From assembly GCA_018268255.1 (NCBI GenBank), contig JAFDWX010000003.1, positions 124,001-188,000 on the forward strand: a stretch of DNA of 64,000 nucleotides, written 5' to 3'. Positions 1-64,000 of this stretch are shown here, piece by piece. Within the stretch, counting starts at the first letter, position 1. Each line of letters starts with the position of its first letter. This DNA is from Armatimonadota bacterium. GTDB lineage: Bacteria > Armatimonadota > Fimbriimonadia > Fimbriimonadales > Fimbriimonadaceae. The notes below the pieces were generated by a model that did not search any database, was not told the origin of the DNA, and was given only the letters and a program-made list of their open reading frames with translations. The position numbers were made by a program, and so were the translations under genes.

Positions 1-420
1 GTGCTCGCCTTCATTATCGACGTAAGGCGTGCAGGGGATTTCCGCTCCGAACTCATCTGCGATCGCCGTGAGCACCAACGGGACAGGCTTTCCAACCGCA
101 GCGAATGCGGTCGCGAAGTTGCTGTGAGTGTGAATCACCCCTCGGATCTCAGGCATGTTCCGATAGAGAAAAAGGTGATGGGGAAGATCGACGCTGGGGC
201 GCACGCCTTGCGCCAATACTTCTCCCGACGAGACTCGGACAGGCACCACGTTCTCGGGAGTGATTTCGTCGTAATCCATACCGGAAGGCTTGATGAAGAG
301 GATGTCGTCCTCGGGCGAGTACCCGCTGGCATTGCCCGAATGCATCGTGACCAAGCGAGCCAAGGGTAGAGCTTTGTTCGCCTTGGCAACTTCCGCGCTC
401 AAAAGTTCCAGATCAGCCAC
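1..420 (-). CDS. araD: L-ribulose-5-phosphate 4-epimerase, C-terminus cut by window edge
   Basis: Interconverts L-ribulose-5-phosphate and D-xylulose-5-phosphate, the last dedicated step of bacterial L-arabinose use; cytoplasmic, class II aldolase fold. The 140 visible residues contain the family blocks: the early LVTMHSGNASG phosphate-binding stretch, IKPSGMDYDE, and the zinc-binding IHTHS at about residues 98-102. The gene runs off the left edge, so the distal zinc histidine is not visible. I chose the GTG at 418-420 because it aligns with the family N-terminus and overlaps the end of araB by 8 bp, which implies translational coupling. Identity is firm for the fold; the closely related fuculose aldolases are less likely given the neighbouring ribulokinase. 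Confidence 0.88.
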   Translation of the reverse strand, partial: MADLELLSAEVAKANKALPLARLVTMHSGNASGYSPEDDILFIKPSGMDYDEITPENVVPVRVSSGEVLAQGVRPSVDLPHHLFLYRNMPEIRGVIHTHSNFATAFAAVGKPVPLVLTAIADEFGAEIPCTPYVDNEGEH

Positions 421-2050
421 GAGTTTTCTCCCGAATTTCGTTGAGCTTCCTCATGACGTGATAAAGGCTCTCAGAGTGGTCTTTCACGCCAAAGCTATCG
501 TGCAGCGAGTTGTACAGTCTGTACAACTCGGAGTAGATTGCCACGTTTTCCGGTTTCGGAAGATAGACAACGTCCTTGAGGCCAGCCATTTTTGCTTGGG
601 CGGAGAGAGTATCCGGGTATTCGCCCGCCACGACCGCGCCAAAAATGGCTGACCCGAGCGCACAAGTCTGGCTCGAGCGAGCGATGAACACTGGTCGATT
701 GAAAACGTCCGCGTAGATCTGCATGGCGAGCGGGCTCTTGTCGGCGATGCCACCGCATGCCACAACACGCTCGACCTCCACCCCATATTCCTCCATTCGG
801 TCGATGATTTTTAGCGAACCGTACGCCGTAGCCTCGATGCAAGCGCGATACAACTCGCCCGGCTTGCTGTGCAGAGTCAGACCGACTACCATCCCCGTCA
901 GGAAGGGATCAACGAGAATCGTGCGGTTTCCGTTGTGCCAATCCATGACTAGGAGACCAGATTGGCCGGGAAGACTGGCTTCGGCGTCCCGGGTGAGGAC
1001 GTCGTGGGGAAGCGAGGTGAACCGAGACACCCATGCGAAGATGTCTCCGACCGCGCTTTGTCCCGCTTCCAATCCATAGAAGCCTGGGAGGATGGAGCCT
1101 CGAACGATGCCGCACATGCCTGGCACATCCGGCAGGGGATCGTCGAGCGGATGAACCATGCAGTCACAGGTGCTCGTCCCCATGATCTTTACAATTGTTC
1201 CTGGATTGGCTCCCGAGGCCACTGCTCCGAAATGTGCGTCAAAAGCTCCCACTGCCACTGGAATCCCGGCTCTTAGTCCGGTTTTTTCGGCGAAACGCTG
1301 GCTTAACCGGCCCGCAATCTCGTCGCTGGCATGAACCTCGTCGTAGAGTTTGGGGCGCATCGCGGCAAGGCGTGGGTCGAGCAAATTCAGGAAGGCTGCG
1401 CTTGGCAGTCCTCCCCACTGCTCTTCAAACATCGCCTTATGGCCCGCCGCGCATCGACTGCGCTTAACGTTCTTTGGATTGTCGATTCCGCAAAGCGTTG
1501 CTGGGATCCAGTCGCAGATCTCGACCCAACTGCTGCATGACTCGATGACTTCGGGTGCAACTCGCAGGCAGTGGAGCATTTTGCTCCAGAACCATTCGCT
1601 GGAATAGGTGCCGCCGCACTTGGCGAGGTACGGGAATTTGCCCTCGTTGGCCTGAGCTGTGATTTCTGCGGCCTCATCGTGGCCCGTATGGTCCTTCCAG
1701 AGCCACACCTGGGCTGCCAAGTTGTCCCAAAAACGGGGATCTGAACCCAACGCAGTGTTATCGGCCGCCACAGGCATCGGACTGGACCCGGTGGTGTCTA
1801 CTCCGATTCCCACACCCTGGGTGAGGTCGATGGTCTGACCGAGTTCACGAACCACTGCCACGAACCCCTCCAAATAGTCCGATGGACGTTGCCGGGCAAG
1901 GTGCGGGTCATTGGGATCAAGCAGGATCCCGGACTCTCCCGAAGGGTAATTGAAAACCGCAGTGGCAACTTCTTCGCCGGTCGCGACGTCTACCGCGAGT
2001 CCTCGCACGCTGTTCGTGCCGTAATCCAAACCTAAACTGAGCTTTGACAT
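413..2050 (-). CDS. araB: Ribulokinase
   Basis: FGGY-family sugar kinase that phosphorylates L-ribulose for the arabinose pathway. The N-terminus shows the GLDYGTNSVR phosphate-1 motif, and the C-terminal half holds VVACGGIADKSPL and the ATP-binding region. Its 545 residues match the usual AraB length. The ATG at 2050 matches the usual start (MSKLSLGLDYG); an in-frame TTG at 2065 would add five residues, and neither has a strong ribosome binding site. It overlaps araD by 8 bp, so the two form an operon; araA is not in the window and may lie beyond the left edge. The 146 bp to the divergent phosphatase gene should hold the promoter, but I saw no clear boxes. Confidence 0.9.
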   Translation of the reverse strand: MSKLSLGLDYGTNSVRGLAVDVATGEEVATAVFNYPSGESGILLDPNDPHLARQRPSDYLEGFVAVVRELGQTIDLTQGVGIGVDTTGSSPMPVAADNTALGSDPRFWDNLAAQVWLWKDHTGHDEAAEITAQANEGKFPYLAKCGGTYSSEWFWSKMLHCLRVAPEVIESCSSWVEICDWIPATLCGIDNPKNVKRSRCAAGHKAMFEEQWGGLPSAAFLNLLDPRLAAMRPKLYDEVHASDEIAGRLSQRFAEKTGLRAGIPVAVGAFDAHFGAVASGANPGTIVKIMGTSTCDCMVHPLDDPLPDVPGMCGIVRGSILPGFYGLEAGQSAVGDIFAWVSRFTSLPHDVLTRDAEASLPGQSGLLVMDWHNGNRTILVDPFLTGMVVGLTLHSKPGELYRACIEATAYGSLKIIDRMEEYGVEVERVVACGGIADKSPLAMQIYADVFNRPVFIARSSQTCALGSAIFGAVVAGEYPDTLSAQAKMAGLKDVVYLPKPENVAIYSELYRLYNSLHDSFGVKDHSESLYHVMRKLNEIREKTRG

Positions 2051-2211
2051 GTGGTGCTCTGACAATCTTATTCGCTTATCGGCAGTGTATCGCCTTGATT
2101 AAATTCGCATAGGGAGCGCGATCGATGAGTCATGCCTCCGAGATACCGTTTCAGCGCCACGGAATCGCCGAGTACAATTTTGAAGGCGACGGTGCCACGA
2201 CTCCCCACACC

Positions 2212-3006
2212 ATGATTAAACTTGTCGCGATCGACATTGATGGCACCCTATTGAATTCCAGCCGTCAGGTTTCCGAAGAGAACAAGAGCGCACTCAAGGC
2301 AGTGCAGGAGGCTGGAATCACCATCTGCCTAGCGAGTGGCAGACTCATTCCTACCATCATGCCAATTGCAGAGGAGGCTGGGGTGTCCGGACCCATGATC
2401 ACCTGCAATGGCGCTTATGCGGAGAGCGCTGAAGGTGAAACTTTAGTCAGCGCGACTCTGAGCAAACGTGCCCAGCAAGAAGTGCTGGACTACAGCCGAG
2501 AAAACCAGGTCACCGCCAACCTGTACCAGCCCCGACGAGTGCTGACCACGCATGAATCGCCGTATTTAGAGTTGTACGTTAAGCGCACGCGAGCGCAGCC
2601 CGAGGTATTTGGTTGGGATCGGTTGGAACAAGAAGCGGCAACCAAGATGATCTTCGTCGATGCTCCGGCAGCCAACCTGAGCCACGCGGAGTACTTCGAA
2701 CCGTTGCAGGAGTATTTGGATTTTGACCTGACGGTGAGCGAGCCGGAGTATCTGGAGTTTCTGCCAAGAGGCATGAACAAGGGCACGACACTCGCCCTTT
2801 TGGCCAAACATATGGGGCTCAGACAGGATGAGGTTGCTGCGATCGGCGACTATCATAACGACTTCGATATGATCCAGTGGGCAGGCTTGGGTGCTGCGAT
2901 GGGGTCCGCCCCAGAGGAAGTGAAGGCAGTAGCAAATATGGTAGTTCCCACCAACGATGAAAACGGTGTCGCCTTCTTCCTAAATCACATTCTGAATTGC
3001 TCCTGA
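2212..3006 (+). CDS. HAD-superfamily Cof-type phosphatase
   Basis: Cytoplasmic phosphatase of the Cof/YbiV class (HAD subclass IIB), which dephosphorylates sugar phosphates and related metabolites. Motif I is visible at the start (IDIDGTLLNS), motif II as CLASGR, and motif IV as IGDYHNDFDM; the cap domain lies between them. The open frame extends back to 2125, but the first 29 codons do not resemble the family, and an ATG at 2212 puts motif I at its normal position (264 aa). It is divergent from araBD, so it could act on a pentose phosphate, but the exact substrate cannot be read from sequence. Confidence 0.85.
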   Translation: MIKLVAIDIDGTLLNSSRQVSEENKSALKAVQEAGITICLASGRLIPTIMPIAEEAGVSGPMITCNGAYAESAEGETLVSATLSKRAQQEVLDYSRENQVTANLYQPRRVLTTHESPYLELYVKRTRAQPEVFGWDRLEQEAATKMIFVDAPAANLSHAEYFEPLQEYLDFDLTVSEPEYLEFLPRGMNKGTTLALLAKHMGLRQDEVAAIGDYHNDFDMIQWAGLGAAMGSAPEEVKAVANMVVPTNDENGVAFFLNHILNCS

Positions 3007-3051
3007 CGAGGCCGCGGGTTCGGGATGCAGGGATAGAATGGAACTGGAACG

Positions 3052-5439
3052 ATGACTCTCTTTCTTGCTTCAGTTCTTCTTTCGGGTCCCATGACTGGAC
3101 CTGAAACCCTGACCCTTGAGCTTAGCAAGCCCAAATGCGTGGTCGAGCGCACTTTGTTTGGTGCTTTTTTCGAGGAAATCAACCAGGCTGGTGAGGGAGG
3201 ACTCTACGGCGAATTGCTCATGAATCGAGCTCTGGCCCTCCGTGACAAGCCTCTACCCCATGGCTGGGAGGCTCGTGGGGAGCACGTGTCCTTTGACCGT
3301 ACGGTCAAGTTGCATCCGAACGCTGCAGGATCGCTCCACCTCAAGGCTGAGGCATCTCCGAGCATAGCAGCGAACTATGGCTTTTGGGGGATACCGGCGA
3401 CCGAAAAGCAGCAGATGACCGCGAGGATTTGGGCAAAAGGCCACGGTCGGATCACGGTGGCTTTGGTCAACATCGATGGCAGGGAAATGACCACATCCTC
3501 AGTCGTCGTAGGAAAGGAACAGTGGTCCGAATTGAGCACAACCCTGATTCCACCCTATTCCGATACGGGTGCAAGGCTGGAGTTTAGGGCCGAGCCTGGA
3601 TCCGACGTTTGGATCGGCTATTGCTCCTTGATGCGATCGCAAAGCTGGAAAAACCGAGCAAACGGTCTTCGGCCCGACCTTGCCGAAAGGCTTGCAGCTT
3701 TTCAACCTGGCTTTCTGAGATTTCCGGGCGGATGCTACGTTGAGGGGAACAGTCTTAGCAACTGCTTTGACTGGCGGGCGACGCTGCAACCGATCCAACT
3801 TCGTCCGCCCACCCCGTATATTTTCTGGGGTTATGTCAGCAGCAACGGACTGGGTTATCACGAATATCTGCAGCTTTGTGAGGACTTGAAAGCCGCGCCG
3901 CTGTTTGTTATCAATTGCGGAATGAGCCACAGCGAAATCGTCCCGATGGACCAAATGAAATCCCGAGTCCAGGATGCCTTGGACGCCATCGAATACGCGA
4001 ACGGTTCGGTCAAGACCAAGATGGGTGCGCTTCGTGCCAAGAATGGGCACCCCAAGCCGTTCAACCTCAAGTTTGTGGAGATCGGTAACGAAAACGGCTA
4101 CTCATGGTCCTTTGGCGGGCCTGCGCCGTATTACGAGCGGTTCAAGCTGATCAACGACGCGATCAGGGCGAAGTTCCCTGAAGTCAAGACCATCTCCAAC
4201 GTCACGGTGCCAAACCCAGGAGACATGGTGAGCGAACACTACTACGATTCACCTCTCTGGTTCTGGAAGAACAAGGACCGCTACGACGCGTACAAGCGAT
4301 CTGGACCGCGCATCTACGTTGGCGAATATGCCGTTACCCAGCAGAACGGCCGCGGAAGTCTTGCTGGAGCTTTGGGCGAAGCGGCGTTCATGACTGGCAT
4401 GGAGCGCAACGCGGATGTCGTTGCGATGTGCTCCTATGCCCCGCTCTTTGAGAATGTCCATAACCGGCAGTGGAATCCGAACGCAATTGTCTTCGATAAC
4501 TCCCGGAGCTACGGAACGCCCAGCTACTGGGTGCAGCATATGTTTGGCAACAACCGAATCGATGTGGCGGTGAATTCCACATTGCAGGCGCAAGCAGTAT
4601 CGAAAGCGGAGGTCTCCGGCGGATTTGGCTTTAGAACCTGGAATACCAAGTGTGAGTTCAAGGATATCAAGGTTGAGGTGAACGGCAAAGCCCTCTACGA
4701 TTCAACGGCTGCGAAAATTCAAGACTTGGACGTTGTGAGCGGCGCGTGGAAGGCGGACCAAGATTCGCTGAGCCAGAGTGAGCTCGAACCAGATCGGGTT
4801 GCCGTGATCAAAGGAATCTCTGCAGGGCCGTCGGATGACTGGAAGTTTGAATACAGTGCACGTGCGGTCGACGGCGTCGAGGGGTTTATCGGGCTATTTG
4901 GTTACAAAGATCGCCGACAATCAGTCCAGCTCAATATCGGAGGATGGGGCAATACGGGTACAGCCTTTGAGCGGGACGGCTCGGTCGTAGAGGCACTCAA
5001 ACCCGTCACGATCGTAAAGGGCAAATGGTATCGAGTCCGGATCGTAAAACGAGGCGAAGTCGTTTCGGCGTTCATCGACGATGCGCCGTTCGGTGAACTT
5101 CGGGAATCCGCGCAAACGTTGCTCGCGGCCTCAACGGGTGTCGATCTCGCTTCTAAGGAGCTGGTCGTCAAACTTGTCAATGGTGCCGAGGTCGAGCGCA
5201 CGATCGAGCTCCAGGGTGTGCCCAACACAGGCAAGCCCTGGAAATCCCTGAGCATGACCGCCTCAAGTTTGACTGCCGAGAACACTCTCAACTACCCAAA
5301 AAACGTGGTGCCGATCGCGAATACCATTCCAGCGGGAACGGCGGTCAAGGTAGGACCCAGAACTTTGCTGATCGTTCGGATTCCGTTAACCAAGGCGGAA
5401 CTCGCTCCCGCAGCGGCGCTCAAGGCAAAAGGCAGCTAG
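3052..5439 (+). CDS. Secreted alpha-L-arabinofuranosidase, GH51
   Basis: Releases terminal L-arabinofuranose from arabinan, arabinoxylan or arabinosylated proteins. A short hydrophobic leader (about residues 1-14) suggests export. The GH51 pattern follows: LFGAFFEEINQAGEGGLYGE near residue 35, the acid/base motif EIGNEN with Glu347, and the nucleophile in VGEYAV with Glu425. About 170 residues near 505-680 look like an inserted laminin-G/concanavalin-type beta-sandwich, which fits the 795-aa length. The product feeds the adjacent araBD genes. The stop overlaps the stop of the convergent UPF0173 gene by 4 bp. Confidence 0.92.
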   Translation: MTLFLASVLLSGPMTGPETLTLELSKPKCVVERTLFGAFFEEINQAGEGGLYGELLMNRALALRDKPLPHGWEARGEHVSFDRTVKLHPNAAGSLHLKAEASPSIAANYGFWGIPATEKQQMTARIWAKGHGRITVALVNIDGREMTTSSVVVGKEQWSELSTTLIPPYSDTGARLEFRAEPGSDVWIGYCSLMRSQSWKNRANGLRPDLAERLAAFQPGFLRFPGGCYVEGNSLSNCFDWRATLQPIQLRPPTPYIFWGYVSSNGLGYHEYLQLCEDLKAAPLFVINCGMSHSEIVPMDQMKSRVQDALDAIEYANGSVKTKMGALRAKNGHPKPFNLKFVEIGNENGYSWSFGGPAPYYERFKLINDAIRAKFPEVKTISNVTVPNPGDMVSEHYYDSPLWFWKNKDRYDAYKRSGPRIYVGEYAVTQQNGRGSLAGALGEAAFMTGMERNADVVAMCSYAPLFENVHNRQWNPNAIVFDNSRSYGTPSYWVQHMFGNNRIDVAVNSTLQAQAVSKAEVSGGFGFRTWNTKCEFKDIKVEVNGKALYDSTAAKIQDLDVVSGAWKADQDSLSQSELEPDRVAVIKGISAGPSDDWKFEYSARAVDGVEGFIGLFGYKDRRQSVQLNIGGWGNTGTAFERDGSVVEALKPVTIVKGKWYRVRIVKRGEVVSAFIDDAPFGELRESAQTLLAASTGVDLASKELVVKLVNGAEVERTIELQGVPNTGKPWKSLSMTASSLTAENTLNYPKNVVPIANTIPAGTAVKVGPRTLLIVRIPLTKAELAPAAALKAKGS

Positions 5440-6155
5440 CCACCCAACAACGCTTCGGGGGAGGTGACGGTTCCAGGGGGGAGTTCGGTAACTCGAATTC
5501 CCTCACGATGGCAGCCTTGGATGAACGCGTCAGCGTCCTGGGCAAGCTCGGGAAACGTCGCATAGTGGAATGGAACGGCTGCACGGACGCCGAGCCACCG
5601 AGCTGCCATCACGGCTTCCTCGGCATTCATCGTGTAGTTATCGCCTGTGGGAAGGAACGCAATATCCGGTTGATACAGCTCGCCAATGAGCTTGAGATCC
5701 GAGAATAGAGCCGTATCCCCGCCGTGGAAGATCGAATGGGTTCCAGTTCGAAGGATGATGGTGAGCGCCGCGCCCGCATACACGGGACCATGTTTAGCGG
5801 TGTCGTAACTGCTGCAGTGGATCGCCGGAGTCAGCGTGATCCTCCATCCGTTCTCTAAGACCCGAGTCCCTCCCTGGGCCATGTAATGGAGATCGCCTGG
5901 GTCGACTCCCTCGCCTTTGAGAACGTCGCAAAGCTCGTAGCAAGCGATGATCTTTGGCCTGTACTTTCGGTAGAGCCTCATGACGTCGCCCGCGTGGTCG
6001 TTGTGGCCGTGGGTTAGAACGATCTTGTCAAGGCGCGCTGGGTTCTTCAGATGCTCTGGGCATTGAGGATTGCCGACCAGCCAAGGATCGATGGCTACGA
6101 CCATCTCTTCGTCGGAGAAGAACAACGCCTCATGTCCAGCAAAGGTGATTTCCAT
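5436..6155 (-). CDS. UPF0173 metal-dependent hydrolase (first copy)
   Basis: Small beta-lactamase-fold hydrolase of the UPF0173 family, for which no physiological substrate is settled. The zinc motif LTHGHNDHAGD lies near residue 47, with further ligands in PAIHCSSY, HGGDTALF and the terminal PFHYATFP. It has no signal peptide and is 239 aa, a normal length. A paralogue lies at 9205-9921; the two share most of their motifs and bracket the phosphatase, GH29 and GH27 genes. Confidence 0.88.
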   Translation of the reverse strand: MEITFAGHEALFFSDEEMVVAIDPWLVGNPQCPEHLKNPARLDKIVLTHGHNDHAGDVMRLYRKYRPKIIACYELCDVLKGEGVDPGDLHYMAQGGTRVLENGWRITLTPAIHCSSYDTAKHGPVYAGAALTIILRTGTHSIFHGGDTALFSDLKLIGELYQPDIAFLPTGDNYTMNAEEAVMAARWLGVRAAVPFHYATFPELAQDADAFIQGCHREGIRVTELPPGTVTSPEALLGG

Positions 6156-6196
6156 TGGGGGCCATGTTATCCAAACGGTAACCTGTTCTACTGTCC

Positions 6197-6691
6197 ATGA
6201 AGATTCGAGTCCTTTTTGTGTGCGCAGGCAATATCTGCCGGTCTCCGATGGCCGAAGCCGTATTCGCGGAAATGGTCAAAGCTCGGGGGCTCACAGACGC
6301 AATCGAGTCGGATTCTGCTGGAACAGGAAGCTGGCACGAAGGAGAAGCGGCCGATCCGCGGACCCTGGCCGTCCTCCGACGGAACAAAATTCCGTATGCT
6401 GGCAGAGCGCGACAATTCCGAAGGACAGATTGGGACGAGTTCGACTATGTCATCGCAATGGACGATGATAATTTGCGCGCGTTGCGGAAACTGGGGCAAT
6501 CTGATGGCAAAGTGTCAAGGATGCTCGTGGAATTTGCCCCAACCTGTGGAGCGACTCACGTCCCAGACCCGTACTACGGACCTCCGTCGGGATTCGACCA
6601 TGTGTACGAGCTTGTGACTGCTGGTTGTGCAGGGCTCCTGGACGAAATCGAGGCTCGTCTGATCGAGGAGAATCTATTCCAGAGTTCCTAG
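6197..6691 (+). CDS. Low-molecular-weight protein-tyrosine phosphatase
   Basis: Removes phosphate from tyrosine in proteins, or possibly from arginine as in YwlE relatives. The P-loop CX5R is at residues 9-16 (CAGNICRS), and the general-acid aspartate sits in PDPYYG near residue 125. Its 164 aa and lack of a signal peptide are typical. In Gram-negative bacteria such enzymes often sit with exopolysaccharide kinases, but none is seen here. The gene runs towards GH29 and overlaps its 3' end by 18 bp. Confidence 0.9.
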   Translation: MKIRVLFVCAGNICRSPMAEAVFAEMVKARGLTDAIESDSAGTGSWHEGEAADPRTLAVLRRNKIPYAGRARQFRRTDWDEFDYVIAMDDDNLRALRKLGQSDGKVSRMLVEFAPTCGATHVPDPYYGPPSGFDHVYELVTAGCAGLLDEIEARLIEENLFQSS

Positions 6692-7933
6692 CCCCCACGC
6701 ATCTCGATCAATATCTACTCGGATAAGAGCAGGGCCTCCTGAACTCTGCTCGCCTGTGACGGTGAGATGTTCCGCCGAGTTTTCCAACGTCACTTTGCCA
6801 ACCCCAGCTTGAACGGTCACTTTCCTGATCTTCGCGGGGAGTGGGGGGAGCTGAATGGTTCCGCTGCCCCAATCCAGCACGTGGAAGTAGATCGCCTTTC
6901 CTTTGCGGGTGGTTCCACCCCATTGCGCATTCTTGTACGGTCCGCCACGCGTTCCGTAGATGCTCTCGCCATGAGCCGAAGTCCACTTGCCCAGTGCTTT
7001 GAGAATGGTGATCTGTTCCGGTGGAATTTCGCCGTTGGGCATGGGGCCCACGTTAAGGAGAAGGTTGCCATCGCCCGTGACGGTCCGGATGAGCACTTCA
7101 ATGACCTTCGCAGCCGACTTATAGTGATCGCCTGGGCGAAATGCCCATTGGTCGCCCATCGTCATGCAGGTTTCCCACGGCTTGCTGGTGTCGTATGCCC
7201 CAATCTCTTGCTCGGGAGTCCCGTAGTCGCCTCTTGGATCACCGGGTTGCAGATCGCGCGAGTTGATACGGTTGTTGATGACCAATCCTGGCGCCTTTTT
7301 CCGAAGCATCTGGTTGAGCGCAACGGAGTAAGTTCGAGTGTAGGGAGCTTCCCACTGGCCATCGAACCAGATCATCTTCACGCCATAGCGGTCGATCAGT
7401 TCCGACACCTGCTCGGCGACGACCTTCATATGGCGTTCCATATTGGGATTTGACTTGCTGTGTCCCAAGCGATCGAGCGGATAGTCTGGGCTCCGCCAAT
7501 CCAAGATCGAGTAATACGTGCACATCGCGATCCCGTTCTTCTTGGCTGCCTCGGCAAGTTCGCCCATGATATCGCGTCCAAAAGGAGACTGGGAGATGTT
7601 GTAGTTGAACGGGTCGTGCTTGGACGGCCAGAGCATGAAGCCGTCGTGGTGCTTGGCCGTTGGAACAACGTAACGCATTCCGGCCTCTTTGGCCAGTTTC
7701 ATCCAGGCGCCCGCGTCAAATTTCTTGGGGTCGAACTGTTTGTACAACGAATCGTATTCTTCGGCAGGGATCGGGTCCTGTCGGCTCCAGCCGATCTCCG
7801 TGCCTTTGATGCTCACAGGACCCCAATGAATGAACATGCCGAGCCTCGCATGGGTGAACCAATCCATGTGGTGCGGTGCGGGGCCGGAACTGTGGGTAAG
7901 AGCCATGGTCGCGAAGAGCACTGGAGCCAGCAT
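6674..7933 (-). CDS. Secreted alpha-L-fucosidase, GH29
   Basis: Hydrolyses alpha-L-fucosides, such as those on xyloglucan side chains or glycoproteins. An N-terminal hydrophobic leader of about 15 residues suggests export. The catalytic barrel opens with DWFTHARLGMFIHWG, continues with AKHHDGFMLWPS, and carries the nucleophile aspartate in MIWFDGQW near residue 175. A small C-terminal beta domain completes the 419 aa, the length of a minimal GH29. It lies 23 bp downstream of the GH27 gene on the same strand, so the two are likely co-transcribed. Confidence 0.9.
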   Translation of the reverse strand: MLAPVLFATMALTHSSGPAPHHMDWFTHARLGMFIHWGPVSIKGTEIGWSRQDPIPAEEYDSLYKQFDPKKFDAGAWMKLAKEAGMRYVVPTAKHHDGFMLWPSKHDPFNYNISQSPFGRDIMGELAEAAKKNGIAMCTYYSILDWRSPDYPLDRLGHSKSNPNMERHMKVVAEQVSELIDRYGVKMIWFDGQWEAPYTRTYSVALNQMLRKKAPGLVINNRINSRDLQPGDPRGDYGTPEQEIGAYDTSKPWETCMTMGDQWAFRPGDHYKSAAKVIEVLIRTVTGDGNLLLNVGPMPNGEIPPEQITILKALGKWTSAHGESIYGTRGGPYKNAQWGGTTRKGKAIYFHVLDWGSGTIQLPPLPAKIRKVTVQAGVGKVTLENSAEHLTVTGEQSSGGPALIRVDIDRDAWGLGTLE

Positions 7934-7956
7934 AATCGGAGTCTAGTCCATCTGCA

Positions 7957-9180
7957 CTAACACCCGTCGCAGCCTGCCTTCCGTACTCGCTGGTGTTGGA
8001 TTTTTGCGTCACTGGGAGCAGGGGTGACTTTGTACATGACCACATCATGCGGCTGGACATGAGCCTCTACGTACCGATCAAAGGTACCAACCTCCTGCGC
8101 GGTCCAAAGATCCAAAACGTGGCAAGGCCGATGGTCGTGGATGGCCAACGCTGCCCACGGGGCGACCATCGTTCTGGCGCGGTCGCCGTTAAAGTTAAAA
8201 AACGCAACAGCGATCGAGCCGTCTGAAAGTGGTTTTGACCAGACTTGAAAATCCTGACCCTCCCAATCTTTGTCGTTGTAACCTATTCCACGTCCCTGCA
8301 CTCCCAACGGGTCTTGGTTGACGCTGATAAATCCTGGGTTTAGGAGAATCTGCTTGGTGGCAACTGTTGCTTTGCGCACATCGCAACCGATCATGAGCGG
8401 TGAGGCGAGCATGCACCACAGAGCGAAGTGAACTTTGTATTCGGTGTCGCTCATTCCGCCATCGGCTGCATTGCCCCTGCCGTACATTCCGACCACGAGC
8501 ATGTCAGGGTCGTTCCACGCGTTCGGGCCTGCATAGACTTCGAGCCCAGCCTGCTTTTCCGCGATATTGAGCATGCTGTCCCAGCTATCGACGATGTCGC
8601 CCGTGGTTCTCCACATGTGCGCTCCGGCGAATCGGCCCCAAGTCGCTGGATTGTTATGCCCCCACTCGCACGCGCTGAACAGGATCGGACGCCCAGTTGC
8701 CCTGAGTGCCTGCCCCATTTTTCGGTAGAGCTCGGGCCCACTCACGCCCATGGGCTTGTAGCAGTAGTCGTATTTTAAGAAGTCCACCCCCCATTCAGCA
8801 AACGTTTGGGCGTCCACTTCCTCGTATCCGTAGCTTGCGGGTTTGCCTGCACATGTTCGTATGCCAGAACAGGAGTAGATTCCAAATTTCAGCCCTTTGG
8901 AGTGGATGTAATCGGCCAAAGCAGGAATGCCGCTTGGGAATTTATCAGTGTCCCACGTGAGCTTGCCATCTGCTGTGCGCTCATCTGCTTCCCAGAGATC
9001 GTCGATGACTACATACTCGTATCCAGCGTCTTTGTAGCCATCCCTCACGAAAATATTGGCCACGTCCTTGACCAGTTTTTCGTCGATATTTTCGCCAAAT
9101 GTATTCCAGGAGTTCCAACCCATCGGTGGGGTGGGCGCGATTATGCTGCGGCAATCCATTGAGTTCAGTTTACAGGCCAT
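7957..9180 (-). CDS. Alpha-galactosidase, GH27
   Basis: Releases alpha-linked galactose. The GH27 hallmarks are clear: PPMGWNSWNTFG near the start, YVVIDDLWE, the nucleophile in FLKYDYC and the acid/base aspartate in WNDPDMLVVG. There is no signal peptide, so it is probably cytoplasmic. Two ATG starts are possible, seven codons apart (9180 and 9159), and neither has a strong ribosome binding site. It is followed by the GH29 gene on the same strand. The tail after about residue 385 is short and cysteine-containing and unlike the family core. Confidence 0.9.
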   Translation of the reverse strand: MACKLNSMDCRSIIAPTPPMGWNSWNTFGENIDEKLVKDVANIFVRDGYKDAGYEYVVIDDLWEADERTADGKLTWDTDKFPSGIPALADYIHSKGLKFGIYSCSGIRTCAGKPASYGYEEVDAQTFAEWGVDFLKYDYCYKPMGVSGPELYRKMGQALRATGRPILFSACEWGHNNPATWGRFAGAHMWRTTGDIVDSWDSMLNIAEKQAGLEVYAGPNAWNDPDMLVVGMYGRGNAADGGMSDTEYKVHFALWCMLASPLMIGCDVRKATVATKQILLNPGFISVNQDPLGVQGRGIGYNDKDWEGQDFQVWSKPLSDGSIAVAFFNFNGDRARTMVAPWAALAIHDHRPCHVLDLWTAQEVGTFDRYVEAHVQPHDVVMYKVTPAPSDAKIQHQRVRKAGCDGC

Positions 9181-9204
9181 GACTGAACGGGAGCCGTCGG
9201 GGCA

Positions 9205-9921
9205 CTACCCGCCTAAGAGCTTCTCCGCGGTCGTCTCGTCACCAGGGTTCATTTCGGTCCCACGAATTCCTTCTGTCGTGCAACCCGAAAGGAAAGGATC
9301 GGCGCTTTGAGCCAGGATCGGAAAAGTCTTGAAATGAATGGGAACGGCGGCTCGAACTCCCAGCCACCGAGCTGCGCGAACGCCTTCCTTCATGTTCATG
9401 GTGAAGTTGCCACCGACCGACAGGAAAGCAATATCCGGATTGTGTTCCTCGCCGATTAGTTCGAGGTCGGAAAAGAGCGACGTATCGCCGCTATGAAAAA
9501 TCGTGTGGCTCGGCGACTTCACGATGACACCTGCCGCGATCCCAGCATAGACTTTCCCGCGATCAGTCTCAAAGCTGTTGCTGTGGATGGCATGGGTCAG
9601 GGAAATACTCCATCCATTTCCGAAGTCGTGAGTACCGCCGACACCCATGTGCAGGACAGATTCTGCGGGGATCCCCGCCTCAATGAGCAGATCGGCAAGT
9701 TCGAAACATGCCACCACTTTCGCGCCCGTCAGCTTCTGAACACGCACGGCGTCCGAGGCATGATCACCATGCCCATGGGTCAGTACAATGACGTCGAACT
9801 TTTCCGGATTCTTAAGGCGATCCGGGCAACATGGATTGCCTTCAAGCCACGGATCGATTGCGAGATCAAACCCGTCGAGAGAAAGAAAAACGGCTGAATG
9901 GCCTGCGTATGTGATCTTCAT
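9205..9921 (-). CDS. UPF0173 metal-dependent hydrolase (second copy)
   Basis: Paralogue of the protein at 5436-6155, with the same opening (YAGHSAVF, AIDPWLEGNP) and zinc motif LTHGHGDHASD, plus THAIHSNSF and FHSGDTSLF. It is 238 aa and cytoplasmic. It sits just upstream of GH27 on the same strand (24 bp gap), so it may be in the same transcript. Its substrate is unknown, and there is no sequence sign that it is inactive. Confidence 0.88.
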   Translation of the reverse strand: MKITYAGHSAVFLSLDGFDLAIDPWLEGNPCCPDRLKNPEKFDVIVLTHGHGDHASDAVRVQKLTGAKVVACFELADLLIEAGIPAESVLHMGVGGTHDFGNGWSISLTHAIHSNSFETDRGKVYAGIAAGVIVKSPSHTIFHSGDTSLFSDLELIGEEHNPDIAFLSVGGNFTMNMKEGVRAARWLGVRAAVPIHFKTFPILAQSADPFLSGCTTEGIRGTEMNPGDETTAEKLLGG

Positions 9922-9997
9922 TTGACTTCAGAATATCGAAGAAGGCTAAGTCACGAGCCTTCCATCGTGCCGAATTGGATAGTGAATTGACGGTATC

Positions 9998-11518
9998 TTA
10001 TGCGCCTGTAGCTTTCAGAGGTTTTGTGGCGGGCGAGTGAATCACTTCGCCATCTGGGCTGAACCGCGATCCATGGCAAGGGCAGTCCCACGTTTTCTCG
10101 GCGTTGTTCCACGCTACTTGGCACCCCATATGTGTGCAGTCCGCGCTCACTGTGTGGAGTGCGCCTTGGGCATCTCGGTAGGCCGCTACTCGTCCCTCTG
10201 AGGTCTGGAGCACTTGGGCTTCTCCGGGAACCAGATCCTCGGCCGAGCGAGTCTCAACCGCCTTCACTTTGTCGCCGATGTACTGGGCAGCAACGTTTAA
10301 GTTTTCTTTGAGTAAGTCTGGCAGCATATCCAGGACGAACCGACTCGGATTGTAAAGTTCCTCCCAGGCATGGTTTTCGCACACTATCTGTTTGGCCAAA
10401 ATGTGCGCCGCGACTCGCCCCGTTGTCATGCCCCATCCGCCAAATCCGGTTGCAACAAAGATGTTCTCCTTGCCAGGCGACTTCCCGATGAACGGTCTGT
10501 GGTCGGGTGTCCAATTGTCTTGGGTTGACCAATGCGCATAGATGGATTCGACCTGGTAGTGGGTGCGTGCCCAATCTTCCAGAGCCTGAAAGCACGCTGC
10601 CGAATCGGTTGATTGGCCCACTTTGTGGTTCTCTCCTCCCACGATGAGAACCGGTTCGCCGTATGCGAAGGCGGGGCGGGTGGATCGCATTCCTTCCTCC
10701 TCGTGGCCGATGAACATCCCCGGCGGCACAGGTTCGGATAGCTTGACCGCGATTGCATAGGAACGGTACGGAGCCAATTTCGCCACAAAAAATCCGGAAT
10801 CTAGGATCGGATAGTGCGTGGATAGCACCACTTGCGTTGCGGTAACTTCGCCGCCAAAGTATCGAAGCCGACAGACACCTGATGAATCGTCGATCTCTGT
10901 AATTCTTGAGTTCTCGAAGACGTGCACATTGGCTTGGGCGCATTGGCTCAAGATTGCCAGCAGGAAATTTCTGGGGTGAAAGTGAGCCTGGTTGGGGAAT
11001 TTGAGGACCGCACGCCCGCCGTGGCGTGGATCTGGGCTTCGAACGACCTCGTGCGGAATGGCTGCCTCTGTCAGTGCGTCCGTCTCCGACTCCAGATCCG
11101 TATCGCTGGACTCCTCGTGGATCACCACATGGGCATCGGCGCGGGTGATATCGCAGGGAATGTTCTCGAGCTCAGCCATTGTGCGAATGTCCGTGATGGC
11201 CCATTCATTGGCATCAAAGTACTTCCGGGCTCCCTCCACACCGAGGTCTTTTCGGATCCTGTCGTAGATTAAGCCGTGCTGGCTGGTGAGCTTTCCGGTT
11301 GTATATCCGGTTACACCCTGGAGGATCTTCTCCCCTTCGATCAGCGCAACTCTCAGGCCGGTTTGACGCAATTCATAGGCAGTCATGATGCCGACAATCC
11401 CCGCACCAACAATTGCCACGTCGAAGTGCTCCCCCGGCGGGAGAACCGGATATTTTGGCTCCAGCGAGGTTTTGATCCAAATCGACTGGGTGTCAGCTGG
11501 TGAGAAGTTTCCGCTCAT
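9998..11518 (-). CDS. FAD-dependent oxidoreductase with C-terminal Rieske domain
   Basis: An N-terminal DAO-type flavin oxidoreductase is fused to a Rieske iron-sulfur domain. The FAD dinucleotide motif (VGAGIVGIMTAYEL) starts near residue 36, and the FAD-binding finish FVATGFGGWGMTTG is near 360. The Rieske centre at the C-terminus has both ligand pairs, CTHMGC and CPCHGSRF, so a 2Fe-2S cluster is expected. Many bacteria carry this fusion (506 aa is normal), but the substrate is not established; a stress or redox role is inferred. No signal peptide is seen. Confidence 0.88.
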   Translation of the reverse strand: MSGNFSPADTQSIWIKTSLEPKYPVLPPGEHFDVAIVGAGIVGIMTAYELRQTGLRVALIEGEKILQGVTGYTTGKLTSQHGLIYDRIRKDLGVEGARKYFDANEWAITDIRTMAELENIPCDITRADAHVVIHEESSDTDLESETDALTEAAIPHEVVRSPDPRHGGRAVLKFPNQAHFHPRNFLLAILSQCAQANVHVFENSRITEIDDSSGVCRLRYFGGEVTATQVVLSTHYPILDSGFFVAKLAPYRSYAIAVKLSEPVPPGMFIGHEEEGMRSTRPAFAYGEPVLIVGGENHKVGQSTDSAACFQALEDWARTHYQVESIYAHWSTQDNWTPDHRPFIGKSPGKENIFVATGFGGWGMTTGRVAAHILAKQIVCENHAWEELYNPSRFVLDMLPDLLKENLNVAAQYIGDKVKAVETRSAEDLVPGEAQVLQTSEGRVAAYRDAQGALHTVSADCTHMGCQVAWNNAEKTWDCPCHGSRFSPDGEVIHSPATKPLKATGA

Positions 11519-11563
11519 AGAACGGGAAACGTCTTTTCCGGATTGCCTCGGTACGAAAAAAAG

Positions 11564-12415
11564 CTATCGACAGGCGTACGCGAGCACAAGGCTATAAAAG
11601 CCCTTGGCAACTGCAGCCGAACCAACTTCGTTCAGATGGCCACCATCGCTGGTATATCCAGAGTACAGAAGCCGCATGGTTTGTCCGTTCTTCGCGTAGG
11701 TATGAGCGGTTCCGTCTGGATCGACGGATTCGATATCGGCGATATCGAGAAGCGCTTTGTTGTTTTTCTTGGCGTACTCCCTGAGCTGATTGTTGAAGGT
11801 CTCCCGCTGGTCGTTAGCGCCATCTTGACCGGTGCAAACGGGAATGGTTGTGTAGACCACGAGGGTTTTGGGATAGTTCTTCTCTAGTGATCCCATCGAC
11901 CTTACATAGCTTTGGAAATTGGCATCCGGATCGATGTAGCAGAACTTGTCGACCACGATGTTCGCTGCAGACCAACCGCCGCTCACGTATCCAGCGAATT
12001 GATCGATTTTGGCTTGGGCTCCTGGGTTGCCGCGATTGAATTCGTAGAGATGGCCTCTTTCTTCGTTGCCAGTCGGCCTAGCACCGGCTCCGTCAACGAT
12101 CAGTGGATATCGATTTGGATCGCTCTGATGCAGGGCTCGGAGACCTTCGACGATGTTGCCGCCTACCGATGCGTGGGCAAAGAAAACATTTAGTTGGGTC
12201 AGTTTCTTAATTTGCTCGGGCGACGCCGAGTCGATTCTGGCCGCGTTGGTGTGATCGACGATCAAACCCATACTGGACTTATCCGTGGATGCCTGAGGCG
12301 CGCCGTTGGGAGATGCGCCATTGATCGAGGAAGATGATGTGGACGACGACGCGGAATTGCAGGCAAGCAAACTTGTCCCTAACGCCACAAAAGAGAGAGG
12401 CCCAAGGATATTCAT
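11564..12415 (-). CDS. Lipoprotein with SGNH-hydrolase-like domain
   Basis: The leader ends in a lipobox (SLLAC, cysteine at about residue 19) followed by a Ser-rich linker, so the protein is probably an outer or inner membrane lipoprotein. The rest resembles an SGNH/GDSL-type esterase fold: FFAHASVGGNI in the N-terminal block, TLVVYTTIPVC in the middle and DGGHLNEVGSAAVA at the end, where the Asp and His would complete the active site. The classical GDS motif is replaced by HASVGGN, so catalysis is inferred. It may de-esterify a cell-wall glycan, in keeping with the surrounding hydrolases. It is 46 bp upstream of the FAD-Rieske gene. Confidence 0.65.
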   Translation of the reverse strand: MNILGPLSFVALGTSLLACNSASSSTSSSSINGASPNGAPQASTDKSSMGLIVDHTNAARIDSASPEQIKKLTQLNVFFAHASVGGNIVEGLRALHQSDPNRYPLIVDGAGARPTGNEERGHLYEFNRGNPGAQAKIDQFAGYVSGGWSAANIVVDKFCYIDPDANFQSYVRSMGSLEKNYPKTLVVYTTIPVCTGQDGANDQRETFNNQLREYAKKNNKALLDIADIESVDPDGTAHTYAKNGQTMRLLYSGYTSDGGHLNEVGSAAVAKGFYSLVLAYACR

Positions 12416-12473
12416 GCCTCCATTCTATCCGTGAGGAGTACGAATCAAACGCTCAGCATGGAGAAGTGAATTC

Positions 12474-13250
12474 CTACCACTTCTCCTCGGATGAATCGAT
12501 CCATGGGAACCACTGCGGACATGCTTGGCTTTGCGCGTCATCAGGACTACCCCAGATGGTGCTCGAGACAGACGCCCACCACTTGGGTTCAACGTGGTAC
12601 TTGGCGTGGGTATCGGCCATCACGTAATTGCTTCCATTTTGGTGACGGTGCATGCCCGCATCACGATCGGGTCGCACAATCTCTCGCCGAACGCCGGTTG
12701 AGTCAACGCCAGTTTCTGCGATAAAAATCTTGCTTGCGGGAGTGGTGATTTCACTCGTCGTGCCGCCCGTCACGGCAAACCTTGAAATTCCACCGGGTTG
12801 GCGGTAGAAATAGTAATTAAGCGCATAGCTCAACCTTTCTCCCGGGATGTTTTGATTGCTGGTCGTGTGAGCCACGCCACCGTCATCCGGACACGAGAAA
12901 ATTTGCACATTCTTGGAATAGGGAAGGATCAGATCAGCCCAGGCCAGTTCGGATTTCCCCGCGCCATTGTGAAATTGGAATTGCGTCCAAGGCGGCCCTT
13001 GATAGACGGGAGGAGCCGGATAATTGGCCATGGGCATCGTATCATCACTGTCATCGACATACATGTGGAGGGCAAGTCCGATCTGTTTGGTATTGCTCAA
13101 GCATGCAGTCTTCTTAGCAGCTTCTTTGGCTTGTGCAAAGACAGGGAAGAGGATAGCGGCAAGAATCGCGATGATGGCAATGACCACCAGCAGTTCGATC
13201 AAGGTGAACGCTCGGGAAGTTCGGACACAACGAAAAACAGAGGAGGGCAT
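12474..13250 (-). CDS. Prepilin-type cleavage/methylation protein with H-X9-DG tail
   Basis: Pseudopilin-like protein. A type IV prepilin cleavage site ([18 protein letters not shown]) at about residues 14-31 gives a short basic leader, a Glu5-type residue and a long hydrophobic helix. The C-terminal domain has the [15 protein letters not shown] pattern, the H-X9-DG-like signature common in Planctomycetota and Armatimonadota paralogue families (DUF1559 group). It is 258 aa. No pilus assembly genes are near, so it is probably one of many dispersed paralogues. Confidence 0.85.
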
Positions 13251-13403
13251 TCCCGAACTATACGACCGAGGCGGATGTGATCCAAGACCCTATTCCCTAA
13301 TATTCTTGCATTTGCAACAAACTCCGCAAATGCCGATACGGGATGGACACCAGGTAGCTGGTCTCTATTGGGAAAGCACTCGTCCGCTGGTACCCTAAGG
13401 GTC

Positions 13404-14813
13404 GTGAATTTGCCCATAGAGGACCTGACTCCGCGCCAAATCGTGGCTGAGCTCGACAAATACATCATCGGCCAAGACAACGCCAAGCGGGCCATCGCTG
13501 TCGCATTGCGAAACCGGTTCCGCCGGCAACAGCTTCCCGATGATCAACGGGCCGACATCCTGCCCAAGAATATTCTGATGATCGGCCCCACGGGCGTGGG
13601 CAAAACTGAGATCGCCCGGCGATTGGCCCAACTTGCGCGCGCACCTTTTGTGAAAGTTGAGGCCACGAAGTTCACTGAAGTGGGCTATGTGGGCCGAGAT
13701 GTAGAATCCATGGTCCGTGACCTGGTGGCGACGGCTGTTCGGTTGGTTCGCCAAGAACGGATGAATGCTGTCCAGGAGGCCGCGCGGGAGTCTGCCGTTG
13801 AGAAGATTCTCGATCAGCTTGAGGAGCATTTTCCGGTGCCAGTTGCAGAAGACGAGGTCGAGAAGCAGCCAGAACTTCCATCCGAGATTCACGATATGTT
13901 TCACTGGTCGGGGCAGGCGGTGGACCCTGAGGTCCGAAATGCCCATCGCGCCAAACTTCGTGCCGAATATGAGGAGGGGATCCACAAGGATCTCTTGATC
14001 GAGGTCGAAATCGAAGATAATGGCTCCCAGTTTTTGCAGGTGTTCACTCCTCAGGGCATGGAGGAGATGGGATTGGACATCGGCAACCTCAATCCCAACT
14101 TTGGCGCGAAGCGTTCCTTCCGAAAGGTGCGCGTTCGCGATGCAATGGGTGTGATTTTGGAGCAAGAGGCGGAGCGGCTGATTGATTCAGGAACACTCAA
14201 CCGGGAAGCTGTTGAGCGGACCGAACAGACTGGCATCATCTTTTTGGACGAATTGGATAAGGTGGCGATCAAGACTCAGGGGGCTGGTCCCGACGTGAGT
14301 CGAGAGGGAGTTCAACGCGACTTACTGCCGATTATCGAGGGCTCGACGGTCGCATCCAAATTTGGGCCGGTAAGGACCGACCACATCTTGTTCGTGGCTG
14401 CGGGAGCGTTCCACATGTCCAAGCCGAGCGACCTGATTCCGGAACTTCAGGGCCGACTGCCGATCCGGGTCCAGCTTGAATCGCTCGGTGAAAACGAGTT
14501 TCGACGTATTTTGCGCGAGCCCAAGAACGCAATCGTTGGGCAATACCAAAAGTTGCTTGCGGTGGATGGTGTCCAAATCGAATTTGAGGAGGACGCCTTG
14601 AATGAGGTGGCCAAGGTCGCTCAGTGGGTGAATAGCAATGTCGAGAATATTGGAGCCCGGCGACTCCATACGATGATGGAGCGGCTGCTGGAGGACATCC
14701 TGTTTGAAGCTCCCGAGATTGATCAGAAGACCATCCGGTTTACGGTCGAAATGGTCCGAGAGCGCCTTGGAGATTTAAGCGACGATGAGTCGGCAAGCCA
14801 CACGGTTGTCTAG
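13404..14813 (+). CDS. hslU: ATP-dependent protease ATPase subunit HslU
   Basis: AAA+ unfoldase that feeds proteins to the HslV peptidase. IVAELDKYIIGQDNAKRA opens the protein. Walker A is GPTGVGKT, the pore loop is VGYVGRDVES, the inserted I-domain runs from about residue 110 to 230, Walker B is IIFLDELDK, and the sensor region includes RPDLIPELQGRLP-like sequence. GTG at 13404 gives the normal N-terminus (469 aa); the frame extends upstream to an ATG at 13368 without family similarity. hslV normally precedes hslU but is not here: the upstream gene is the divergent prepilin. Confidence 0.93.
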   Translation: MNLPIEDLTPRQIVAELDKYIIGQDNAKRAIAVALRNRFRRQQLPDDQRADILPKNILMIGPTGVGKTEIARRLAQLARAPFVKVEATKFTEVGYVGRDVESMVRDLVATAVRLVRQERMNAVQEAARESAVEKILDQLEEHFPVPVAEDEVEKQPELPSEIHDMFHWSGQAVDPEVRNAHRAKLRAEYEEGIHKDLLIEVEIEDNGSQFLQVFTPQGMEEMGLDIGNLNPNFGAKRSFRKVRVRDAMGVILEQEAERLIDSGTLNREAVERTEQTGIIFLDELDKVAIKTQGAGPDVSREGVQRDLLPIIEGSTVASKFGPVRTDHILFVAAGAFHMSKPSDLIPELQGRLPIRVQLESLGENEFRRILREPKNAIVGQYQKLLAVDGVQIEFEEDALNEVAKVAQWVNSNVENIGARRLHTMMERLLEDILFEAPEIDQKTIRFTVEMVRERLGDLSDDESASHTVV

Positions 14814-14823
14814 GAACCTTTAA

Positions 14824-14902
14824 CGCCGCTTTGGCCCGAGGCCACGCCCGATGATGGGACCCCGACGCTCCGCGTCGCCCATCATCCCGCCCCAAAGCGG
14901 CG
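14824..14902. terminator. Large compound hairpin between convergent hslU and GH31 genes
   Basis: Three nested inverted repeats stack on one axis: an 11-bp outer arm (14824-14834 with 14892-14902), a 9-bp middle arm (14850-14858 with 14878-14886) and a 6-bp inner stem (14863-14868 with 14872-14877) closed by TCC. There is no T-run, so it is not a standard intrinsic terminator. Its place between convergent stops suggests transcript-end protection or bidirectional termination, or a REP-like element. Confidence 0.55.
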
Positions 14903-14924
14903 ACCGATTTCTGTTAGGAGAGTC

Positions 14925-17237
14925 CTACGCCTCTACCACCCAGACCGGAAGGGATTTGTCGGTCCACTGCTGTTTTGACTTGGTCGCCTTGACCTTGGTG
15001 CCGTTAAGAGTGATCGAGGCGAAGTTCTCGTAAAGGAAGAATCGAGCCTTGAGGCTCCCAAATCCTTTCGACGTGAGGACCGACTTGAGCTCAAGGCGAT
15101 CACCTTTGCGGATGGCGTCAATCTTGGCCACGGATTGCTTCCCATCGAGATAGTCGAGTGTCTCGCCGTCATCGAATACGTATTCATAGGTTGCGGAACC
15201 TCGATCCAGGAACACGTGAATTTCGACTTCGCGGAGGTCTTTGCTGTTATCGGTCCGGATTCCGGGCAGACACGGAATGATCGCGCCATTTCGGAAGTAG
15301 AGTGGAGTGCCCAACTGAGTCCGTTCAACTTCATACTTCCCGGGAGCCAGCCAATTGCCCGATCCCGCGTCGAACCATCGTTCGCGGCCTGGAAGAACCA
15401 CAACCCGAATATCGCGATCTTTGAGATGAGGGGCCTGCAAAACGCTCGATCCGACCAAAAACTGGTCTGAAATAAACTGCTTATCGGAAAAATGGTATGC
15501 CAGCGGACGCAGAATGGGATCCCCCTGGCGATAGTGCTGGATAAAGACGTTGTAGAGGTACGGAAGGAGCTTGTATCTCAGCTGGATGTAGTGCCGTAAA
15601 ACCTCAAAGCACTTTTTCGAAAAAACCCACGGTTCCTGCTTTTTCGTGGAGGCATTGCTGTGATTTCTGAAAAATGGGAACAGAAATCCGGCTTTATGCC
15701 AATCCGAGATCAGCGCTTCGTTCGTATCGCCGACAAAACCGCCCACGTCCGGCCCGTTAAACGGGATTCCGCTCAGACCCAAACTGATCGAGCACGGAAT
15801 CGAATTTTGCAGATACTCGCGATTGGAAACGTTATCGCCTGTCCATACTGCGCTGTACCGGCTTGTTCCGGTCGATGCCGATCGGCTGATCATGAATACA
15901 CGTTTGCCCGGTTGGGCTTTTTGGAACCCGTCAAAAGTGGCCATCTGCATTCCTAGCGCATACTCGTTGCGCCACAAATGGTGGTCCACCTTCCCCTCGT
16001 TGAATAGCATGGCGTGGGGATCAACCGCACCTGTGGCGGGATCGTTCATATCGACCCAGGCACCGGAAAAGCCTGTTTCAATAAACTGCTTGGCAAAGCC
16101 ACTCCACCAAGAGCGTGCTTCGGCTCGTGCAAAATCTGGAAAAACCGTCTCTCCTGGCCATACGAAGCCTACAAAATCCAGATGTTGCGGATTTTTGCAG
16201 TATATATTTGCCTTTTTGCCAGATTTGTACACCTCGAACTGAGGGTCGAGCTTCACACCAGGATCAATGATGGGGACGACCTTGCGTCCCTTCGCCCGGA
16301 TCTTTTCAAGTGCTTTGGACACTCCATGAGGCCACTGGGATTTGGCATAGGCGAACACGCGATACTCATCCATGTAGTCGATGTCTAGCCAAAGCCCGTC
16401 ATTAGGAATCTGATGTTTCTCCATCTGAGCATCAAGATAGAGAAGGTCCTTCTCTCCGCCATACCCCCAACGACACTGGTGGTAGCCCAGCGCCCAAAGA
16501 GGAGGAATGGGGTGTGCGCCCACCAACATCTGAAGCTTCCGGGTGAGCTCGGCAAGGGATCCTGCGACGAGAATCCACAGCGACGGAGTGCCATCGTCGC
16601 TCCCGATGACGATCTTCCGATTTTCGTCCAGCGTCTTGAAGAAGCTGGGGTCCGTGCCCGTGTCCATGAATGTGGCACCTGGGTTGTGATAGAGCAACCC
16701 GACCCAATCCGAACCGTTCTGGATGGCGACATAGGGAATGCTGGCGTAATACGGATCGACATCGCCCGACATCCACTCCCCGACCGAATAGTCGCCAAGC
16801 GCGTCTGTATTCCAAAATCGTGTGCTTTTCCGGGACCGTTCTAACTCTGGAAACGTTTTCTCACCTAATCCCAAGAAGCGTAGGGATTTATCGTACAAAA
16901 ACGTGAAAAGGCACGACTTGCCCATCAACCCAAATCCCATGTTGGGGACCGACTCCAAGATGACTTTCCCAGCGGGATTTATTACTTGTATTTCGCCGGA
17001 GGAGGTCAGGTTCACCTGAGCTCCGGATTTTTCACCACAAGGTTTGTTGAGTTCGACCAGACTGAGGTTGGGTCCCCAGAGTTCGGGGTTAGCCAGTTCC
17101 AAGTGAAAGACCCCGTTGGCAAACTCGTCCAAACGCACACTTAGCTCCTGAGAGCCTATGGTCGCCTTTCCGGTTTTGCCATCGTAGCGGGTGGCGAATT
17201 CAAAGTTCGCCGCGTAGGGAATCTTCCTGAAATACAT
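14925..17237 (-). CDS. Glycoside hydrolase family 31 (alpha-glucosidase or alpha-xylosidase type)
   Basis: Retaining hydrolase of alpha-glucosides or alpha-xylosides. It has the GH31 N-terminal beta-sandwich (about 1-235), then the barrel with LWLDIDYMDEYRVF, the nucleophile in GAWVDMNDPA near residue 395, and GLSGIPFNGPDVGGF before the acid/base region. The C-terminal beta domains include a DUF5110-like segment (YVFDDGETLDYLDG). It is 770 aa without a signal peptide, so it probably acts on imported oligosaccharides. It lies 48 bp downstream of leuC on the same strand. Distinguishing glucosidase from xylosidase would need assay or phylogeny. Confidence 0.9.
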   Translation of the reverse strand: MYFRKIPYAANFEFATRYDGKTGKATIGSQELSVRLDEFANGVFHLELANPELWGPNLSLVELNKPCGEKSGAQVNLTSSGEIQVINPAGKVILESVPNMGFGLMGKSCLFTFLYDKSLRFLGLGEKTFPELERSRKSTRFWNTDALGDYSVGEWMSGDVDPYYASIPYVAIQNGSDWVGLLYHNPGATFMDTGTDPSFFKTLDENRKIVIGSDDGTPSLWILVAGSLAELTRKLQMLVGAHPIPPLWALGYHQCRWGYGGEKDLLYLDAQMEKHQIPNDGLWLDIDYMDEYRVFAYAKSQWPHGVSKALEKIRAKGRKVVPIIDPGVKLDPQFEVYKSGKKANIYCKNPQHLDFVGFVWPGETVFPDFARAEARSWWSGFAKQFIETGFSGAWVDMNDPATGAVDPHAMLFNEGKVDHHLWRNEYALGMQMATFDGFQKAQPGKRVFMISRSASTGTSRYSAVWTGDNVSNREYLQNSIPCSISLGLSGIPFNGPDVGGFVGDTNEALISDWHKAGFLFPFFRNHSNASTKKQEPWVFSKKCFEVLRHYIQLRYKLLPYLYNVFIQHYRQGDPILRPLAYHFSDKQFISDQFLVGSSVLQAPHLKDRDIRVVVLPGRERWFDAGSGNWLAPGKYEVERTQLGTPLYFRNGAIIPCLPGIRTDNSKDLREVEIHVFLDRGSATYEYVFDDGETLDYLDGKQSVAKIDAIRKGDRLELKSVLTSKGFGSLKARFFLYENFASITLNGTKVKATKSKQQWTDKSLPVWVVEA

Positions 17238-17285
17238 AAACCGAGCCTTATTTTAGATCGTTCGGGCTACGGTTCGCCCCCGAAA

Positions 17286-18674
17286 TCAATTCAGGTATTC
17301 CCGCGGGTCGGCAAAATGCCCTTTGAGTGCCGTAGCGGCAGCCGTCAAAGGCGATACCAGATGGGTTCGTGATCCGGGACCCTGGCGTCCTTCGTACGGA
17401 CGATTGCTCGTGCTCGCACTGCGCTGCTGGGGTCTCAGGATGTCGCCGTTCATTCCCAAACACATACTGCACCCCGCGCGATGCCACTCAAATCCTGCGT
17501 CCTTAAAGATCATATCAAGCCCTTCGGCCTCAGCCTGACCCCTAACCTGTTGGCTGCCTGGCACCACCAAGGCTCGAACATTCGGCGACACCCTCCTGCC
17601 CTGCACAATCGATGCTGCTTCTCGCAAATCCTCAATTCGGGCGTTGGTGCAACTTCCGATGAACACGGTGCCAACCGGCAGCTCGCTCATGGCCATTCCC
17701 GGTCGCAGACCCATGTATTTCTGGGCGCGTTCTTCTCCAGCGTCCCTTGGCTCTGGGACCACGCCGTCGATATCCACCGTCATGGCGGGCGTGGTACCCC
17801 AACTCACCTGTGGTTTGAGCCGATCTACATCCAGCGATTCCAGTCGATCATACGTTGCACCCTCGTCGGTACCCAAGGTCGACCAGTATGCAAGTTGCCG
17901 CTCCAATTCAGGTCCACTGGGCGCAAAGGGACGATTGCCTGCAGCCACGTAGTTGAACGTGATCTGGTCCGGCGCGATCATGCCCGCCCGTGCACCCATC
18001 TCGATCGACATGTTGCAGATCGTCATCCTGCCGCTCATGGGGAGAGCCCGCATTGTGTCGCCAAAGTACTCGACAACGTAGCCGGTGCCGCCCCCTGCAC
18101 CAAGCTTTCGGATGATCGCCAAAATAATGTCCTTGGCAACAATTCCGTGACCCAATGATCCCGAAATGTTGATCCCTAGGGACTTTGGTTTAGCGGGTGC
18201 TCGCAGAGTTTGGGTCGCCAGAACATGTTCAACCTCCGTCGTCCCAATCCCGAACGCCAGCGCTCCAAACGCACCGTGCGTGCTGGTGTGGCTGTCTCCG
18301 CAAACGATCGTAAGTCCCGGAAGGGTGATGCCTAACGCTGGGCCGATCACATGGACGATGCCTTGTCGATCGTTGCCATAACCGTAGACCGGCACACCAA
18401 ATTCCTCGCAGTTCCGAGTGAGCGCCGCAAGCTGTTTGCCGCTGAGGGTCATTTCATCGATCTCGCGGCCATCGGTTGGCACGTTGTGATCCGCGGTGGC
18501 AAAGGTCAAATCCGGCCTCCGGACCTTTCGCCCCTTCTCCCGTAAGCCGTCAAACGCCTGGGGCGAGGTCACTTCGTGGACCAGGTGACGATCAATGTAC
18601 AGCAGCGTTCCACCTTCCGGAAGTGCAGCTACAACATGGGCGTCCCAAACCTTGTCGAACAGCGTAGAGGGCAT
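17286..18674 (-). CDS. leuC: 3-isopropylmalate dehydratase large subunit
   Basis: Isomerises 2- and 3-isopropylmalate in leucine synthesis, together with a LeuD small subunit. The opening [11 protein letters not shown], the [14 protein letters not shown] block, and the 4Fe-4S cysteine motifs ([11 protein letters not shown] and [10 protein letters not shown]) are intact. The 462-aa length matches bacterial LeuC. leuD is not adjacent: downstream is GH31, upstream the divergent HD gene. ATG at 18674 is the natural start, with only about 50 bp shared with the divergent gene. Confidence 0.93.
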
Positions 18675-18723
18675 AATGCCTATTGTACGGCTTTGGAGCC
18701 GTCAATATTAAAGGTTGAACCGC

Positions 18724-19419
18724 ATGGCCAAACCGAGCGTAACTCCCGACCCCGTTGACCGCATCACGCTGGTCGACATCCGCAACAATCCGAAAGTCCG
18801 AACCTTGATCGACGGTGCCAACACCGTGATGAAGGCCATGGGATATACCGAGCATGGACATCGCCACGTAGGCATCGTCAGCAGCATCACCCGATACATC
18901 ATGGAGAACCTGGGTGAGTCTTCGCGCGATTGCGAGCTGGCCCAGATTGCAGCCTACATGCACGACATCGGGAATGTCATCAACCGAGTCGATCACCCGA
19001 TTTCGGGCGCGAACATCGCTTTCACGCTTTTGAACGAGATGGGGATGGATGCAGCAGAGATTGCTCCGATTCTGGGCGCGATCGGCAACCACGAAGAGTT
19101 GGTAGGGACACCGATTTCGGTGATGTCTGCTGCCATCATCATCGCCGACAAGAGCGATGTCCACCGCAGCCGCGTCCAAAATCCCATCCAGGAGACCTTT
19201 GATATCCACGACCGAGTCAACTACGCAGTTGTGAAAAGTCGGGTGGAAATGGAGAACACGAAGCGGATTCTCGCCCTGAACCTCGACATCGACACATCCT
19301 TTGCGACGGTCATGGAATATTTCGAAATCTTTCTCAGTCGTATGGTGATGTGTCGCCGATCCTGCGATATCTTTGGCTACAAATTCGAGTTGACCGTTAA
19401 CGGAACAGTCATCGAATGA
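18724..19419 (+). CDS. HD-domain phosphohydrolase-like protein
   Basis: Predicted metal-dependent phosphohydrolase. The HD-domain pattern is visible: GHRHVGIVSSI near residue 42, AAYMHDIGNVI near 77, then GAIGNHEE and AIIIADKSDVH. The last 80 residues are a beta-rich tail. ATG at 18724 is 9 bp after AAGG, while the in-frame TTG at 18715 has no space for a ribosome binding site, so I prefer the ATG (231 aa). The substrate is unknown; nucleotides are the usual guess for this fold. Confidence 0.78.
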   Translation: MAKPSVTPDPVDRITLVDIRNNPKVRTLIDGANTVMKAMGYTEHGHRHVGIVSSITRYIMENLGESSRDCELAQIAAYMHDIGNVINRVDHPISGANIAFTLLNEMGMDAAEIAPILGAIGNHEELVGTPISVMSAAIIIADKSDVHRSRVQNPIQETFDIHDRVNYAVVKSRVEMENTKRILALNLDIDTSFATVMEYFEIFLSRMVMCRRSCDIFGYKFELTVNGTVIE

Positions 19420-19434
19420 TCGTATCATGAGGAT

Positions 19435-19845
19435 ATGCAGAAGTCCACGCCGGAACAGGACAAGTCACCTGCGCAGCTCATCGACGGCCGTATCGCCGAG
19501 TTAGGTGACTGGCGCGGCAAGACCTTGGCCAAGGTGCGCGCCCTTATTCACGAAGCTGACCCAGAAGTCGAAGAGACGTGGAAGTGGCGCGGAGTGCCCG
19601 TATGGGAGCATGCCGGGATTATCTGCACCGGCGAGACCTACAAGGAAGTGGTCAAACTGACCTTCGCCAAAGGCGCATCACTAGAGGATCCAACCAAGCT
19701 CTTCAATTCGAGCCTGGAGGGCAACGCTCGGCGGGCTATCGATATCCGCGAAGGTGAGAAGATCGACGAGGCTGCCTTCAAGAACCTTATCAAGGCTGCG
19801 ATCCAACTTAACCTCGCCAAACCGGCAAAAAGCAAGAAGGCGTAA
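19435..19845 (+). CDS. DUF1801 protein (first of tandem pair)
   Basis: Small cytoplasmic protein of the DUF1801/YdhG class, whose biochemical role is unsettled. The ETWKWRGVPVWEH and GETYKEVVKLTFAKG blocks are typical of the fold. It is 136 aa and follows the HD gene by 15 bp; the next DUF1801 gene starts 5 bp after its stop, so the three are probably one transcript. Confidence 0.78.
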   Translation: MQKSTPEQDKSPAQLIDGRIAELGDWRGKTLAKVRALIHEADPEVEETWKWRGVPVWEHAGIICTGETYKEVVKLTFAKGASLEDPTKLFNSSLEGNARRAIDIREGEKIDEAAFKNLIKAAIQLNLAKPAKSKKA

Positions 19846-19850
19846 TCAAA

Positions 19851-20261
19851 TTGGCGGAAAAACCAAAGCTCTTGTCGGGAGGCAACCCACAGATTCCCAA
19901 AGGCTACGGAGAGGCGCCGATCCAGGCGTACCTCGACGCTGTGCCCGGATGGAAGCAAGGAGTCTGCCGAAACATCGATCGATTGGTATCCGCCACGCTG
20001 CCGAATGTGATGAAGGCTGTCAAATGGAATTCACCCATGTACGGCATGGTCCAGGACCACTACTTCCTCAGCTTTCATTGCTTTGATCGGTACGTGAAAG
20101 TCGCATTTCACAACGGGACGATGCTGGACCCTTTGCCACCCGGTGAATCTAAACAACCCACTGTTCGCTACTTGAACATTCACGAAAACGATGAGTTCGA
20201 CGAACGCCAATTGATCAGGTGGCTTGAGCAAGCAAGCACATTTCCTGGCGAAAAGATGTAG
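19851..20261 (+). CDS. DUF1801 protein (second of tandem pair)
   Basis: A divergent relative of the preceding gene, also 136 aa, with AVKWNSPMYGM and KVAFHNGTMLDPLP in the equivalent places. The predicted start is TTG at 19851, preceded by AAGAAGG at a suitable distance. The two copies are so different that an ancient duplication, or recruitment of two subfamilies, is more likely than a recent copy. Function is unknown. Confidence 0.76.
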   Translation: MAEKPKLLSGGNPQIPKGYGEAPIQAYLDAVPGWKQGVCRNIDRLVSATLPNVMKAVKWNSPMYGMVQDHYFLSFHCFDRYVKVAFHNGTMLDPLPPGESKQPTVRYLNIHENDEFDERQLIRWLEQASTFPGEKM

Positions 20262-20291
20262 TTGACACGTGCCAAGCCGTAGAATCTGAGA

Positions 20292-20684
20292 ATGCCAGTC
20301 TCAATGTCTCCGGGTGCAGTTGTTTTTGTCAAGAATCTCGCCACAATGGCGACGTTCTACGAGTCGGTGTTCGGCCTTATCCGAATCGAAACGGATCGCA
20401 CGGTGGTTCGATTCGATCTTGGGGGAATAGTGCTCACGCTTCACGCGATCCCAGAACGGATCGCCGAGAAAATCGAGATCAAATCACCACCCAGCGTGAG
20501 AGAAGAGGCAGTGACCAAGCTGGTCTTCCCGGTCGTCGACATAGAAGCGTCGAAGTTGCGAGCCGAAGAGCAGGGTGGTCAGATCTACTCTGAGGACAAA
20601 GCGTGGGAGATGGATGGTATCCAGGTTCGCGATGGCTACGATCCGGAAGGCAACGTCTTTCAAGTCCGGATGAGGTTGAGCTAG
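20292..20684 (+). CDS. VOC/glyoxalase-like domain protein
   Basis: Single vicinal-oxygen-chelate module of 130 aa. The paired beta-alpha-beta-beta-beta units are visible: FVKNLATMATFYESVFGL at the start and VFPVVDIEASKLRAEEQGG in the second half, ending in DPEGNVFQVRM. Such proteins act as lyases, dioxygenases or antibiotic-binding proteins; the metal ligands are not clear enough to pick one. Its stop overlaps the stop of emrB by 4 bp in convergent orientation. Confidence 0.8.
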   Translation: MPVSMSPGAVVFVKNLATMATFYESVFGLIRIETDRTVVRFDLGGIVLTLHAIPERIAEKIEIKSPPSVREEAVTKLVFPVVDIEASKLRAEEQGGQIYSEDKAWEMDGIQVRDGYDPEGNVFQVRMRLS

Positions 20685-22258
20685 TGATCCATTGATGCCT
20701 TGCCTCCACCGCGACCCCTCCCCATGAGGAACAGCAAGGGGAGAGACGCCAGGAAGGCGATCCCAACGACTCGAAAAATGTCGCCGAAGGACATCACCGT
20801 GGCTTGGATAGAAATCGTCCGGTCGATCAAGGCGAGGGCCTGAGATTGGGCGCGAACAGGATCGAATCCGCGCGCGATGAACAGTTGGCTAAGGGTCTGC
20901 AACCGGTCTACGGCGATGGGATTGTACAGGCTAATGTTTTCGACGAGATGGGATCGATGGAGCTCGTGTCGTTGCGCAAGAAGCGTGGTTAGGACGGCGA
21001 TGCCAATACTTCCACCCAGTTGTCGAGTCAGATTGTAGAACCCGGATGCGGCGGGCAGGTCTTTTTTGGGCACAGGCCCCAGAGTCGAAAGGCTGAGCGG
21101 AAGGAACATCATCACCGTGCCTACTCCTCTGATGAGCAACGGTGCGAATAGCTGATCTTCGCCGGTTTGGGTTGTCATCGAACCCAGCATAAACATCGAA
21201 CTTACGACGACTGCGGCACCCATTGCGATGAGAATCCGTGCGTCGTATTTGCTGGCGACCTTGCCCATGATCGGCATCATCACTGCAGAAGCCAGGGCAC
21301 CCGGAAGCAAGAGCATTCCGGTCTGCTGGGGTGTCATCTGGAGAACGGTTTGGGCGAAGATCGGGATGGCAAAGATTGCGCCAAAAAGTCCCATTCCCAG
21401 TACTGCGGAGAAAATACTTCCAGCCGCAACGGACCTGTGTCGAAGCACATGCAAATCCACAGCCGGGTGCTTTGTCTTGAGTTCTCGCCAGATGAACAGG
21501 ATCAGTGAAACAAGCCCAGTGAGGGCAAGAGTTACGATCAGCCTCGATTCAAACCAGCCTTCAGCTTGCCCTTCTTCGAGTAGCCACTGAATACTTCCCA
21601 GGCTCACGATGAGCAAACCAATTCCGGCCCAGTCCACTTTGTCGCTGATTGATCGAATCTTGCTATCCGCTGGCAGGTGGGCCAGCATCATCCAAGTGGC
21701 AGCGATTCCAAAGGGAACATTGATGAAGAAGATCCATGGCCACGAATAGTTGGTGGTAATCCAACCTCCCAAAGTAGGCCCGATTGCTGGTCCCGCGATG
21801 ACCCCGATCCCGAATATGCCCTGGGCCTTGCCATGTTCTTCTTTTGGAAATGTCTCGAAGAGAATGGATTGGGCTTTGGCGAGCAGCCCACCTCCGGCGA
21901 GCCCCTGTAGCACCCGGGACAGGATCAGCATTGGCAGGGTTCGTGAAAGCCCGCACATGACCGAAAATACGGTGAATCCGATGATGCAGAAGACAAAATA
22001 GCGCTTGCGGCCAAAGTAGTTTCCCAGCCAAGCGGAAAGGGGGATCATGATCACGGTCGCGATGGCATAGCTCGTGATCACCCAGCCAATTTCGCTGAGC
22101 GTTGCTCCCAACGTGCTTTGCATGTCCGTGAGAGCCACGTTGACGATGCTCGTATCGATCACTTCAAGGATGGCCGAGAGCGATGCCGCAATAGCGATCA
22201 TCCACTTGTGGATTTCCGCTTCTCGTTGGGGATTTCGGGGGTGATCGGCTTTACGCAT
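20681..22258 (-). CDS. emrB: DHA2-family multidrug efflux permease (EmrB/QacA type)
   Basis: Proton-driven 14-helix exporter in the inner membrane. ALTDMQSTLGATLSEIGWVI and ALSSTL-like motifs in helix 1-2, the DHA2 motif GRKRYFV after helix 2 and GPAIGPTLGGWIT in helix 5 mark it as EmrB/QacA type. It is 525 aa. It is divergent from the EmrA-type adaptor, with which it would form a tripartite pump; the operator between them links both to the MarR regulator. The drug substrate cannot be read from sequence. Confidence 0.88.
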   Translation of the reverse strand: MRKADHPRNPQREAEIHKWMIAIAASLSAILEVIDTSIVNVALTDMQSTLGATLSEIGWVITSYAIATVIMIPLSAWLGNYFGRKRYFVFCIIGFTVFSVMCGLSRTLPMLILSRVLQGLAGGGLLAKAQSILFETFPKEEHGKAQGIFGIGVIAGPAIGPTLGGWITTNYSWPWIFFINVPFGIAATWMMLAHLPADSKIRSISDKVDWAGIGLLIVSLGSIQWLLEEGQAEGWFESRLIVTLALTGLVSLILFIWRELKTKHPAVDLHVLRHRSVAAGSIFSAVLGMGLFGAIFAIPIFAQTVLQMTPQQTGMLLLPGALASAVMMPIMGKVASKYDARILIAMGAAVVVSSMFMLGSMTTQTGEDQLFAPLLIRGVGTVMMFLPLSLSTLGPVPKKDLPAASGFYNLTRQLGGSIGIAVLTTLLAQRHELHRSHLVENISLYNPIAVDRLQTLSQLFIARGFDPVRAQSQALALIDRTISIQATVMSFGDIFRVVGIAFLASLPLLFLMGRGRGGGKASMDH

Positions 22259-22290
22259 CGAATCTCTAAGCCCTTTCAGAATACCTGGAT

Positions 22291-22311
22291 ACTATGTGCA
22301 CGTAGTATAAT
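22291..22311. promoter_or_regulatory. Operator and -10 box of the emrB / emrA-marR divergent locus
   Basis: A 16-bp near-palindrome ACTATGTGCACGTAGT (22291-22306, 14 of 16 positions symmetric) abuts a TATAAT -10 box (22306-22311) reading towards emrA. It lies midway between the divergent starts. MarR proteins typically bind such inverted repeats over the promoter, so binding by the MarR-like product of this operon is inferred. No convincing -35 was seen. The -10 ends only 10 bp before the emrA ATG, so the leader would be very short. Confidence 0.65.
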
Positions 22312-22321
22312 ACGAAGGTCG

Positions 22322-23935
22322 ATGGGAAAAGGCACAGAACCAGAGAATTTGGAGGAAACCGTCTCAGCCGACGGGCAGACTGACTTTGTCCACTCGGTCG
22401 GTGGCAATGATGAGGTCCCTCGAGACAAAAAACGCCGTCCGTTCGTGATGGTGATTGGTGTCGCGCTGGTCTTTTTGGCTATCGTGTACGGTTACAGGCT
22501 GTACCAGTTCAACTCAACGCACGTCACTACGGACGATGCTTACCTTACTGCGGACGTAATCCCTGTGAACGCGCGAGTGTCCGGCATCGTTCAGGAAGTT
22601 CTGGTTTCGGACAACCAGCGGGTCAAAGCAGGCGATGTTCTGGTCAAGTTGGATGATGCGAGCTATCGGGCAGATTTGGCTCAGGCCGAAGCAAATCTGG
22701 CAATGGCAAAGGCTGCTGCCGGAGGTGCTTCCACGGAAGTGAGAATTGCGGAGGAGACTGGGGCTGCACAAGTTACCCAGGCTCAGAGCGCACTTTCTCT
22801 GGGTGATACCGACATTGCCACAGCCCAACTGGGCGTTGATCGCGCAGAGTCTACTGTCGTAGCAGCTGAGGCCGACCTGGCGACTTCTAAAGCGCAAGCT
22901 GTCACTGCTCAAACAGTGATTGCCTCGAAGGAGGCAACGGTGAGGCGTCTCAAGGAGAGTTTGAACTCCATTTCGGCCCAACTCAGCGCTGCTCAAGCGA
23001 ACGTGAAAGTGGCACAGGCCGGCCTCGCGAGCGCCCAAGCGGCAGCATCAACGGCGGAGCACGAAGCTTCGAGAGCCCGCACACTGGCAGATCAGGGCGC
23101 GTTGTCCGAATCAGCGGCCGAGGCTCAGGAGACTGTTGCATCGACTGCCCGTGCTGCCGTTACTGCTTCCCGGGAGCAAGTTGAGGCCGCTCGGGCGACG
23201 GTCCAACAGCGAACCTCTGAGCTTGCGGTGGCTAAAGGCCAGATCGCTGAGGCGGAATCTGCAGTTAAGGAGGCCCAGTCCACCGCCACTGCCGCACAGA
23301 AGATCATTGCAGCCAGAGCCGCAAGTGTCACGGCGGCCAAAGCCGGGCTCAGCGTGGCTCAACAGGGTGTCCAATCGGCGGAAGCGCGAAAGGTGCAAGC
23401 GGGTGCCAAATTGCGAGAAGTGCAAACCGCGCCCGATAGAACCAAGTTGTCCGAATCTGGGAAAGAGACCGCACTTGCAAAAGTGAAACAAGCGGCTGCT
23501 TCCCTTGAATCAGCGAAGCTTGCTTTGGCTCGCACCCAGATTCGGGCTCCTATCGACGGCGTGGTAAGCCGGCGAGCAGCGCAACTCGGTCAGCAGTTGT
23601 CGTCCGGCCAGACTCTCATGGCCATTTTGCCTGCGTCCAGACCATGGGTTATCGCCAACCTTAAGGAAACTCAGGTAGCAGAGCTCCGCCCCGGCCTCTC
23701 CGTTGAAATCGAAGTGGATGCATTCCCTGGAAGAACATTTACGGGGCATTTGGATTCGATATCCCGTGGAACCGGGGCAACGTTTGCGCTTCTTCCTCCC
23801 GACAACGCAACAGGCAATTTCACAAAAGTTGTTCAGCGCGTGCCTGTCAAAATAACCCTTGATGATGGTCAGAAAGGAATGGACATGCTGAAAGCAGGAC
23901 TCTCTACGACTGTGTCGATCAACTTGAGAGGATGA
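22322..23935 (+). CDS. emrA: HlyD/EmrA-family periplasmic adaptor with very long helical hairpin
   Basis: Membrane-fusion protein linking the EmrB-type permease to the outer membrane. After a 40-residue cytoplasmic start there is one transmembrane segment (FVMVIGVALVFLAIVYGY), then the lipoyl half-motif (VSGIVQEVLVSDNQRVKAGD), an Ala/Gln/Glu-rich coiled-coil hairpin of about 300 residues, the second lipoyl half (IRAPIDGVVSRRAAQLGQ) and the beta-barrel domain. The 537-aa length exceeds the roughly 390 aa of E. coli EmrA because of the hairpin. ATG at 22322 follows AAGG; the frame extends upstream into emrB but without family similarity. It overlaps marR by 4 bp. Confidence 0.85.
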   Translation: MGKGTEPENLEETVSADGQTDFVHSVGGNDEVPRDKKRRPFVMVIGVALVFLAIVYGYRLYQFNSTHVTTDDAYLTADVIPVNARVSGIVQEVLVSDNQRVKAGDVLVKLDDASYRADLAQAEANLAMAKAAAGGASTEVRIAEETGAAQVTQAQSALSLGDTDIATAQLGVDRAESTVVAAEADLATSKAQAVTAQTVIASKEATVRRLKESLNSISAQLSAAQANVKVAQAGLASAQAAASTAEHEASRARTLADQGALSESAAEAQETVASTARAAVTASREQVEAARATVQQRTSELAVAKGQIAEAESAVKEAQSTATAAQKIIAARAASVTAAKAGLSVAQQGVQSAEARKVQAGAKLREVQTAPDRTKLSESGKETALAKVKQAAASLESAKLALARTQIRAPIDGVVSRRAAQLGQQLSSGQTLMAILPASRPWVIANLKETQVAELRPGLSVEIEVDAFPGRTFTGHLDSISRGTGATFALLPPDNATGNFTKVVQRVPVKITLDDGQKGMDMLKAGLSTTVSINLRG

Positions 23936-24387
23936 GTTCACAGTCGCGCCCCGATGAACTGAAAGGGAGCCCAGCCTATCAACTTTGGCTCGCGACAAAC
24001 GCATGGCAAAGGGCGGTCCGGAAAGCTTTGGAGCCATTGGAGCTAACCCACGCGCAATTTGTGGTTCTCGCAAGCGTCCAGTGGCTCTCTAAGGACGCCG
24101 CCATGCCAACCCAAGCAGATGTGTGCCGGTTTGGGGCGCTGGACGAGAATATGACGTCCCAACTCGTGCGGGTTCTGTCGGAAAAGGGATTCCTTACTCG
24201 ATGCGCTCAACCAGGAGATAAGCGTGCTCACGGCCTCCGGTTAACACCATCGGGCATGGACTTGGTGGAGCTTGCTCGGGCCGAAGTGAAACCGGCAGCC
24301 GGGAAGTACTTCTCCAAGCTCAACGAGGATCAACTCACTCAACTCACAACCTTGCTTCGAGAACTGAATGACGCCCACAATAACTAG
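23932..24387 (+). CDS. MarR-family transcriptional regulator
   Basis: Dimeric winged-helix repressor of 151 aa. The helix-turn-helix covers about residues 55-80 (ATQADVCRFGALDENMTSQL-like), and the wing contains RCAQPGDKRAHGLRLT. It overlaps emrA by ATGA, so it is translated with the pump adaptor it presumably controls, probably through the palindrome at 22291-22306. The ligand is unknown. Confidence 0.88.
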   Translation: MSSQSRPDELKGSPAYQLWLATNAWQRAVRKALEPLELTHAQFVVLASVQWLSKDAAMPTQADVCRFGALDENMTSQLVRVLSEKGFLTRCAQPGDKRAHGLRLTPSGMDLVELARAEVKPAAGKYFSKLNEDQLTQLTTLLRELNDAHNN

Positions 24388-24533
24388 GCGGACCCGAAGG
24401 AGTACCGAGCCCGCCATCACTTGCAACACAGCGATCTTGTTCAAAACGCAACAAACGACCGCAATATTTGAAGCGCGTCATATATCGCTTTGCACCAGGT
24501 GAATTGTGACTGGATCGCCCTGAATTACGAGAC

Positions 24534-24539
24534 TATACT
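24534..24539 (+). promoter_or_regulatory. -10 box immediately upstream of the GH38-like gene
   Basis: TATACT ends 5 bp before the ATG of the 1107-aa gene. If used, transcription would start at or next to the initiation codon, giving a leaderless message; there is also no Shine-Dalgarno sequence before this ATG. No -35 was found at 16-18 bp. The rest of the 157-bp gap holds nothing I recognise. Confidence 0.4.
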
Positions 24540-24544
24540 GAGAC

Positions 24545-27500
24545 ATGGTTTCGCTAGCCCTGTCTCTCACCATTCAATCGCAAGTATTGTGGAGCATCGG
24601 GGTTCCAGACGGCAAGCCTGCGGAATTTGGGTTATTCAAGCCAAACGGATATAGGGAATACCGGGACGATGCTCTTTTCATCGTCGGAAGCTCAAAGCCG
24701 GCTGATTGGTGCTATGTCCTTCCAGGTCCATCGGACATCTGGGCCGGAAGCCGCCTTCACCAAGCCGATATCTTCTTCGGGTTGGGCCAATTCAAAGGCG
24801 ATTCCCAGTTCACGCTAGAGGTCAACTTCGCGGATTCGCAAGCATCGACCGGTCCGACTCTGGAGCTTCTTGTGAATGGGAAGAGAATCGGTTACTTTCA
24901 ACCCAAGATGGGACAGGGTGATGAGGTTGTGGAGGGCAAAGCGAGCCAAGGCACTCCTTCCCGATGGCAGATCGATATTCCCGCAGATGCTCTTGCGGCA
25001 GGAGACAACCGAGTTTCCATTCGCAACGGATCTGGAAGTTGGGCCATCTTCGACTCCATCAGCTTTTCGGGACCTGCCGGCGTGGATGTCAAAGCTCCGC
25101 ACCAACAGTTGAGTCTCGATGCTCTGCCTCCCATTCAAGCGATCTTGAGAAAGCCGGAAGGCCCTCGTCAAGAGATTCGAATGCTGGTATCCAACATTGG
25201 CGCACCGAGCCGAGCCAAGCTGAGTTCTGGTGCAGTCAGCCAAGAGATACACCTCAAGTCGGGGCGGCAAACCGTTTCTCTATTCGTCCCTCCCGTCCAA
25301 AAGGCCACCGAGCAAACCGTGCAATGCGTGAGTGCAACCGATCCGAATGCTCGCGCATCGTGCGTAGTCAAACTCGAAAAGGTCCGCCCATGGACGATCT
25401 ATCTCCTTCCGCATTCGCATCTCGACATCGGATACACAAACCCACAGGCCTATCTTCGAGAGATGCACATGCGGAATTTCTACGACGCCCTCGATGTCGT
25501 AAGCGAGACTGCGTCCAATCCTGCCGGTTCGCAATATCGGTTTACAGCAGAAGGAACCTGGACACTGGATCACCTGGTACGAGACCCCTCAAAGCTGAAC
25601 AAAGAGCGGGTCATCAAGGGACTTAAGAACGGCACGATGGCCGTTACGGCCGCGTTCACGAACCAGCTCACCGGAGTCATGGCTCCAGAAGAACTCATGC
25701 AGAGCTACCGGTACGGGAAAATTCTGGAAGGCCAGTTCGGCGTGCCGATGGACACGGCATCGCAAACCGATATTCCGGGGGCAACTTGGGGGACGTTAGT
25801 TGCCATGAAGGAAGCTGGAATCAAGTATTTCGTCCTCATGCCAAACCCTGGCGACCGGATCGGCGATATGCGACGTGAATGGGAAGATAAGCCGTTCTAT
25901 TGGATTGCGCCTAACGGGAAAGACAAGTTGCTTGTCTGGGAGCTTATCACCTACGGTGTCGGGCACAACGTGGGATGGAGTGGCGATCGAAGCAAGATTC
26001 AGCGGAGCAACCATCCACTCGACCGATTCATCGACCGTTCGATCTTCGATCATCTGGGGCGGCTGGATGCCAAGGGATATCCGTATAACATGGTCGCTGT
26101 TCCCTGGAGCAGCATCGACAACGCGGTGATCGATGCCGATGTCCCTGTGGCGACCAAAGCTTGGAACGAGAAATACGTAGTTCCCAAAATCCAGCTCAGC
26201 ACCGTTCGTGAAGCGTGCGTTGCGCTTGAAACGCAGTACGGCTCTAAGCTCCCAAGCTTCAAGGGAGACCTGACGCCTTATTGGGAAGATGGTGTTGGTT
26301 CATCCGCTGCCGAAACGGCGATTCACAGGACGCTCTCCGACCGCTTGATCCAGGCCGAGACGCTTTATGCGATGAACAGGAGCAGGAAGTTTCCCACCGA
26401 CGAATTCATGCAGGCGTGGAGAAACGTGCTCGAGTACTCAGAGCACACATGGGGTGCGTGGAACAGTGTCAGCAACCCGGATGGTCCCGAGCAAACCGAG
26501 CAGTGGGCGGTCAAAAGCGGTTACCTCAAGTCGGCAAATCACCTTGCCGACAAGCTCATGGCGCAGGCAAAGGGCCGGGCTCCTACTACGAACGAACTCG
26601 ACATCATAAACACGACGTCCTGGGATCGAAGCGATTTGGTTCTGATAGCCGCGGAAATGTCCGAAGGGCGAGACTTCGCTACCACTGCGAGTGGCAGTCC
26701 TTTGTCATCGCAACGCCTTTCTACAGGTGAGCTGGCAGTCTTGGCAAAAGGAGTTCCTGCCTTTGGGAAGCTCCGAATCAAGCTCAAGCCTGGGAAACTG
26801 CCGAAGCCACCAAGCCAGGATAGGCGGCTCGCAACCAAAGAGAACGTCTTGGAGTTCGATCCCAATACGGGCGCAATCAAGTCTTGGATCTCACGCGGAG
26901 GTGCCGAGTTGGTGGATCAAAGAGCAGTCCATCAACTGGGTCAGTACCTTTACCTCCCCGGAAGCGACCTCAAGGACCTCACGACGACGAGTCGCTCAAG
27001 ATTCAACGTAATCGAAAACGGACCTCTCGTCAAGAAGATCGAAATTACTGCATCGGCCGATGGAGTGAACTCCATAAAACAGACGGCGGCTCTTGTCGAG
27101 GGATTGGATCGCGTGGAATGGGCCATTTCGATGGACAAGAAGGCCGTACGCGAAAAGGAGTCCGTACATATCGCGTTTCCCTTCGCAATCCCCAACCCCC
27201 AGCAACGAATCCAGATGCCTTGGGCCGTGGTGAGACCCGACGTGGATCAGTTGCCAGGTTCAAACAAAAACTGGTTTCCGGTTGCGGGATACTTCGACGT
27301 CTCCAACAGCAAGCGTGGGGTGACTTGCGTTCCTTTGGACGCACCGTTGCTAGAGTGCGGTGAGATCAGTGCCCGAATGCTGGACGGTGGATACAACTCT
27401 TCAGACTGGCGCAAAACCGTTGGCCCCACCGCCACCTTTTACAGTTGGGCGCTCAATAACCATTGGTACACCAACTACCGGGCGGACCAATGCGGCCCAC

Positions 27501-27868
27501 TGTCCTTCAGATATGTCTTGCAGGCACATGGAGCCTATGATCCGGTTTCCGCGCTCAAAACCTCCATGGCAGCAAGACAGCCCTTGATCGCGGTGGCCGC
27601 CAGCAAATTCCAAGGCCAGCCATTGCTCAAACTTAAGAACAGCAATGTCGTGGCGACACGGATGTGCCCTTCGCTCGATGGGAGGGCTGTTATCCTCCGA
27701 ATCTACAATCCCACGGCAAGCGACGCCAAAACTGAGCTGCGGCTTTCGCCCGGCTGGGTCGAATCAGTGTATGCCACGGATCTATCCGAAAAGCCCAAAG
27801 CGAGACTCTCAGATACCGTGGCAGTCCCTGCGAATGGAGTCCGAACGTTGCGGCTCGAACTTGAGTGA
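24545..27868 (+). CDS. Secreted GH38-like alpha-mannosidase-type hydrolase with N-terminal PL4-type sandwich domain
   Basis: Large exported carbohydrate hydrolase. After a short hydrophobic leader there is a beta-sandwich (about residues 20-180) like domain III of rhamnogalacturonan lyases (PL4), which probably binds sugar. The GH38 barrel begins with HSHLDIGYTN, giving metal ligands His290 and Asp294 with His292, followed by QTDIPGATWG, the likely nucleophile region. Large C-terminal beta domains complete the 1107 aa. The HSHLDIGY and QTDI motifs differ from the HxHxDPGW and DPFG motifs of textbook mannosidases, so the sugar specificity is open. Confidence 0.78.
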   Translation: MVSLALSLTIQSQVLWSIGVPDGKPAEFGLFKPNGYREYRDDALFIVGSSKPADWCYVLPGPSDIWAGSRLHQADIFFGLGQFKGDSQFTLEVNFADSQASTGPTLELLVNGKRIGYFQPKMGQGDEVVEGKASQGTPSRWQIDIPADALAAGDNRVSIRNGSGSWAIFDSISFSGPAGVDVKAPHQQLSLDALPPIQAILRKPEGPRQEIRMLVSNIGAPSRAKLSSGAVSQEIHLKSGRQTVSLFVPPVQKATEQTVQCVSATDPNARASCVVKLEKVRPWTIYLLPHSHLDIGYTNPQAYLREMHMRNFYDALDVVSETASNPAGSQYRFTAEGTWTLDHLVRDPSKLNKERVIKGLKNGTMAVTAAFTNQLTGVMAPEELMQSYRYGKILEGQFGVPMDTASQTDIPGATWGTLVAMKEAGIKYFVLMPNPGDRIGDMRREWEDKPFYWIAPNGKDKLLVWELITYGVGHNVGWSGDRSKIQRSNHPLDRFIDRSIFDHLGRLDAKGYPYNMVAVPWSSIDNAVIDADVPVATKAWNEKYVVPKIQLSTVREACVALETQYGSKLPSFKGDLTPYWEDGVGSSAAETAIHRTLSDRLIQAETLYAMNRSRKFPTDEFMQAWRNVLEYSEHTWGAWNSVSNPDGPEQTEQWAVKSGYLKSANHLADKLMAQAKGRAPTTNELDIINTTSWDRSDLVLIAAEMSEGRDFATTASGSPLSSQRLSTGELAVLAKGVPAFGKLRIKLKPGKLPKPPSQDRRLATKENVLEFDPNTGAIKSWISRGGAELVDQRAVHQLGQYLYLPGSDLKDLTTTSRSRFNVIENGPLVKKIEITASADGVNSIKQTAALVEGLDRVEWAISMDKKAVREKESVHIAFPFAIPNPQQRIQMPWAVVRPDVDQLPGSNKNWFPVAGYFDVSNSKRGVTCVPLDAPLLECGEISARMLDGGYNSSDWRKTVGPTATFYSWALNNHWYTNYRADQCGPLSFRYVLQAHGAYDPVSALKTSMAARQPLIAVAASKFQGQPLLKLKNSNVVATRMCPSLDGRAVILRIYNPTASDAKTELRLSPGWVESVYATDLSEKPKARLSDTVAVPANGVRTLRLELE

Positions 27869-27883
27869 AGTAACCAGCCGGAA

Positions 27884-29980
27884 CTACCTCACCACGAACC
27901 ATTTCATCCCTCTGGCCGGTACGGTGACCTTGATCAACATGTTGCTGAACCGGTCCAAAGGCATGGAGGTCGGTGCCTGATCCGATTCCGACACTGTCGC
28001 GGATTCGAGGAGGCCGGTGTAGTACAACGGTACAGCCAACTCCTGAGTCAATGCCATATCGGTGGGGTTCCACACCAATAGCATCCCTTTGACGTTCAGT
28101 TTTGGATTGACGTGCAGAATCGCATCGAGGTTTTGGCCATCTGGGCGGCGGACATGGATGACATCCGATTGTAGAATGGCGCGGTATTTCTTGAACCACT
28201 CGATTCGGTCGATGACCATGGCCCGGGTGCGTTCCGTGTCGTAGATTCTGGGACCACGGTAGCACGACTGAGCCCCGTAGCCCAGGTTATTGGTGAGATG
28301 CATGGCGTAATCGTCCAGGTGCTCGTCCAGCGGTTCGATGGTTGCTTCAGCACCTCCGCCTTGATACTCCACCAAAGGCGTCATCATCCAACCCATGCTG
28401 GGATTTTTGTCCCAAGTGCCGTCGTACAAGTTTTGGCGAGCATGGATATGCTGGAGCGCGCGTGGAAGCGACCAGTTCACCTCCCGGTATCCCATGCCGG
28501 TCTTGTTGCTACCGCTCAGGAAGTAGTTGTCGGGCACGTTCAGATAGATGCCTTTCTCCCGGCACCACCTGTAGAAGCTCCCGATTGTTTCCCGCTGGGT
28601 CCACTGTGAGTCATCCAAGCCCTTGTGACCGGGATGCGACGTGGAGGCGCACACATCGCCCGGATAACTTCCATCGTGCTCCAGCAGATCGAACTCCGTC
28701 TCGGAAAGGAATTTCTGGATTTTCGCAAAATACTGTTGGCCCCACTGGCTACCCAAGCACGGCGACTGCCCGAAAATAGCGCCTCCGGTTTTCCCGGTTT
28801 TGGGGTTGATGACGTCGTTTTGGTCGTCGATCCGGCGGCTCGCGAGAAGGGAATATCCACCCAATTGAAGTCCCTTTTTATGGGCGTAATCTCGGAATTC
28901 GCGGAATTTTCGGACATTTGCTTCACTCGTATCCTCCATGTCCAGCCCGCTCCAGAACGAGATCACGATCATCTCAAATCCGCATTCGGTGGCTTGATCG
29001 ATGGCTTTGTGGACGACCGCAGGATCAGTCGAGGTGAGGTGGAGCATGATCGGGTTTTCCTCCGTCCATGGCGCCAGGACCCGATAGGCGCGCCTGATCG
29101 CCAGAGCCTGTCGCTCGCGTTCCGTGGAATCGTGGGTGAGCACAAAGCTTCTAAAGGTGGTGAATGTCGCTTTGGGGGCAAGTTCCAGTGAAGGGCCCAA
29201 AGGAGGTTTCACGACCAAATCGCACGGAGTCTTGAGGTTATAGTTGACCTGCGTTTTGTACTCGGGATCAGGCTCCCAAAACACGGTTCGGTTGGAGTTG
29301 TTCAAAGCCATTCCTCCAAAGGTGTAGTCGGTGAAGGCCGTTACGTTGGGTTTGCGCCACTCCGGCGAGTCATCGACGTAGCTTTCCGCCTCAAAAAGAC
29401 CAAGGTGCTCCAGCACAAAGGAATCGACCGTGATGGATTGGTTCCCCGTGTTGGTAACTCGCATCCGTTTTCCGATCAGAGGGATACCGTCGTACAACTC
29501 GTAATGGAGAGTGACTTGGACCTCCGGAGTTCCCGCGGTTGGGGCAAATGTCGCATCAAACGCGATTCCTTTGGGCGGCCAGGCGAGCTTGCCGGGCGTC
29601 CAGCGCCGTTGGTTCCACGGGACGGTCGCTTCGATCGGCACTTGAACCACATTCACCAGCCGAAACGCGTTGGGAACAGAAGGACGATCTTCCAAATCGC
29701 TTCTAAGCAAGAACGCTCGATCCTGCTGATTCCCAGCGGTACCGATGGAAAAGGGTTTGCCGTTCAAGACCAGCACGGCTTCTGGACTGAGCGCGCGCAA
29801 GAGCTGACTGCCGTGGGAACTCAGCCCAACTGTGTTCCAATCCAATTTCTTGTCGAATCGACGGGTTATGAGCCCATTTGAAATCTCGACATGGTCCGCA
29901 GTTATTTCCAGTTTCGCGTGATATGGACTGGCGTCAATGAGCCAGTCGGGCGACGTTGCACTCAGGATCAAGGGAAGCAC
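27884..29980 (-). CDS. Secreted clan GH-D-like (alpha-galactosidase-type) glycoside hydrolase
   Basis: A 698-aa exported protein with a short hydrophobic leader, an N-terminal beta-sandwich (about residues 20-290) and a TIM-barrel half with IVISFWSGLDMED, GGYSLLASRR, FDLLEHDGSYPGDVC and YLNVPDNYF. The LLEHDG position matches the nucleophile strand of GH27/GH36 enzymes, but the usual WNDPDM acid/base motif is not evident. It is convergent with the GH38-like gene (15 bp between stops). I infer activity on alpha-linked galactose or a related sugar; an N-acetylgalactosaminidase or a new family is possible. Confidence 0.6.
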   Translation of the reverse strand: MLPLILSATSPDWLIDASPYHAKLEITADHVEISNGLITRRFDKKLDWNTVGLSSHGSQLLRALSPEAVLVLNGKPFSIGTAGNQQDRAFLLRSDLEDRPSVPNAFRLVNVVQVPIEATVPWNQRRWTPGKLAWPPKGIAFDATFAPTAGTPEVQVTLHYELYDGIPLIGKRMRVTNTGNQSITVDSFVLEHLGLFEAESYVDDSPEWRKPNVTAFTDYTFGGMALNNSNRTVFWEPDPEYKTQVNYNLKTPCDLVVKPPLGPSLELAPKATFTTFRSFVLTHDSTERERQALAIRRAYRVLAPWTEENPIMLHLTSTDPAVVHKAIDQATECGFEMIVISFWSGLDMEDTSEANVRKFREFRDYAHKKGLQLGGYSLLASRRIDDQNDVINPKTGKTGGAIFGQSPCLGSQWGQQYFAKIQKFLSETEFDLLEHDGSYPGDVCASTSHPGHKGLDDSQWTQRETIGSFYRWCREKGIYLNVPDNYFLSGSNKTGMGYREVNWSLPRALQHIHARQNLYDGTWDKNPSMGWMMTPLVEYQGGGAEATIEPLDEHLDDYAMHLTNNLGYGAQSCYRGPRIYDTERTRAMVIDRIEWFKKYRAILQSDVIHVRRPDGQNLDAILHVNPKLNVKGMLLVWNPTDMALTQELAVPLYYTGLLESATVSESDQAPTSMPLDRFSNMLIKVTVPARGMKWFVVR

Positions 29981-30025
29981 AACACCATTATGCCGAGCGG
30001 CCGCTCAGGGACCGCTGAATAACAA

Positions 30026-30053
30026 AAACTGCCGACCCTAAAGTCGGCAGTTT
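30026..30053 (-). terminator. Intrinsic terminator of the DEAD-box helicase gene
   Basis: An 11-bp perfect stem (30026-30036 with 30043-30053, arms AAACTGCCGAC / GTCGGCAGTTT) with a 6-base loop is followed on the minus strand by TTTTTGTT. It lies 23 bp after the helicase stop. It is partly symmetric and could also act on plus-strand transcripts. Confidence 0.85.
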
Positions 30054-30075
30054 GGGTTCAAGAGATCGACGATCC

Positions 30076-32127
30076 TTACTTGCGGGGCTTCTTGGCACCG
30101 CGGCCGAAATTTTTCGGGGCCGTTGTGTCCTGAGGAGCAAAGGCAGGCTTGGCAAGCTGAACCTTGACTCTCCGATTCCGGATTTTGGTGTTGCCGAGCG
30201 CATCAACCACTCGCGGACCATCAGCAACCGGAACCTCGACAAACGCGGTTTGGTCGTGGAGGTCGATGACTCCGATCTGTCGCCCGTCAAGGCCCGCTTC
30301 GTTGGTAATTGCGCCAACGAGGTCACCGGGCCGTAATCCATCGCGTCGGCCCATTCCAACGAAGATGCGGACCATCCCTTCTTCCGGTTGCTGGCAATCC
30401 GCATAGGTCGCCTCCTCAGGTTCCACATGGTCTTCCTGGTGGCGCTCATTCCAGAGCATCTGCAGTGCGGCCGCAGCGACTTCCATCGAATCGTACTCGT
30501 CAGCCAGAGCATCTACCGCCGCGAACATCGCCTCGAACTCGCCGGAAGCGAGAGTCTCCCGAAGGGATTCGACAAATACCTCTCGACGCCGAGCAGCAAT
30601 ATCTGCAGCGGTTGGAATGCGAGCCGGTTCGATGCGAGAGCCGATGGCGCGCTCGATATTGCCCAGCTGCCGTCGTTCTCGGTGATAAACCAAAGTGATC
30701 GCATCTCCGGATTTGCCGGCTCTGCCCGTTCGGCCAATTCGGTGGATGTACTGCTCGACATCGTAAGGAATGTCGTAGTTGATGACGTGGGTGACGTTGT
30801 CGATATCCAGTCCGCGAGCAGCAACATCGGTCGCGATGAGCAAGTCGGCTGATCCGTCACGGAATCGCTTCAGAACCCGCTCTCGTTCGGATTGACTCAT
30901 GTCGCCGTGAATGGGTTCAGCGTTATAGCCGCGCAGGCACAACGCATCGCTGAGCTCCGCCGTATCGAGGCGAGTCCGGCAAAAGACAATCGTCAAGCCC
31001 GGCGTTTCCATATCCAAAACCCGCGCAAGCGCCTCTTTTTTCTTGCCTGGCGGAACTTCGTAGTACGTCTGGTTGGTCGTCTCGAGTGTTCTCTGACGAG
31101 CCACGATTTCGATGGTCTTGGGTTCGCGGAGGAACTTTTCCGTGATCGTCCGAACTCGCGGAGCCATGGTTGCCGAGAAGAAGGCAAGCTGCCGGGATTC
31201 CGGGAGTTGTCCCAAGATGGCCTCCATATCTTCGGTGAATCCGAGGGCCATCATCTCGTCGGCTTCATCGAGAACGCAGTACTTTACGCTTTCCAGATTG
31301 AGTGACCCTCTTCGGAGATGGTCTAGGATTCGGCCTGGTGTACCCACGACCACATGAGCACCGTTTCGGAGCGCGCGGAACTGTCGGTCGATGGGCTGTC
31401 CGCCATAAACGGGGACCACTCGCACTCCGATGTTCTTGCCAAAATCGTGAATTCCCTTGGCAACCTGGATGGCCAGTTCCCGGGTGGGGGCCAAAATAAG
31501 CGCTTGCGTGGTCGGCTCGTTCAGATCGACCTTTTCGAGCAGCGGCAGCCCGAACGCAGCAGTCTTTCCGGTTCCGGTCTGCGCCAACCCGATGAGATCC
31601 GTATCGGTCAGCAACACGGGGATTGCGAGCGCTTGGATCGGAGTTGGCGTCTCAAAACCGAGCTGAGCGATGGCTTCGAGAGTGCTTTGTCGAAGTCCCA
31701 GTTCGGCGAAGGTTGTCTCGTCCACGACCGTCGGTTCGGGTCCTGGGGGTAACGACGGCGAAGCGTAGGATGGGTTGTTCCGGTCCTTCGCAGGCGGCTT
31801 CCGCTTCCCGTTGCTCCTGTCGTCGGAGTACGGTTTCTTTGCATATGGCCTATCCGGGCGCGGGCGATCATCTGGTCGGTAGGTGCCCGACTTGGGTGCG
31901 TCTGACCTGCTTCGCTTTATGTCGAAGGACTCAGGGTTGGTTGGCCCCTGACTTTCGAGCCTGGGTGATTCGTTGCTCGATTTGCGCTTTCGCTCTGGCG
32001 CGGGAGATGGAGTCGCACCTTCAGCGGGCCTACCCCCTCGGGGCCAGGAGGATGAATTCGTCTTTTTGGAGGTCGCTTTCTTTCTTTTGTGCGGGGCTGA
32101 AAATGTGTTCTTAGATTTCTTGGGCAT
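30076..32127 (-). CDS. DEAD-box RNA helicase with basic N-terminal extension and DbpA-type RNA-binding domain
   Basis: ATP-dependent RNA helicase acting in ribosome assembly or mRNA turnover, often at low temperature. About 135 N-terminal residues are Lys/Arg/Ser/Pro-rich and probably disordered. The core follows: Q motif near 140-165, AQTGTGKT, PTREL, TPGRILDH, DEADEM, SAT, and HRIGRTGRAG. The C-terminus (VRIFVGMGRRDGLRPGDLVGA) is the DbpA RNA-binding domain that in CsdA/DbpA relatives binds rRNA. I start at ATG 32127 (683 aa); an upstream in-frame start at 32235 adds 36 residues unlike the family. A 220-bp gap upstream holds no gene and may be a long leader. Confidence 0.9.
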   Translation of the reverse strand: MPKKSKNTFSAPHKRKKATSKKTNSSSWPRGGRPAEGATPSPAPERKRKSSNESPRLESQGPTNPESFDIKRSRSDAPKSGTYRPDDRPRPDRPYAKKPYSDDRSNGKRKPPAKDRNNPSYASPSLPPGPEPTVVDETTFAELGLRQSTLEAIAQLGFETPTPIQALAIPVLLTDTDLIGLAQTGTGKTAAFGLPLLEKVDLNEPTTQALILAPTRELAIQVAKGIHDFGKNIGVRVVPVYGGQPIDRQFRALRNGAHVVVGTPGRILDHLRRGSLNLESVKYCVLDEADEMMALGFTEDMEAILGQLPESRQLAFFSATMAPRVRTITEKFLREPKTIEIVARQRTLETTNQTYYEVPPGKKKEALARVLDMETPGLTIVFCRTRLDTAELSDALCLRGYNAEPIHGDMSQSERERVLKRFRDGSADLLIATDVAARGLDIDNVTHVINYDIPYDVEQYIHRIGRTGRAGKSGDAITLVYHRERRQLGNIERAIGSRIEPARIPTAADIAARRREVFVESLRETLASGEFEAMFAAVDALADEYDSMEVAAAALQMLWNERHQEDHVEPEEATYADCQQPEEGMVRIFVGMGRRDGLRPGDLVGAITNEAGLDGRQIGVIDLHDQTAFVEVPVADGPRVVDALGNTKIRNRRVKVQLAKPAFAPQDTTAPKNFGRGAKKPRK

Positions 32128-32347
32128 ATTGTTACTGGGTTGATTTCCCGTGACCGGAACCCATAACCATGCACCTCGAAGCCGCTTGGGGCAAAAAGAG
32201 AGGTCAACGCGTGACAGATGAGTTAGGCGGCACACACGGAAGATCGTTGCGAATCTTCATTGCCGCTCTCGGAGCAGGGGCCGACACCGTCGGCTACAAC
32301 AACTTCGTATTGTACCGTGCGGTTGGCTCCATATTCCACATTTGAGT

Positions 32348-34588
32348 TCACTTTGGCGGTTGGATGTTGGGGTTTGGAGGTTCAACGCCAAGCAAATGAC
32401 GGACCAAGAAGTCACGGCGTTTTCGCTCTCCATAGATTCCGCCTGCCGTGTGGTCCGAGTTTGGAATGACGACCAACTCAAACTCCTTTCCCGACACCTG
32501 GAGTGCCGCGGCTAGCCGATAGGTTGATTCCGGAGGAACATTGGAGTCCAATTCACCGACGATGAGCAGGAGGTTGCCCTCAAGTTTGGAGGCGTTCTCG
32601 ATATTGGAGTTGGCCCCATAGTGGGGACCTATCAGTCCCATCCATTGCTCGTTCCACCATATCTTGTCGAGGCGGTTGTCGTGACAGCCGCATGAGGCGA
32701 CCGCGACTTTGTAAAACTCCGGGTGAAAAAGCACCGCACCTGCGGCGTTTTGACCACCCGCAGAAGTGCCAAAGATGCCCACACGGTCCAGGTCCACAGA
32801 CGGATCGGTTGCCGCGAGAGCTTTCATCCACAAGATTCGATCAGGAAAACCCGCATCAGCTAGGTTCTTGTAGCACACGTCGTGGAAGGCTTTGGACCGA
32901 TTCCTAGTCCCCATTCCATCGATCTTCACGACGATAAAGCCGAGTTCAGCCAGGCGCTGCTGGTAGAAATCCGGCGAAAAACTCTTTGGAACAAACGAAT
33001 CTTGAGGGCCAGCGTAGATATCTTCCACCACGGGATATCGTTTGGTTGGATCGAAGTTGGTGGGCCGAAAAACCAAGCCGTAGATGTCTGTGGTTCCATC
33101 GCGCCCCTTCGCCACGAATTGCTGGGGAGCTCGCCAATCTGAGTGGGTCAGCTGCTCGATGTCAGCTTTCTCCAACAACGATATTTTGCTTCCGGTGGTT
33201 GCACTGCGCAATTCGTGAACCGGTGCCCTTTCGACGGTGGAGTAGGTATCAAGAAGGGTCTTTCCGTCGGGACTGAACTGCGCTGAGTGGTTTCCTGGTT
33301 CTGGAGTAAGGGGCACCCGTTGGCTGCCATCAAAACTGATTCGATAATAGTGGATGTAGTAAGGGTCCTCGCCCGCAACCATTCCCGAAGCTGAGAAGAC
33401 CATTGACCGCTCCTTTTCATCGACGGAAATGAGGTCACGCACCACCCATTCGCCCTTAGTGATCTGCGTCGAGTTCCCCTTGCCGTCGGCAAGATACAGG
33501 TGATGCCATCCGTCCTTCTCCGACGAATAGATGATCTCGTCCGAGCTGTTGAGGTAATGCCGAATCAGGGCTGTGCTATCGACAAACGTCTTGGACTGAT
33601 CGTCCACGATGGCGGTGGTTTTGGCCGATTCCAGGTCCAGCTTCAGAATCCGAAACCGACCATAACCGCGATCCATCTTTTCGTAAGCTAGGGCACCGTC
33701 CGTTCGTGGACGAAACCACGGAAGGTCGCTGTAGTCTATTCCCTCCGCAAATGCTGGCTTCTTCCTGCCGCTTGGATCGAGTCGGACGACATCAAAGGTG
33801 TCGACTTTGTCCCCGGGACGATCATAGATGCGCGAAGAGAGGACTGCCGGACCCCATGGCGCGGGTGAACTTTGAATCAGGTGAACCAGCTTTCGATCCC
33901 CCGGATGAACGCGGACTGCCACTAGATACTTTGAATCCGGTGACCAGGTGAGGCGAGCGTAATACCCGTTCGCGGAGCCATCTACGGTTAGCGGCCTTTC
34001 TGGGTCTCCATTTCGGCACGCCACAACGTTCAACCCATCGATTCGGGCGATCCATTTGCCATCGGGGGAAGCCACCGGGCTGTGGCTTGCGGGCCACGTG
34101 TCCTGAAGCCACGGTTCGGGACGGCGAAAAGGTGGCGGAGTCCACTTTGAGGAAGTCAGGCTGTAGGTCTTGAGGTCGCACGTGAAGCGTTGTTTGCCGT
34201 ATACGAACTTGAGCGTTTTTCCATCGAACTCAACATCGCGCAAATCCAGCTTGTCTGGATCGGGATTGTCGCCCTCTGCCTTGTCTTTGATTGCAACCGC
34301 GAGTTTTGCAGAGTCAAAGAGCGGCTTCTTGGTTCCAGATTTCGATTCCACGCGTATAAACTGCCACTTTCCATCCGATGCATCGCGTCGATACCAGAAC
34401 TCTTTGCCATCCGAAAACCAGTGGGGCTCCAAGCGAAGCAGAAATGCCTTGCGGCGCCAGTCTTGGCCTATGGTGTCGGCGCGGCGGTAAGACTCCGCGA
34501 CCTGAGCCGTTGTGGGGTGAAACATCGGTCTTTCGGAAGGCGCGGACGACGCTAGCAGAATGGTGGTAACCAGCACAATTGCCATCAT
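32348..34588 (-). CDS. Secreted S9-family prolyl dipeptidyl peptidase (DPP-IV type)
   Basis: Serine peptidase that removes dipeptides ending in proline or small residues. A signal-like leader (IVLVTTILLASSAPS) is followed by the beta-propeller (WSPDSKYLVAVRVHPGD, HLYLADGKGN) and the alpha/beta hydrolase domain with the nucleophile in GIFGTSAGGQNAAG, the aspartate in GELDSNVPPES and the histidine in NSDHTAGG. The 746 aa match bacterial DPP-IV homologues. It is divergent from the hydroxyproline operon, with about 117 bp between starts, which fits joint use of Pro- and Hyp-containing peptides. Confidence 0.87.
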   Translation of the reverse strand: MMAIVLVTTILLASSAPSERPMFHPTTAQVAESYRRADTIGQDWRRKAFLLRLEPHWFSDGKEFWYRRDASDGKWQFIRVESKSGTKKPLFDSAKLAVAIKDKAEGDNPDPDKLDLRDVEFDGKTLKFVYGKQRFTCDLKTYSLTSSKWTPPPFRRPEPWLQDTWPASHSPVASPDGKWIARIDGLNVVACRNGDPERPLTVDGSANGYYARLTWSPDSKYLVAVRVHPGDRKLVHLIQSSPAPWGPAVLSSRIYDRPGDKVDTFDVVRLDPSGRKKPAFAEGIDYSDLPWFRPRTDGALAYEKMDRGYGRFRILKLDLESAKTTAIVDDQSKTFVDSTALIRHYLNSSDEIIYSSEKDGWHHLYLADGKGNSTQITKGEWVVRDLISVDEKERSMVFSASGMVAGEDPYYIHYYRISFDGSQRVPLTPEPGNHSAQFSPDGKTLLDTYSTVERAPVHELRSATTGSKISLLEKADIEQLTHSDWRAPQQFVAKGRDGTTDIYGLVFRPTNFDPTKRYPVVEDIYAGPQDSFVPKSFSPDFYQQRLAELGFIVVKIDGMGTRNRSKAFHDVCYKNLADAGFPDRILWMKALAATDPSVDLDRVGIFGTSAGGQNAAGAVLFHPEFYKVAVASCGCHDNRLDKIWWNEQWMGLIGPHYGANSNIENASKLEGNLLLIVGELDSNVPPESTYRLAAALQVSGKEFELVVIPNSDHTAGGIYGERKRRDFLVRHLLGVEPPNPNIQPPK

Positions 34589-34642
34589 AACCGATTCGAA
34601 TATTGCCGCGAGCCGACATCGGTATCACCAAATGAATTAGCA

Positions 34643-34648
34643 TATAAT
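34643..34648 (+). promoter_or_regulatory. -10 box of the furanose-ABC / hydroxyproline operon
   Basis: TATAAT at 34643-34648 lies 57 bp before the ATG of the binding-protein gene, in the divergent region shared with the S9 peptidase. No good -35 is present at 16-18 bp, which suggests dependence on an activator. The leader ends in GAGG at a proper distance from the ATG at 34706. Confidence 0.45.
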
Positions 34649-34705
34649 CAGTTGGCAAGCGATCCATTCGGAGCATCCTATGCGCTTGCTTGCAAAGAGG
34701 AAGGA

Positions 34706-35734
34706 ATGAACACAAAACTCGCTGCTCTGTCCCTCTTCGCGCTCGGCGCGATGTTTTTGGGAGGTTGTGGTTCATCCACTACCACCGAGGAACCTGCCAA
34801 GACTCCTGAGGCAAAAGCCAATACAACGACGCCCGGATCGGCGGCGGGTGATCTCGATGCCAAAGGGCTCAAACTCGGCTTTGCCCAAGTCGGCGCAGAG
34901 AGTGGCTGGCGCACAGCAAACACTGAATCGATTAAGGCAGAGGCTCAAGCTCGCGGAGTGGATCTGAAGTTCGCCGATGCTCAACAAAAGCAAGAGAACC
35001 AAATCAAGGCCATTAAGTCGTTCATCGCGCAGGGCGTCGACGTGATTGCCTTTTCACCTGTCGTCGAAACAGGTTGGGAACCCGTACTCCAAGAGGCCAA
35101 AAAGGCTGGAATTCCAGTCATCATCTCCGACCGAAGAGCTGATGTGCCGGATGATCTTTACGCGACCTTTATCGGCAGCGACTTCATTAAGGAAGGCCAG
35201 ATGGCGGGCGATTGGCTGGCCAAGAAGCTTAATAACAAGGGCAACATCGCAGAACTGACCGGCACGCCCGGTAGTGCTCCGGCAAACGATCGCGCCAAGG
35301 GCTTCCGACAGGCGCTTGAAGGCAAGGCTGACCTCAAAATCGTGTTCACCCAAACCGGCGACTTCACCCGAGCGAAGGGCAAGGAAGTGATGGAGGCTTT
35401 GATGAAGAGCCCGACAGGTTCCACGCTAAACGCTGTATTTGCCCACAACGATGATATGGCTCTGGGCGCGATCCAAGCTATTGAAGAAGCAGGGAAGAAG
35501 CCAGGATCTGACATCATCGTCGTCTCCATCGATGGCGTGCACGATGCATTCCAAGCGATGGTTGATGGCAAGCTCAACTGCACCGTGGAGTGCAACCCAC
35601 TATTGGGCAAAGCGATCATCGATGCGGCAGCCAAGGTCAAGAAGGGCGAGACCTTGCCCAAGCGGACTGTCATCGAAGACGGCATTTTTGATCAGAGCGT
35701 TGCCGCCAAAGAGCTACCGAATCGCAAGTACTGA
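34706..35734 (+). CDS. ytfQ: YtfQ-type furanose-sugar ABC transporter binding lipoprotein
   Basis: Periplasmic/extracellular ligand-binding lipoprotein (type I fold). Leader MNTKLAALSLFALGAMFLGG ends at Cys21, followed by a flexible Thr/Pro linker. GWRTANTESIKAEA, QQKQENQIKAIKSF, TGWEPVLQEAKKAGIPV and FTRAKGKEVMEAL match E. coli YtfQ, which binds galactofuranose, closely over the whole length. GAGG lies 5 bp before ATG 34706; the frame starts earlier at 34652 but without a signal. Here it heads an operon of hydroxyproline catabolic genes, so its physiological ligand is uncertain. Confidence 0.86.
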   Translation: MNTKLAALSLFALGAMFLGGCGSSTTTEEPAKTPEAKANTTTPGSAAGDLDAKGLKLGFAQVGAESGWRTANTESIKAEAQARGVDLKFADAQQKQENQIKAIKSFIAQGVDVIAFSPVVETGWEPVLQEAKKAGIPVIISDRRADVPDDLYATFIGSDFIKEGQMAGDWLAKKLNNKGNIAELTGTPGSAPANDRAKGFRQALEGKADLKIVFTQTGDFTRAKGKEVMEALMKSPTGSTLNAVFAHNDDMALGAIQAIEEAGKKPGSDIIVVSIDGVHDAFQAMVDGKLNCTVECNPLLGKAIIDAAAKVKKGETLPKRTVIEDGIFDQSVAAKELPNRKY

Positions 35735-37227
35735 TGGAGTCTCTGCTTCAACTGCAGGGATTGGAAAAGCGGTTCCCCGGGACCGTTGCATTGGATCACG
35801 TGGACTTCGACCTCTATGAGGGCGAGGTCCACGCCCTTATGGGAGAAAATGGCGCCGGCAAAAGCACCCTGATCAAGGCCCTGACGGGAGTCCATCCGCC
35901 CGATTCGGGGACAATGTCCCTTCAAGGGAAGCTTATCTTGCCACAGTCGCCCGAGGACGCAGTCCGACACGGCATCAGCACGGTTTATCAAGAAGTCAAT
36001 CTTGTTCCCAACCTCACGGTGATGGAGAATCTGCTCCTGGGTCGGGAGCCCCGGGGACCCTTTGGAATTCGATGGAAGGAGATGCGTGAGCGCGCGGAGT
36101 CTGCCATCGCTCGGTTGGGCTTGAAACTCGATGTCCGAGCACCGCTAAGCTCCCTGTCGGTCGCGTTGCAGCAGATGGTCGCCATCTCTCGCGCCCTGGA
36201 TGTGAGTGCGAAAGTCCTGATTTTGGACGAACCCACCTCGAGCCTAGACTCCGACGAAGTCGCCGCACTCTTTACGGTCATTCGCCAACTCAAGGCTCAG
36301 GGTTTGGGAGTTATCTTCGTCACTCACTTTTTGGATCAGATGTACGAGATCTCGGACCGAATTACCGTTCTTCGTAACGGCAAAAAGGTTGGCACGTGGA
36401 ATGCGACCGACCTACCGAGATTGGAACTGGTGACCCAGATGATCGGCCGAGATGCATCCGAGTTGGAAAGATCCGACTCGGTATTAGCGGATGCCGCGTT
36501 GGGTTCGCCGATCTTGGAGACGAAGGGTTTGGGACGCCGAGGTTCGGTATCCGAGGTGACGCTTTCGGTCTCACCTGGGGAGACCGTGGGATTGGCCGGA
36601 CTCTTGGGCTCAGGCCGAACTGAGACTGTAAAGCTCCTTTTTGGCGTTGCCTCCCCAGATTCAGGGTCGCTCAAACTCGACGGCAGATCCCTGGCTCGAC
36701 TCAAACCTAAATCAGCGATCCGGGCCGGAATCGGATACTGCTCGGAAGATCGAAAACGCGAAGGTATCTTCCCAGAACTCACAGTCCGAGAAAACATTCT
36801 CATTCTTGCCCAGGTGAAAAGCGGGTGGTATAAACCATTTTCGCTCCAAAAGCAGCGTTCGATGGCCACCGATCTCGTTGGACGCCTGAAAGTTCAGCCA
36901 GCCGATATCGAGCGTCCCATTCAGACCCTGAGCGGCGGCAACCAGCAGAAAGCTCTTTTGGCTCGCTGGCTGGCTGTCGAGCCGCGACTCCTGCTCTTGG
37001 ATGAACCGACCCGGGGAATCGACGTTGGAGCGAAGTTCGAGATCATGGCCCTGGTCGAGAATCTGCGGCAAGCGGGCCGATCGTTCGTCTTTGTGTCATC
37101 CGAACTCCCCGAAATCGTACGGTCGTGCACCAAAGTGCTGGTGATGCGCGACCGCAAAGCCATCAAGGAGCTTGAATCGGGCGCCGTGTCCGAAGAACGC
37201 ATTGTTCAGGAGATCGCCGGATCATGA
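35734..37227 (+). CDS. ytfR: Sugar ABC transporter ATP-binding protein (YtfR/RbsA type)
   Basis: Tandem ATPase with two ABC cassettes (497 aa). The first carries Walker A MGENGAGKST and Walker B ILDEPTSSLD with a degenerate signature (SSLSVALQQM). The second has the degenerate P-loop LLGSGRTE, signature LSGGNQQKA and Walker B LLDEPTRGID. This asymmetry is usual for RbsA/YtfR. Its ATG overlaps the stop of the binding-protein gene by 1 bp. Confidence 0.92.
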   Translation: MESLLQLQGLEKRFPGTVALDHVDFDLYEGEVHALMGENGAGKSTLIKALTGVHPPDSGTMSLQGKLILPQSPEDAVRHGISTVYQEVNLVPNLTVMENLLLGREPRGPFGIRWKEMRERAESAIARLGLKLDVRAPLSSLSVALQQMVAISRALDVSAKVLILDEPTSSLDSDEVAALFTVIRQLKAQGLGVIFVTHFLDQMYEISDRITVLRNGKKVGTWNATDLPRLELVTQMIGRDASELERSDSVLADAALGSPILETKGLGRRGSVSEVTLSVSPGETVGLAGLLGSGRTETVKLLFGVASPDSGSLKLDGRSLARLKPKSAIRAGIGYCSEDRKREGIFPELTVRENILILAQVKSGWYKPFSLQKQRSMATDLVGRLKVQPADIERPIQTLSGGNQQKALLARWLAVEPRLLLLDEPTRGIDVGAKFEIMALVENLRQAGRSFVFVSSELPEIVRSCTKVLVMRDRKAIKELESGAVSEERIVQEIAGS

Positions 37228-38237
37228 GGCGGGTACCGAGTTGGGCTTGGGCGGCGATGGTGCTGGCGGGAGTGCTTTTGTTCAACGCGCTCTTTACGCC
37301 TGGATTCTTCTCCATCGTGATTCGCGACGGCAGGTTTTTCGGCAGCATCGTTGATATTTTCAATCGAGCAGCTCCTGTGGGGCTGCTCGCGCTTGGGATG
37401 ACCTTGGTGATCGCTACTGGTGGCGTCGATCTCTCGGTAGGAGCAGTGATGGCGATTGGGGGAACCATCGCTGCTGGTCTGATTTCGCGCCCTGGAGAAA
37501 CTCCGTTCGCGGGAGGGAAGCCGCAGCCTGCGATGGCTATTCCCGTCGCCCTTTTCGGATCGCTTTTGTGCGGGATGTTCAACGGATTGCTCGTTGCCGT
37601 GATTGAGCTGCAGCCCATTGTCGCAACCCTGCTCCTTATGGTCGCCGGTCGAGGTGTTGCCCAACTTCTAGCCAATGGCCAGATCCTCACCTTCCATGAT
37701 TCGGGCTTTGCTGCCTTGGCCCGGGGAGCGACGCTCGGAATCCCCAATCCTGTTTGGATCCTGTTGATCGGATTTGTGCTGTTTAGCGTATTAGCGCGAA
37801 AGACCGCGATGGGTCTCTTCGTGGAAGCCACCGGCAGTAATCCTGTCGCGGCCCAGTATGTTGGGATCGATGCTCGCGCGATCAGATTCGCAGTGTATGC
37901 GCTCTCTGGGCTTTGTGCTGGGATGGCCGGTCTGATCACGACTGCTGATATTCAGGCTGCCGATGCCAACAACGCTGGGTTGTATTTGGAACTCGACGCA
38001 ATTTTGGCCGTGAGCGTGGGGGGGACAGCCTTGGCGGGGGGCCGGTTCTCGCTGGTTGGCTCGATGATCGGAGCACTCTTGATGCAGGCACTCACGACCA
38101 CGATTCTCACCCGAGGGGTTTCTCCGGAAATCACGTTGGTGCTCAAGGCCGCGGTTGTCGTCGGGGTTTGCCTTCTCCAGGCTCCCGCATTTCGAGAGAT
38201 TCTCGCCAAGCGAATTCGGAGGGCGCCCGCTCAATGA
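37224..38237 (+). CDS. ytfT: Sugar ABC transporter permease (YtfT type)
   Basis: Integral membrane permease of the RbsC family, 337 aa with about 8-10 hydrophobic helices. ATGGVDLSVGAVMAIGG and GGTALAGGRFSLVGSMIGA are the family blocks. ATGA overlap with ytfR. It should pair with the second permease encoded next. Confidence 0.9.
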   Translation: MRRVPSWAWAAMVLAGVLLFNALFTPGFFSIVIRDGRFFGSIVDIFNRAAPVGLLALGMTLVIATGGVDLSVGAVMAIGGTIAAGLISRPGETPFAGGKPQPAMAIPVALFGSLLCGMFNGLLVAVIELQPIVATLLLMVAGRGVAQLLANGQILTFHDSGFAALARGATLGIPNPVWILLIGFVLFSVLARKTAMGLFVEATGSNPVAAQYVGIDARAIRFAVYALSGLCAGMAGLITTADIQAADANNAGLYLELDAILAVSVGGTALAGGRFSLVGSMIGALLMQALTTTILTRGVSPEITLVLKAAVVVGVCLLQAPAFREILAKRIRRAPAQ

Positions 38238-39211
38238 GCAGAGCTTCCCTTAAAGAAAAGCTGCCGATTTTGATCACGGCGAGCGTGTTGGTCCTTCTGA
38301 CCTTGGCAGCAGGACTTCGCTTTGACAACTTCCTGAGTTTACGCGTGCTCATGAACCTCATCGCCGACAACGCGTTTCTGGGTGTAATTGCGGTCGGGCT
38401 CACGTTCGTGATCCTTACCGGCGGGATCGATTTGAGTGTTGGATCGATGATGGGTCTGGGCGGAATTGTTGCGGCCGAGCTGATCACGGTTTCCCACGTT
38501 CATCCCCTGATCGCGCTTTTGGTGCCGATAGCCGTCGGAGGGTTCTTGGGCTGGGGGCAGGGAACCCTGATCGCCAAGTTGGGATTGCCGCCGTTCTTGG
38601 TGACCTTGTCGGGGCTGTTCCTGTGTCGTGGGATTGCTCTGGCCATCAGCCGCGAGTCGGTTCAAATAGAGCACCCGTTCTTCCGAACCCTAACGAACTG
38701 GTCGGTTTCGCTTCCGGCAAAAGCAAGTTTGTCTCTGGGATCAATCGTGTTCATCCTCGTGGTGTTCGGAGGCATGATCCTGGCACGCCAGTCGCGATTC
38801 GGACGCACGGTGTATGCCATTGGCGGCAACGCAAACTCAGCTGAACTGATGGGGCTTCCGGTACGCCGGACTCTCGTTTGGACTTACGTGCTCAGCGGGA
38901 TGTGCGCTGGGCTCGGTGGTGTGTTGTTCGCCCTCTACACCTCGTCGGGGAACGCTATCTCGGGTACGGGTCTGGAACTCGATGCCATCGCTACTGTGGT
39001 GATCGGCGGTACTCTTTTGAGCGGCGGTTACGGTTCGGTACTGGGGACTTTGCTCGGCGTTTTGACCTTGGGTGTGGTACAGACAGCCATCACGTTCATG
39101 GGCACTTTAAGTTCCTGGTGGACCCGCATCGTGATCGGCACGCTGCTCTTGTTCTTTATGCTGGTTCAAAAAGTCATTGAATTGGCAGCGCGACGGGGCC
39201 AGACAACCTAA
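38234..39211 (+). CDS. yjfF: Sugar ABC transporter permease (YjfF type)
   Basis: Second RbsC-family permease, 325 aa. TGGIDLSVGSMMGLGGI and GGTLLSGGYGSVLGTLLGV mark the family, and FMGTLSSWWTRIVIG near the end is YjfF-like. The start is the ATGA overlapping ytfT at 38234; the frame extends further upstream only inside the previous gene. Two permeases instead of one is the arrangement of the E. coli ytf/yjf locus. Confidence 0.9.
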   Translation: MSRASLKEKLPILITASVLVLLTLAAGLRFDNFLSLRVLMNLIADNAFLGVIAVGLTFVILTGGIDLSVGSMMGLGGIVAAELITVSHVHPLIALLVPIAVGGFLGWGQGTLIAKLGLPPFLVTLSGLFLCRGIALAISRESVQIEHPFFRTLTNWSVSLPAKASLSLGSIVFILVVFGGMILARQSRFGRTVYAIGGNANSAELMGLPVRRTLVWTYVLSGMCAGLGGVLFALYTSSGNAISGTGLELDAIATVVIGGTLLSGGYGSVLGTLLGVLTLGVVQTAITFMGTLSSWWTRIVIGTLLLFFMLVQKVIELAARRGQTT

Positions 39212-39218
39212 GAGCTGT

Positions 39219-40124
39219 ATGACCATGAAAGTTGATTGGAAAGGGGTGTTTCCCGCGGCGACTACTCAATTTCGAGCTGATCTCTCACTCGACCTCGAAG
39301 CAACGGCCCGTCACCTCAACGTGATGATCGAGTCCGGTGTGACCGGGTTGGTCATGTTGGGATCGTTAGGCGAGAATGTGGCGCTCACGTTTGAGGAGAA
39401 GCGAGAAGTTCTGCGAACCGCGCTCTCGGTGTCCAACGGCCGAGTCCCAGTGTTATCGGGCGTGGCCGAACTCAGCCCTGTGGCCGCAGCAGATTGGGTC
39501 CGCGAAGTTGAAAACCTGGGTTGTCAGGGCGCAATGGTCATGCCGAGCATGGCGTTTCGTCCGGATCGCCAGGAAACTTTGGCCCATTACCGCACCGTTG
39601 CTCAAGCGACCGGATTGCCGCTGATCGTCTACAACAATCCCATCAGCTATCACGCCGACGTGCTGCCGGATATGTTCGCCGAGTTAGCCGAAGTCGAGAA
39701 TCTGGTGGCGATCAAGGAATCGTCTGGAGATGTGCGCCGATTCACGGACATCATCAACGAGGTTGGCAATCGGTACATCCTGTTTGCAGGAGTCGATGAT
39801 CTGGCCATGGAATGCGCTCTGTTGGGAGCAACCGGCTGGATCGCAGGGATCGGATTGGCGTTCCCCAAAGAGAATCAGCATCTCTGGAACCTGATGATGT
39901 CGGGTCGATGGGACGAAGCTCGTGAGATTTATCGCTGGTACACGCCTCTCCTCCACTTGGATGTCGGCTCAAAATTCGTCCAGAACATCAAACTCGCGAT
40001 CCAAGAAGTAGGGCTTGGCACGGAGTACGTGCGCCTTCCACGTTTGCCCCTTTCGGGTGCGACGCGTGAAATTGTGCTCCAGACTATTCGAAACGGCATC
40101 GAGAATCGCCCCAGCCTAGCCTGA
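39219..40124 (+). CDS. 1-Pyrroline-4-hydroxy-2-carboxylate deaminase (DapA family)
   Basis: Class I aldolase-fold enzyme expected to convert pyrroline-4-hydroxy-2-carboxylate to 2-oxoglutarate semialdehyde and ammonia. The Schiff-base lysine is Lys166 in VAIKESSGD, and Tyr138 in VYNNP is the catalytic tyrosine of the family. Sequence alone cannot separate this from dihydrodipicolinate synthase, but the neighbours (hydroxyproline epimerase, FAD dehydrogenase, semialdehyde dehydrogenase) fix the role by context. I use ATG 39219, preceded by AAGAG; ATG 39225 is possible. Confidence 0.82.
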   Translation: MTMKVDWKGVFPAATTQFRADLSLDLEATARHLNVMIESGVTGLVMLGSLGENVALTFEEKREVLRTALSVSNGRVPVLSGVAELSPVAAADWVREVENLGCQGAMVMPSMAFRPDRQETLAHYRTVAQATGLPLIVYNNPISYHADVLPDMFAELAEVENLVAIKESSGDVRRFTDIINEVGNRYILFAGVDDLAMECALLGATGWIAGIGLAFPKENQHLWNLMMSGRWDEAREIYRWYTPLLHLDVGSKFVQNIKLAIQEVGLGTEYVRLPRLPLSGATREIVLQTIRNGIENRPSLA

Positions 40125-40125
40125 G

Positions 40126-41064
40126 ATGGAGCGTATCCGCGTCGTCGATTCGCATACCGGTGGTGAACCCACCCGAGTCATCCTCGAAGGTCAACTCTCG
40201 CTAGCCGGCGCAACCATGGCTGAGCGGAGAGACTATTTCCGAAATCACTATGATCGTTATCGGACAGGGGTCTTGTGTGAGCCTCGGGGAAGCGATGTTT
40301 TGGTAGGTGCCGTTCTGACAGACCCTGTCGAAACCGGCTCAGATGTGGGCGTGATCTTTTTCAACAATGTTGGCTACCTGGGAATGTGCGGCCATGGGAC
40401 GATCGGTGTTGTGGAGACTTTGCGTTTTCTGGACCGTGTCGATGTTGGACGAATCAAGTTGGACACACCCGTTGGCTGTGTGACCGCGGAACTTCACCCA
40501 TCGGGCGAGGTTTCGATCCAGAACGTTCCAAGCTATCTCCTCGCTCAAGACGTCCCGGTTGAGGTGCCCGGGGTGGGGCGCGTTGAGGGCGACATAGCCT
40601 ATGGCGGCAACTGGTTCTACATCATCCATGAGCCTGAGTATGAGATTTCACTCGCTCGCGCCAGCGAACTGACCACGTTAACACTGCGCATCATGGATGC
40701 CTTGGAAGCGGCAGGGATCACGGGTGCCGAAGGGGCCAAGATCGACCATATTGAGCTTTCTGGGAAACCTACGTTGGAGGCAGCCGATTCAAAGAACTTT
40801 GTGATGTGTCCCGGAGGAGCCTATGATCGTTCGCCCTGCGGAACTGGCACGAGCGCAAAGCTGGCATGTCTCGCAACGCGCGGTCTGCTTTCGGAGAATC
40901 AGAGCTACTTGCAGGAAAGCGTCACCGGCAGCGTGTTTCGAGGTTCGGTCATCCGAGCTGGCAGCTCATGGATACCCACCATTACCGGTCGCGCACATAT
41001 CACGGCGTCGTCCGAGTTGACCTTTGATCCTGTGGACCCGATCCGGTGGGGATTGGTGCCATGA
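40126..41064 (+). CDS. 4-Hydroxyproline 2-epimerase (proline racemase family)
   Basis: Epimerises trans-4-hydroxy-L-proline to cis-4-hydroxy-D-proline without cofactor. Both catalytic cysteines are present: Cys88 in GMCGHGT and Cys238 in SPCGTGTSA. Two cysteines exclude the trans-3-hydroxyproline dehydratases, which have a Thr in place of one. The opening RVVDSHTGGEPTRV is typical, and 312 aa is the family length. It starts 1 bp after the deaminase stop. Proline racemase is the alternative, less likely given the neighbours. Confidence 0.87.
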   Translation: MERIRVVDSHTGGEPTRVILEGQLSLAGATMAERRDYFRNHYDRYRTGVLCEPRGSDVLVGAVLTDPVETGSDVGVIFFNNVGYLGMCGHGTIGVVETLRFLDRVDVGRIKLDTPVGCVTAELHPSGEVSIQNVPSYLLAQDVPVEVPGVGRVEGDIAYGGNWFYIIHEPEYEISLARASELTTLTLRIMDALEAAGITGAEGAKIDHIELSGKPTLEAADSKNFVMCPGGAYDRSPCGTGTSAKLACLATRGLLSENQSYLQESVTGSVFRGSVIRAGSSWIPTITGRAHITASSELTFDPVDPIRWGLVP

Positions 41065-42296
41065 AGCATGTGGTCGTAATCGGCGCGGGAATCATTGGGC
41101 TGTCGTGCGCCGATGAGCTTTCTCGCCGGGGATTTCGGGTCACGATTGTCGAGCGTTCGCCCCAATCAAGCGAGGGATGCTCGTTTGGCAACGGCGGATT
41201 GATCGTGCCGAGCCACTTCGTACCCCTGGCAGCCCCAGGCATGATCCGTTACGGACTTCGACTGCTGCGTGACCCCTCTAGCCCGTTCGGCGTAATGCGC
41301 CTCACCGATCTGGAGACCATCGCTTGGATGGCTCGGTTCGCCCGTTACGCGAATGCCGATCATGTGAGGCGATGTGCCCCCGTTTTGTGTGAGATGAATT
41401 TGGCGAGCCGGGAAATCTATCGAGAGCGCATTGTCGAGTCTGGAGTCGATGTGGGTTATCAGCAAAAGGGCTTGCTGATGCTCAGCCAAACAGAGGCGGG
41501 CCACGAAGGCGAGATCCACCTTGCAGAAGATGCCCAGAGAATGGGGCTCGGAGTGGAGATTTTGGGTCGGGAAGCGGTCAAATCCCTCGAGCCAGAACTG
41601 GAGATGGATGTTGCGGGAGCAGTCTATTTTCATGACGACGCGCACTTGACTCCAGGACCCTACTTGCAGTCACTCAAGGAGAACCTGAAGGTCTCTTGGG
41701 TGGAGGCGGAAGCACAAGGAATTGCCATGGAAGGGACCCGAGCAAAAGCGCTCAAAATCACGGTTGGCGAGATAGCGGGAGATGAATTTGTGTTGGCAAG
41801 CGGGGTCTGGTCATCGTTGTTGGCGCGAACATTGGGTCTGAAGCTGATGCTTCGGGCAGGGAGAGGCTATGGTTTCACTGCACACATACCCGACCAGCGC
41901 ATGCAGATTCCGTCGATTCTAACCGAGGCTCGGGTCGCGGTCACTCCCATGCTCGATGGAATCCGATTTGTGGGCACTATGGAACTGGGCGCGCCTGACC
42001 TCACCCAGAACCTGAACCGCATTCAAGGGATGCGGAGCAACATATCGAGAGCCTATCCTCGGTTCACCCCAGAAGTCTTGGGCGGTCCCGTTTGGTGCGG
42101 GCTCAGACCGTGCTCGCCCGATGGGATGCCCTATCTCGGCAGGACCCGGCGAGCGAGTAATCTGGTGGTCGCAACTGGACACGCGATGATGGGGATGAGC
42201 CTTGGCCCCGTCACAGGCAAACTCGTCGGGGAGATTGTGTCCGACGAGAAGCCCTCCATCAGTTTGGAAACGATGTCACCTGATCGCCATGCGTAA
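41061..42296 (+). CDS. FAD-dependent D-hydroxyproline dehydrogenase/oxidase
   Basis: DadA/HpoX-like flavoenzyme expected to oxidise cis-4-hydroxy-D-proline to the pyrroline. FAD motif VVIGAGIIGLSCADEL at the N-terminus, CSFGNGGLIVPSHF with the conserved glycines, and VATGHAMMGMSLGPVTG at the C-terminus. ATG 41061 overlaps the epimerase by ATGA; 411 aa. As a single-subunit enzyme it resembles the Pseudomonas putida type rather than the multi-subunit Sinorhizobium type. The next gene overlaps by 8 bp. Confidence 0.85.
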   Translation: MKHVVVIGAGIIGLSCADELSRRGFRVTIVERSPQSSEGCSFGNGGLIVPSHFVPLAAPGMIRYGLRLLRDPSSPFGVMRLTDLETIAWMARFARYANADHVRRCAPVLCEMNLASREIYRERIVESGVDVGYQQKGLLMLSQTEAGHEGEIHLAEDAQRMGLGVEILGREAVKSLEPELEMDVAGAVYFHDDAHLTPGPYLQSLKENLKVSWVEAEAQGIAMEGTRAKALKITVGEIAGDEFVLASGVWSSLLARTLGLKLMLRAGRGYGFTAHIPDQRMQIPSILTEARVAVTPMLDGIRFVGTMELGAPDLTQNLNRIQGMRSNISRAYPRFTPEVLGGPVWCGLRPCSPDGMPYLGRTRRASNLVVATGHAMMGMSLGPVTGKLVGEIVSDEKPSISLETMSPDRHA

Positions 42297-43692
42297 TTCA
42301 ACTCCTTCAGAAATCGACTCTGTGCTTGCCTCCGCTTCCGCTGCCGGCGAAATGTATGGCAAGTTGCCAGGTGCAGCCCGAGCAGCATTCCTTGAGGCCA
42401 TCGCCTCCGGACTGGAAGCCCTTGGCGCTCCCCTCATCGAGACGGCGATGCGAGAGACCAACTTGGGACAGGTCCGACTCGAGGGCGAGAGAGCCCGGAC
42501 CACAGGACAGCTTCGAATGTTCGCGAATTTGATTCGATCAGAGCAGTGGCGAGACATTCGCATCGAGGAGGGTGACCCATCAGCACAACCCAGACCCAAG
42601 CCGGATTTGAGGCGAACACAAGTTCCTTTGGGTCCCGTTGCCGTTTTCGGGGCGAGTAATTTTCCCCTTGCATTTTCCGTACCTGGTGGCGATACGGCGA
42701 GTGCCCTTGCGGCAGGGTGTCCCGTAGTTTGCAAGGCTCACCCGTCGCACCCCGAAACCTCCCGACTGTGCGCTGATGCAATCTTGGAAGCGGCACAGCA
42801 AACTGCCATGCCCGAAGGGGTTTTCGGCATCGTTTGGGGTGGCCCAGAAACCGGCGCAGCTTTAGTTAAAGATCCTCGGATTCACGCGGTCGGGTTTACC
42901 GGTTCGCTCAAAGCCGGCCGAGCACTCTTGGACCTGGCAGCCTCGCGTCCTTGCCCGATACCCGTTTATGCCGAGATGGGGAGCGTCAATCCGGTGTTTC
43001 TGATGGAGGGCGCGCTGTCGGCCCGCTGTGAGAGCATCGCGAAAGGCTATGCGGACTCGCTCACGTTGGGAGTGGGTCAGTTCTGCACCAACCCAGGGGT
43101 CGTGGTGGGAGTCGCAAACGGTGACTGGGAGCGATTCCTGACTCTCACGGCCACGCATCTTTCCCGGGTGGAAGGGTCGCAAATGCTGAATCCTTCCATC
43201 GCGGAGTGCTACGCCACCGGGGTAAGCAATCGAGAGGCGCATCCCTCGTTGGAGGTTCTGGTAAGTGGTTCCGGCTCATCGCCCGCCCTCTTCAAGGTTT
43301 CAGGCCAAGAATTTCTGGCAGATCATAGCTTGCAGGAAGAACTTTTCGGTCCGAGTGGAATCGCGGTGGAATGTGCGTCAAGGGACGAGATGCTGGACGT
43401 TGGGCGGGCCTTGGAGGGCCAGTTGACGGCCACGATTCATTTTGAGCCAAGCGATCAAGCCAGAACCGCAAAGCTGTTGGCGGTGCTGGCCACAAAGGCA
43501 GGCAGGCTTGTGGCAAATGGATTTCCGACCGGGGTCGAGGTGAACTCAGCCATGCAGCACGGCGGGCCGTATCCAGCCACCACAGATTCCAGAAGCACGA
43601 GCGTTGGAACGGCGGCGATCTTGCGATTTGTCAGACCGATCGCATTTCAGGACTTTCCGGCCGAACTGCTTCCGGGGCATTTCGGACTGTAA
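42289..43692 (+). CDS. 2-Oxoglutarate semialdehyde (2,5-dioxovalerate) dehydrogenase
   Basis: Aldehyde dehydrogenase giving 2-oxoglutarate, the last step of the hydroxyproline pathway. Catalytic Cys266 lies in GVGQFCTNPGVVV, a signature of this subgroup; the catalytic glutamate is in PVYAEMGSVNP; GFTGSLKAGRALL is the cofactor loop. The start is ATG 42289, overlapping the dehydrogenase by 8 bp (467 aa; longer relatives have about 500-525). The product enters the TCA cycle, closing the pathway within this operon. Confidence 0.87.
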   Translation: MRNSTPSEIDSVLASASAAGEMYGKLPGAARAAFLEAIASGLEALGAPLIETAMRETNLGQVRLEGERARTTGQLRMFANLIRSEQWRDIRIEEGDPSAQPRPKPDLRRTQVPLGPVAVFGASNFPLAFSVPGGDTASALAAGCPVVCKAHPSHPETSRLCADAILEAAQQTAMPEGVFGIVWGGPETGAALVKDPRIHAVGFTGSLKAGRALLDLAASRPCPIPVYAEMGSVNPVFLMEGALSARCESIAKGYADSLTLGVGQFCTNPGVVVGVANGDWERFLTLTATHLSRVEGSQMLNPSIAECYATGVSNREAHPSLEVLVSGSGSSPALFKVSGQEFLADHSLQEELFGPSGIAVECASRDEMLDVGRALEGQLTATIHFEPSDQARTAKLLAVLATKAGRLVANGFPTGVEVNSAMQHGGPYPATTDSRSTSVGTAAILRFVRPIAFQDFPAELLPGHFGL

Positions 43693-43707
43693 ACGAAGAT
43701 CAACAAA

Positions 43708-43737
43708 TCGACCCTCCGCCAAATGGCAGAGGGTCGA
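43708..43737. terminator. Bidirectional terminator between hydroxyproline operon and PEP-CTERM gene
   Basis: A 13-bp stem with one mismatch (43708-43720 with 43725-43737) and an AAAT loop sits between the stops of the last operon gene and the convergent PEP-CTERM gene. It is followed by short T-rich stretches on both sides. It marks the end of the operon. Confidence 0.75.
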
Positions 43738-43771
43738 CTTGCTTCTTACTATCAGGAACTGATTGGCGGAG

Positions 43772-44485
43772 TTACTTGCTCTTTCTTCTTCGAAAAAGGG
43801 CAGTCGCACCCAATCCAAGTGCAGCCATGGTTGCAGGCTCCGGAACGGCTTGGCCATTGATACCCATCGCCGCTTGTCGCTGGGCACCGTTGATTCCGCT
43901 GCTCGCGAGGGTGGACCATCCGGTTCCACCGGTCAGTCCGAACGAACCACCTGGGTTGCGGATCCACGAGTCATTTGCCTGGTCCGTCGATTCCATCGCG
44001 TAGGCTTGTCCCGCACCGGTGAATGCCACCATTGCCGTGGCAGTAATCAAGTAGGTGCCAGCATTGACGTTGATTCCTGCAGCATTGGTCGAAAGGGTAA
44101 ACAAGCTGCCGCTGACCCCGCTGATCGAAGACGTGCGGATTCCATCGTAAACGATGTCTAGGCCGCTGCTTACCGTTCCAGGAACGTGCTGGAGAGAAGG
44201 AGTCGAAGAGAACTTCGAAATTGTGAGGCGAACGCTGGGAGCCGCGCTCGTGCGCCACGTACCATAGTCCACATATCGTTGCTGGACATCGCTGAGCGTT
44301 ACGGCCGAACCGAACGTCACCACGTTACCGAGGCCCGTCGTGTACGTCGGGAAGTCAGAAAATTCCTGGTTAACGTATCCTGCGCCTGCATCATTGGCCT
44401 GCTTGAGATACAGGTTTCCGGAAAGCTGGGCTTGAGCGACCACGCTCAATGCAGTCGCGAAAGCTGCGATCAGTACTTTATTCAT
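43772..44485 (-). CDS. PEP-CTERM-anchored secreted protein of unknown function
   Basis: Exported protein with a signal peptide (about residues 1-19, ending AQA) and a PEP-CTERM sorting tail (VPEPATMAALGLGATALFRRRK) that would be cleaved by an exosortase. Between them is a Ser/Thr/Gly-rich beta-type region of about 190 residues, with no catalytic motif. The ribosome binding site AAGGAG lies 6 bp before the ATG. It may be a surface or extracellular-matrix protein. Confidence 0.8.
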   Translation of the reverse strand: MNKVLIAAFATALSVVAQAQLSGNLYLKQANDAGAGYVNQEFSDFPTYTTGLGNVVTFGSAVTLSDVQQRYVDYGTWRTSAAPSVRLTISKFSSTPSLQHVPGTVSSGLDIVYDGIRTSSISGVSGSLFTLSTNAAGINVNAGTYLITATAMVAFTGAGQAYAMESTDQANDSWIRNPGGSFGLTGGTGWSTLASSGINGAQRQAAMGINGQAVPEPATMAALGLGATALFRRRKSK

Positions 44486-44598
44486 CTTTACTCCTTTTCA
44501 ACCAAGCCGCTCCACAGTTGGAATGGCATAAAAGTGATCTTAAGCTAGATCACTCGGTGCAGTATAAGACACAACTGTAAAGATAAGCCGCATTTTCG

Positions 44599-44697
44599 AC
44601 GGAAGTCACGTACTTATACTAGGGAAAATTGCTGAATTCATATAAGTTTACTATACGAAAATGTTATTGTTACTGCAAGTATAACAACGGAAGTCAC
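44599..44697. repeat. AT-rich leader with 11-bp direct repeat and nested inverted repeats
   Basis: The 218-bp gap 44486-44703 upstream of the PEP-CTERM gene is much richer in AT than its surroundings. ACGGAAGTCAC occurs at 44599-44609 and again at 44687-44697. Between them TTATACT (44614-44620) and AGTATAA (44678-44684) form an inverted repeat. A separate hairpin GTGATCT/AGATCAC lies at 44534-44553. These may be regulator sites or a decayed mobile element; I cannot tell which. Confidence 0.5.
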
Positions 44698-44703
44698 AGC
44701 AAT

Positions 44704-45645
44704 TCACCGCTTGCTGAGTAGGTGAGCCTTAACCCCCTCTACGGTTTGTTTGACTGGCAGAATGTTGCCGTCTTTGTCGAAAACCAATCGGTCGATGCAG
44801 ACAACGCGGGAATTCGCATCTGTTTCGTGCAAGGGTCGTCGATGGTAGCAAATGAGATACTCATCGGTGCCCGGGATGCGCAGCACGGAATGATGCCCCG
44901 CCCCTTTGCCAACTTCCGGATCGGTGCCCAGTATCTTTCCCACGCGCTTAAACGGCCCCAATGGCGATTTGGCCCGCGCATACGCGACCCCATAGGTGGA
45001 GTTCCCCCAGCCGCCTTCGGACCACATAAAGATGTACTCACCGTTGCGCTTGAGCATAAAGCTCCCCTCGACGTAGTGCTCGGGGGTGATCTCGTGGAAG
45101 TCTCCTTCAATGTGGAGCATGTCCTTGGACAGCTTCACCACGTTAGCGTGCTGCCAGCCGCCGTAGTACAGATACGCTTGGCCGTCGTCATCGAGAAATG
45201 CCATAGCGTCGATCGGTTGGGCGCCATTGATGACGTCCTTGATGAGTGGTTTACCAAGAGCATCTTTGTACGGTCCACCTGGGTGCTTGCTTGTCGCGAC
45301 TCCGAGCCCAGCTCCATCTCCAGCACCAAAGTACATAAAGTAGGTTCCGTCGCGGAATATGACGGTCGGTGCCCAAGCCGCTCGATTCGTGCTCCAAGGG
45401 ATGTCCTTGAGATCGAGAACGACGCCCTCTCGGTGCCAGTTGATCAGATCGGGCGAGCTGAACGCTTCGAGAAAAGTCTGCTTTTCGTAAGGCGCGGAGT
45501 AGGTGGGATAGATGTAGTACCGATTTTCAAAAGCATGAAGTTCGGGATCTGCGTACCAGCCGGAGATCACTGGATTGTTCGAGGTTTGGGGTCCACTGGA
45601 AGTCATAGCTGCAAGGGCGAGGAGCGCGATAGGCACAGGTTCCAT
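44704..45645 (-). CDS. Secreted GH43 glycosidase (arabinofuranosidase or xylosidase type)
   Basis: Inverting hydrolase of arabinans or xylans. A short leader precedes the five-bladed propeller. Catalytic residues are visible: the base in GWYADPELH, the pKa-modulating aspartate in IDAMAFLDDDG and the acid glutamate in YVEGSFMLK. It is 313 aa, a single-domain GH43. GGAGG lies 6 bp before its ATG. It supplies arabinose to the araBD pathway. Confidence 0.88.
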   Translation of the reverse strand: MEPVPIALLALAAMTSSGPQTSNNPVISGWYADPELHAFENRYYIYPTYSAPYEKQTFLEAFSSPDLINWHREGVVLDLKDIPWSTNRAAWAPTVIFRDGTYFMYFGAGDGAGLGVATSKHPGGPYKDALGKPLIKDVINGAQPIDAMAFLDDDGQAYLYYGGWQHANVVKLSKDMLHIEGDFHEITPEHYVEGSFMLKRNGEYIFMWSEGGWGNSTYGVAYARAKSPLGPFKRVGKILGTDPEVGKGAGHHSVLRIPGTDEYLICYHRRPLHETDANSRVVCIDRLVFDKDGNILPVKQTVEGVKAHLLSKR

Positions 45646-45811
45646 TTAACCTCCATTGAGCCCACCTCGCCACTCGTGGGAGCGCCGATGTGGTAAAGTA
45701 CAACGTTACGCTCAATAAGCAGGTTTTTGAATTCAGCTCCGCTTCCTTTAGCCGGTTCTCAATCGATCTCCCTCTCTTGAACCGGAACAATAAAATACAA
45801 GGAGGCCATTC

Positions 45812-46099
45812 ATGGCTACAAAAACACTTTACGTCGGCAATCTCTCTTACTCGGTGACCGAAGAGGATCTCCGCAATCACTTTTCGCAATACAACTCCAC
45901 AAGAGCTCGCATCGTCGAGGGGCGAGGCTTCGGTTTTGTCGACATCGATGCGGATCAGTTGAGCACCGCGATTGCTGACAATCATCAAAAGGAACTTCAA
46001 GGTCGTCCGTTGACTGTCAACGAGGCTTTGCCGAAGACCAACAATGGTGGCGGCGGTGGTCGTCCACAGGGCGGCGGAAACCGCGGCGGTCGCTGGTAA
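45812..46099 (+). CDS. RRM-domain RNA-binding protein with Gly-rich tail
   Basis: Single RNA-recognition-motif protein (95 aa), the type often induced by cold in bacteria. RNP2 is LYVGNL near residue 6, RNP1 is RGFGFVDI near residue 38, and the tail from about residue 73 is Gly/Arg/Asn-rich. A strong AAGGAGG precedes the ATG. It is followed by the terminator at 46118-46151, so it is probably a single-gene transcript. Confidence 0.92.
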   Translation: MATKTLYVGNLSYSVTEEDLRNHFSQYNSTRARIVEGRGFGFVDIDADQLSTAIADNHQKELQGRPLTVNEALPKTNNGGGGGRPQGGGNRGGRW

Positions 46100-46117
46100 G
46101 CACGCTGTAAACCACAC

Positions 46118-46151
46118 AAGCGGGATGACCTTCGGGTGATCCCGCTTTTTT
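46118..46151 (+). terminator. Rho-independent terminator of the RRM gene
   Basis: A 13-position stem with one mismatch (46118-46130 with 46135-46147) capped by a TTCG tetraloop is followed by TTTTTT. It lies 18 bp past the stop and is a textbook intrinsic terminator. Confidence 0.95.
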
Positions 46152-46206
46152 GTTGAAGACCCCCACTCTATCGGACTGGAGAGCAATCAGACGTAAACTG
46201 ACATTG

Positions 46207-46725
46207 ATGACCCGAACAATGCGGAACTGGGTGATAGCATTCATTGGCGTAGGAGCCATTGCGGGTATCGCGCTCGCAGTCTCACCCTACGTAACGGATT
46301 TCTTGAGACAAAATGAGGAGCCCATAGACCTCATCGAACACTTGAGTCAACCGACTCAGGTACTCGGCTGGAGTGAACAGGGACTGGAACTTTCCGATGG
46401 GCGAGTAGTGATGCCCTCGGGAATGACTGCGCTTCCCAAGCAATCCAAAACCTTATCGTGTTTGATCCGGAGCGGCGTCGAGTTGGGGCCTACCGGTAAG
46501 ACCTTCGGTCTGGTCCGGATCTGGCACTGGTGTGGAAACGACCCTGTGCGTACCGACATTCGTCGGATTGATCTTGCACAGATGCTTGCCTTCTATCGCG
46601 AGGGGAAAACCACTCTGAAACTCAAGACGAAGTCGAGCCAGCCGTTTGTGGAGGGGAAATTTGGATGGTCAATTTCGGACTTCTACGAGTTTCGTTCTGC
46701 ATTCGATCCAGCGATCCACCAGTGA
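46207..46725 (+). CDS. Membrane-anchored protein of unknown function
   Basis: A protein of 172 aa with one N-terminal transmembrane helix (WVIAFIGVGAIAGIALAVSPYV) and a soluble domain of about 140 residues. It contains CLIRSGVELGPTGKTFGLVRIWHWCGNDPVRTD-like sequence with two cysteines, but no family I recognise. ATG 46207 is the likely start; ATG 46219 is possible. The frame opens earlier at 46150 within the terminator region, which I reject. It is convergent with the RbsD-like gene. Confidence 0.6.
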   Translation: MTRTMRNWVIAFIGVGAIAGIALAVSPYVTDFLRQNEEPIDLIEHLSQPTQVLGWSEQGLELSDGRVVMPSGMTALPKQSKTLSCLIRSGVELGPTGKTFGLVRIWHWCGNDPVRTDIRRIDLAQMLAFYREGKTTLKLKTKSSQPFVEGKFGWSISDFYEFRSAFDPAIHQ

Positions 46726-46726
46726 G

Positions 46727-47275
46727 CTATCGTTCAGCTGCTTTCATGGCGTTCCGAAGCTGGGTTTCCGCCTCATCCGACCAATAGCCGCATTCCAGCT
46801 GAAAGAAAACGCTGGTGTAGGGTTGTGTGTGGGGAGTTTTGATGAGCAACACCTTGAAGGTCTTTCCTGCTTCATCCAGTTTGGAAATGATCTTCTCATG
46901 GAGCAGGCGATTCACGTGCTTCCCCTTGAGTACGCTCTCCAATGAAGCTCGATATTTGGTAATGCCGGGCGCGTTCTTTTCTGCTACAAATTTGAGCTCG
47001 GAATCCACCAGGATATTGGGTCGCACGTGCTTAGTCTTGGCCAGCGCCGCCAGGACCTGCTTCACGGCAGAGATCTGGTCCACATCCACGGCGATGGTTT
47101 CGATACCGGGAGCCGTTTGAAGTGGATAAGCGGAATCCGCCACTACGATCCAGTTGCGGTGCCCCAAGGCAGGCAGCTTGTTCGTGACCAGCTTCTCCAC
47201 CGACCCTCGAACCGGTGCGCCGGCAACGGCAGCGGTGCCAAGCGCAAATGCCAAAAGAAATGCATGTTTCGTCAT
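46727..47275 (-). CDS. Exported RbsD/FucU-like sugar mutarotase homologue
   Basis: RbsD and FucU convert sugars between anomeric or ring forms inside the cell. This protein carries the matching core: LPALGHRNWIVVADSAYP with the catalytic His and Asp positions of the family, and PYTSVFFQLECGYW at the end, like the RbsD PYANIILCAG close. Unusually it begins with a signal peptide (AFLLAFALGTAAVAG), so it should act outside the cytoplasm. ATG 47275 is the start consistent with that signal; the frame also opens at 47299. Length is 182 aa, with an insertion of about 40 residues. Confidence 0.7.
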   Translation of the reverse strand: MTKHAFLLAFALGTAAVAGAPVRGSVEKLVTNKLPALGHRNWIVVADSAYPLQTAPGIETIAVDVDQISAVKQVLAALAKTKHVRPNILVDSELKFVAEKNAPGITKYRASLESVLKGKHVNRLLHEKIISKLDEAGKTFKVLLIKTPHTQPYTSVFFQLECGYWSDEAETQLRNAMKAAER

Positions 47276-47329
47276 AGTGGTTGCGGCCCATGTTACCACT
47301 GGAGATTTGTCGTGTCCAACGCAAAAAAA

Positions 47330-47353
47330 GGGTGCACAGCAAGCTGTGCACCC
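47330..47353 (-). terminator. Terminator of the second PEP-CTERM gene
   Basis: An 11-bp perfect stem (47330-47340 with 47343-47353, GGGTGCACAGC / GCTGTGCACCC) is followed on the minus strand by seven T. It lies just after the stop of the gene at 47375-48130. Confidence 0.88.
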
Positions 47354-47374
47354 GGTTTGAAGGGAACCGTGAAC

Positions 47375-48130
47375 TTATTTCCTTCGGCGTCGGATCCAAG
47401 CGGCAACCCCAACACCTAACGCGATCATCGATCCCGGTTCGGGTGCGGTCACGCGGATATTGTTAATGTACGCATTGTTGCTCGCACCGAATCCGGCGTT
47501 GATATTGGTTGCTGATATCAGCGTCGGGATATTTGCTCCCGAAAGTTGCGCCGATGCCCAGACGCTGTTCGTCGCCAACGATGTGACCGAGAAGTTCCAG
47601 CCGCCAGAGCCATTCAGGATGAGTTTGGCGTGAAGGCCATCTGTGCTAAACGGCAGTCCGGAATCGACTAGCCCAGCACCCGTATCGTAAGAGTAGTTAC
47701 TTTGGCCGCCAGTGAACCCAAAGTAATAGGAACCGATGCTGAAGTAAGCCGACTGCCCGACGTCGATCCAGCCGTTGTCGAAGTCGAGTTCCACTACGCG
47801 GTATCCGGTCATCGGTACCGTGATCGCCCGGTAAATCTGTGAGAAAGAGTTGCTATTTGCGTAAAGTCCCCAGCTCTTGCCAGCCGAATCGATGTTCCCG
47901 CTGGCTCCGTTCCCGTTCTGGCTCGAGGTGTATTGGAAGTTGCCCGCCGTGTTGGAATTGGTAGCTGGTATTGAGGTCCATGGTCCGAGCCCATAACCAC
48001 CATTAAGGCCGTGGATGTTGCCGCCGGTGTACACCGGGTCAGAAGCGTCATCGAAAGCGATGTAGGCCTTCGCGATGCTCGCACTACCAACCATCAGAGC
48101 AATGGTGACGAGCTGGACAGATAACTTCAT
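47375..48130 (-). CDS. PEP-CTERM-anchored secreted protein (second)
   Basis: Exported protein of 251 aa: signal peptide (LVTIALMVGSASIAKA), a beta-rich concanavalin-like body with YIAFDDASDP and WGLYANSNSF, and the sorting tail APEPGSMIALGVGVAAWIRRRR. The ATG at 48130 has AAGGAG 6 bp upstream and fits the signal; a more upstream in-frame start at 48181 does not. It is unrelated in its body to the first PEP-CTERM protein. Confidence 0.82.
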   Translation of the reverse strand: MKLSVQLVTIALMVGSASIAKAYIAFDDASDPVYTGGNIHGLNGGYGLGPWTSIPATNSNTAGNFQYTSSQNGNGASGNIDSAGKSWGLYANSNSFSQIYRAITVPMTGYRVVELDFDNGWIDVGQSAYFSIGSYYFGFTGGQSNYSYDTGAGLVDSGLPFSTDGLHAKLILNGSGGWNFSVTSLATNSVWASAQLSGANIPTLISATNINAGFGASNNAYINNIRVTAPEPGSMIALGVGVAAWIRRRRK

Positions 48131-48341
48131 AAAATTCTCCTTACACTGGTCCGAATAACTCGTGTCGCAACTCGAACTCAATGTCCATCGTCCAATTTCA
48201 CGCGTAATGTGACTTTCATCGACTTATCTGAGCCGCTAACCGGCAGATTAGGGAGAGGTTCCAGTCCGAAAGGTCTCGGGCCAAGCTATAGCGGGGACTT
48301 CCGCTGAATCAAATCACCGGCTATTATCCAAAAGGTAGCCC

Positions 48342-49712
48342 ATGAATTTGGAAAAGTCCCGAGTTTTTGTACTGACTGACATTGAAGCCGATCCTGATGA
48401 CACGCAATCCCTGGTTCGATTGCTGCTCTACTCCAATGTCTTCGATATCGAAGGTTTGGTTGCAACTACCTCAATTCATCAAAAAGACAGAGTTGCCCCT
48501 GAATCTATCCACCGAGTCATTGACGCCTATGCCAAGGTCTCAGCAAACTTGCGTCTTCATGAGCCGGGTTTTCCAGATGCCGACGTCCTGCGAAAAGTAA
48601 CAACTTCGGGCCAGACAAGCTATGGGATGGCTGCAGTGGGCCTTGGAAAAGACTCACCTGGCTCAAGGCTCTTAGTCAAGGCGCTGGAAAAGGAAGATAA
48701 ACGGCCTTTGTGGGTCTGCGTTTGGGGTGGCCCAAACACTCTTGCCCAGGCTCTACACTCGATTGCCGACCACTACTCTCCATCGGAGGTCAAGTCGCTC
48801 ATTGCGAAGCTCCGCGTTTATACAATTTCTGACCAGGATGACAGTGCTCACTGGATTCGCCGCCAATTTCCTGAACTCTTCTACATCGTGAGTCCTGGGG
48901 GCTATGGTGCTGCCACTTGGACCGGGATCAATAGCGTGATTGATGGTATCGACAATAGGACCATTTCAAATGCATGGCTTCGGGAAAATATCCAGCAGGG
49001 CCATGGTCCGCTCGGACAGTGCTATCCAGATGTGGCTTATGGCATGGAGGGAGACACTCCTTCATTTCTCGGACTCATCCCCAACGGGCTTAACGAGCCA
49101 GAGAGACCAGACTGGGGCGGTTGGGGTGGTCGCTACGAGTTGCGCACTCCTTCACTGGATACGACTGATTCGAAGGGCTTTACAGGTGGCGTGCCCGTCC
49201 CGCAGGAATCTCGACCGATCTGGACAAACGCGGTGGACACGTTCACACCTCGGATTTCGCGGGAGTATGGCCAGTCAACGGGTCCTGGTGATCACAAATA
49301 TTCAGACCACCGAGCCACGCTTTGGCGATGGCGGGACGATTTCCAGAACGATTTTGCAGCACGGATGGACTGGACCTTTAATGCCGTGTCCGATAGCAAC
49401 CATCCGCCTGTGGTGAAGCTTGCGCATCCCAATCGACTGACTGCCAAGAGCGGCGAAGGAGTAATACTCGACGCGAGTCCCTCCTATGACCCAGACGGCG
49501 ACAGCCTCAGCTTCTGGTGGTTCCAGTATCGTGAGGCTGGGACCTATCCAGGCGAGATTGAACTGTGGGGAGCGGAAAACTTGTGGAGGAGAGGGTTTGT
49601 GGCTCCAAAAGTTGGAGCTCCGCAAACAGCTCATTTTATCGTTCGCGTAACGGATAAGGGCACGCCCCCACTCGCGCGGTACGAGCGTGTTGTCGTAACC
49701 ATCCAGCCCTGA
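48342..49712 (+). CDS. DUF1593 nucleoside-hydrolase-like protein
   Basis: A 456-aa protein of the DUF1593 (Sde182-type) family. The N-terminal domain has LTDIEADPDDTQSLVRLL, the calcium-binding type motif of nucleoside hydrolases, then VWGGPNTLAQAL and SDQDDSAHWIRRQF. The C-terminal part (about 360-456) is Ig-like with ASPSYDPDGDSLSFWWFQY. AAAGG precedes the ATG. No clear signal peptide is seen. It may hydrolyse a glycosidic bond, but the substrate is not known. Confidence 0.78.
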   Translation: MNLEKSRVFVLTDIEADPDDTQSLVRLLLYSNVFDIEGLVATTSIHQKDRVAPESIHRVIDAYAKVSANLRLHEPGFPDADVLRKVTTSGQTSYGMAAVGLGKDSPGSRLLVKALEKEDKRPLWVCVWGGPNTLAQALHSIADHYSPSEVKSLIAKLRVYTISDQDDSAHWIRRQFPELFYIVSPGGYGAATWTGINSVIDGIDNRTISNAWLRENIQQGHGPLGQCYPDVAYGMEGDTPSFLGLIPNGLNEPERPDWGGWGGRYELRTPSLDTTDSKGFTGGVPVPQESRPIWTNAVDTFTPRISREYGQSTGPGDHKYSDHRATLWRWRDDFQNDFAARMDWTFNAVSDSNHPPVVKLAHPNRLTAKSGEGVILDASPSYDPDGDSLSFWWFQYREAGTYPGEIELWGAENLWRRGFVAPKVGAPQTAHFIVRVTDKGTPPLARYERVVVTIQP

Positions 49713-49739
49713 TGTCGCCTTCCTCGGGAGACAGGTAGA

Positions 49740-52661
49740 TTGCAGTCGATGCTCGCGTTGAGTTTGATGCTAGGGATGTTGAGTCAAGCCGGGTCGCCAA
49801 GAACCGAGATTCCGTTAAATGCAGGCTGGGAATTCGTGCGAATGCCACCTGCCCCGGGCGTCTTTCAATACCATGATTCCGTGTCCACCGCTGCGTGGAA
49901 GGTCCTATCCGTCGATAGCGAGGAAACCTCTGGTGAAAATGGTCGAGCCGACAACGCGGTTGATGGCAATATCGACACGATATGGCATACGGAATGGAGC
50001 AAAAAGAGAGCGGAGTATCCGCATGAGATTGTCATAGATCTCGGTGGAGCCACCCGTGCTCGCGGACTGCGACTTCTCCCTCGGCAAGGAGGCACCCAGA
50101 ACGGTCTGCCAAAGCAATTGGCGGTCTACCTGTCTTCGGAGCGAAACACTTGGCACGATCCGGTGTTCGTTGGCGAATCCTCCAACGACTGGCAGCCGAA
50201 ATCGCTTCTGTTTGAAAAAGTCGCCGAGGGCAGATACCTCAGAATCGTTTTCAAGTCGGGGATGTCGTCAGACCCCTATCTTGCATTGGCAGAAATCGGT
50301 CTCATCCAAGCCCAAGACGCAGCCAAAAGCACCGACTGGCAATCTCAGTACAACGTCGCTTGGGTTGAAGTTGGCGGTGACCGGTTTGACGTACAGGGCG
50401 CGGCTTTGGAAGAAGTAAAGAAAATCGAACTCGCGTCGCTGGCGGGAAAATCCTGGCAAAGAGTGACTTTGCCACACAGCACTAACGATGAACTTTTGGG
50501 CTCCGACGATCCATGGCGTGGAGTTTGCTACTACCGAAAAACCGTCGAGCCAAATCCTAGTTGGGTGGGGAAGCGCACGCTCTTAACTTTTGGAGCAGCG
50601 ATGCAGGTTTCCGATGTGTGGATCGGTAAGAAGCATGTCGGGGGAAGGCGCGGAGGCTATTTGCCGATTGTGATCGACACAACGCCTTACACGAAAACGG
50701 GCCAGCCGTTGGAAGTCTTGGTTCGATTGAATAACGAAGACAATCCGTTGGTCCCGCCCGGAAAACCGTACAAGCAGCTTGATTTCACCTACGTCGGTGG
50801 ACTCTACCGAGACGCGACACTGACCGTCACCGATCCCATCCATATCACCGATCCAATATTGGCGAACAAGGCGAGAAGCGGCGGCGTTGCTGTTTCCTTT
50901 AGGGATGTTTCCGACCAGACAGCCACCGTAGAGGCCAAAACCTACATCCGTAATGATCGAGAACAACCGGCGGCTGTGGTGGTGGAGCAGATTCTGGTCT
51001 CACAAAGTGGCGCCGAGGTAGCGGTGGATCGAACCGAGGTTCCATTGGAGCCAAGTGGAGATCGCCAGGCAGTCCAGAGGCTTGTTGTTCACGAACCGCG
51101 TTTGTGGAGTCCCGATGATCCGAACCTCTACGTGCTCAAAACCACGCTGAAGGTTGAGGGCAAGGTAGTGGACCACGTCGAAACCAAAGTCGGTATTCGC
51201 CATATTGGATTCACTAGAAAAGATGGGCTGCTCGTCAATGGGAAGTCCCTGAGGCTTGTAGGCACCAACCGGCACCAGGAGTATCCGTGGGTAGGAAATG
51301 CGCTTTCAAAGAATGCCCAGTACCGAGACTTCTACAAGATTAAGCAGGCCGGCTTCAACGTTGTCCGACTGAGCCACTACCCGCAAGATCCGGCAGTGTA
51401 CGACGCCTGCGATGAACTCGGGATATTCGTGATCGACTGCATCCCGGGGTGGCAGTTCATGAACAAAGACCCGAGGTTCGTCGCTCAAGTGGAGCAGGAT
51501 ATCCGCGACATGATTCGGCGTGATCGAAACCACCCTTGCGTGCTATTTTGGGAGACGAGCCTAAACGAAACCTATCCACCTGCTGCGATCGCCAACCGAT
51601 GGCACGAGGTCGCGCACGAGGAGTTTCCTGGCTCGAACTTCTTCACAGCGGGAGACGCCCTCACCGGTGCCAACTGGGACTTGCCGTACAACAGCTGGAC
51701 CGAGGAAGATAAATCGCGGCCCCAAAGTGCTGTGCCCAGCAAGCCTGGCTACATTAGGGAATACGGCGATTACGAATTCGGCGGCGGAGCCAGCACCAGC
51801 CGGATGTTTCGCGGCCAGGGCGAGGACGCTCTGCTCCAAGCAGCTTGGAATTTTATCTGGTCGCACAATCGCAATCGGTCGCAATATCCTTGGACCATCG
51901 GGGACGGCACTTGGGTGATGTACGACTACAACCGAGGCTACGACCCTCGGCCCGAATCAAGCGGCATGTCGGATATCAACCGCATCCCTCGATTTACCTA
52001 CTTCTTCTATCGATCGCAACTCGATCCTAACGCGCCAGGGAGCAATCCAATGGTGTACGTGGCGAATTGGTGGACCCCCAGACCATCCCCATGCAAGGTA
52101 GTGGTGTTTTCCAATTGCGATGAGGTCGAGCTCCGCTTGAACGGCAAGGTGATCGCGCGGCAAAAGCCGGATTCAGGTCCCGACACGCTCTATGGCGATT
52201 ACATCCGCGGCGGCAAGCCGTTTGATGGTGGGAATTCTCGGCATCTGGGCCATCCGCCCTTTACGTTTTTCGGAGTTCCGTACGAGCCAGGAGAGTTGAC
52301 GGCAGTGGGTCTCATTGGGAACAGGCCTGTTGCAGAGCATCGAGCCCGGACTCCCGGTAAGGCCGTCTCTTTGCGTTTGAGAGTGGATATTTCGGGTCGC
52401 CCATTGAGTGCCGATGGCGGGGATTTGATGTTCGTGTACGCCGAGGCTGTAGATGAAAAGGGGACCGTTGTGCCGGATTTCAGCGGCGAAGTGAAGTTCT
52501 CGATCGCTGGAGAGGGAACCATCGCTGGCCCTTCGAACCCCAAAGCCGAGGCTGGGATTGCGACCATTTTGCTTCGAGCCGGTTCGAAGCCTAGCCGTAT
52601 CCAGATCTCTGCCCAATCCAAGGGACTTCGCTCTGGCGAGGTGAAGGTCAACTCGAACTAA
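49740..52661 (+). CDS. Secreted GH2 beta-galactosidase-type hydrolase with discoidin-like domain
   Basis: Large glycosidase of 973 aa. After a leader (about residues 1-20) an F5/8-type C domain (DGNIDTIWHTEWS, near 65-180) interrupts the usual sugar-binding domain. Then come the Ig-like GH2 domain and the barrel: GTNRHQEYPWVG, acid/base in WETSLNETYP and nucleophile in REYGDYEFGG. The TTG at 49740 fits the ribosome binding site GGGAG better than ATG 49749, so I keep it. It follows the DUF1593 gene by 27 bp on the same strand and is probably co-transcribed. Specificity could be galactose, mannose or glucuronate. Confidence 0.85.
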   Translation: MQSMLALSLMLGMLSQAGSPRTEIPLNAGWEFVRMPPAPGVFQYHDSVSTAAWKVLSVDSEETSGENGRADNAVDGNIDTIWHTEWSKKRAEYPHEIVIDLGGATRARGLRLLPRQGGTQNGLPKQLAVYLSSERNTWHDPVFVGESSNDWQPKSLLFEKVAEGRYLRIVFKSGMSSDPYLALAEIGLIQAQDAAKSTDWQSQYNVAWVEVGGDRFDVQGAALEEVKKIELASLAGKSWQRVTLPHSTNDELLGSDDPWRGVCYYRKTVEPNPSWVGKRTLLTFGAAMQVSDVWIGKKHVGGRRGGYLPIVIDTTPYTKTGQPLEVLVRLNNEDNPLVPPGKPYKQLDFTYVGGLYRDATLTVTDPIHITDPILANKARSGGVAVSFRDVSDQTATVEAKTYIRNDREQPAAVVVEQILVSQSGAEVAVDRTEVPLEPSGDRQAVQRLVVHEPRLWSPDDPNLYVLKTTLKVEGKVVDHVETKVGIRHIGFTRKDGLLVNGKSLRLVGTNRHQEYPWVGNALSKNAQYRDFYKIKQAGFNVVRLSHYPQDPAVYDACDELGIFVIDCIPGWQFMNKDPRFVAQVEQDIRDMIRRDRNHPCVLFWETSLNETYPPAAIANRWHEVAHEEFPGSNFFTAGDALTGANWDLPYNSWTEEDKSRPQSAVPSKPGYIREYGDYEFGGGASTSRMFRGQGEDALLQAAWNFIWSHNRNRSQYPWTIGDGTWVMYDYNRGYDPRPESSGMSDINRIPRFTYFFYRSQLDPNAPGSNPMVYVANWWTPRPSPCKVVVFSNCDEVELRLNGKVIARQKPDSGPDTLYGDYIRGGKPFDGGNSRHLGHPPFTFFGVPYEPGELTAVGLIGNRPVAEHRARTPGKAVSLRLRVDISGRPLSADGGDLMFVYAEAVDEKGTVVPDFSGEVKFSIAGEGTIAGPSNPKAEAGIATILLRAGSKPSRIQISAQSKGLRSGEVKVNSN

Positions 52662-52695
52662 GGGGGCGCCCCTTGATCCGTCGAGGCCCGGGCCT
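52660..52695. terminator. GC-rich palindromes between convergent GH2 and cyclase genes
   Basis: AAGGGG/CCCCTT forms a 6-bp stem at 52660-52674, and a 12-bp perfect palindrome AGGCCCGGGCCT lies at 52684-52695. Neither has a T-run, so termination is inferred from position only. Confidence 0.4.
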
Positions 52696-52697
52696 GG

Positions 52698-53942
52698 CTA
52701 ATCGAGAGCCAAACCGATGATCTTTCGACGATCGAGGCTCCACACCGCCGTTGGACCAACGCCTTTCAGCTCCAGTTCTACCGGTCCACTGAAATCGTGG
52801 GTTTCCGCCAAAGCATCTCGGACGTCCGAGGAGACTGCGATCGTTCCGGGCATCGCGCTGCTTTCCAACCGAGAAGCCAGGTTTACGGTTGGCCCCCAGA
52901 GGTCGTACATGAGGCGTTCTGTGCCTAAAACCCCGGCGATCACTGGCCCGGTATGGCAACCGATCCGCACGTCCACCCCTGCGGCATTCGCCGTTCCGCG
53001 GAGTTCCAGAGCCAAGTCGGCGACCTGGGTGACGTGGCTGTCACATCGGTCCGGGATTCCGCCCGCCACCATGTAGCAATCGCCGACCGTCTTGATTTTG
53101 ACGACGTCGAACCGAGGCAGGAGCGAATCGAATCGGGAAAACAGGTCATTGAGGAGACCAACCACTGTCTCCGGTGGCTTGCTCGCGGCAAATGTGGTGA
53201 ACCCGATAATGTCGCAAAAAAGGACCGTGGCAGCATCGTGATGCTGGGCGATCACTCCTGGTGACACCGCAAGGCGATCCGCAATGGAAGGCGGAAGTAC
53301 ATTGCGGATTAAGCCCCTGGTCTTCTCCTTTTCGGCGATCAAGGACCGCTCGAGCAGGAAGCTCTTCCGATCTCGGACTTCGTTCAGATAGGAGGCCAAG
53401 CACAGAAAGATCGACTCTGTAACCAAGAACACAAAAAGAAGCGTGGCGGCTTCGTCCCACATCCCTCGGTACGAGAAAGTCCAAGCTCGCGCCAAGATCA
53501 TCGCCGAGCAAACGAGAAGGGCCATTCGAAACCGGGCTTGAAGGGTCGCGACGATGATGATCAGGTACAGGAGATTGATCATGATGCCTTGCGCGGCTTG
53601 AGCTGTCTTAGAGGTCAGGCCGACAGCGATCTGGCTGAGAACCGCTGCGATAGCGAGCGAGGGCGCGGCGAAGTGCCTTAGCCTGTGGACGAAGGCCATC
53701 CCCAGCAGGACAGCTAAGAACACCGTGAACGAGAGATCGACCATCGCGATCCCGCTGTCGGCGTTTTGTTTTTTCGCAAAGATCCCGAGCAACCCGAACA
53801 AGGCGAGGAAACTGAATACGATTCGAACCCTTCCGATATTGGAAGCCGTGTGCTGCTCTGCGAAAGCCCTTTCGAGTTCCGGTTCGAATCGGAGCTTGCG
53901 GACGCTCCGAATCTGGGCTGGGCTGAGTGTTTCGTCCTGCAC
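52698..53942 (-). CDS. Membrane adenylate cyclase, class III
   Basis: Makes cyclic AMP. About six N-terminal transmembrane helices (residues 40-200) are followed by a signalling helix (ERSLIAEKEKTRGLIRNVLPP) and the catalytic domain. Visible residues are the metal aspartates in FCDIIGFT and KTVGDCYM, the adenine-selecting Lys in VKIKTVGD and Asp in YDLWGPT, and the Asn/Arg in VNLASRLES. This set predicts ATP rather than GTP use. The membrane part has no recognised sensor. It is 414 aa, convergent with the GH2 gene. Confidence 0.88.
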   Translation of the reverse strand: MQDETLSPAQIRSVRKLRFEPELERAFAEQHTASNIGRVRIVFSFLALFGLLGIFAKKQNADSGIAMVDLSFTVFLAVLLGMAFVHRLRHFAAPSLAIAAVLSQIAVGLTSKTAQAAQGIMINLLYLIIIVATLQARFRMALLVCSAMILARAWTFSYRGMWDEAATLLFVFLVTESIFLCLASYLNEVRDRKSFLLERSLIAEKEKTRGLIRNVLPPSIADRLAVSPGVIAQHHDAATVLFCDIIGFTTFAASKPPETVVGLLNDLFSRFDSLLPRFDVVKIKTVGDCYMVAGGIPDRCDSHVTQVADLALELRGTANAAGVDVRIGCHTGPVIAGVLGTERLMYDLWGPTVNLASRLESSAMPGTIAVSSDVRDALAETHDFSGPVELELKGVGPTAVWSLDRRKIIGLALD

Positions 53943-54143
53943 AATTTTCGCAGATTACCGCCAGGGCGCGGTAGTTCCAGCCTGTGTCATCGAAATCGGC
54001 GGACGTCGCCAGCAACCAACGAGTTTCGGACAACCACACTCGCTTTCCAAAGTACTGAGAGGGCCGCAGGGAACTTGCCCCAGAGATGTATATTTCCTGG
54101 AGTTGGTGGAGATTGGTGGACGCTCTTAGAACTTGCCCGTAAC

Positions 54144-54362
54144 CTACGCCAAGTTTGCCAGCACGAATTTGCTCGTTTTTGGAGGGCGTTCACTGAACGT
54201 TTCCTTGTTGCCGCCGTAGCCGTTGCGCCGAGCGTTAGCCAATAAATCCGCCCGGTTTCGGTACGACTCGGTGGAGGCTCCAACGATCCGGCCATTACCC
54301 GCAACGCGTCGCCATCGCCAGTTGCCCTGAGCGTCATCGTAGATTTCCCACTTATCATTCAT
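54144..54362 (-). CDS. DUF1508 (YegP-type) small protein
   Basis: A 72-aa protein of the YegP family, of unknown function and usually found as a tandem dimer of a beta-alpha unit. WEIYDDAQGNWRWRRVAGNG and YRNRADLLANARRNG are family blocks. GGAGG lies about 10 bp upstream of the ATG. A long leader with a promoter and operator lies upstream (54441-54533). Confidence 0.85.
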   Translation of the reverse strand: MNDKWEIYDDAQGNWRWRRVAGNGRIVGASTESYRNRADLLANARRNGYGGNKETFSERPPKTSKFVLANLA

Positions 54363-54440
54363 CTTCTGCTTACCTCCTCCCAGAGCCGTATACTTACGCT
54401 TGTCGAACCCCCGACTCCGGGAAGTGACCTCGTTACCGTC

Positions 54441-54477
54441 GGGCCGGAAGCATCACGCAAAGATCTTATTCCGGCCC
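54441..54477. promoter_or_regulatory. Leader hairpin upstream of the DUF1508 gene
   Basis: A 9-bp perfect inverted repeat, GGGCCGGAA (54441-54449) and TTCCGGCCC (54469-54477), with a 19-base loop, lies inside the predicted 137-base leader of the DUF1508 gene. No T-run follows. It could be a riboregulatory stem; I do not recognise a riboswitch class. Confidence 0.45.
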
Positions 54478-54481
54478 GTGT

Positions 54482-54533
54482 AACGTGTTCAGTGCACGTT
54501 GTACAAATATACCAGGCGTGCCGGTCGTGTCAA
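54482..54533 (-). promoter_or_regulatory. Sigma-70 promoter and operator of the DUF1508 gene
   Basis: On the minus strand TTGACA (54533-54528) and TATATT (54511-54506) are separated by 16 bp, a good housekeeping promoter. An inverted repeat AACGTG-N7-CACGTT (54482-54500) covers the predicted start site, the position of a repressor operator. The XRE gene nearby is a candidate regulator, which is not proven. Confidence 0.65.
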
Positions 54534-54546
54534 GGGTTGCCGGAAA

Positions 54547-55152
54547 TTAAATTGACTTGAAGTTCTCCAGTCGAATCCGAGCCGACTGGAGGCTGACGTC
54601 TGCCGCCGCCGAGAGCGTCCTGGAAGCCTCTTCGATCGACGCCCAGCCTCCAGCAAAGAGTTGGGATACAAATGCGGTCGGCATCAAGATATGGCTCGCG
54701 AACATGTTCGCTTGCGACTCCAGTTTGTTGCGGGTGCCGCCCTCGCCCCGGTGCAACTGAACGACTGCCTTTGACGACTCTGTGTAGAAGTCGAAGACTC
54801 CCTGCAAAAAATGGGGCTTGTGGAGAATGTAGTGGCCGTATTCATGGGCCCACGTAAACCTACGTCGACCCTCGTGCGGGATGGATTCGCGAACAAACAT
54901 CTTGTCCCGTGAGAAGTCGTACGCGCCAAGGAAATCGGGTTCGAACTCAGGATGATCGTCATCGAAGTATTCGACCTCGATCTTCTCCATGATTTCGACC
55001 AGGGATTCGATATCGATAGGAAGAGCGGGCCGGGTTCCGGTTTCGCGCTCGAAGCGCACCAGCTTGTCCCGGACGATGCGCTCTAGTCGGGCAACTGGTA
55101 GAAACTGCACTCCGCAGAAGCATGCCGGTACAGGATCAAACTCCGTCGCCAT
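54547..55152 (-). CDS. ImmA/IrrE-family metallopeptidase
   Basis: Zinc protease that typically cleaves a partner XRE repressor in mobile elements, or acts as a toxin or DdrO-type regulator. The HEYGH motif lies in FTWAHEYGHYILHK, with the third ligand in ESQANMFASHILMP. The start is ATG 55152 (201 aa); it overlaps the XRE gene by 17 bp, a coupled pair. The frame runs earlier to 55296, but only inside the XRE gene. Confidence 0.86.
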   Translation of the reverse strand: MATEFDPVPACFCGVQFLPVARLERIVRDKLVRFERETGTRPALPIDIESLVEIMEKIEVEYFDDDHPEFEPDFLGAYDFSRDKMFVRESIPHEGRRRFTWAHEYGHYILHKPHFLQGVFDFYTESSKAVVQLHRGEGGTRNKLESQANMFASHILMPTAFVSQLFAGGWASIEEASRTLSAAADVSLQSARIRLENFKSI

Positions 55153-55507
55153 CCTCAGAAAGCTCCTCAGCTTGTTTAGAAAGCTGTTCGACCTGTTCAC
55201 GGGAGAGGTCCTTTGCCGCTCGGAACAACCTGACGAACTCGGGTCGATCCTCCACGGCTTGCTTGGCAACGTCATCCCATCGACCGGCGAGTCCAATTAG
55301 ATCATCAAGCGAAGTTTCGAGCAGTTCCGCGATTTTGGTGAGTCGATCGGGCGTTGGTGGCGGCAAGGTCCCGTTCTCAACCCCGCTCACATAGGTTGGA
55401 CTGACGCCCAGGGCTTCTGCGAACTTCCGGAGCGTCAGGCCCTTCGCAACCCGGAGATCCCGCTGCTTGGCTCCGTAGCGATTGGATGGACCCACTTCTT
55501 CCGTCAT
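55136..55507 (-). CDS. XRE-family transcriptional regulator
   Basis: Helix-turn-helix repressor of 123 aa. The HTH (LRVAKGLTLRKFAEALGVSP, TYVSGVENG) covers about residues 15-65, and the C-terminal 45 residues are acidic and helical. ATG 55507 is 12 bp inside an earlier GTG. It would be cleaved or counteracted by the ImmA protein encoded next. The promoter at 55520-55548 carries two TTGACA copies, one at -35 and one at the start codon, suggesting autoregulation. Confidence 0.85.
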   Translation of the reverse strand: MTEEVGPSNRYGAKQRDLRVAKGLTLRKFAEALGVSPTYVSGVENGTLPPPTPDRLTKIAELLETSLDDLIGLAGRWDDVAKQAVEDRPEFVRLFRAAKDLSREQVEQLSKQAEELSEDGDGV

Positions 55508-55519
55508 TGTCAACTGCAC

Positions 55520-55548
55520 ACTTTACACGATGGCCGCGAATATGTCAA
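55520..55548 (-). promoter_or_regulatory. Promoter of the XRE-ImmA pair
   Basis: On the minus strand TTGACA (55548-55543), 17 bp, then TAAAGT (55525-55520): a near-consensus sigma-70 promoter. The start would lie about 6 bp before the ATG, so the leader is nearly absent. A second TTGACA at 55513-55508 overlaps the start codon region and repeats the -35 sequence. The divergent plus-strand ORF starts at 55553, only 4 bp from this -35. Confidence 0.65.
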
Positions 55549-55552
55549 GCTC

Positions 55553-56881
55553 TTGGAGCCTGTGCGCAACGAAAACGACACTTGCCGAGAACTCGTCGAA
55601 CCAAAACTTCGGGAGTCGGGCTGGGAGTCGAGTCCTCACTCGATGACCGAGCAATACAGGATCACGAAAGGACGAATCGTGGTCGCGGGCCAGGTTGCGC
55701 GACGCAGGGAGGCGCTGAAGGCCGACTACCTGCTGAAATACACGGGTGATTTCAACATCGCGGTTGTCGAGGCTAAGGCTGAGTCGGAGCTTGCAGCGAA
55801 TGGGGTCCAACAAGCCACCCGGTATGGTGCAAAGCTGCGCCGAAAGGTTCGTGGGGCGGAGATCGCGTCCGAGAGCCGTTACCTTGCGCGAGCGGGCCAT
55901 CTAATCCTTTCCCGCATCGACGCGCGACACGGCGCAGTAGCCCTCCTGCCGGACTCCTTGGATGGAGCGGTTGTCACCAACGACTTTCCTCTCTTTGACT
56001 TCAACATTGCGCGGGTCATCCCAGAGTATTTGTCGCTCGTCATAAAGGCCGTGGAGTTCGTGGAGCTTTGCAAACGCGCGAGCAAGGGTTCCACAAATCG
56101 AGTTCGGATTAAGGAGGACCTGTTCCTTGCCCTCACCATCCCCCTCCCCTCGCTCGATGAGCAGAGGCGCATAGTAGCCAAGGTTCACGAGGCGATGGGG
56201 GCGCTGGATCGCGCGGCCACATTCCACGCCCAAACTGTCGCCGACTTCGACCGACTCCTCATCGCCCTCGCCCACCGCGATGATCTGACTGACGACCAAA
56301 AGCGCGAACGCGGCTGGCGCAAACTCCGCCTCGGCGATGTCATGCATCTTGACCTCCATCCCGTCAAAGTCGACCCCAGCCAGGACTATCCGAACGCGGG
56401 ATGTTTCAGCTTTGCCCGCGGCCTTTTCCTCAAGCCGCCGATCGTAGGCATGGAGTGGCAAAGCGATACGCTGTTCAAGCTTCGAGCGGGCCAGTTCACG
56501 TATCTGAAACTGAAAGCCTTTGAAGGGGCTTTTGCTTTCGTTAGTGAGGAGTTCGAGGGCCGGTACGTCTCCAATGAATACCCAACCTACTCACCAATCG
56601 CCGGTGAGTGCCGAGGCGAGTGGGTCTTTGCCCATTTCAAGCACGAGCGAGTCTGGGCGACCCTCGCATCAGGAAGCAAGGGCATCGGTGCTCGACGTGA
56701 GCGTGTCAACCCAGCGAGGCTGCTCGCCCACGAAGCCTGGGTTCCACCCATTCCCGAGCACGATCGCATCGCCGAAGTGCTCGCCGCCCAGCGACGTTTC
56801 GTGGCGAGCGACACCTTCCAAAAGGACTCGGAGTCGCTCAAACGCGCTATTCTGTCAATGGCGTTTCGGGGAGTGCTATGA
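55553..56881 (+). CDS. Chimeric ORF: HsdR nuclease core fused to N-terminally truncated HsdS
   Basis: A single 442-aa frame combines two type I restriction-modification proteins. Residues 1 to about 93 match the HsdR N-terminus: RELVEPKLRESGWE, ADYLLKY with the catalytic Asp, VVEAKAE (E-X-K) and QQATRYGAKL (QxxxY), a complete nuclease motif set. From about residue 96 it becomes HsdS: RRKVRGAEIASESRYL and SRIDARHGAV of TRD1, PLPSLDEQRRIVAKV of the central conserved region, the second target-recognition domain and a complete C-terminus. About 45 residues are missing from the HsdS start, and the rest of hsdR and all hsdM are absent. The start is TTG with no ribosome binding site. It may be a deletion relic, or a working fusion. 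Confidence 0.72.
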   Translation: MEPVRNENDTCRELVEPKLRESGWESSPHSMTEQYRITKGRIVVAGQVARRREALKADYLLKYTGDFNIAVVEAKAESELAANGVQQATRYGAKLRRKVRGAEIASESRYLARAGHLILSRIDARHGAVALLPDSLDGAVVTNDFPLFDFNIARVIPEYLSLVIKAVEFVELCKRASKGSTNRVRIKEDLFLALTIPLPSLDEQRRIVAKVHEAMGALDRAATFHAQTVADFDRLLIALAHRDDLTDDQKRERGWRKLRLGDVMHLDLHPVKVDPSQDYPNAGCFSFARGLFLKPPIVGMEWQSDTLFKLRAGQFTYLKLKAFEGAFAFVSEEFEGRYVSNEYPTYSPIAGECRGEWVFAHFKHERVWATLASGSKGIGARRERVNPARLLAHEAWVPPIPEHDRIAEVLAAQRRFVASDTFQKDSESLKRAILSMAFRGVL

Positions 56882-57330
56882 AGATAAACTGGAAAAGCCA
56901 CCACATCCTCTTGCTGGGCTCCATAGTGTTCGCCGCGATTATGGTGGTTCAATCGACCCAGCGCACGTTGACGGCAACGGAAGGCGCGCTTTTCCAAATC
57001 GTCAGCCTTGCGCTAGGGATTCTCTGGTCCTACGAACAGGCGAATCGCAAGGATCAGCCCCATGCTAAGTCTGCCTTTAGGCGAATAGTTGCCCTGTACA
57101 AGAGCCTGGCTAGGGTGAGGACTCATATACAGAACGCTCCCAGTCACTACCAGCTTGACGAAGAAGGAAAGCAAGCGCTCCACTTTCTCGATAGCATTGT
57201 CGTTGAACAACTTTCGACAGCCGAAGATTCGATAGAAGATTGGAAAGAGCTACTGAGTGAATCAGAGATCAAAGCAATCGTTGCGAATTCAGCCGCGTCC
57301 CCAAATGGAAAAGAAAATGGAAAGGATTAG
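56878..57330 (+). CDS. Two-helix membrane protein of unknown function
   Basis: A 150-aa protein with two transmembrane helices near the N-terminus (ILLLGSIVFAAIMVV and GALFQIVSLALGILWSY) and a helical cytoplasmic domain of about 100 residues. Its ATG overlaps the stop of the chimeric HsdR-HsdS ORF by ATGA, and the next gene overlaps it by 26 bp. It belongs to no family I recognise. The coupling suggests it is translated with the chimera, as accessory genes of restriction systems are. Confidence 0.6.
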   Translation: MKINWKSHHILLLGSIVFAAIMVVQSTQRTLTATEGALFQIVSLALGILWSYEQANRKDQPHAKSAFRRIVALYKSLARVRTHIQNAPSHYQLDEEGKQALHFLDSIVVEQLSTAEDSIEDWKELLSESEIKAIVANSAASPNGKENGKD

Positions 57331-57754
57331 AGGAAAAGTCGCCAAGGTTCTCAACTCTCGGGAAGTAGTCCTCAATGTAGGCGCAGATCATGGTGTGACT
57401 CTGAGCATGCTCTTTGACATCCTCCAGCCCGGTGGGGAGGACATCAAGGATCCGGACACCGGTGAAGTTCTCGGGTCGCTGGAAAGGTCCAAAGTGAGGG
57501 TCAAGGTTGTTGACGTCCAATCGAAACTGTCCGTCGCGTCAACTTATAAGACATACGAAATCAATATTGGAGGGTTGGGAGGCTTCGGCACAGGCGAACT
57601 GTCAAAGATGCTAACTCCCCCGAAGTTCGTTAGAAAGGTTCAGACGCTTAAATCCGATGAGTTGACCCCTGAGACAATCAAGGAGAACGAGAGTTTCGTG
57701 AAGACAGGTGATCCTGTGGTCCAAGTTATTGAAGTTGAACTGCAGGAAGGCTGA
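57305..57754 (+). CDS. OB-like small protein of unknown function
   Basis: A 149-aa protein with GKVAKVLNSREVVLNVGADHGVT, the beta-barrel pattern of FlgT-C-like modules, and acidic, charged surroundings. Two ATG codons (57305 and 57317) are possible; the second has GGAA upstream. It overlaps the membrane-protein gene by 26 bp in another frame. It has no signal peptide. The function is unknown. Confidence 0.55.
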   Translation: MEKKMERIRGKVAKVLNSREVVLNVGADHGVTLSMLFDILQPGGEDIKDPDTGEVLGSLERSKVRVKVVDVQSKLSVASTYKTYEINIGGLGGFGTGELSKMLTPPKFVRKVQTLKSDELTPETIKENESFVKTGDPVVQVIEVELQEG

Positions 57755-57793
57755 TCCCAAGGAAGCCAGTTTTGGAAGCTGTTACTACGAACC

Positions 57794-58810
57794 ATGAACC
57801 TAAAATCGCTCTTTTTGAACGGTCGCACAGCTAGCGAAGCCAGCGCCGATGCAACACTCTCACCGGCCGAGTTGTTCCTTCTGTCGTTGTTCTTGAAGCC
57901 TCGGCTCCGGCAGACCATCACAGGGCCAGGATGGAACGACGTCTGGCGAGCCTCATTGGGTAAGGAGCCCGCGCGAGTTCTCGACGGCTTCCTGACAGAA
58001 GGTCTCTTGCGCACCTGCGACAGTGCGGAGAAGCTTGAAGTCAAGTTTCGCGTCCCGGAGCTTGTCGAAATCTGCAAACGTCACGGCCTCGCTCACAGGG
58101 GCAAGAAATCGGAACTGATTGCTACGCTGGTTGAAGGAGTCAGTTCGACCGAGATCGCTTCGATGACATCAGACGTGCATCCCCTGCGATGCACAGAGGT
58201 CGGGGCTACCTTGGCTGACGCTTACAAGCAGAAGGCGGACGCGGCTCGGCAAGAAGCTGAGACTTCATGCTTGGATGCCCTTCGTCAAGGTGAACTGGCG
58301 CAGGCGTGCCAGATCGTGCGGCGGTTCGAAGCGCGTCAACCTATTCCGAGAGGCATGGGCGTTGACTGGTCCAATCCCGACACTTCGCACGAGCTTGGAC
58401 TGCTGGTGGCGCTCTTCCAGGATAAACCACCTTCGACAGCACCGCCGACCACGATCGCCGCAGCGATGGGATTGCTCTGGGGTATGGGACCGGAGAAGTG
58501 GCTCCCCAAGGAGCCGTCCGATTCCAGCAAACGCCGACGCCGCACACCGGAAGAGAAGGCAGCGGAGGTGGCCGCACGAATGGAGGCATTCCGAGCAAAC
58601 CATGAGAGGACACTTGAAGGCTATCGGGCGAACAGGGACGTGATCATCGCTGTGGAGATCCTGGCCGCCCAATCTTCATGCGACTTCTGCAAGAGCAGAG
58701 TCGGCCGCTATCCGCTCGATTCCGTGCCTCCATTGCCTCACTCAGAGTGCACTCACGACATGGGATGCCGGTGTGTATACGTCCCAGTGACAAGACTGTG
58801 CGACCTTTAA
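57794..58810 (+). CDS. SAP-domain protein with C-terminal cysteine/histidine motif
   Basis: A 338-aa protein, possibly DNA-binding. A SAP motif (PELVEICKRHGLAHRGKKSE, about residues 92-122) binds DNA in many proteins. The C-terminus has CDFCKSRVGRYPLD and PPLPHSECTHDMGCRC, a cluster like the terminal zinc-type motif of phage head-morphogenesis (Mu F-like) proteins. The N-terminal 80 residues have FLKPRLRQTITGPGWNDVW. It follows the small gene by about 40 bp. A phage origin is plausible but the central part is not recognisable. Confidence 0.55.
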   Translation: MNLKSLFLNGRTASEASADATLSPAELFLLSLFLKPRLRQTITGPGWNDVWRASLGKEPARVLDGFLTEGLLRTCDSAEKLEVKFRVPELVEICKRHGLAHRGKKSELIATLVEGVSSTEIASMTSDVHPLRCTEVGATLADAYKQKADAARQEAETSCLDALRQGELAQACQIVRRFEARQPIPRGMGVDWSNPDTSHELGLLVALFQDKPPSTAPPTTIAAAMGLLWGMGPEKWLPKEPSDSSKRRRRTPEEKAAEVAARMEAFRANHERTLEGYRANRDVIIAVEILAAQSSCDFCKSRVGRYPLDSVPPLPHSECTHDMGCRCVYVPVTRLCDL

Positions 58811-58843
58811 CATTGCTTAGCAGGAGAAGCTGTCCTGTGTCGG

Positions 58844-60667
58844 TTAGTCGTTGTGCTCGATTTGATCCTTACTCGCCCGCTCGACTCCATGAAGCAGCAG
58901 CCAAAGGGTCAGCGGGACTAGGATGATGTTGCTCGGGCTGTAGAAACTTCCCGCAGAGACAAGTCCATGCGAGACGTTGTTCCGAAGGTTCGCCCCGGCA
59001 CGCTCGGCCAGCAAGCCTCTCAACTCAAAGGCGAGGTCTTGTCCGAAGATCTGGCTGAATGCCTCGGTCTCTACGATCTTATTGATCGGGAATTCGTCCT
59101 GCGTCCCGTTTTGGCTTAGGAAGGTGGTGAGAACGCCGTGTTGGTTCAGCACGTGCCGGAATGAGTTCTCTAACTGCGGTATGAGCAGGTGCGTCGCAAC
59201 GATGTAATCGCCTTCTATTCCAGCCTGGAGACCCCGCGCGAAGATAGGCTCACGTCCCTTTGGAACGAACAGATTGTCGTTCAGGAGCCAATCGAGGCAG
59301 CCATCTTGCCACGGGTGCTCGCCAGCAATCATGTGTCGGATCTGCTCGGCCATCCACGCGGTCACCGGTCTGGTCATCTCCGCCATCCGCCACATGTGTA
59401 GTTGGAGCAACTCGTCGCTTGGCTCCTCATTCAGCGGCATTGCGGGGATCACGAAGTCGACCTTGCCGTCTTCGCGCAAGATGGAGTTCGAGAAGATGCT
59501 CGAAAGAGGACTCTGGGTGACGTGCTCTCGGACCATTTCACGTAGGCGTTCCTTGCCGATTGGTCGGACCTGAATTGCCCAGAATGCCAGGGCCTCTCGA
59601 AGGCTCATACCCTTGACCTTCTCGATGTGCTCGATCATCTTTGGGTCCATCGGGACGCTCGTTTCGATCTTTCCAAGGTGCTCCAATCTGTCCTTCTGAA
59701 GCGCATGAAGGCGCTTCATGAGTTCTTCTTGCCGTTCCTTGGGAGCACCTGCCTGCCTCAGCGTGAGCAAACCCTGTTCAAACCAATGCTCCGCAGCGAG
59801 TCCTGGCTTCCCAGCCATCGCCTCTCCGACTGAAATTTGAGCTTCTCCCTGACGAAGCGAAGCCTCGGTAGCGCCCGCTTCGTTCCCCGCCTTCCTTCGA
59901 CACGTTGCGACGAGGGCCCAATAGTCGGCAGCGGTTATCCAGTCTTGGCGACCTTCAGCGCCCTCTGCGGACTTTTCCGCGTAACTCGCGAGCACGGCAG
60001 GATCGCCAATCTTGTATGCAAGAGCGAGGTCGATGATTGATCTGGTCAAGTAGAGAGGATCGCTCCCGTTCAACTTGGCGAGGAGTTCGAGTGCGTAGTT
60101 GGCGACGGCGGCGCGTTCGGCGCTCTGCTTACCCAGCGCCCCGGCGATCTGCATGGCTCGCTGCAATCGCTGAAATCCGTGCACCCACTCAGCGGGGTCC
60201 ATCAACGCCTTGGCACCCTCGAGGTATGCGGCCGCCGCGACCCGCGCTGCTTGGTGATCCTTTCGCCGAATCCAAAGGATGTCTGCCAACCGTGCTTTCA
60301 TTTCTCGGTCGGCGATTTCGGCGTACACGGCAGCGATTGGGTCAAGGTGTTGATCCTCGAAATCACTCAGCGCGGCAGATCGCGAGTTCGCCATGACAAA
60401 CATGGGCTTCAGCGGCTCGGCTGCGTCGTTTGAGTCATATAACATCGACGACGCCGATCCAAGCAGCACGTAGACTTGCTCTGCGCGTCTGTCTCCAGCT
60501 TCAGCGGCGACTCTGGCGGCGGCGAAGAGCGGGGTTGAATAGTTGTCAATCTCGTCTCGCTTGTCTTGCTCGATCGTGTCAAGCCACGGGACTACGCGCA
60601 AGTCGTCTGCAGTGACGTGCAGGTCCGTGAACATCAGCTTCGGTGCTTCTGGGGTGTGTTCTTCCAA
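58844..60667 (-). CDS. DUF4209-like protein with C-terminal HEPN-type motif
   Basis: A 607-aa cytoplasmic protein. The N-terminal two thirds are TPR-like, all-helical and Ala-rich. The C-terminus (FELRGLLAERAGANLRNNVSHGL) matches the DUF4209 pattern and has R-x4-H (RNNVSH), the signature of HEPN ribonuclease-like domains found in toxins and defence proteins. The start is TTG 60667, with GGAG 9 bp upstream. It is divergent from the three unknown genes and shares their double-palindrome promoter region. Whether it cleaves RNA is unproven. Confidence 0.62.
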   Translation of the reverse strand: MEEHTPEAPKLMFTDLHVTADDLRVVPWLDTIEQDKRDEIDNYSTPLFAAARVAAEAGDRRAEQVYVLLGSASSMLYDSNDAAEPLKPMFVMANSRSAALSDFEDQHLDPIAAVYAEIADREMKARLADILWIRRKDHQAARVAAAAYLEGAKALMDPAEWVHGFQRLQRAMQIAGALGKQSAERAAVANYALELLAKLNGSDPLYLTRSIIDLALAYKIGDPAVLASYAEKSAEGAEGRQDWITAADYWALVATCRRKAGNEAGATEASLRQGEAQISVGEAMAGKPGLAAEHWFEQGLLTLRQAGAPKERQEELMKRLHALQKDRLEHLGKIETSVPMDPKMIEHIEKVKGMSLREALAFWAIQVRPIGKERLREMVREHVTQSPLSSIFSNSILREDGKVDFVIPAMPLNEEPSDELLQLHMWRMAEMTRPVTAWMAEQIRHMIAGEHPWQDGCLDWLLNDNLFVPKGREPIFARGLQAGIEGDYIVATHLLIPQLENSFRHVLNQHGVLTTFLSQNGTQDEFPINKIVETEAFSQIFGQDLAFELRGLLAERAGANLRNNVSHGLVSAGSFYSPSNIILVPLTLWLLLHGVERASKDQIEHND

Positions 60668-60686
60668 TTCTCATTCTCCATATCAG

Positions 60687-60700
60687 CGGATTGCAATCCG
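60687..60700. promoter_or_regulatory. Perfect 14-bp palindrome over the plus-strand -35
   Basis: CGGATTGCAATCCG is a fully symmetric 14-bp sequence. It contains TTGCAA (60691-60696), which fits the -35 of the plus-strand promoter whose -10 is at 60714. A dimeric repressor or activator is the natural reader. Confidence 0.7.
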
Positions 60701-60739
60701 TGAGTGTTTAGTGTATACTGAACACTCATTCAAAGTCAA
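60701..60739. promoter_or_regulatory. Overlapping divergent promoters inside a 28-bp palindrome
   Basis: Positions 60701-60728 form a 28-bp palindrome with 24 matching positions (outer arms TGAGTGTT / AACACTCA). Rightward: TTGCAA (60691-60696), 17 bp, TATACT (60714-60719). Leftward: TTGACT (60739-60734), 16 bp, TATACA (60717-60712). The two -10 boxes overlap by 4 bp, so the promoters should exclude each other. Any protein bound to the palindrome would block both, so the HEPN-type gene and the unknown operon are probably co-regulated. Confidence 0.7.
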
Positions 60740-60751
60740 GGACACGAACTG

Positions 60752-61366
60752 ATGGAAATTTCACTCACCGAATTTGTCGACTTCATCGTCAAGACGGGCA
60801 CGTCCCGGATGACGCACGTGAACTCCCTGAGGAAGCGCGGTCCATATAGTCCTGCCACCGACTACTACAAGGGGTTGAGGGAAGCCATCGTTGAGTTCCA
60901 CGCTGCGGGTTCATCTGATGGCACGATCCTGGAGAAAGCCGTCTCGGTTCATGTCAGCACCCACAAGGGAAGCAAGTGTCCGGCGCGGCTTGAAGCCTAT
61001 CGTCGCTTTCTGGGGCGAAAGCGGGTCGTGAGGTTCGCGCCACCGAAGAGCGAGTGGCGCTTCGATGAACTCGTCGTTAGACTCAATCCTGAGCTTGGCT
61101 TGAACTGGAACGGCACGAGTACGGTCATCAAGCTCTATTGGAAGGAAACCCAGCTTACAAAGAGGCAGGTCGAAATGATCCTCTATATGATGCACGCCGT
61201 TCTCGGGCCCTTGGTAGAAGACGGAACGCAGATGGCGATCCTCGACATTCCCAGCGCCAACCTGATCACGTCGCCGTTCCCATCGGCCAACCTAATGCCG
61301 TTGCTCCGGTCCGAAGCAAGAGCGTTCGTTGAGCTATGGCGAGGCTTAGAGGAGGATTCACAGTGA
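60752..61366 (+). CDS. Unknown protein, first gene of the divergent operon
   Basis: A 204-aa soluble protein with no signal or membrane segment. AAGGA lies about 9 bp before the ATG. The N-terminal half is basic and helical, and the second half has SEWRFDELVVRLNPELGL and KLYWKETQLTKRQVEMI. No family is recognised. Its stop overlaps the next gene's GTG start (GTGA), so they are coupled. Confidence 0.6.
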   Translation: MEISLTEFVDFIVKTGTSRMTHVNSLRKRGPYSPATDYYKGLREAIVEFHAAGSSDGTILEKAVSVHVSTHKGSKCPARLEAYRRFLGRKRVVRFAPPKSEWRFDELVVRLNPELGLNWNGTSTVIKLYWKETQLTKRQVEMILYMMHAVLGPLVEDGTQMAILDIPSANLITSPFPSANLMPLLRSEARAFVELWRGLEEDSQ

Positions 61367-62265
61367 GCGAGGAGGTTAGGGAGATTTCCATCCAGCACTC
61401 GATGAGTGCGATCGTTGAGTCAGGCTGGGGCGAAATGGTTCGTAAGTTTCGCCCGATCGTCAAAGCAACCGCGATGGCTACCGAAGTCAACGTCCTCTTC
61501 GCCATCGCGTTAAGGCTAACGCGACTGGCCATAGCCAGTGACCTCCTCGCAAAGAAGGGGCTCGACGAGGAAGGTCACATCCCTCAACGATCAGCCGTCG
61601 AGGCCTATGTCAATCTCTGCTACATCTTCTACAGTGGTCCGCGACGCCGCGACAAGCGGGGCACACCGAAAGAGAAGACCACGCGAGACCTCTGTCTTCA
61701 GTTCTGTGCGTATGCCGACATCGCATATTACAAGCTGGTCAAGGCGGATACGGATCGAGTTAGGTCAACTTTCAAGAAGCGCCAGGGCGTCACTGACTCT
61801 GAGTTCGACGCGATGCTTTTGGAGTGGGCTCGCCTAGATGACGTCGCTCGGACAGTTCATGGGTGCCCAGATTCAAGGTGGCACACAATGAACATCCAGG
61901 ACATGTCCAAGAAAGTGCTCGCCGATCCGCCGCCATTCATGGACCACCAGTTCTGCGAAATGTTGCTGAGCAACTTTGTCAACCCAAATAGCGCTGTCCA
62001 CGCCGACAGCCTTTCGCTCCGCTCTCAATACAAGGATCATGGAACGGACCTGCTTGAGCTTGTATTCAAGCCGGACGTGATTCGAGGCGACGCTGTTGCG
62101 AGCCTTGCCATTAGCAGTTGGCGGGCCGCTGGTTGGTATTTGAACGACACAGCCTGGGTTGAGGAGATGATCGGAAACAAACTCCGAGAGGTTCTGACGG
62201 AGCGATGGGACCAGGCACCTCAGCAAACCACCCGGACGATCCTCCTCCCGGATTGGCTAACTTAG
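61363..62265 (+). CDS. DUF5677-like protein of unknown function
   Basis: A 300-aa soluble, mostly helical protein. QRSAVEAYVNLCYIFYSG and NFVNPNSAVHADSLSL resemble the R-x-x-x-E and N-x-x-V-H positions of DUF5677-type proteins, a family of suspected HEPN relatives. The GTG start at 61363 overlaps the previous stop by GTGA; ATG 61336 would lie inside that gene. The match is by pattern only. Confidence 0.55.
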   Translation: MSEEVREISIQHSMSAIVESGWGEMVRKFRPIVKATAMATEVNVLFAIALRLTRLAIASDLLAKKGLDEEGHIPQRSAVEAYVNLCYIFYSGPRRRDKRGTPKEKTTRDLCLQFCAYADIAYYKLVKADTDRVRSTFKKRQGVTDSEFDAMLLEWARLDDVARTVHGCPDSRWHTMNIQDMSKKVLADPPPFMDHQFCEMLLSNFVNPNSAVHADSLSLRSQYKDHGTDLLELVFKPDVIRGDAVASLAISSWRAAGWYLNDTAWVEEMIGNKLREVLTERWDQAPQQTTRTILLPDWLT

Positions 62266-62319
62266 CACTTAGACTCCCAACTGTTACATCGCTTGTAAAC
62301 TCCCAGGCCAGGCCACCTC

Positions 62320-63231
62320 ATGCCGCTCGTTATTCCAACCGCCCGATCCACCTACGGTGATTCAACTACCGTTCCCGGTAGCGGACACCTCAGCACCTAC
62401 ATTCTCGCTCAGCTTCCCGACGATGCGAATCTCTCTTGGGTCTCCGAGGTCCGCGCTCTATGCACCGTAGACGAACTGAAATGGAAGGTCTTTCAAGAAC
62501 GCCGGGAGAGGTTACAGGCCAAGACCCAGATCTGGAGTCGAATCTTGGGGTCGATGCGGAGCGCGACGATCGTCGTTATCAAGCCCAGCGACGTCGAAGC
62601 GGCAATACGCGAAGACTGGACAACTCAAGGAGCAGAAGATGGGGTCGATTTCAACCAAAGGATGCTGGTTGATGCATGCGCCACAGCGCTGATCAGAGAC
62701 ACGCCAGTTGCTTACCTGCCAAATCGATTGTCGGAAGCGATGAATCTGTATCCTGGTTCGCTATTCCTGGAGTTCGACAGATTTGCTCCGGAGCAAATTA
62801 AACAGCGGATTGGCGGGAAACTGCGGGACGCGAAGGTTTTCGCTGCGAGAGCACACGCAACCTTCGACGTGGTGGAACAGAGCACAACCACCCGATCGCG
62901 ATACATTGGATCGTCAAGCCCTGCAGCCTCCTTAGTCTTCAGAGAACTGCTGAGCACCCAGCGAGGATTCGATGAGGAGCATCAACCGTCGGTAACCGTT
63001 CTAAATGAAGCCGCTGAGGTCATGGCAACAGCGCTTTCAAATGCCCTCCTGCTTCCAGGAGAGATTTCTTCACAACCGCTGGTTCGAGAGTTTAGCTCCC
63101 GAGACATCGACGCGATCCAAGCGGCAGACATTGCGGCTGGTTGGGCTCATGAAGTGGTCGCCCTTGGCAACGAGCGAGCACTAGGGGCGACGTTTGGCAA
63201 GGTGCTTGTCAACGGACGTCTCATGGACTAA
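62320..63231 (+). CDS. Unknown protein with DUF3800-like C-terminal motif
   Basis: A 303-aa cytoplasmic protein. Near the end, FSSRDIDAIQAADIAAGWAHEVV resembles the xxQxADxxAG block of DUF3800-type, RNase H-like proteins that occur with mobile elements. The N-terminus (PLVIPTARSTYGDSTTVPG) is not recognised. It starts 54 bp after the previous gene, on the same strand, so it is probably the third gene of the operon. It is convergent with the small ORF and the 5'-nucleotidase. Confidence 0.55.
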   Translation: MPLVIPTARSTYGDSTTVPGSGHLSTYILAQLPDDANLSWVSEVRALCTVDELKWKVFQERRERLQAKTQIWSRILGSMRSATIVVIKPSDVEAAIREDWTTQGAEDGVDFNQRMLVDACATALIRDTPVAYLPNRLSEAMNLYPGSLFLEFDRFAPEQIKQRIGGKLRDAKVFAARAHATFDVVEQSTTTRSRYIGSSSPAASLVFRELLSTQRGFDEEHQPSVTVLNEAAEVMATALSNALLLPGEISSQPLVREFSSRDIDAIQAADIAAGWAHEVVALGNERALGATFGKVLVNGRLMD

Positions 63232-63312
63232 GTGTCCACTGCAGAGTTGGGTTGCAGGGCGAGTTCGAGGAGTAACCCGGCGATGCGATCAGGATAGAAG
63301 ACCCCTCCAAAG

Positions 63313-63498
63313 CTATCCGGGAAATTGGGCAGATGCTGGCTCCTCCGACCAGCTGTTGTGGGCAACATGGCCTTTTTCAACTGGCGCGCCGTTGACGACC
63401 AGATCAATACCCGCCAGGAAGGCAAGACCTCGTTGGATGTTCTCGGGAATGCCCATCGCTTCTGCGTCGCTCTTCCACAGACTTAAGTGATCGGTCAT
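63313..63498 (-). CDS. Small ORF coupled to the 5'-nucleotidase, possibly frameshifted
   Basis: A 61-aa frame starting MTDHLSLWKSDAEAMG whose ATG overlaps the nucleotidase stop as ATGA (63498-63495), a sign of real coupling. It ends at 63313. A second frame on the same strand continues with FGGVFYPDRIAGLLLELAL to 63228 and looks protein-like, so the gene may be longer with a frameshift near 63320-63350. No family is recognised. Confidence 0.45.
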   Translation of the reverse strand: MTDHLSLWKSDAEAMGIPENIQRGLAFLAGIDLVVNGAPVEKGHVAHNSWSEEPASAQFPG

Positions 63499-64000
63499 CT
63501 TCCCATACCCCCTTCCGGCGATCCAAGCCCACATTCGTCGCTTGATGCATCAGCAGGCCTGACTCGATTCAAGAGTCCAAACGGAACATGAGCAACCGCC
63601 GCAACACCTTCTGCCCGCTCCAAATGCGATAGCTGGTCGTCAAAAAACAAGTCAGGCCCGAACTCCATCAGAAAAGGAGCTTTCGGCAGCCCTCCCAAGA
63701 AGAAAGCTTCATCGATGTCGACGCCCCATTGATCGAGAGTCCGGAGCGCTCGTTCGTGGGATGGAGCGTTTCGCGCTGTGACAAGCGCTATCCTCGTTCG
63801 CAATCCATGAGAGGCTTGAACTCGCTGCAGCCCTTCAACGAAGGGACGCAGGGGGCCAGGGCTCAATGGTACATGAGCGTTCTGAACTTCATGCTCGTGG
63901 AAAGTCTCGATGCCAAACTGCTGAAAAACGGTCTCACTCCCGTCGTCGAACAGAACGCCATCTCCATCCAGCGCAATCCGCAGCTCGTCTGGATTCCTGT
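63495..64000 (-). CDS. Cytosolic 5'-nucleotidase (NT5C1-type), N-terminus cut by window edge
   Basis: Hydrolyses nucleoside 5'-monophosphates. The visible 167 residues contain HAD motif I (ALDGDGVLFDDGSE), FGIETFHEHEV, NAHVPLSPGPLRPF, ALVTARNAPSHERAL, GVDIDEAFFLGGLPK and DLFFDDQ (motif IV). These match the bacterial 5'-nucleotidase family related to NT5C1. The open frame continues past the right edge, so the start is unseen. The apparent TTG start at 63866 is internal. Confidence 0.88.
   Translation of the reverse strand, partial: RNPDELRIALDGDGVLFDDGSETVFQQFGIETFHEHEVQNAHVPLSPGPLRPFVEGLQRVQASHGLRTRIALVTARNAPSHERALRTLDQWGVDIDEAFFLGGLPKAPFLMEFGPDLFFDDQLSHLERAEGVAAVAHVPFGLLNRVRPADASSDECGLGSPEGGMGR

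Follow-up and report, generated by a model that had tools for sequence, protein, structure and literature searches.

Enzymes of the RbsD/FucU family interconvert the ring forms of sugars, a step that has so far been placed after import. A gene in the window (the whole 64,000-nucleotide stretch of DNA analysed here) encodes a member of this family that opens with an export-type N-terminus, which raises the question of whether the conversion takes place outside the cytoplasm and, if so, for which sugar and which importer. A first-pass annotation of the sequence had proposed an exported mutarotase that would help an importer selective for furanoses. We followed this proposal through fold, active-site residues, export signals and neighbour genes (coordinates in Table 1).

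Table 1. Features of the RbsD-like gene and its immediate surroundings, in window coordinates
Feature	Position	Strand	Basis or remark
RbsD/FucU-family protein P0001, export-type N-terminus, 182 aa	46727..47275	(-)	ATG start; Pfam, AF2 model, Foldseek, VIA-align 2
Predicted Sec signal peptide, residues 1-18 MTKHAFLLAFALGTAAVA, cleavage expected after A18	47222..47275	(-)	sequence and home-made scan
LGHRNWIVVADSAYP block, holding H39 and D47 (RbsD H20, D28)	47123..47167	(-)	both residues in 91/91 members
H126 codon (RbsD H106 equivalent)	46898..46900	(-)	91/91 members; Arg in FucU
PYTSVFF block, holding Y153 (RbsD Y128) and S155 (RbsD N130)	46802..46822	(-)	Y in 91/91 members
C-terminal extension, CGYW motif and helix, past the RbsD/FucU end	46730..46798	(-)	model and alignment
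Promoter-like site TGGACA-17-TAACAT, TG before second hexamer	47290..47318	(-)	consensus match only
Terminator-like hairpin, 3' of the preceding PEP-CTERM gene	47330..47353	(-)	sequence

An RbsD/FucU fold encoded by a solitary gene

The protein belongs to the RbsD/FucU family and has its fold, as the first-pass annotation had claimed. Residues 33-159 score 32.3 bits (E 1.6e-7) with Pfam PF05025 (RbsD_FucU), whose cut-off is 25; the same model picks up 74 of 75 aligned members at E<=1, and the window gene is the sole RbsD_FucU match in the host genome. The score with the NCBIfam D-ribose pyranase model NF008761 is 19.6 bits, below the equivalog score of 93 bits. An AlphaFold2 model of 164 residues, built with 75 sequences, reached pLDDT 94.2 and pTM 0.88, and all 21 Foldseek hits in the PDB with E<=0.001 were RbsD/FucU-family chains. 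In VIA-align 2 the model scored Z 13.5-14.2 with RbsD structures (D-ribose pyranase 3p12: Z 14.2, rmsd 2.5 over 122 residues; B. subtilis RbsD: Z 13.9) and 11.0-12.2 with FucU-type structures, against 4.2 for the next fold.

Similarity to solved RbsD/FucU proteins is weak at the sequence level (best E 0.046 with the family profile); hhalign against the single E. coli sequences found the first block only, with a probability of 12-13%, and a single-sequence PDB search returned only two STN1 chains (E 0.06), which we set aside. Other Pfam families appeared in no more than 1-4 of the 75 members apiece, with E 0.002 at best, and were taken as chance matches. A chance motif in the window protein itself is excluded by the Pfam match, the fold and 192 relatives.

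The ORF lies where the first-pass annotation had placed it, with its ATG at 47275 and its stop at 46727; a GTG stands in frame 24 bases upstream. We favour the ATG because a promoter-like site (one found, 0.4 expected) overlaps the region of the GTG. That site, lying just before the ATG, and a terminator-like hairpin further upstream (two such hairpins found in the stretch, 1.2 expected) fit both the ATG start and a single-gene transcript. The surrounding genes encode a GH43 enzyme, an RRM protein, two PEP-CTERM proteins that flank the region (43772-44485 and 47375-48181, minus strand), a Sde182-type protein and a GH2 enzyme. The RbsD-like gene has no operon partner in the window and stands alone: an operon with the GH43, Sde182-type and GH2 genes was dropped in view of the strands and the terminator-like hairpin, no ribose transport or kinase operon was found among its window neighbours, and no fuc operon genes (fucI, fucK, fucP) lie beside it there.

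Elsewhere in the window, an Rbs-type ABC importer (binding protein, ATPase, two permeases) shares one gene run (34652-43692, plus strand) with genes of the DHDPS, proline racemase, DAO and aldehyde dehydrogenase families, in what looks like a cluster for hydroxyproline uptake and catabolism. Service of the RbsD-like protein to this importer (34652-39211) was rejected, as the importer belongs to the hydroxyproline-type cluster and is no neighbour. The window also holds a DAO-type FAD-dependent oxidoreductase with a Rieske domain at its C-terminus (9998-11518, minus strand) and a GH29 fucosidase gene adjoining an alpha-galactosidase (Melibiase_2) gene (6674-9180, minus strand).

Active-site residues and export-type N-termini across the family

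Residues were counted after 91 members had been aligned to RbsD and FucU of E. coli; L082, L083, L086, L087, L090, L053 and L001, duplicates or truncated copies, were left out of this alignment and of the tree. Both blocks that the first-pass annotation had named, LGHRNWIVVADSAYP and PYTSVFF, are present in the protein. Among His20, Asp28, His106, Tyr128 and Asn130, which we take to be the active-site residues of RbsD, the first four have invariant equivalents throughout the family, but the equivalent of Asn130 is Ser in 82 and Thr in nine of the 91 members, so the expectation that the catalytic residues are kept holds for four of five. Since the replacement runs through the whole family, the activity may be altered or lost. 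R40, N41, W42, E93 and K146 are likewise invariant, and the family has motifs of its own, GHRNW and the C-terminal CGYW; of these five residues and the CGYW motif, RbsD and FucU share nothing save E93, which RbsD has. The aligned ranges of RbsD/FucU chains stop at residues 144-148 of the model.

The N-terminus, MTKHAFLLAFALGTAAVAGA, has a basic n-region and a hydrophobic core, whose best penalised 9-residue Kyte-Doolittle mean is 2.44; a cleavage-type site, A-V-A, precedes residue 19. The export-type start reported by the first-pass annotation is thus also predicted by our home-made N-terminus scan, which gives all export labels used here, those of L093, L071, L054 and L025 being doubtful. Over 96 loci, some of them copies of one gene, the scan gave 44 Sec-like, 24 lipobox and 28 signal-less N-termini; L024 (broken frame) and L094, L095 and L097 (ORF missed by the motif scan) were left out. 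Relatives classed as signal-less had Kyte-Doolittle values <=1.7, except L055, whose label was changed manually from 'none' to lipoprotein.

On a tree of 91 rows spanning several phyla, 64 rows are export-type and 27 signal-less, and the label needs four changes, against a mean of 23.7 after shuffling. Because the search for relatives started from an exported member and kept the best 80 of 192, the share of exported members is no census; the nearest named relatives among these best 80 of 192 are Armatimonadota MAGs labelled Fimbriimonas or Chthonomonas, which makes Armatimonadota the probable phylum of the host. The window protein falls within a nine-row set that is export-type throughout (support label 97), and 20 signal-less Acidobacteriaceae rows form one set (99) grouped with export-type Acidobacteriota. 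Loss of the signal in the Acidobacteriaceae set would be the simplest reading of this pattern; it stays a reading rather than a result, as the root of the tree was not inferred. With 27 of 91 rows lacking a signal, export is not essential to the role of the family. Our search of the open-access literature found no paper on an exported RbsD/FucU protein.

Glycosidase neighbours and the importer link

Neighbours were compared at 57 export-type and 22 signal-less loci, 79 in all, from named genomes (some contigs are short), in clusters made by BLAST and named by Pfam matches of their members, the naming taking in 69/112 and 50/55 chained neighbours. A GH116-like protein is encoded within three genes of 22 of the 57 export-type loci and of none of the 22 signal-less ones; at 15 export-type loci it is immediately adjacent on the same strand, mostly across short gaps, and 35 of the 57 have no GH116-like gene within three genes. 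Many of these partners start with RR (Tat-like) or Sec-like stretches. Sulfatases follow the same direction (6/57 export-type, 0/22 signal-less loci, within three genes), whereas zinc alcohol dehydrogenases (2/57 against 17/22), aldo-keto reductases (0/57 against 13/22) and GH29 enzymes (5/57 against 12/22) accompany mainly the signal-less loci. At the Acidobacteriaceae loci (within L029-L078) there is a conserved operon of aldo-keto reductase, zinc alcohol dehydrogenase, signal-less RbsD-like protein and GH29 enzyme with an RR-type N-terminus, a set that may form an oxidative fucose route.

The gene is present in 20 of 101 genomes of the host's kin, and in six (G008, G033, G037, G045, G055, G056) a GH116 match adjoins it. 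Within the host's family, carriers and non-carriers differ in GH116 (16/17 against 17/44, p 6e-5), GH29 (17/17 against 34/44, p 0.03) and GH95 (16/17 against 30/44, p 0.03), and GH43 does not co-occur (10/17 against 21/44, p 0.31), in tests that take account of neither relatedness nor genome size. Counting against a role ahead of import, RbsD/FucU proteins that score as canonical are present in other kin (G010, G089 and G096 are examples), and G094 holds a canonical-scoring protein together with one of the exported-family type.

A direct tie to an importer was seen in one genome, G014 (L122), where a lipoprotein version of the gene (ATG 10776, stop 11450) stands 12 bp ahead of the gene for an Rbs-type (CUT2) ATPase, with a permease and a binding protein next, in the order of E. 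coli rbsD-A-C-B. The nearest solved structure to this binding protein is 4joq, named an ABC ribose transporter protein. Divergent from the operon is a second Rbs-type transporter with a GH116-like gene; for a 296-aa ORF lying between a GH116-like gene and an Rbs-type permease (L122:6246-7136, minus strand), the PDB gave nothing at E<=0.001. The host has a single GH116-like gene, whose product carries a twin-arginine-type N-terminus. This gene heads an operon that also encodes the ATPase, permease and binding protein of an Rbs-type importer (L118:5306-12104, minus strand); beside it are a GntR-type regulator and a protein whose fucose isomerase matches stay below threshold. About 97 kb separate this GH116-like gene from the RbsD-like gene. 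The host GH116-like protein aligns over ~900-1060 residues, at 36-42% identity, with RbsD-linked partners from Armatimonadota, Verrucomicrobia and Planctomycetota, as against ~510-660 residues with five unlinked GH116 proteins (some cut by locus ends) and with most Bacteroidota partners. The importer link thus rests on one operon and one indirect case, as no other locus compared with G014 has an Rbs-type transporter directly attached to the RbsD-like gene. The proposal of a furanose-selective importer finds no support in this evidence: the window gene stands alone, the partner of its relatives is mostly a GH116-like gene, and a CUT2 importer is attached only in G014.

A probable mutarotase ahead of import and its known counterparts

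From the family and fold, the conserved residues, the export-type N-termini across phyla, the linkage to glycosidases and the one CUT2-importer operon, we infer actual export, mutarotase activity, a physiological role and service to an importer. Export-type N-termini are found among relatives from several phyla, whose genes often neighbour those of apparently exported sugar-cutting enzymes. Sugars are therefore probably reshaped ahead of uptake, and we think it fairly likely that a periplasmic mutarotase of the RbsD/FucU fold equilibrates the sugar freed by exo-glycosidases before its import. Glycosidases outside the cytoplasm (GH116-like, and GH29/GH95 in some lineages) would free a monosaccharide as one anomer or ring form; the RbsD-like enzyme would open and reclose its ring with His39, Asp47, His126 and Tyr153; and, with an importer taking one form of the freed sugar, the exchange would speed the supply of the form bound, as is the case with NanM and sialic acid. 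Ring-form conversion outside the cytoplasm, the core of the first-pass proposal, therefore stands as the likely role on the grounds of fold, mostly kept active-site residues and export-type N-termini.

The N-terminal signal might go unused, or the start be misread, leaving the enzyme in the cytoplasm like RbsD and FucU. The signal-less rows of the tree and the upstream GTG would allow this, yet most members, for all their sequence variation, start with a hydrophobic stretch that has Sec or lipobox features, GH116-like partners often have Tat- or Sec-like N-termini themselves, and the promoter-like site favours the ATG; we regard it as very unlikely. Of greater weight, though still improbable in our view, is that the family has left mutarotation: its scaffold may now catalyse another reaction, with a lactone, an anhydro sugar or an oxidised sugar as possible substrates, or bind sugar without catalysis. 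The family-wide Asn to Ser/Thr exchange, the invariant R40, N41, W42, E93 and K146 with the C/G/Y/W motif (unshared with RbsD/FucU save for E93 in RbsD) and the signal-less operons with zinc alcohol dehydrogenase and aldo-keto reductase, unlike classical rbs/fuc operons, would all agree with such a shift. Against it speak the invariant His20, Asp28, His106 and Tyr128 equivalents, and no member of this fold is known to have another activity.

The GH29, GH95 and sulfatase neighbours make L-fucose the leading candidate substrate. The hints as to substrate are split, however, GH29/GH95/sulfatase pointing to fucose and the GH116-like partner to something else; known GH116 enzymes act on beta-glucosides and beta-xylosides. 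That the protein is more narrowly an exported L-fucose mutarotase, the outside counterpart of FucU dedicated to alpha-L-fucosidases, strikes us as somewhat doubtful. It would suit the GH29 genes near 12 of the signal-less and five of the export-type loci, the sulfatases near six of the latter, the GH29 (20/20) and GH95 (19/20) matches in carriers among the host's kin, and the host's own six GH29 matches and one GH95 match. But 64 of 81 non-carriers have GH29 as well, the GH116-like protein that is the main partner at export-type loci is no known fucosidase, the host genome has no FucP match and a FucI match only below the cut-off, and the model lies nearer RbsD than FucU, with the RbsD His kept.

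Beyond periplasmic equilibration as such, we tentatively suggest a periplasmic module, possible though short of probable, across several Gram-negative phyla. In it a GH116-like exo-glycosidase and an RbsD-fold mutarotase would both be exported and be joined by a CUT2 importer accepting only one ring form of the freed sugar, with an Acidobacteriaceae clade having moved the mutarotase into the cytoplasm and given it dehydrogenase partners. Such a module would be previously undescribed. The domain itself is already known, being placed in RbsD_FucU by Pfam; location, signature and partners are new. If this widespread branch does act ahead of uptake, spontaneous mutarotation would not keep pace with the needs of these saccharide users, and a single enzyme and a single binding protein would suffice to test whether their importers select for an anomer or a ring form.

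Among characterised systems, D-ribose pyranase RbsD (Bacillus 1ogc, Sa240 3p12/3p13, Salmonella 3e7n) is the closest in fold, with His20, Asp28, His106 and Tyr128 retained in the window protein's family and the E. coli rbs gene order matched in G014. The window protein differs in its predicted signal peptide, its GHRNW motif, its C-terminal CGYW helix, the Ser/Thr at Asn130 and the lack of a ribose operon around its gene. L-fucose mutarotase FucU/FucM (2wcv, 4a34, 3mvk, 2wcu; Z 11.7-12.2) shares the fold and the His, Asp and Tyr, and part of the window protein's family has fucosidase neighbours; FucU is cytoplasmic and has Arg at the position of His126 and Asn at that of Ser155. NanM, a beta-propeller, has a different fold and a different sugar and is not a member of the RbsD/FucU family. 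If the mutarotase reading is right, it is a working precedent for an exported anomerase ahead of an anomer-selective importer: E. coli NanM is described as a periplasmic N-acetylneuraminate anomerase serving the use of the alpha-anomer of Neu5Ac, which enters as the beta-anomer via NanT (PMC8141875). The signal-less Acidobacteriaceae relatives have the same family motifs and roughly 50-59% identity to the window protein, but no signal and an operon with aldo-keto reductase, zinc alcohol dehydrogenase and GH29. If the export-type branch does act before import, it and these relatives would offer a natural pair, one enzyme in an exported and a cytoplasmic form, each with partners of its own.

Follow-up and report, generated by a model that had tools for sequence, protein, structure and literature searches.

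An open HsdR-HsdS frame in an Armatimonadota genome: probable outcome of a deletion in a type IB restriction-modification operon

The chimeric frame and its neighbours

The window, a stretch of 64,000 nucleotides from the genome of an Armatimonadota bacterium, carries at 55553-56881 on the forward strand a frame of 442 codons in which the start of one type I restriction-modification (RM) gene runs into the greater part of another. The frame is open throughout, without stop or frameshift, as the initial annotation had stated. Residues 1-91 are the beginning of a type IB HsdR of the EcoAI/FtnUII family, and residues 92-442 are an HsdS minus its first 43 residues or so. In the relative G012, one of three genomes of the same family that we used for comparison (G012, G016 and G033), the corresponding HsdR is 96% identical in amino acids to residues 1-95 and the HsdS 79% identical to residues 92-442, which confirms the annotated in-frame joining of an HsdR start to HsdS. 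The likelier start of the chimera is GTG 55562, giving a protein of 439 aa, because the homology to HsdR of G016 and G033 begins there; the three closest relatives begin it at VRNENDTCRELVEPKL. The features of the locus are collected in Table 1.

Table 1. Features at and around the chimeric frame, with positions in the window
Feature	Position	Strand	Evidence or remark
M78/IrrE-like peptidase (CapP-like)	54547..55152	-	PF06114 6.8e-13; capP 2.1e-22
HTH_3 (CapH-like) regulator, divergent	55136..55519	-	PF01381 2.7e-16; capH 2.5e-12
hsdR 5' remnant, start to Y91	55562..55826	+	G012 HsdR, PDB 3H1T, NCBIfam NF046051
Deletion joint, ATG common to hsdR and hsdS	55824..55826	.	blastn piece ends and base-by-base comparison
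hsdS remnant, with TRD1 truncated and TRD2 complete; conserved central helix and C-terminal region	55829..56881	+	G012 HsdS, PADLOC
Small membrane-like ORF	56878..57330	+	ATG overlaps chimera stop

The match to known proteins is far above chance. Residues 5-97 match residues 24-116 of the crystallised HsdR PDB 3H1T (E 5e-24), and the chimera covers positions 2-91 of 768 in the EcoAI/FtnUII HsdR model of NCBIfam. The frame had been described as keeping all nuclease motifs; D58, E73-A-K75 and Q87-xxx-Y91 are indeed present, but the nuclease domain is not whole, since the HsdR sequence breaks off directly after the tyrosine. The strand that follows the QxxxY helix and the remaining nuclease domain are missing, whereas in EcoR124I, with QxxxY at 179-183, the endonuclease domain extends beyond that motif, at least as far as Lys220 (PMC4454674). 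Only residues 1-91 of 769 are kept, and the frame thus falls short of an HsdR that has both a nuclease and an SF2 motor domain.

The second part matches the PADLOC Specificity_I model (2.2e-47). The claim that it holds two recognition regions stands for TRD2, which is complete, but not for TRD1, as residues 1-43 of the G012 HsdS, strands of TRD1 included, have no counterpart in the chimera. In the AlphaFold model of the intact G012 protein, strands 10-13, 18-20 and 32-38 lie within the lost residues and the edge of strand 45-52 also falls at the truncation, so that three TRD1 strands and a portion of another are predicted to be absent from the chimera. In the AlphaFold model of the chimera itself what remains of TRD1 is less confident than in the intact HsdS, and TRD2 and the long central and C-terminal helices are whole. 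The HsdS is also a mosaic: TRD1 is close to that of G012 and TRD2 (56330-56881) to that of G033, with the switch near residue 268. This is ordinary shuffling or exchange of TRDs.

Upstream of the frame, a divergent pair of HTH and M78 (CapH/CapP-like) genes at 54547-55519 adjoins the type I operon in the window as it does in G012, G016 and G033. The HTH_3 regulator is 98% identical in amino acids to that of G012 and is kept as in the intact relatives. The presence of the pair suggests stress-controlled expression of the type I RM system. Downstream, the stop of the chimera overlaps the start of the next gene in the tetranucleotide ATGA (56878-56881); two relatives have other genes downstream of hsdS, with the same overlap of 4 nt. 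From this arrangement, translational coupling of the chimera to the downstream gene is probable. In the window two small ORFs occupy this cassette position (56878-57794), and one of them matches FlgT_C weakly; the relatives have an HNH gene (G012) or a 336-aa gene (G033) there. Farther on, a DUF7380/DUF4209 protein (58844-60667) matches the candidate phage-defence family PDC-S39 (3e-143), and this gene is kept beside the same operon in G012 and G016.

Intact operons in relatives and the deletion joint

Full-length hsdR, hsdM and hsdS are found in this order in G012, G016 and G033. At the same place in G012, between flanking genes that share 94-95% DNA identity with those of the window, lies the intact operon hsdR-HEPN-hsdM-hsdS, and measured against it most of HsdR together with hsdM is gone from the locus, in agreement with the initial annotation. 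The additional gene between hsdR and hsdM of G012 is a RiboL-PSP-HEPN gene (L034:5251-5925); G033 has in its place a 227-aa gene with no Pfam match.

In blastn comparison the window is collinear with G012 up to position 55826 and again from 55824. It lacks exactly 4,368 bp (3 x 1,456) relative to G012, and the joint carries a microhomology of 3 bp, the triplet ATG; a search for repeats able to drive the deletion found none beyond it. A single joint and a collinear intact operon in relatives are what a deletion remnant leaves. Because 4,368 is divisible by three, the frame continues across the joint. The share of such joins that stay in frame is about 0.33-0.41, the upper figure coming from a count of every 3-bp match of hsdR with hsdS in G012. 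In-frame joins being this common (41%), one deletion explains the chimera, and no selection is needed to build it.

The same observations bear on the possibility that the joint is an assembly error and that the real genome contains an intact operon. With 9 contigs and a completeness of 98.5%, the assembly leaves some room for such an error; however, the two sides share 3 bp only, there is no long repeat that could have misled the assembly, the contig that contains the joint is 423 kb long and extends to both sides of it, and a search of the contigs for a stray copy of the absent 4.4 kb found none. We therefore consider an artefact very unlikely.

Of the 291 phylum genomes searched, this one alone has the fused arrangement, the other 290 being without it. 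The junction is absent from the plasmids and phages searched, and an exact junction search of viral contigs gave no match. The parts themselves are not rare: 24 of 151 relatives and 23 of the 291 phylum genomes have matches. In all other matching genomes the two parts lie in separate frames, and a conserved HsdR-HsdS fusion family was rejected. A plasmid match in Rhodococcus (H7) that covers 87% of the query is an ordinary hsdS between hsdM and hsdR and not a fusion. A search of other genomes for the same junction had been proposed along with the annotation, which had listed its absence among the outcomes that would count against its reading, and the junction was found nowhere else. This lack of conservation is likewise what a deletion remnant would show.

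We are confident that the chimera is a recent deletion remnant, most likely non-working, of a type IB RM operon in a mobile defence island. Its ancestor would have been an intact, G012-like arrangement, with the HTH and M78 genes diverging from an hsdR-HEPN-hsdM-hsdS operon, which would have been gained horizontally within the defence island. A single deletion between ATG triplets of hsdR and hsdS would then have taken HsdR residues 92-769, the HEPN gene, hsdM and HsdS residues 1-43, and with a chance of roughly one in three the join would have come out in frame. The promoter region and the start are intact, so the 439-aa protein is probably made; it most likely neither cuts nor methylates DNA.

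Age of the remnant and the open frame

Compared with G012, the window shows 13 differences over 262 codons, 10 of them synonymous. Most of the 13 are not polarisable, and TRD1 is without a close outgroup. The 87 codons of the HsdR part contribute two synonymous and one nonsynonymous difference, and the following 175 HsdS codons contribute eight and two. Under neutrality 10 synonymous differences out of 13 have a probability of about 2.5e-4, a point against the remnant reading. The excess mostly reflects selection that acted earlier, in both lineages, while the genes were intact; part of it may come from selection after the deletion, which is inseparable from the earlier selection. The hslU gene of the host has only 69-75% nucleotide identity to that of its relatives (about 70-75% for G012), and in two congeners the downstream part of the island has no match. 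The few differences from G012 in the operon, set against this, indicate that the island arrived recently and that the deletion came later still.

The initial annotation took the undamaged frame as a sign of function, on the grounds that a relic usually carries frame damage. This argument does not hold here, as the divergence from the intact G012 genes is too small for damage to be expected. After 7-10 random or neutral substitutions the probability of no stop is 0.72-0.79; with indels added, the probability of neither stop nor frameshift is 0.10-0.39 at rates that were assumed, not measured (one frameshifting indel per 5-10 substitutions). The absence of frame damage is thus no evidence of function, and chance and youth explain the open frame. 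The mildest reason why the frame might nevertheless be kept is the coupling to the downstream gene, and to preserve it, with ribosomes running on into that gene, is probably the most that the in-frame join does.

Possible activity and known systems

A functional type I RM system includes HsdM, and searches of the host assembly with PF02384 and with the G012 HsdM found no hsdM, a contig edge leaving a small gap. Nor was a second EcoAI-type or G012-like HsdR found in the host genome. A second hsdS lies near the start of contig C6 (L038:1767-3038), beside RhuM and AbiJ-like genes, and its hsdM may lie in the assembly gap.

According to one proposal in the initial annotation, the chimera is an active sequence-targeted nuclease, in which the recognition domains of HsdS bring the HsdR nuclease core to DNA with neither ATP nor methylation. 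The catalytic D, ExK and QxxxY residues are in keeping with this, and PMC6158711 proposes a fusion of a nuclease with half an HsdS as an intermediate in the evolution of type IIP enzymes. However, such a tethered nuclease is unlikely because the nuclease core, cut at Y91, and TRD1 are both truncated. HsdS alone does not bind DNA, and neither does HsdM alone (PMC3874165), so the missing hsdM also speaks against the proposal. When longer nuclease pieces of HsdR were fused to HsdM in the laboratory, the products showed no restriction activity (PMC6158711); the unmethylated host genome would be attacked; and the junction is not conserved. Taken together, we regard an active nuclease as exceedingly improbable.

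The annotation also proposed a decoy for another type I system. On this reading, extended to an alternative S subunit, TRD2 and the helices would bind the HsdM of such a system, changing or blocking its activity. In its favour, TRD2 and both the central and the C-terminal helices are whole, half-S proteins can function with HsdM (PMC6158711), and the hsdS at the edge of contig C6 leaves room for a partner in the gap. Yet the decoy has no demonstrated target, because HsdM was not found in the genome. The HsdS on C6 is only about 21% identical to part of the chimera, which would make its HsdM a poor partner, and here too the fusion is unconserved. We consider this role very improbable. It is extremely unlikely that the chimera, if expressed, folds well enough to function as a nuclease-S protein or to bind HsdM, which would make it a naturally occurring snapshot of the nuclease-HsdS fusion through which some type II enzymes are proposed to have arisen. 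Were its product active after all, it would provide a natural example of the nuclease-HsdS fusion in the models of type II enzyme evolution (PMC6158711). Read as a deletion remnant, the chimera illustrates that a single in-frame deletion can yield a protein that in all likelihood is inactive although it has all the expected motifs, and that an open frame says little about function where an intact copy differs by only a few percent.

The HsdR start and most of the HsdS derive from a type IB RM system of the EcoAI/FtnUII family; unlike such a system, the chimera is without motor domain and hsdM, and its nuclease domain and TRD1 are truncated. It resembles the single-chain fusions of nuclease, methylase and TRDs in the type IIB/IIG and type ISP enzymes in having nuclease sequence and TRDs in one polypeptide. 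These enzymes, however, keep a complete nuclease and methyltransferase; the chimera has neither, and Pfam and NCBIfam searches found no methyltransferase domain in it. The engineered nuclease-HsdM and M-half-S fusions of SauSTORF499P CC398-1 also place an HsdR nuclease part on another subunit, but the HsdR pieces joined to HsdM there were longer (at least some of them 171 aa and more), and the nuclease-HsdM fusions were still not restriction-active (PMC6158711). The chimera also resembles deletion remnants and pseudogenes of RM operons, with which it shares the loss of most of the operon, the occurrence in a single genome and the lack of conservation, and from which it differs in that its frame happens to stay open. 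The chimera is a real but ordinary feature.
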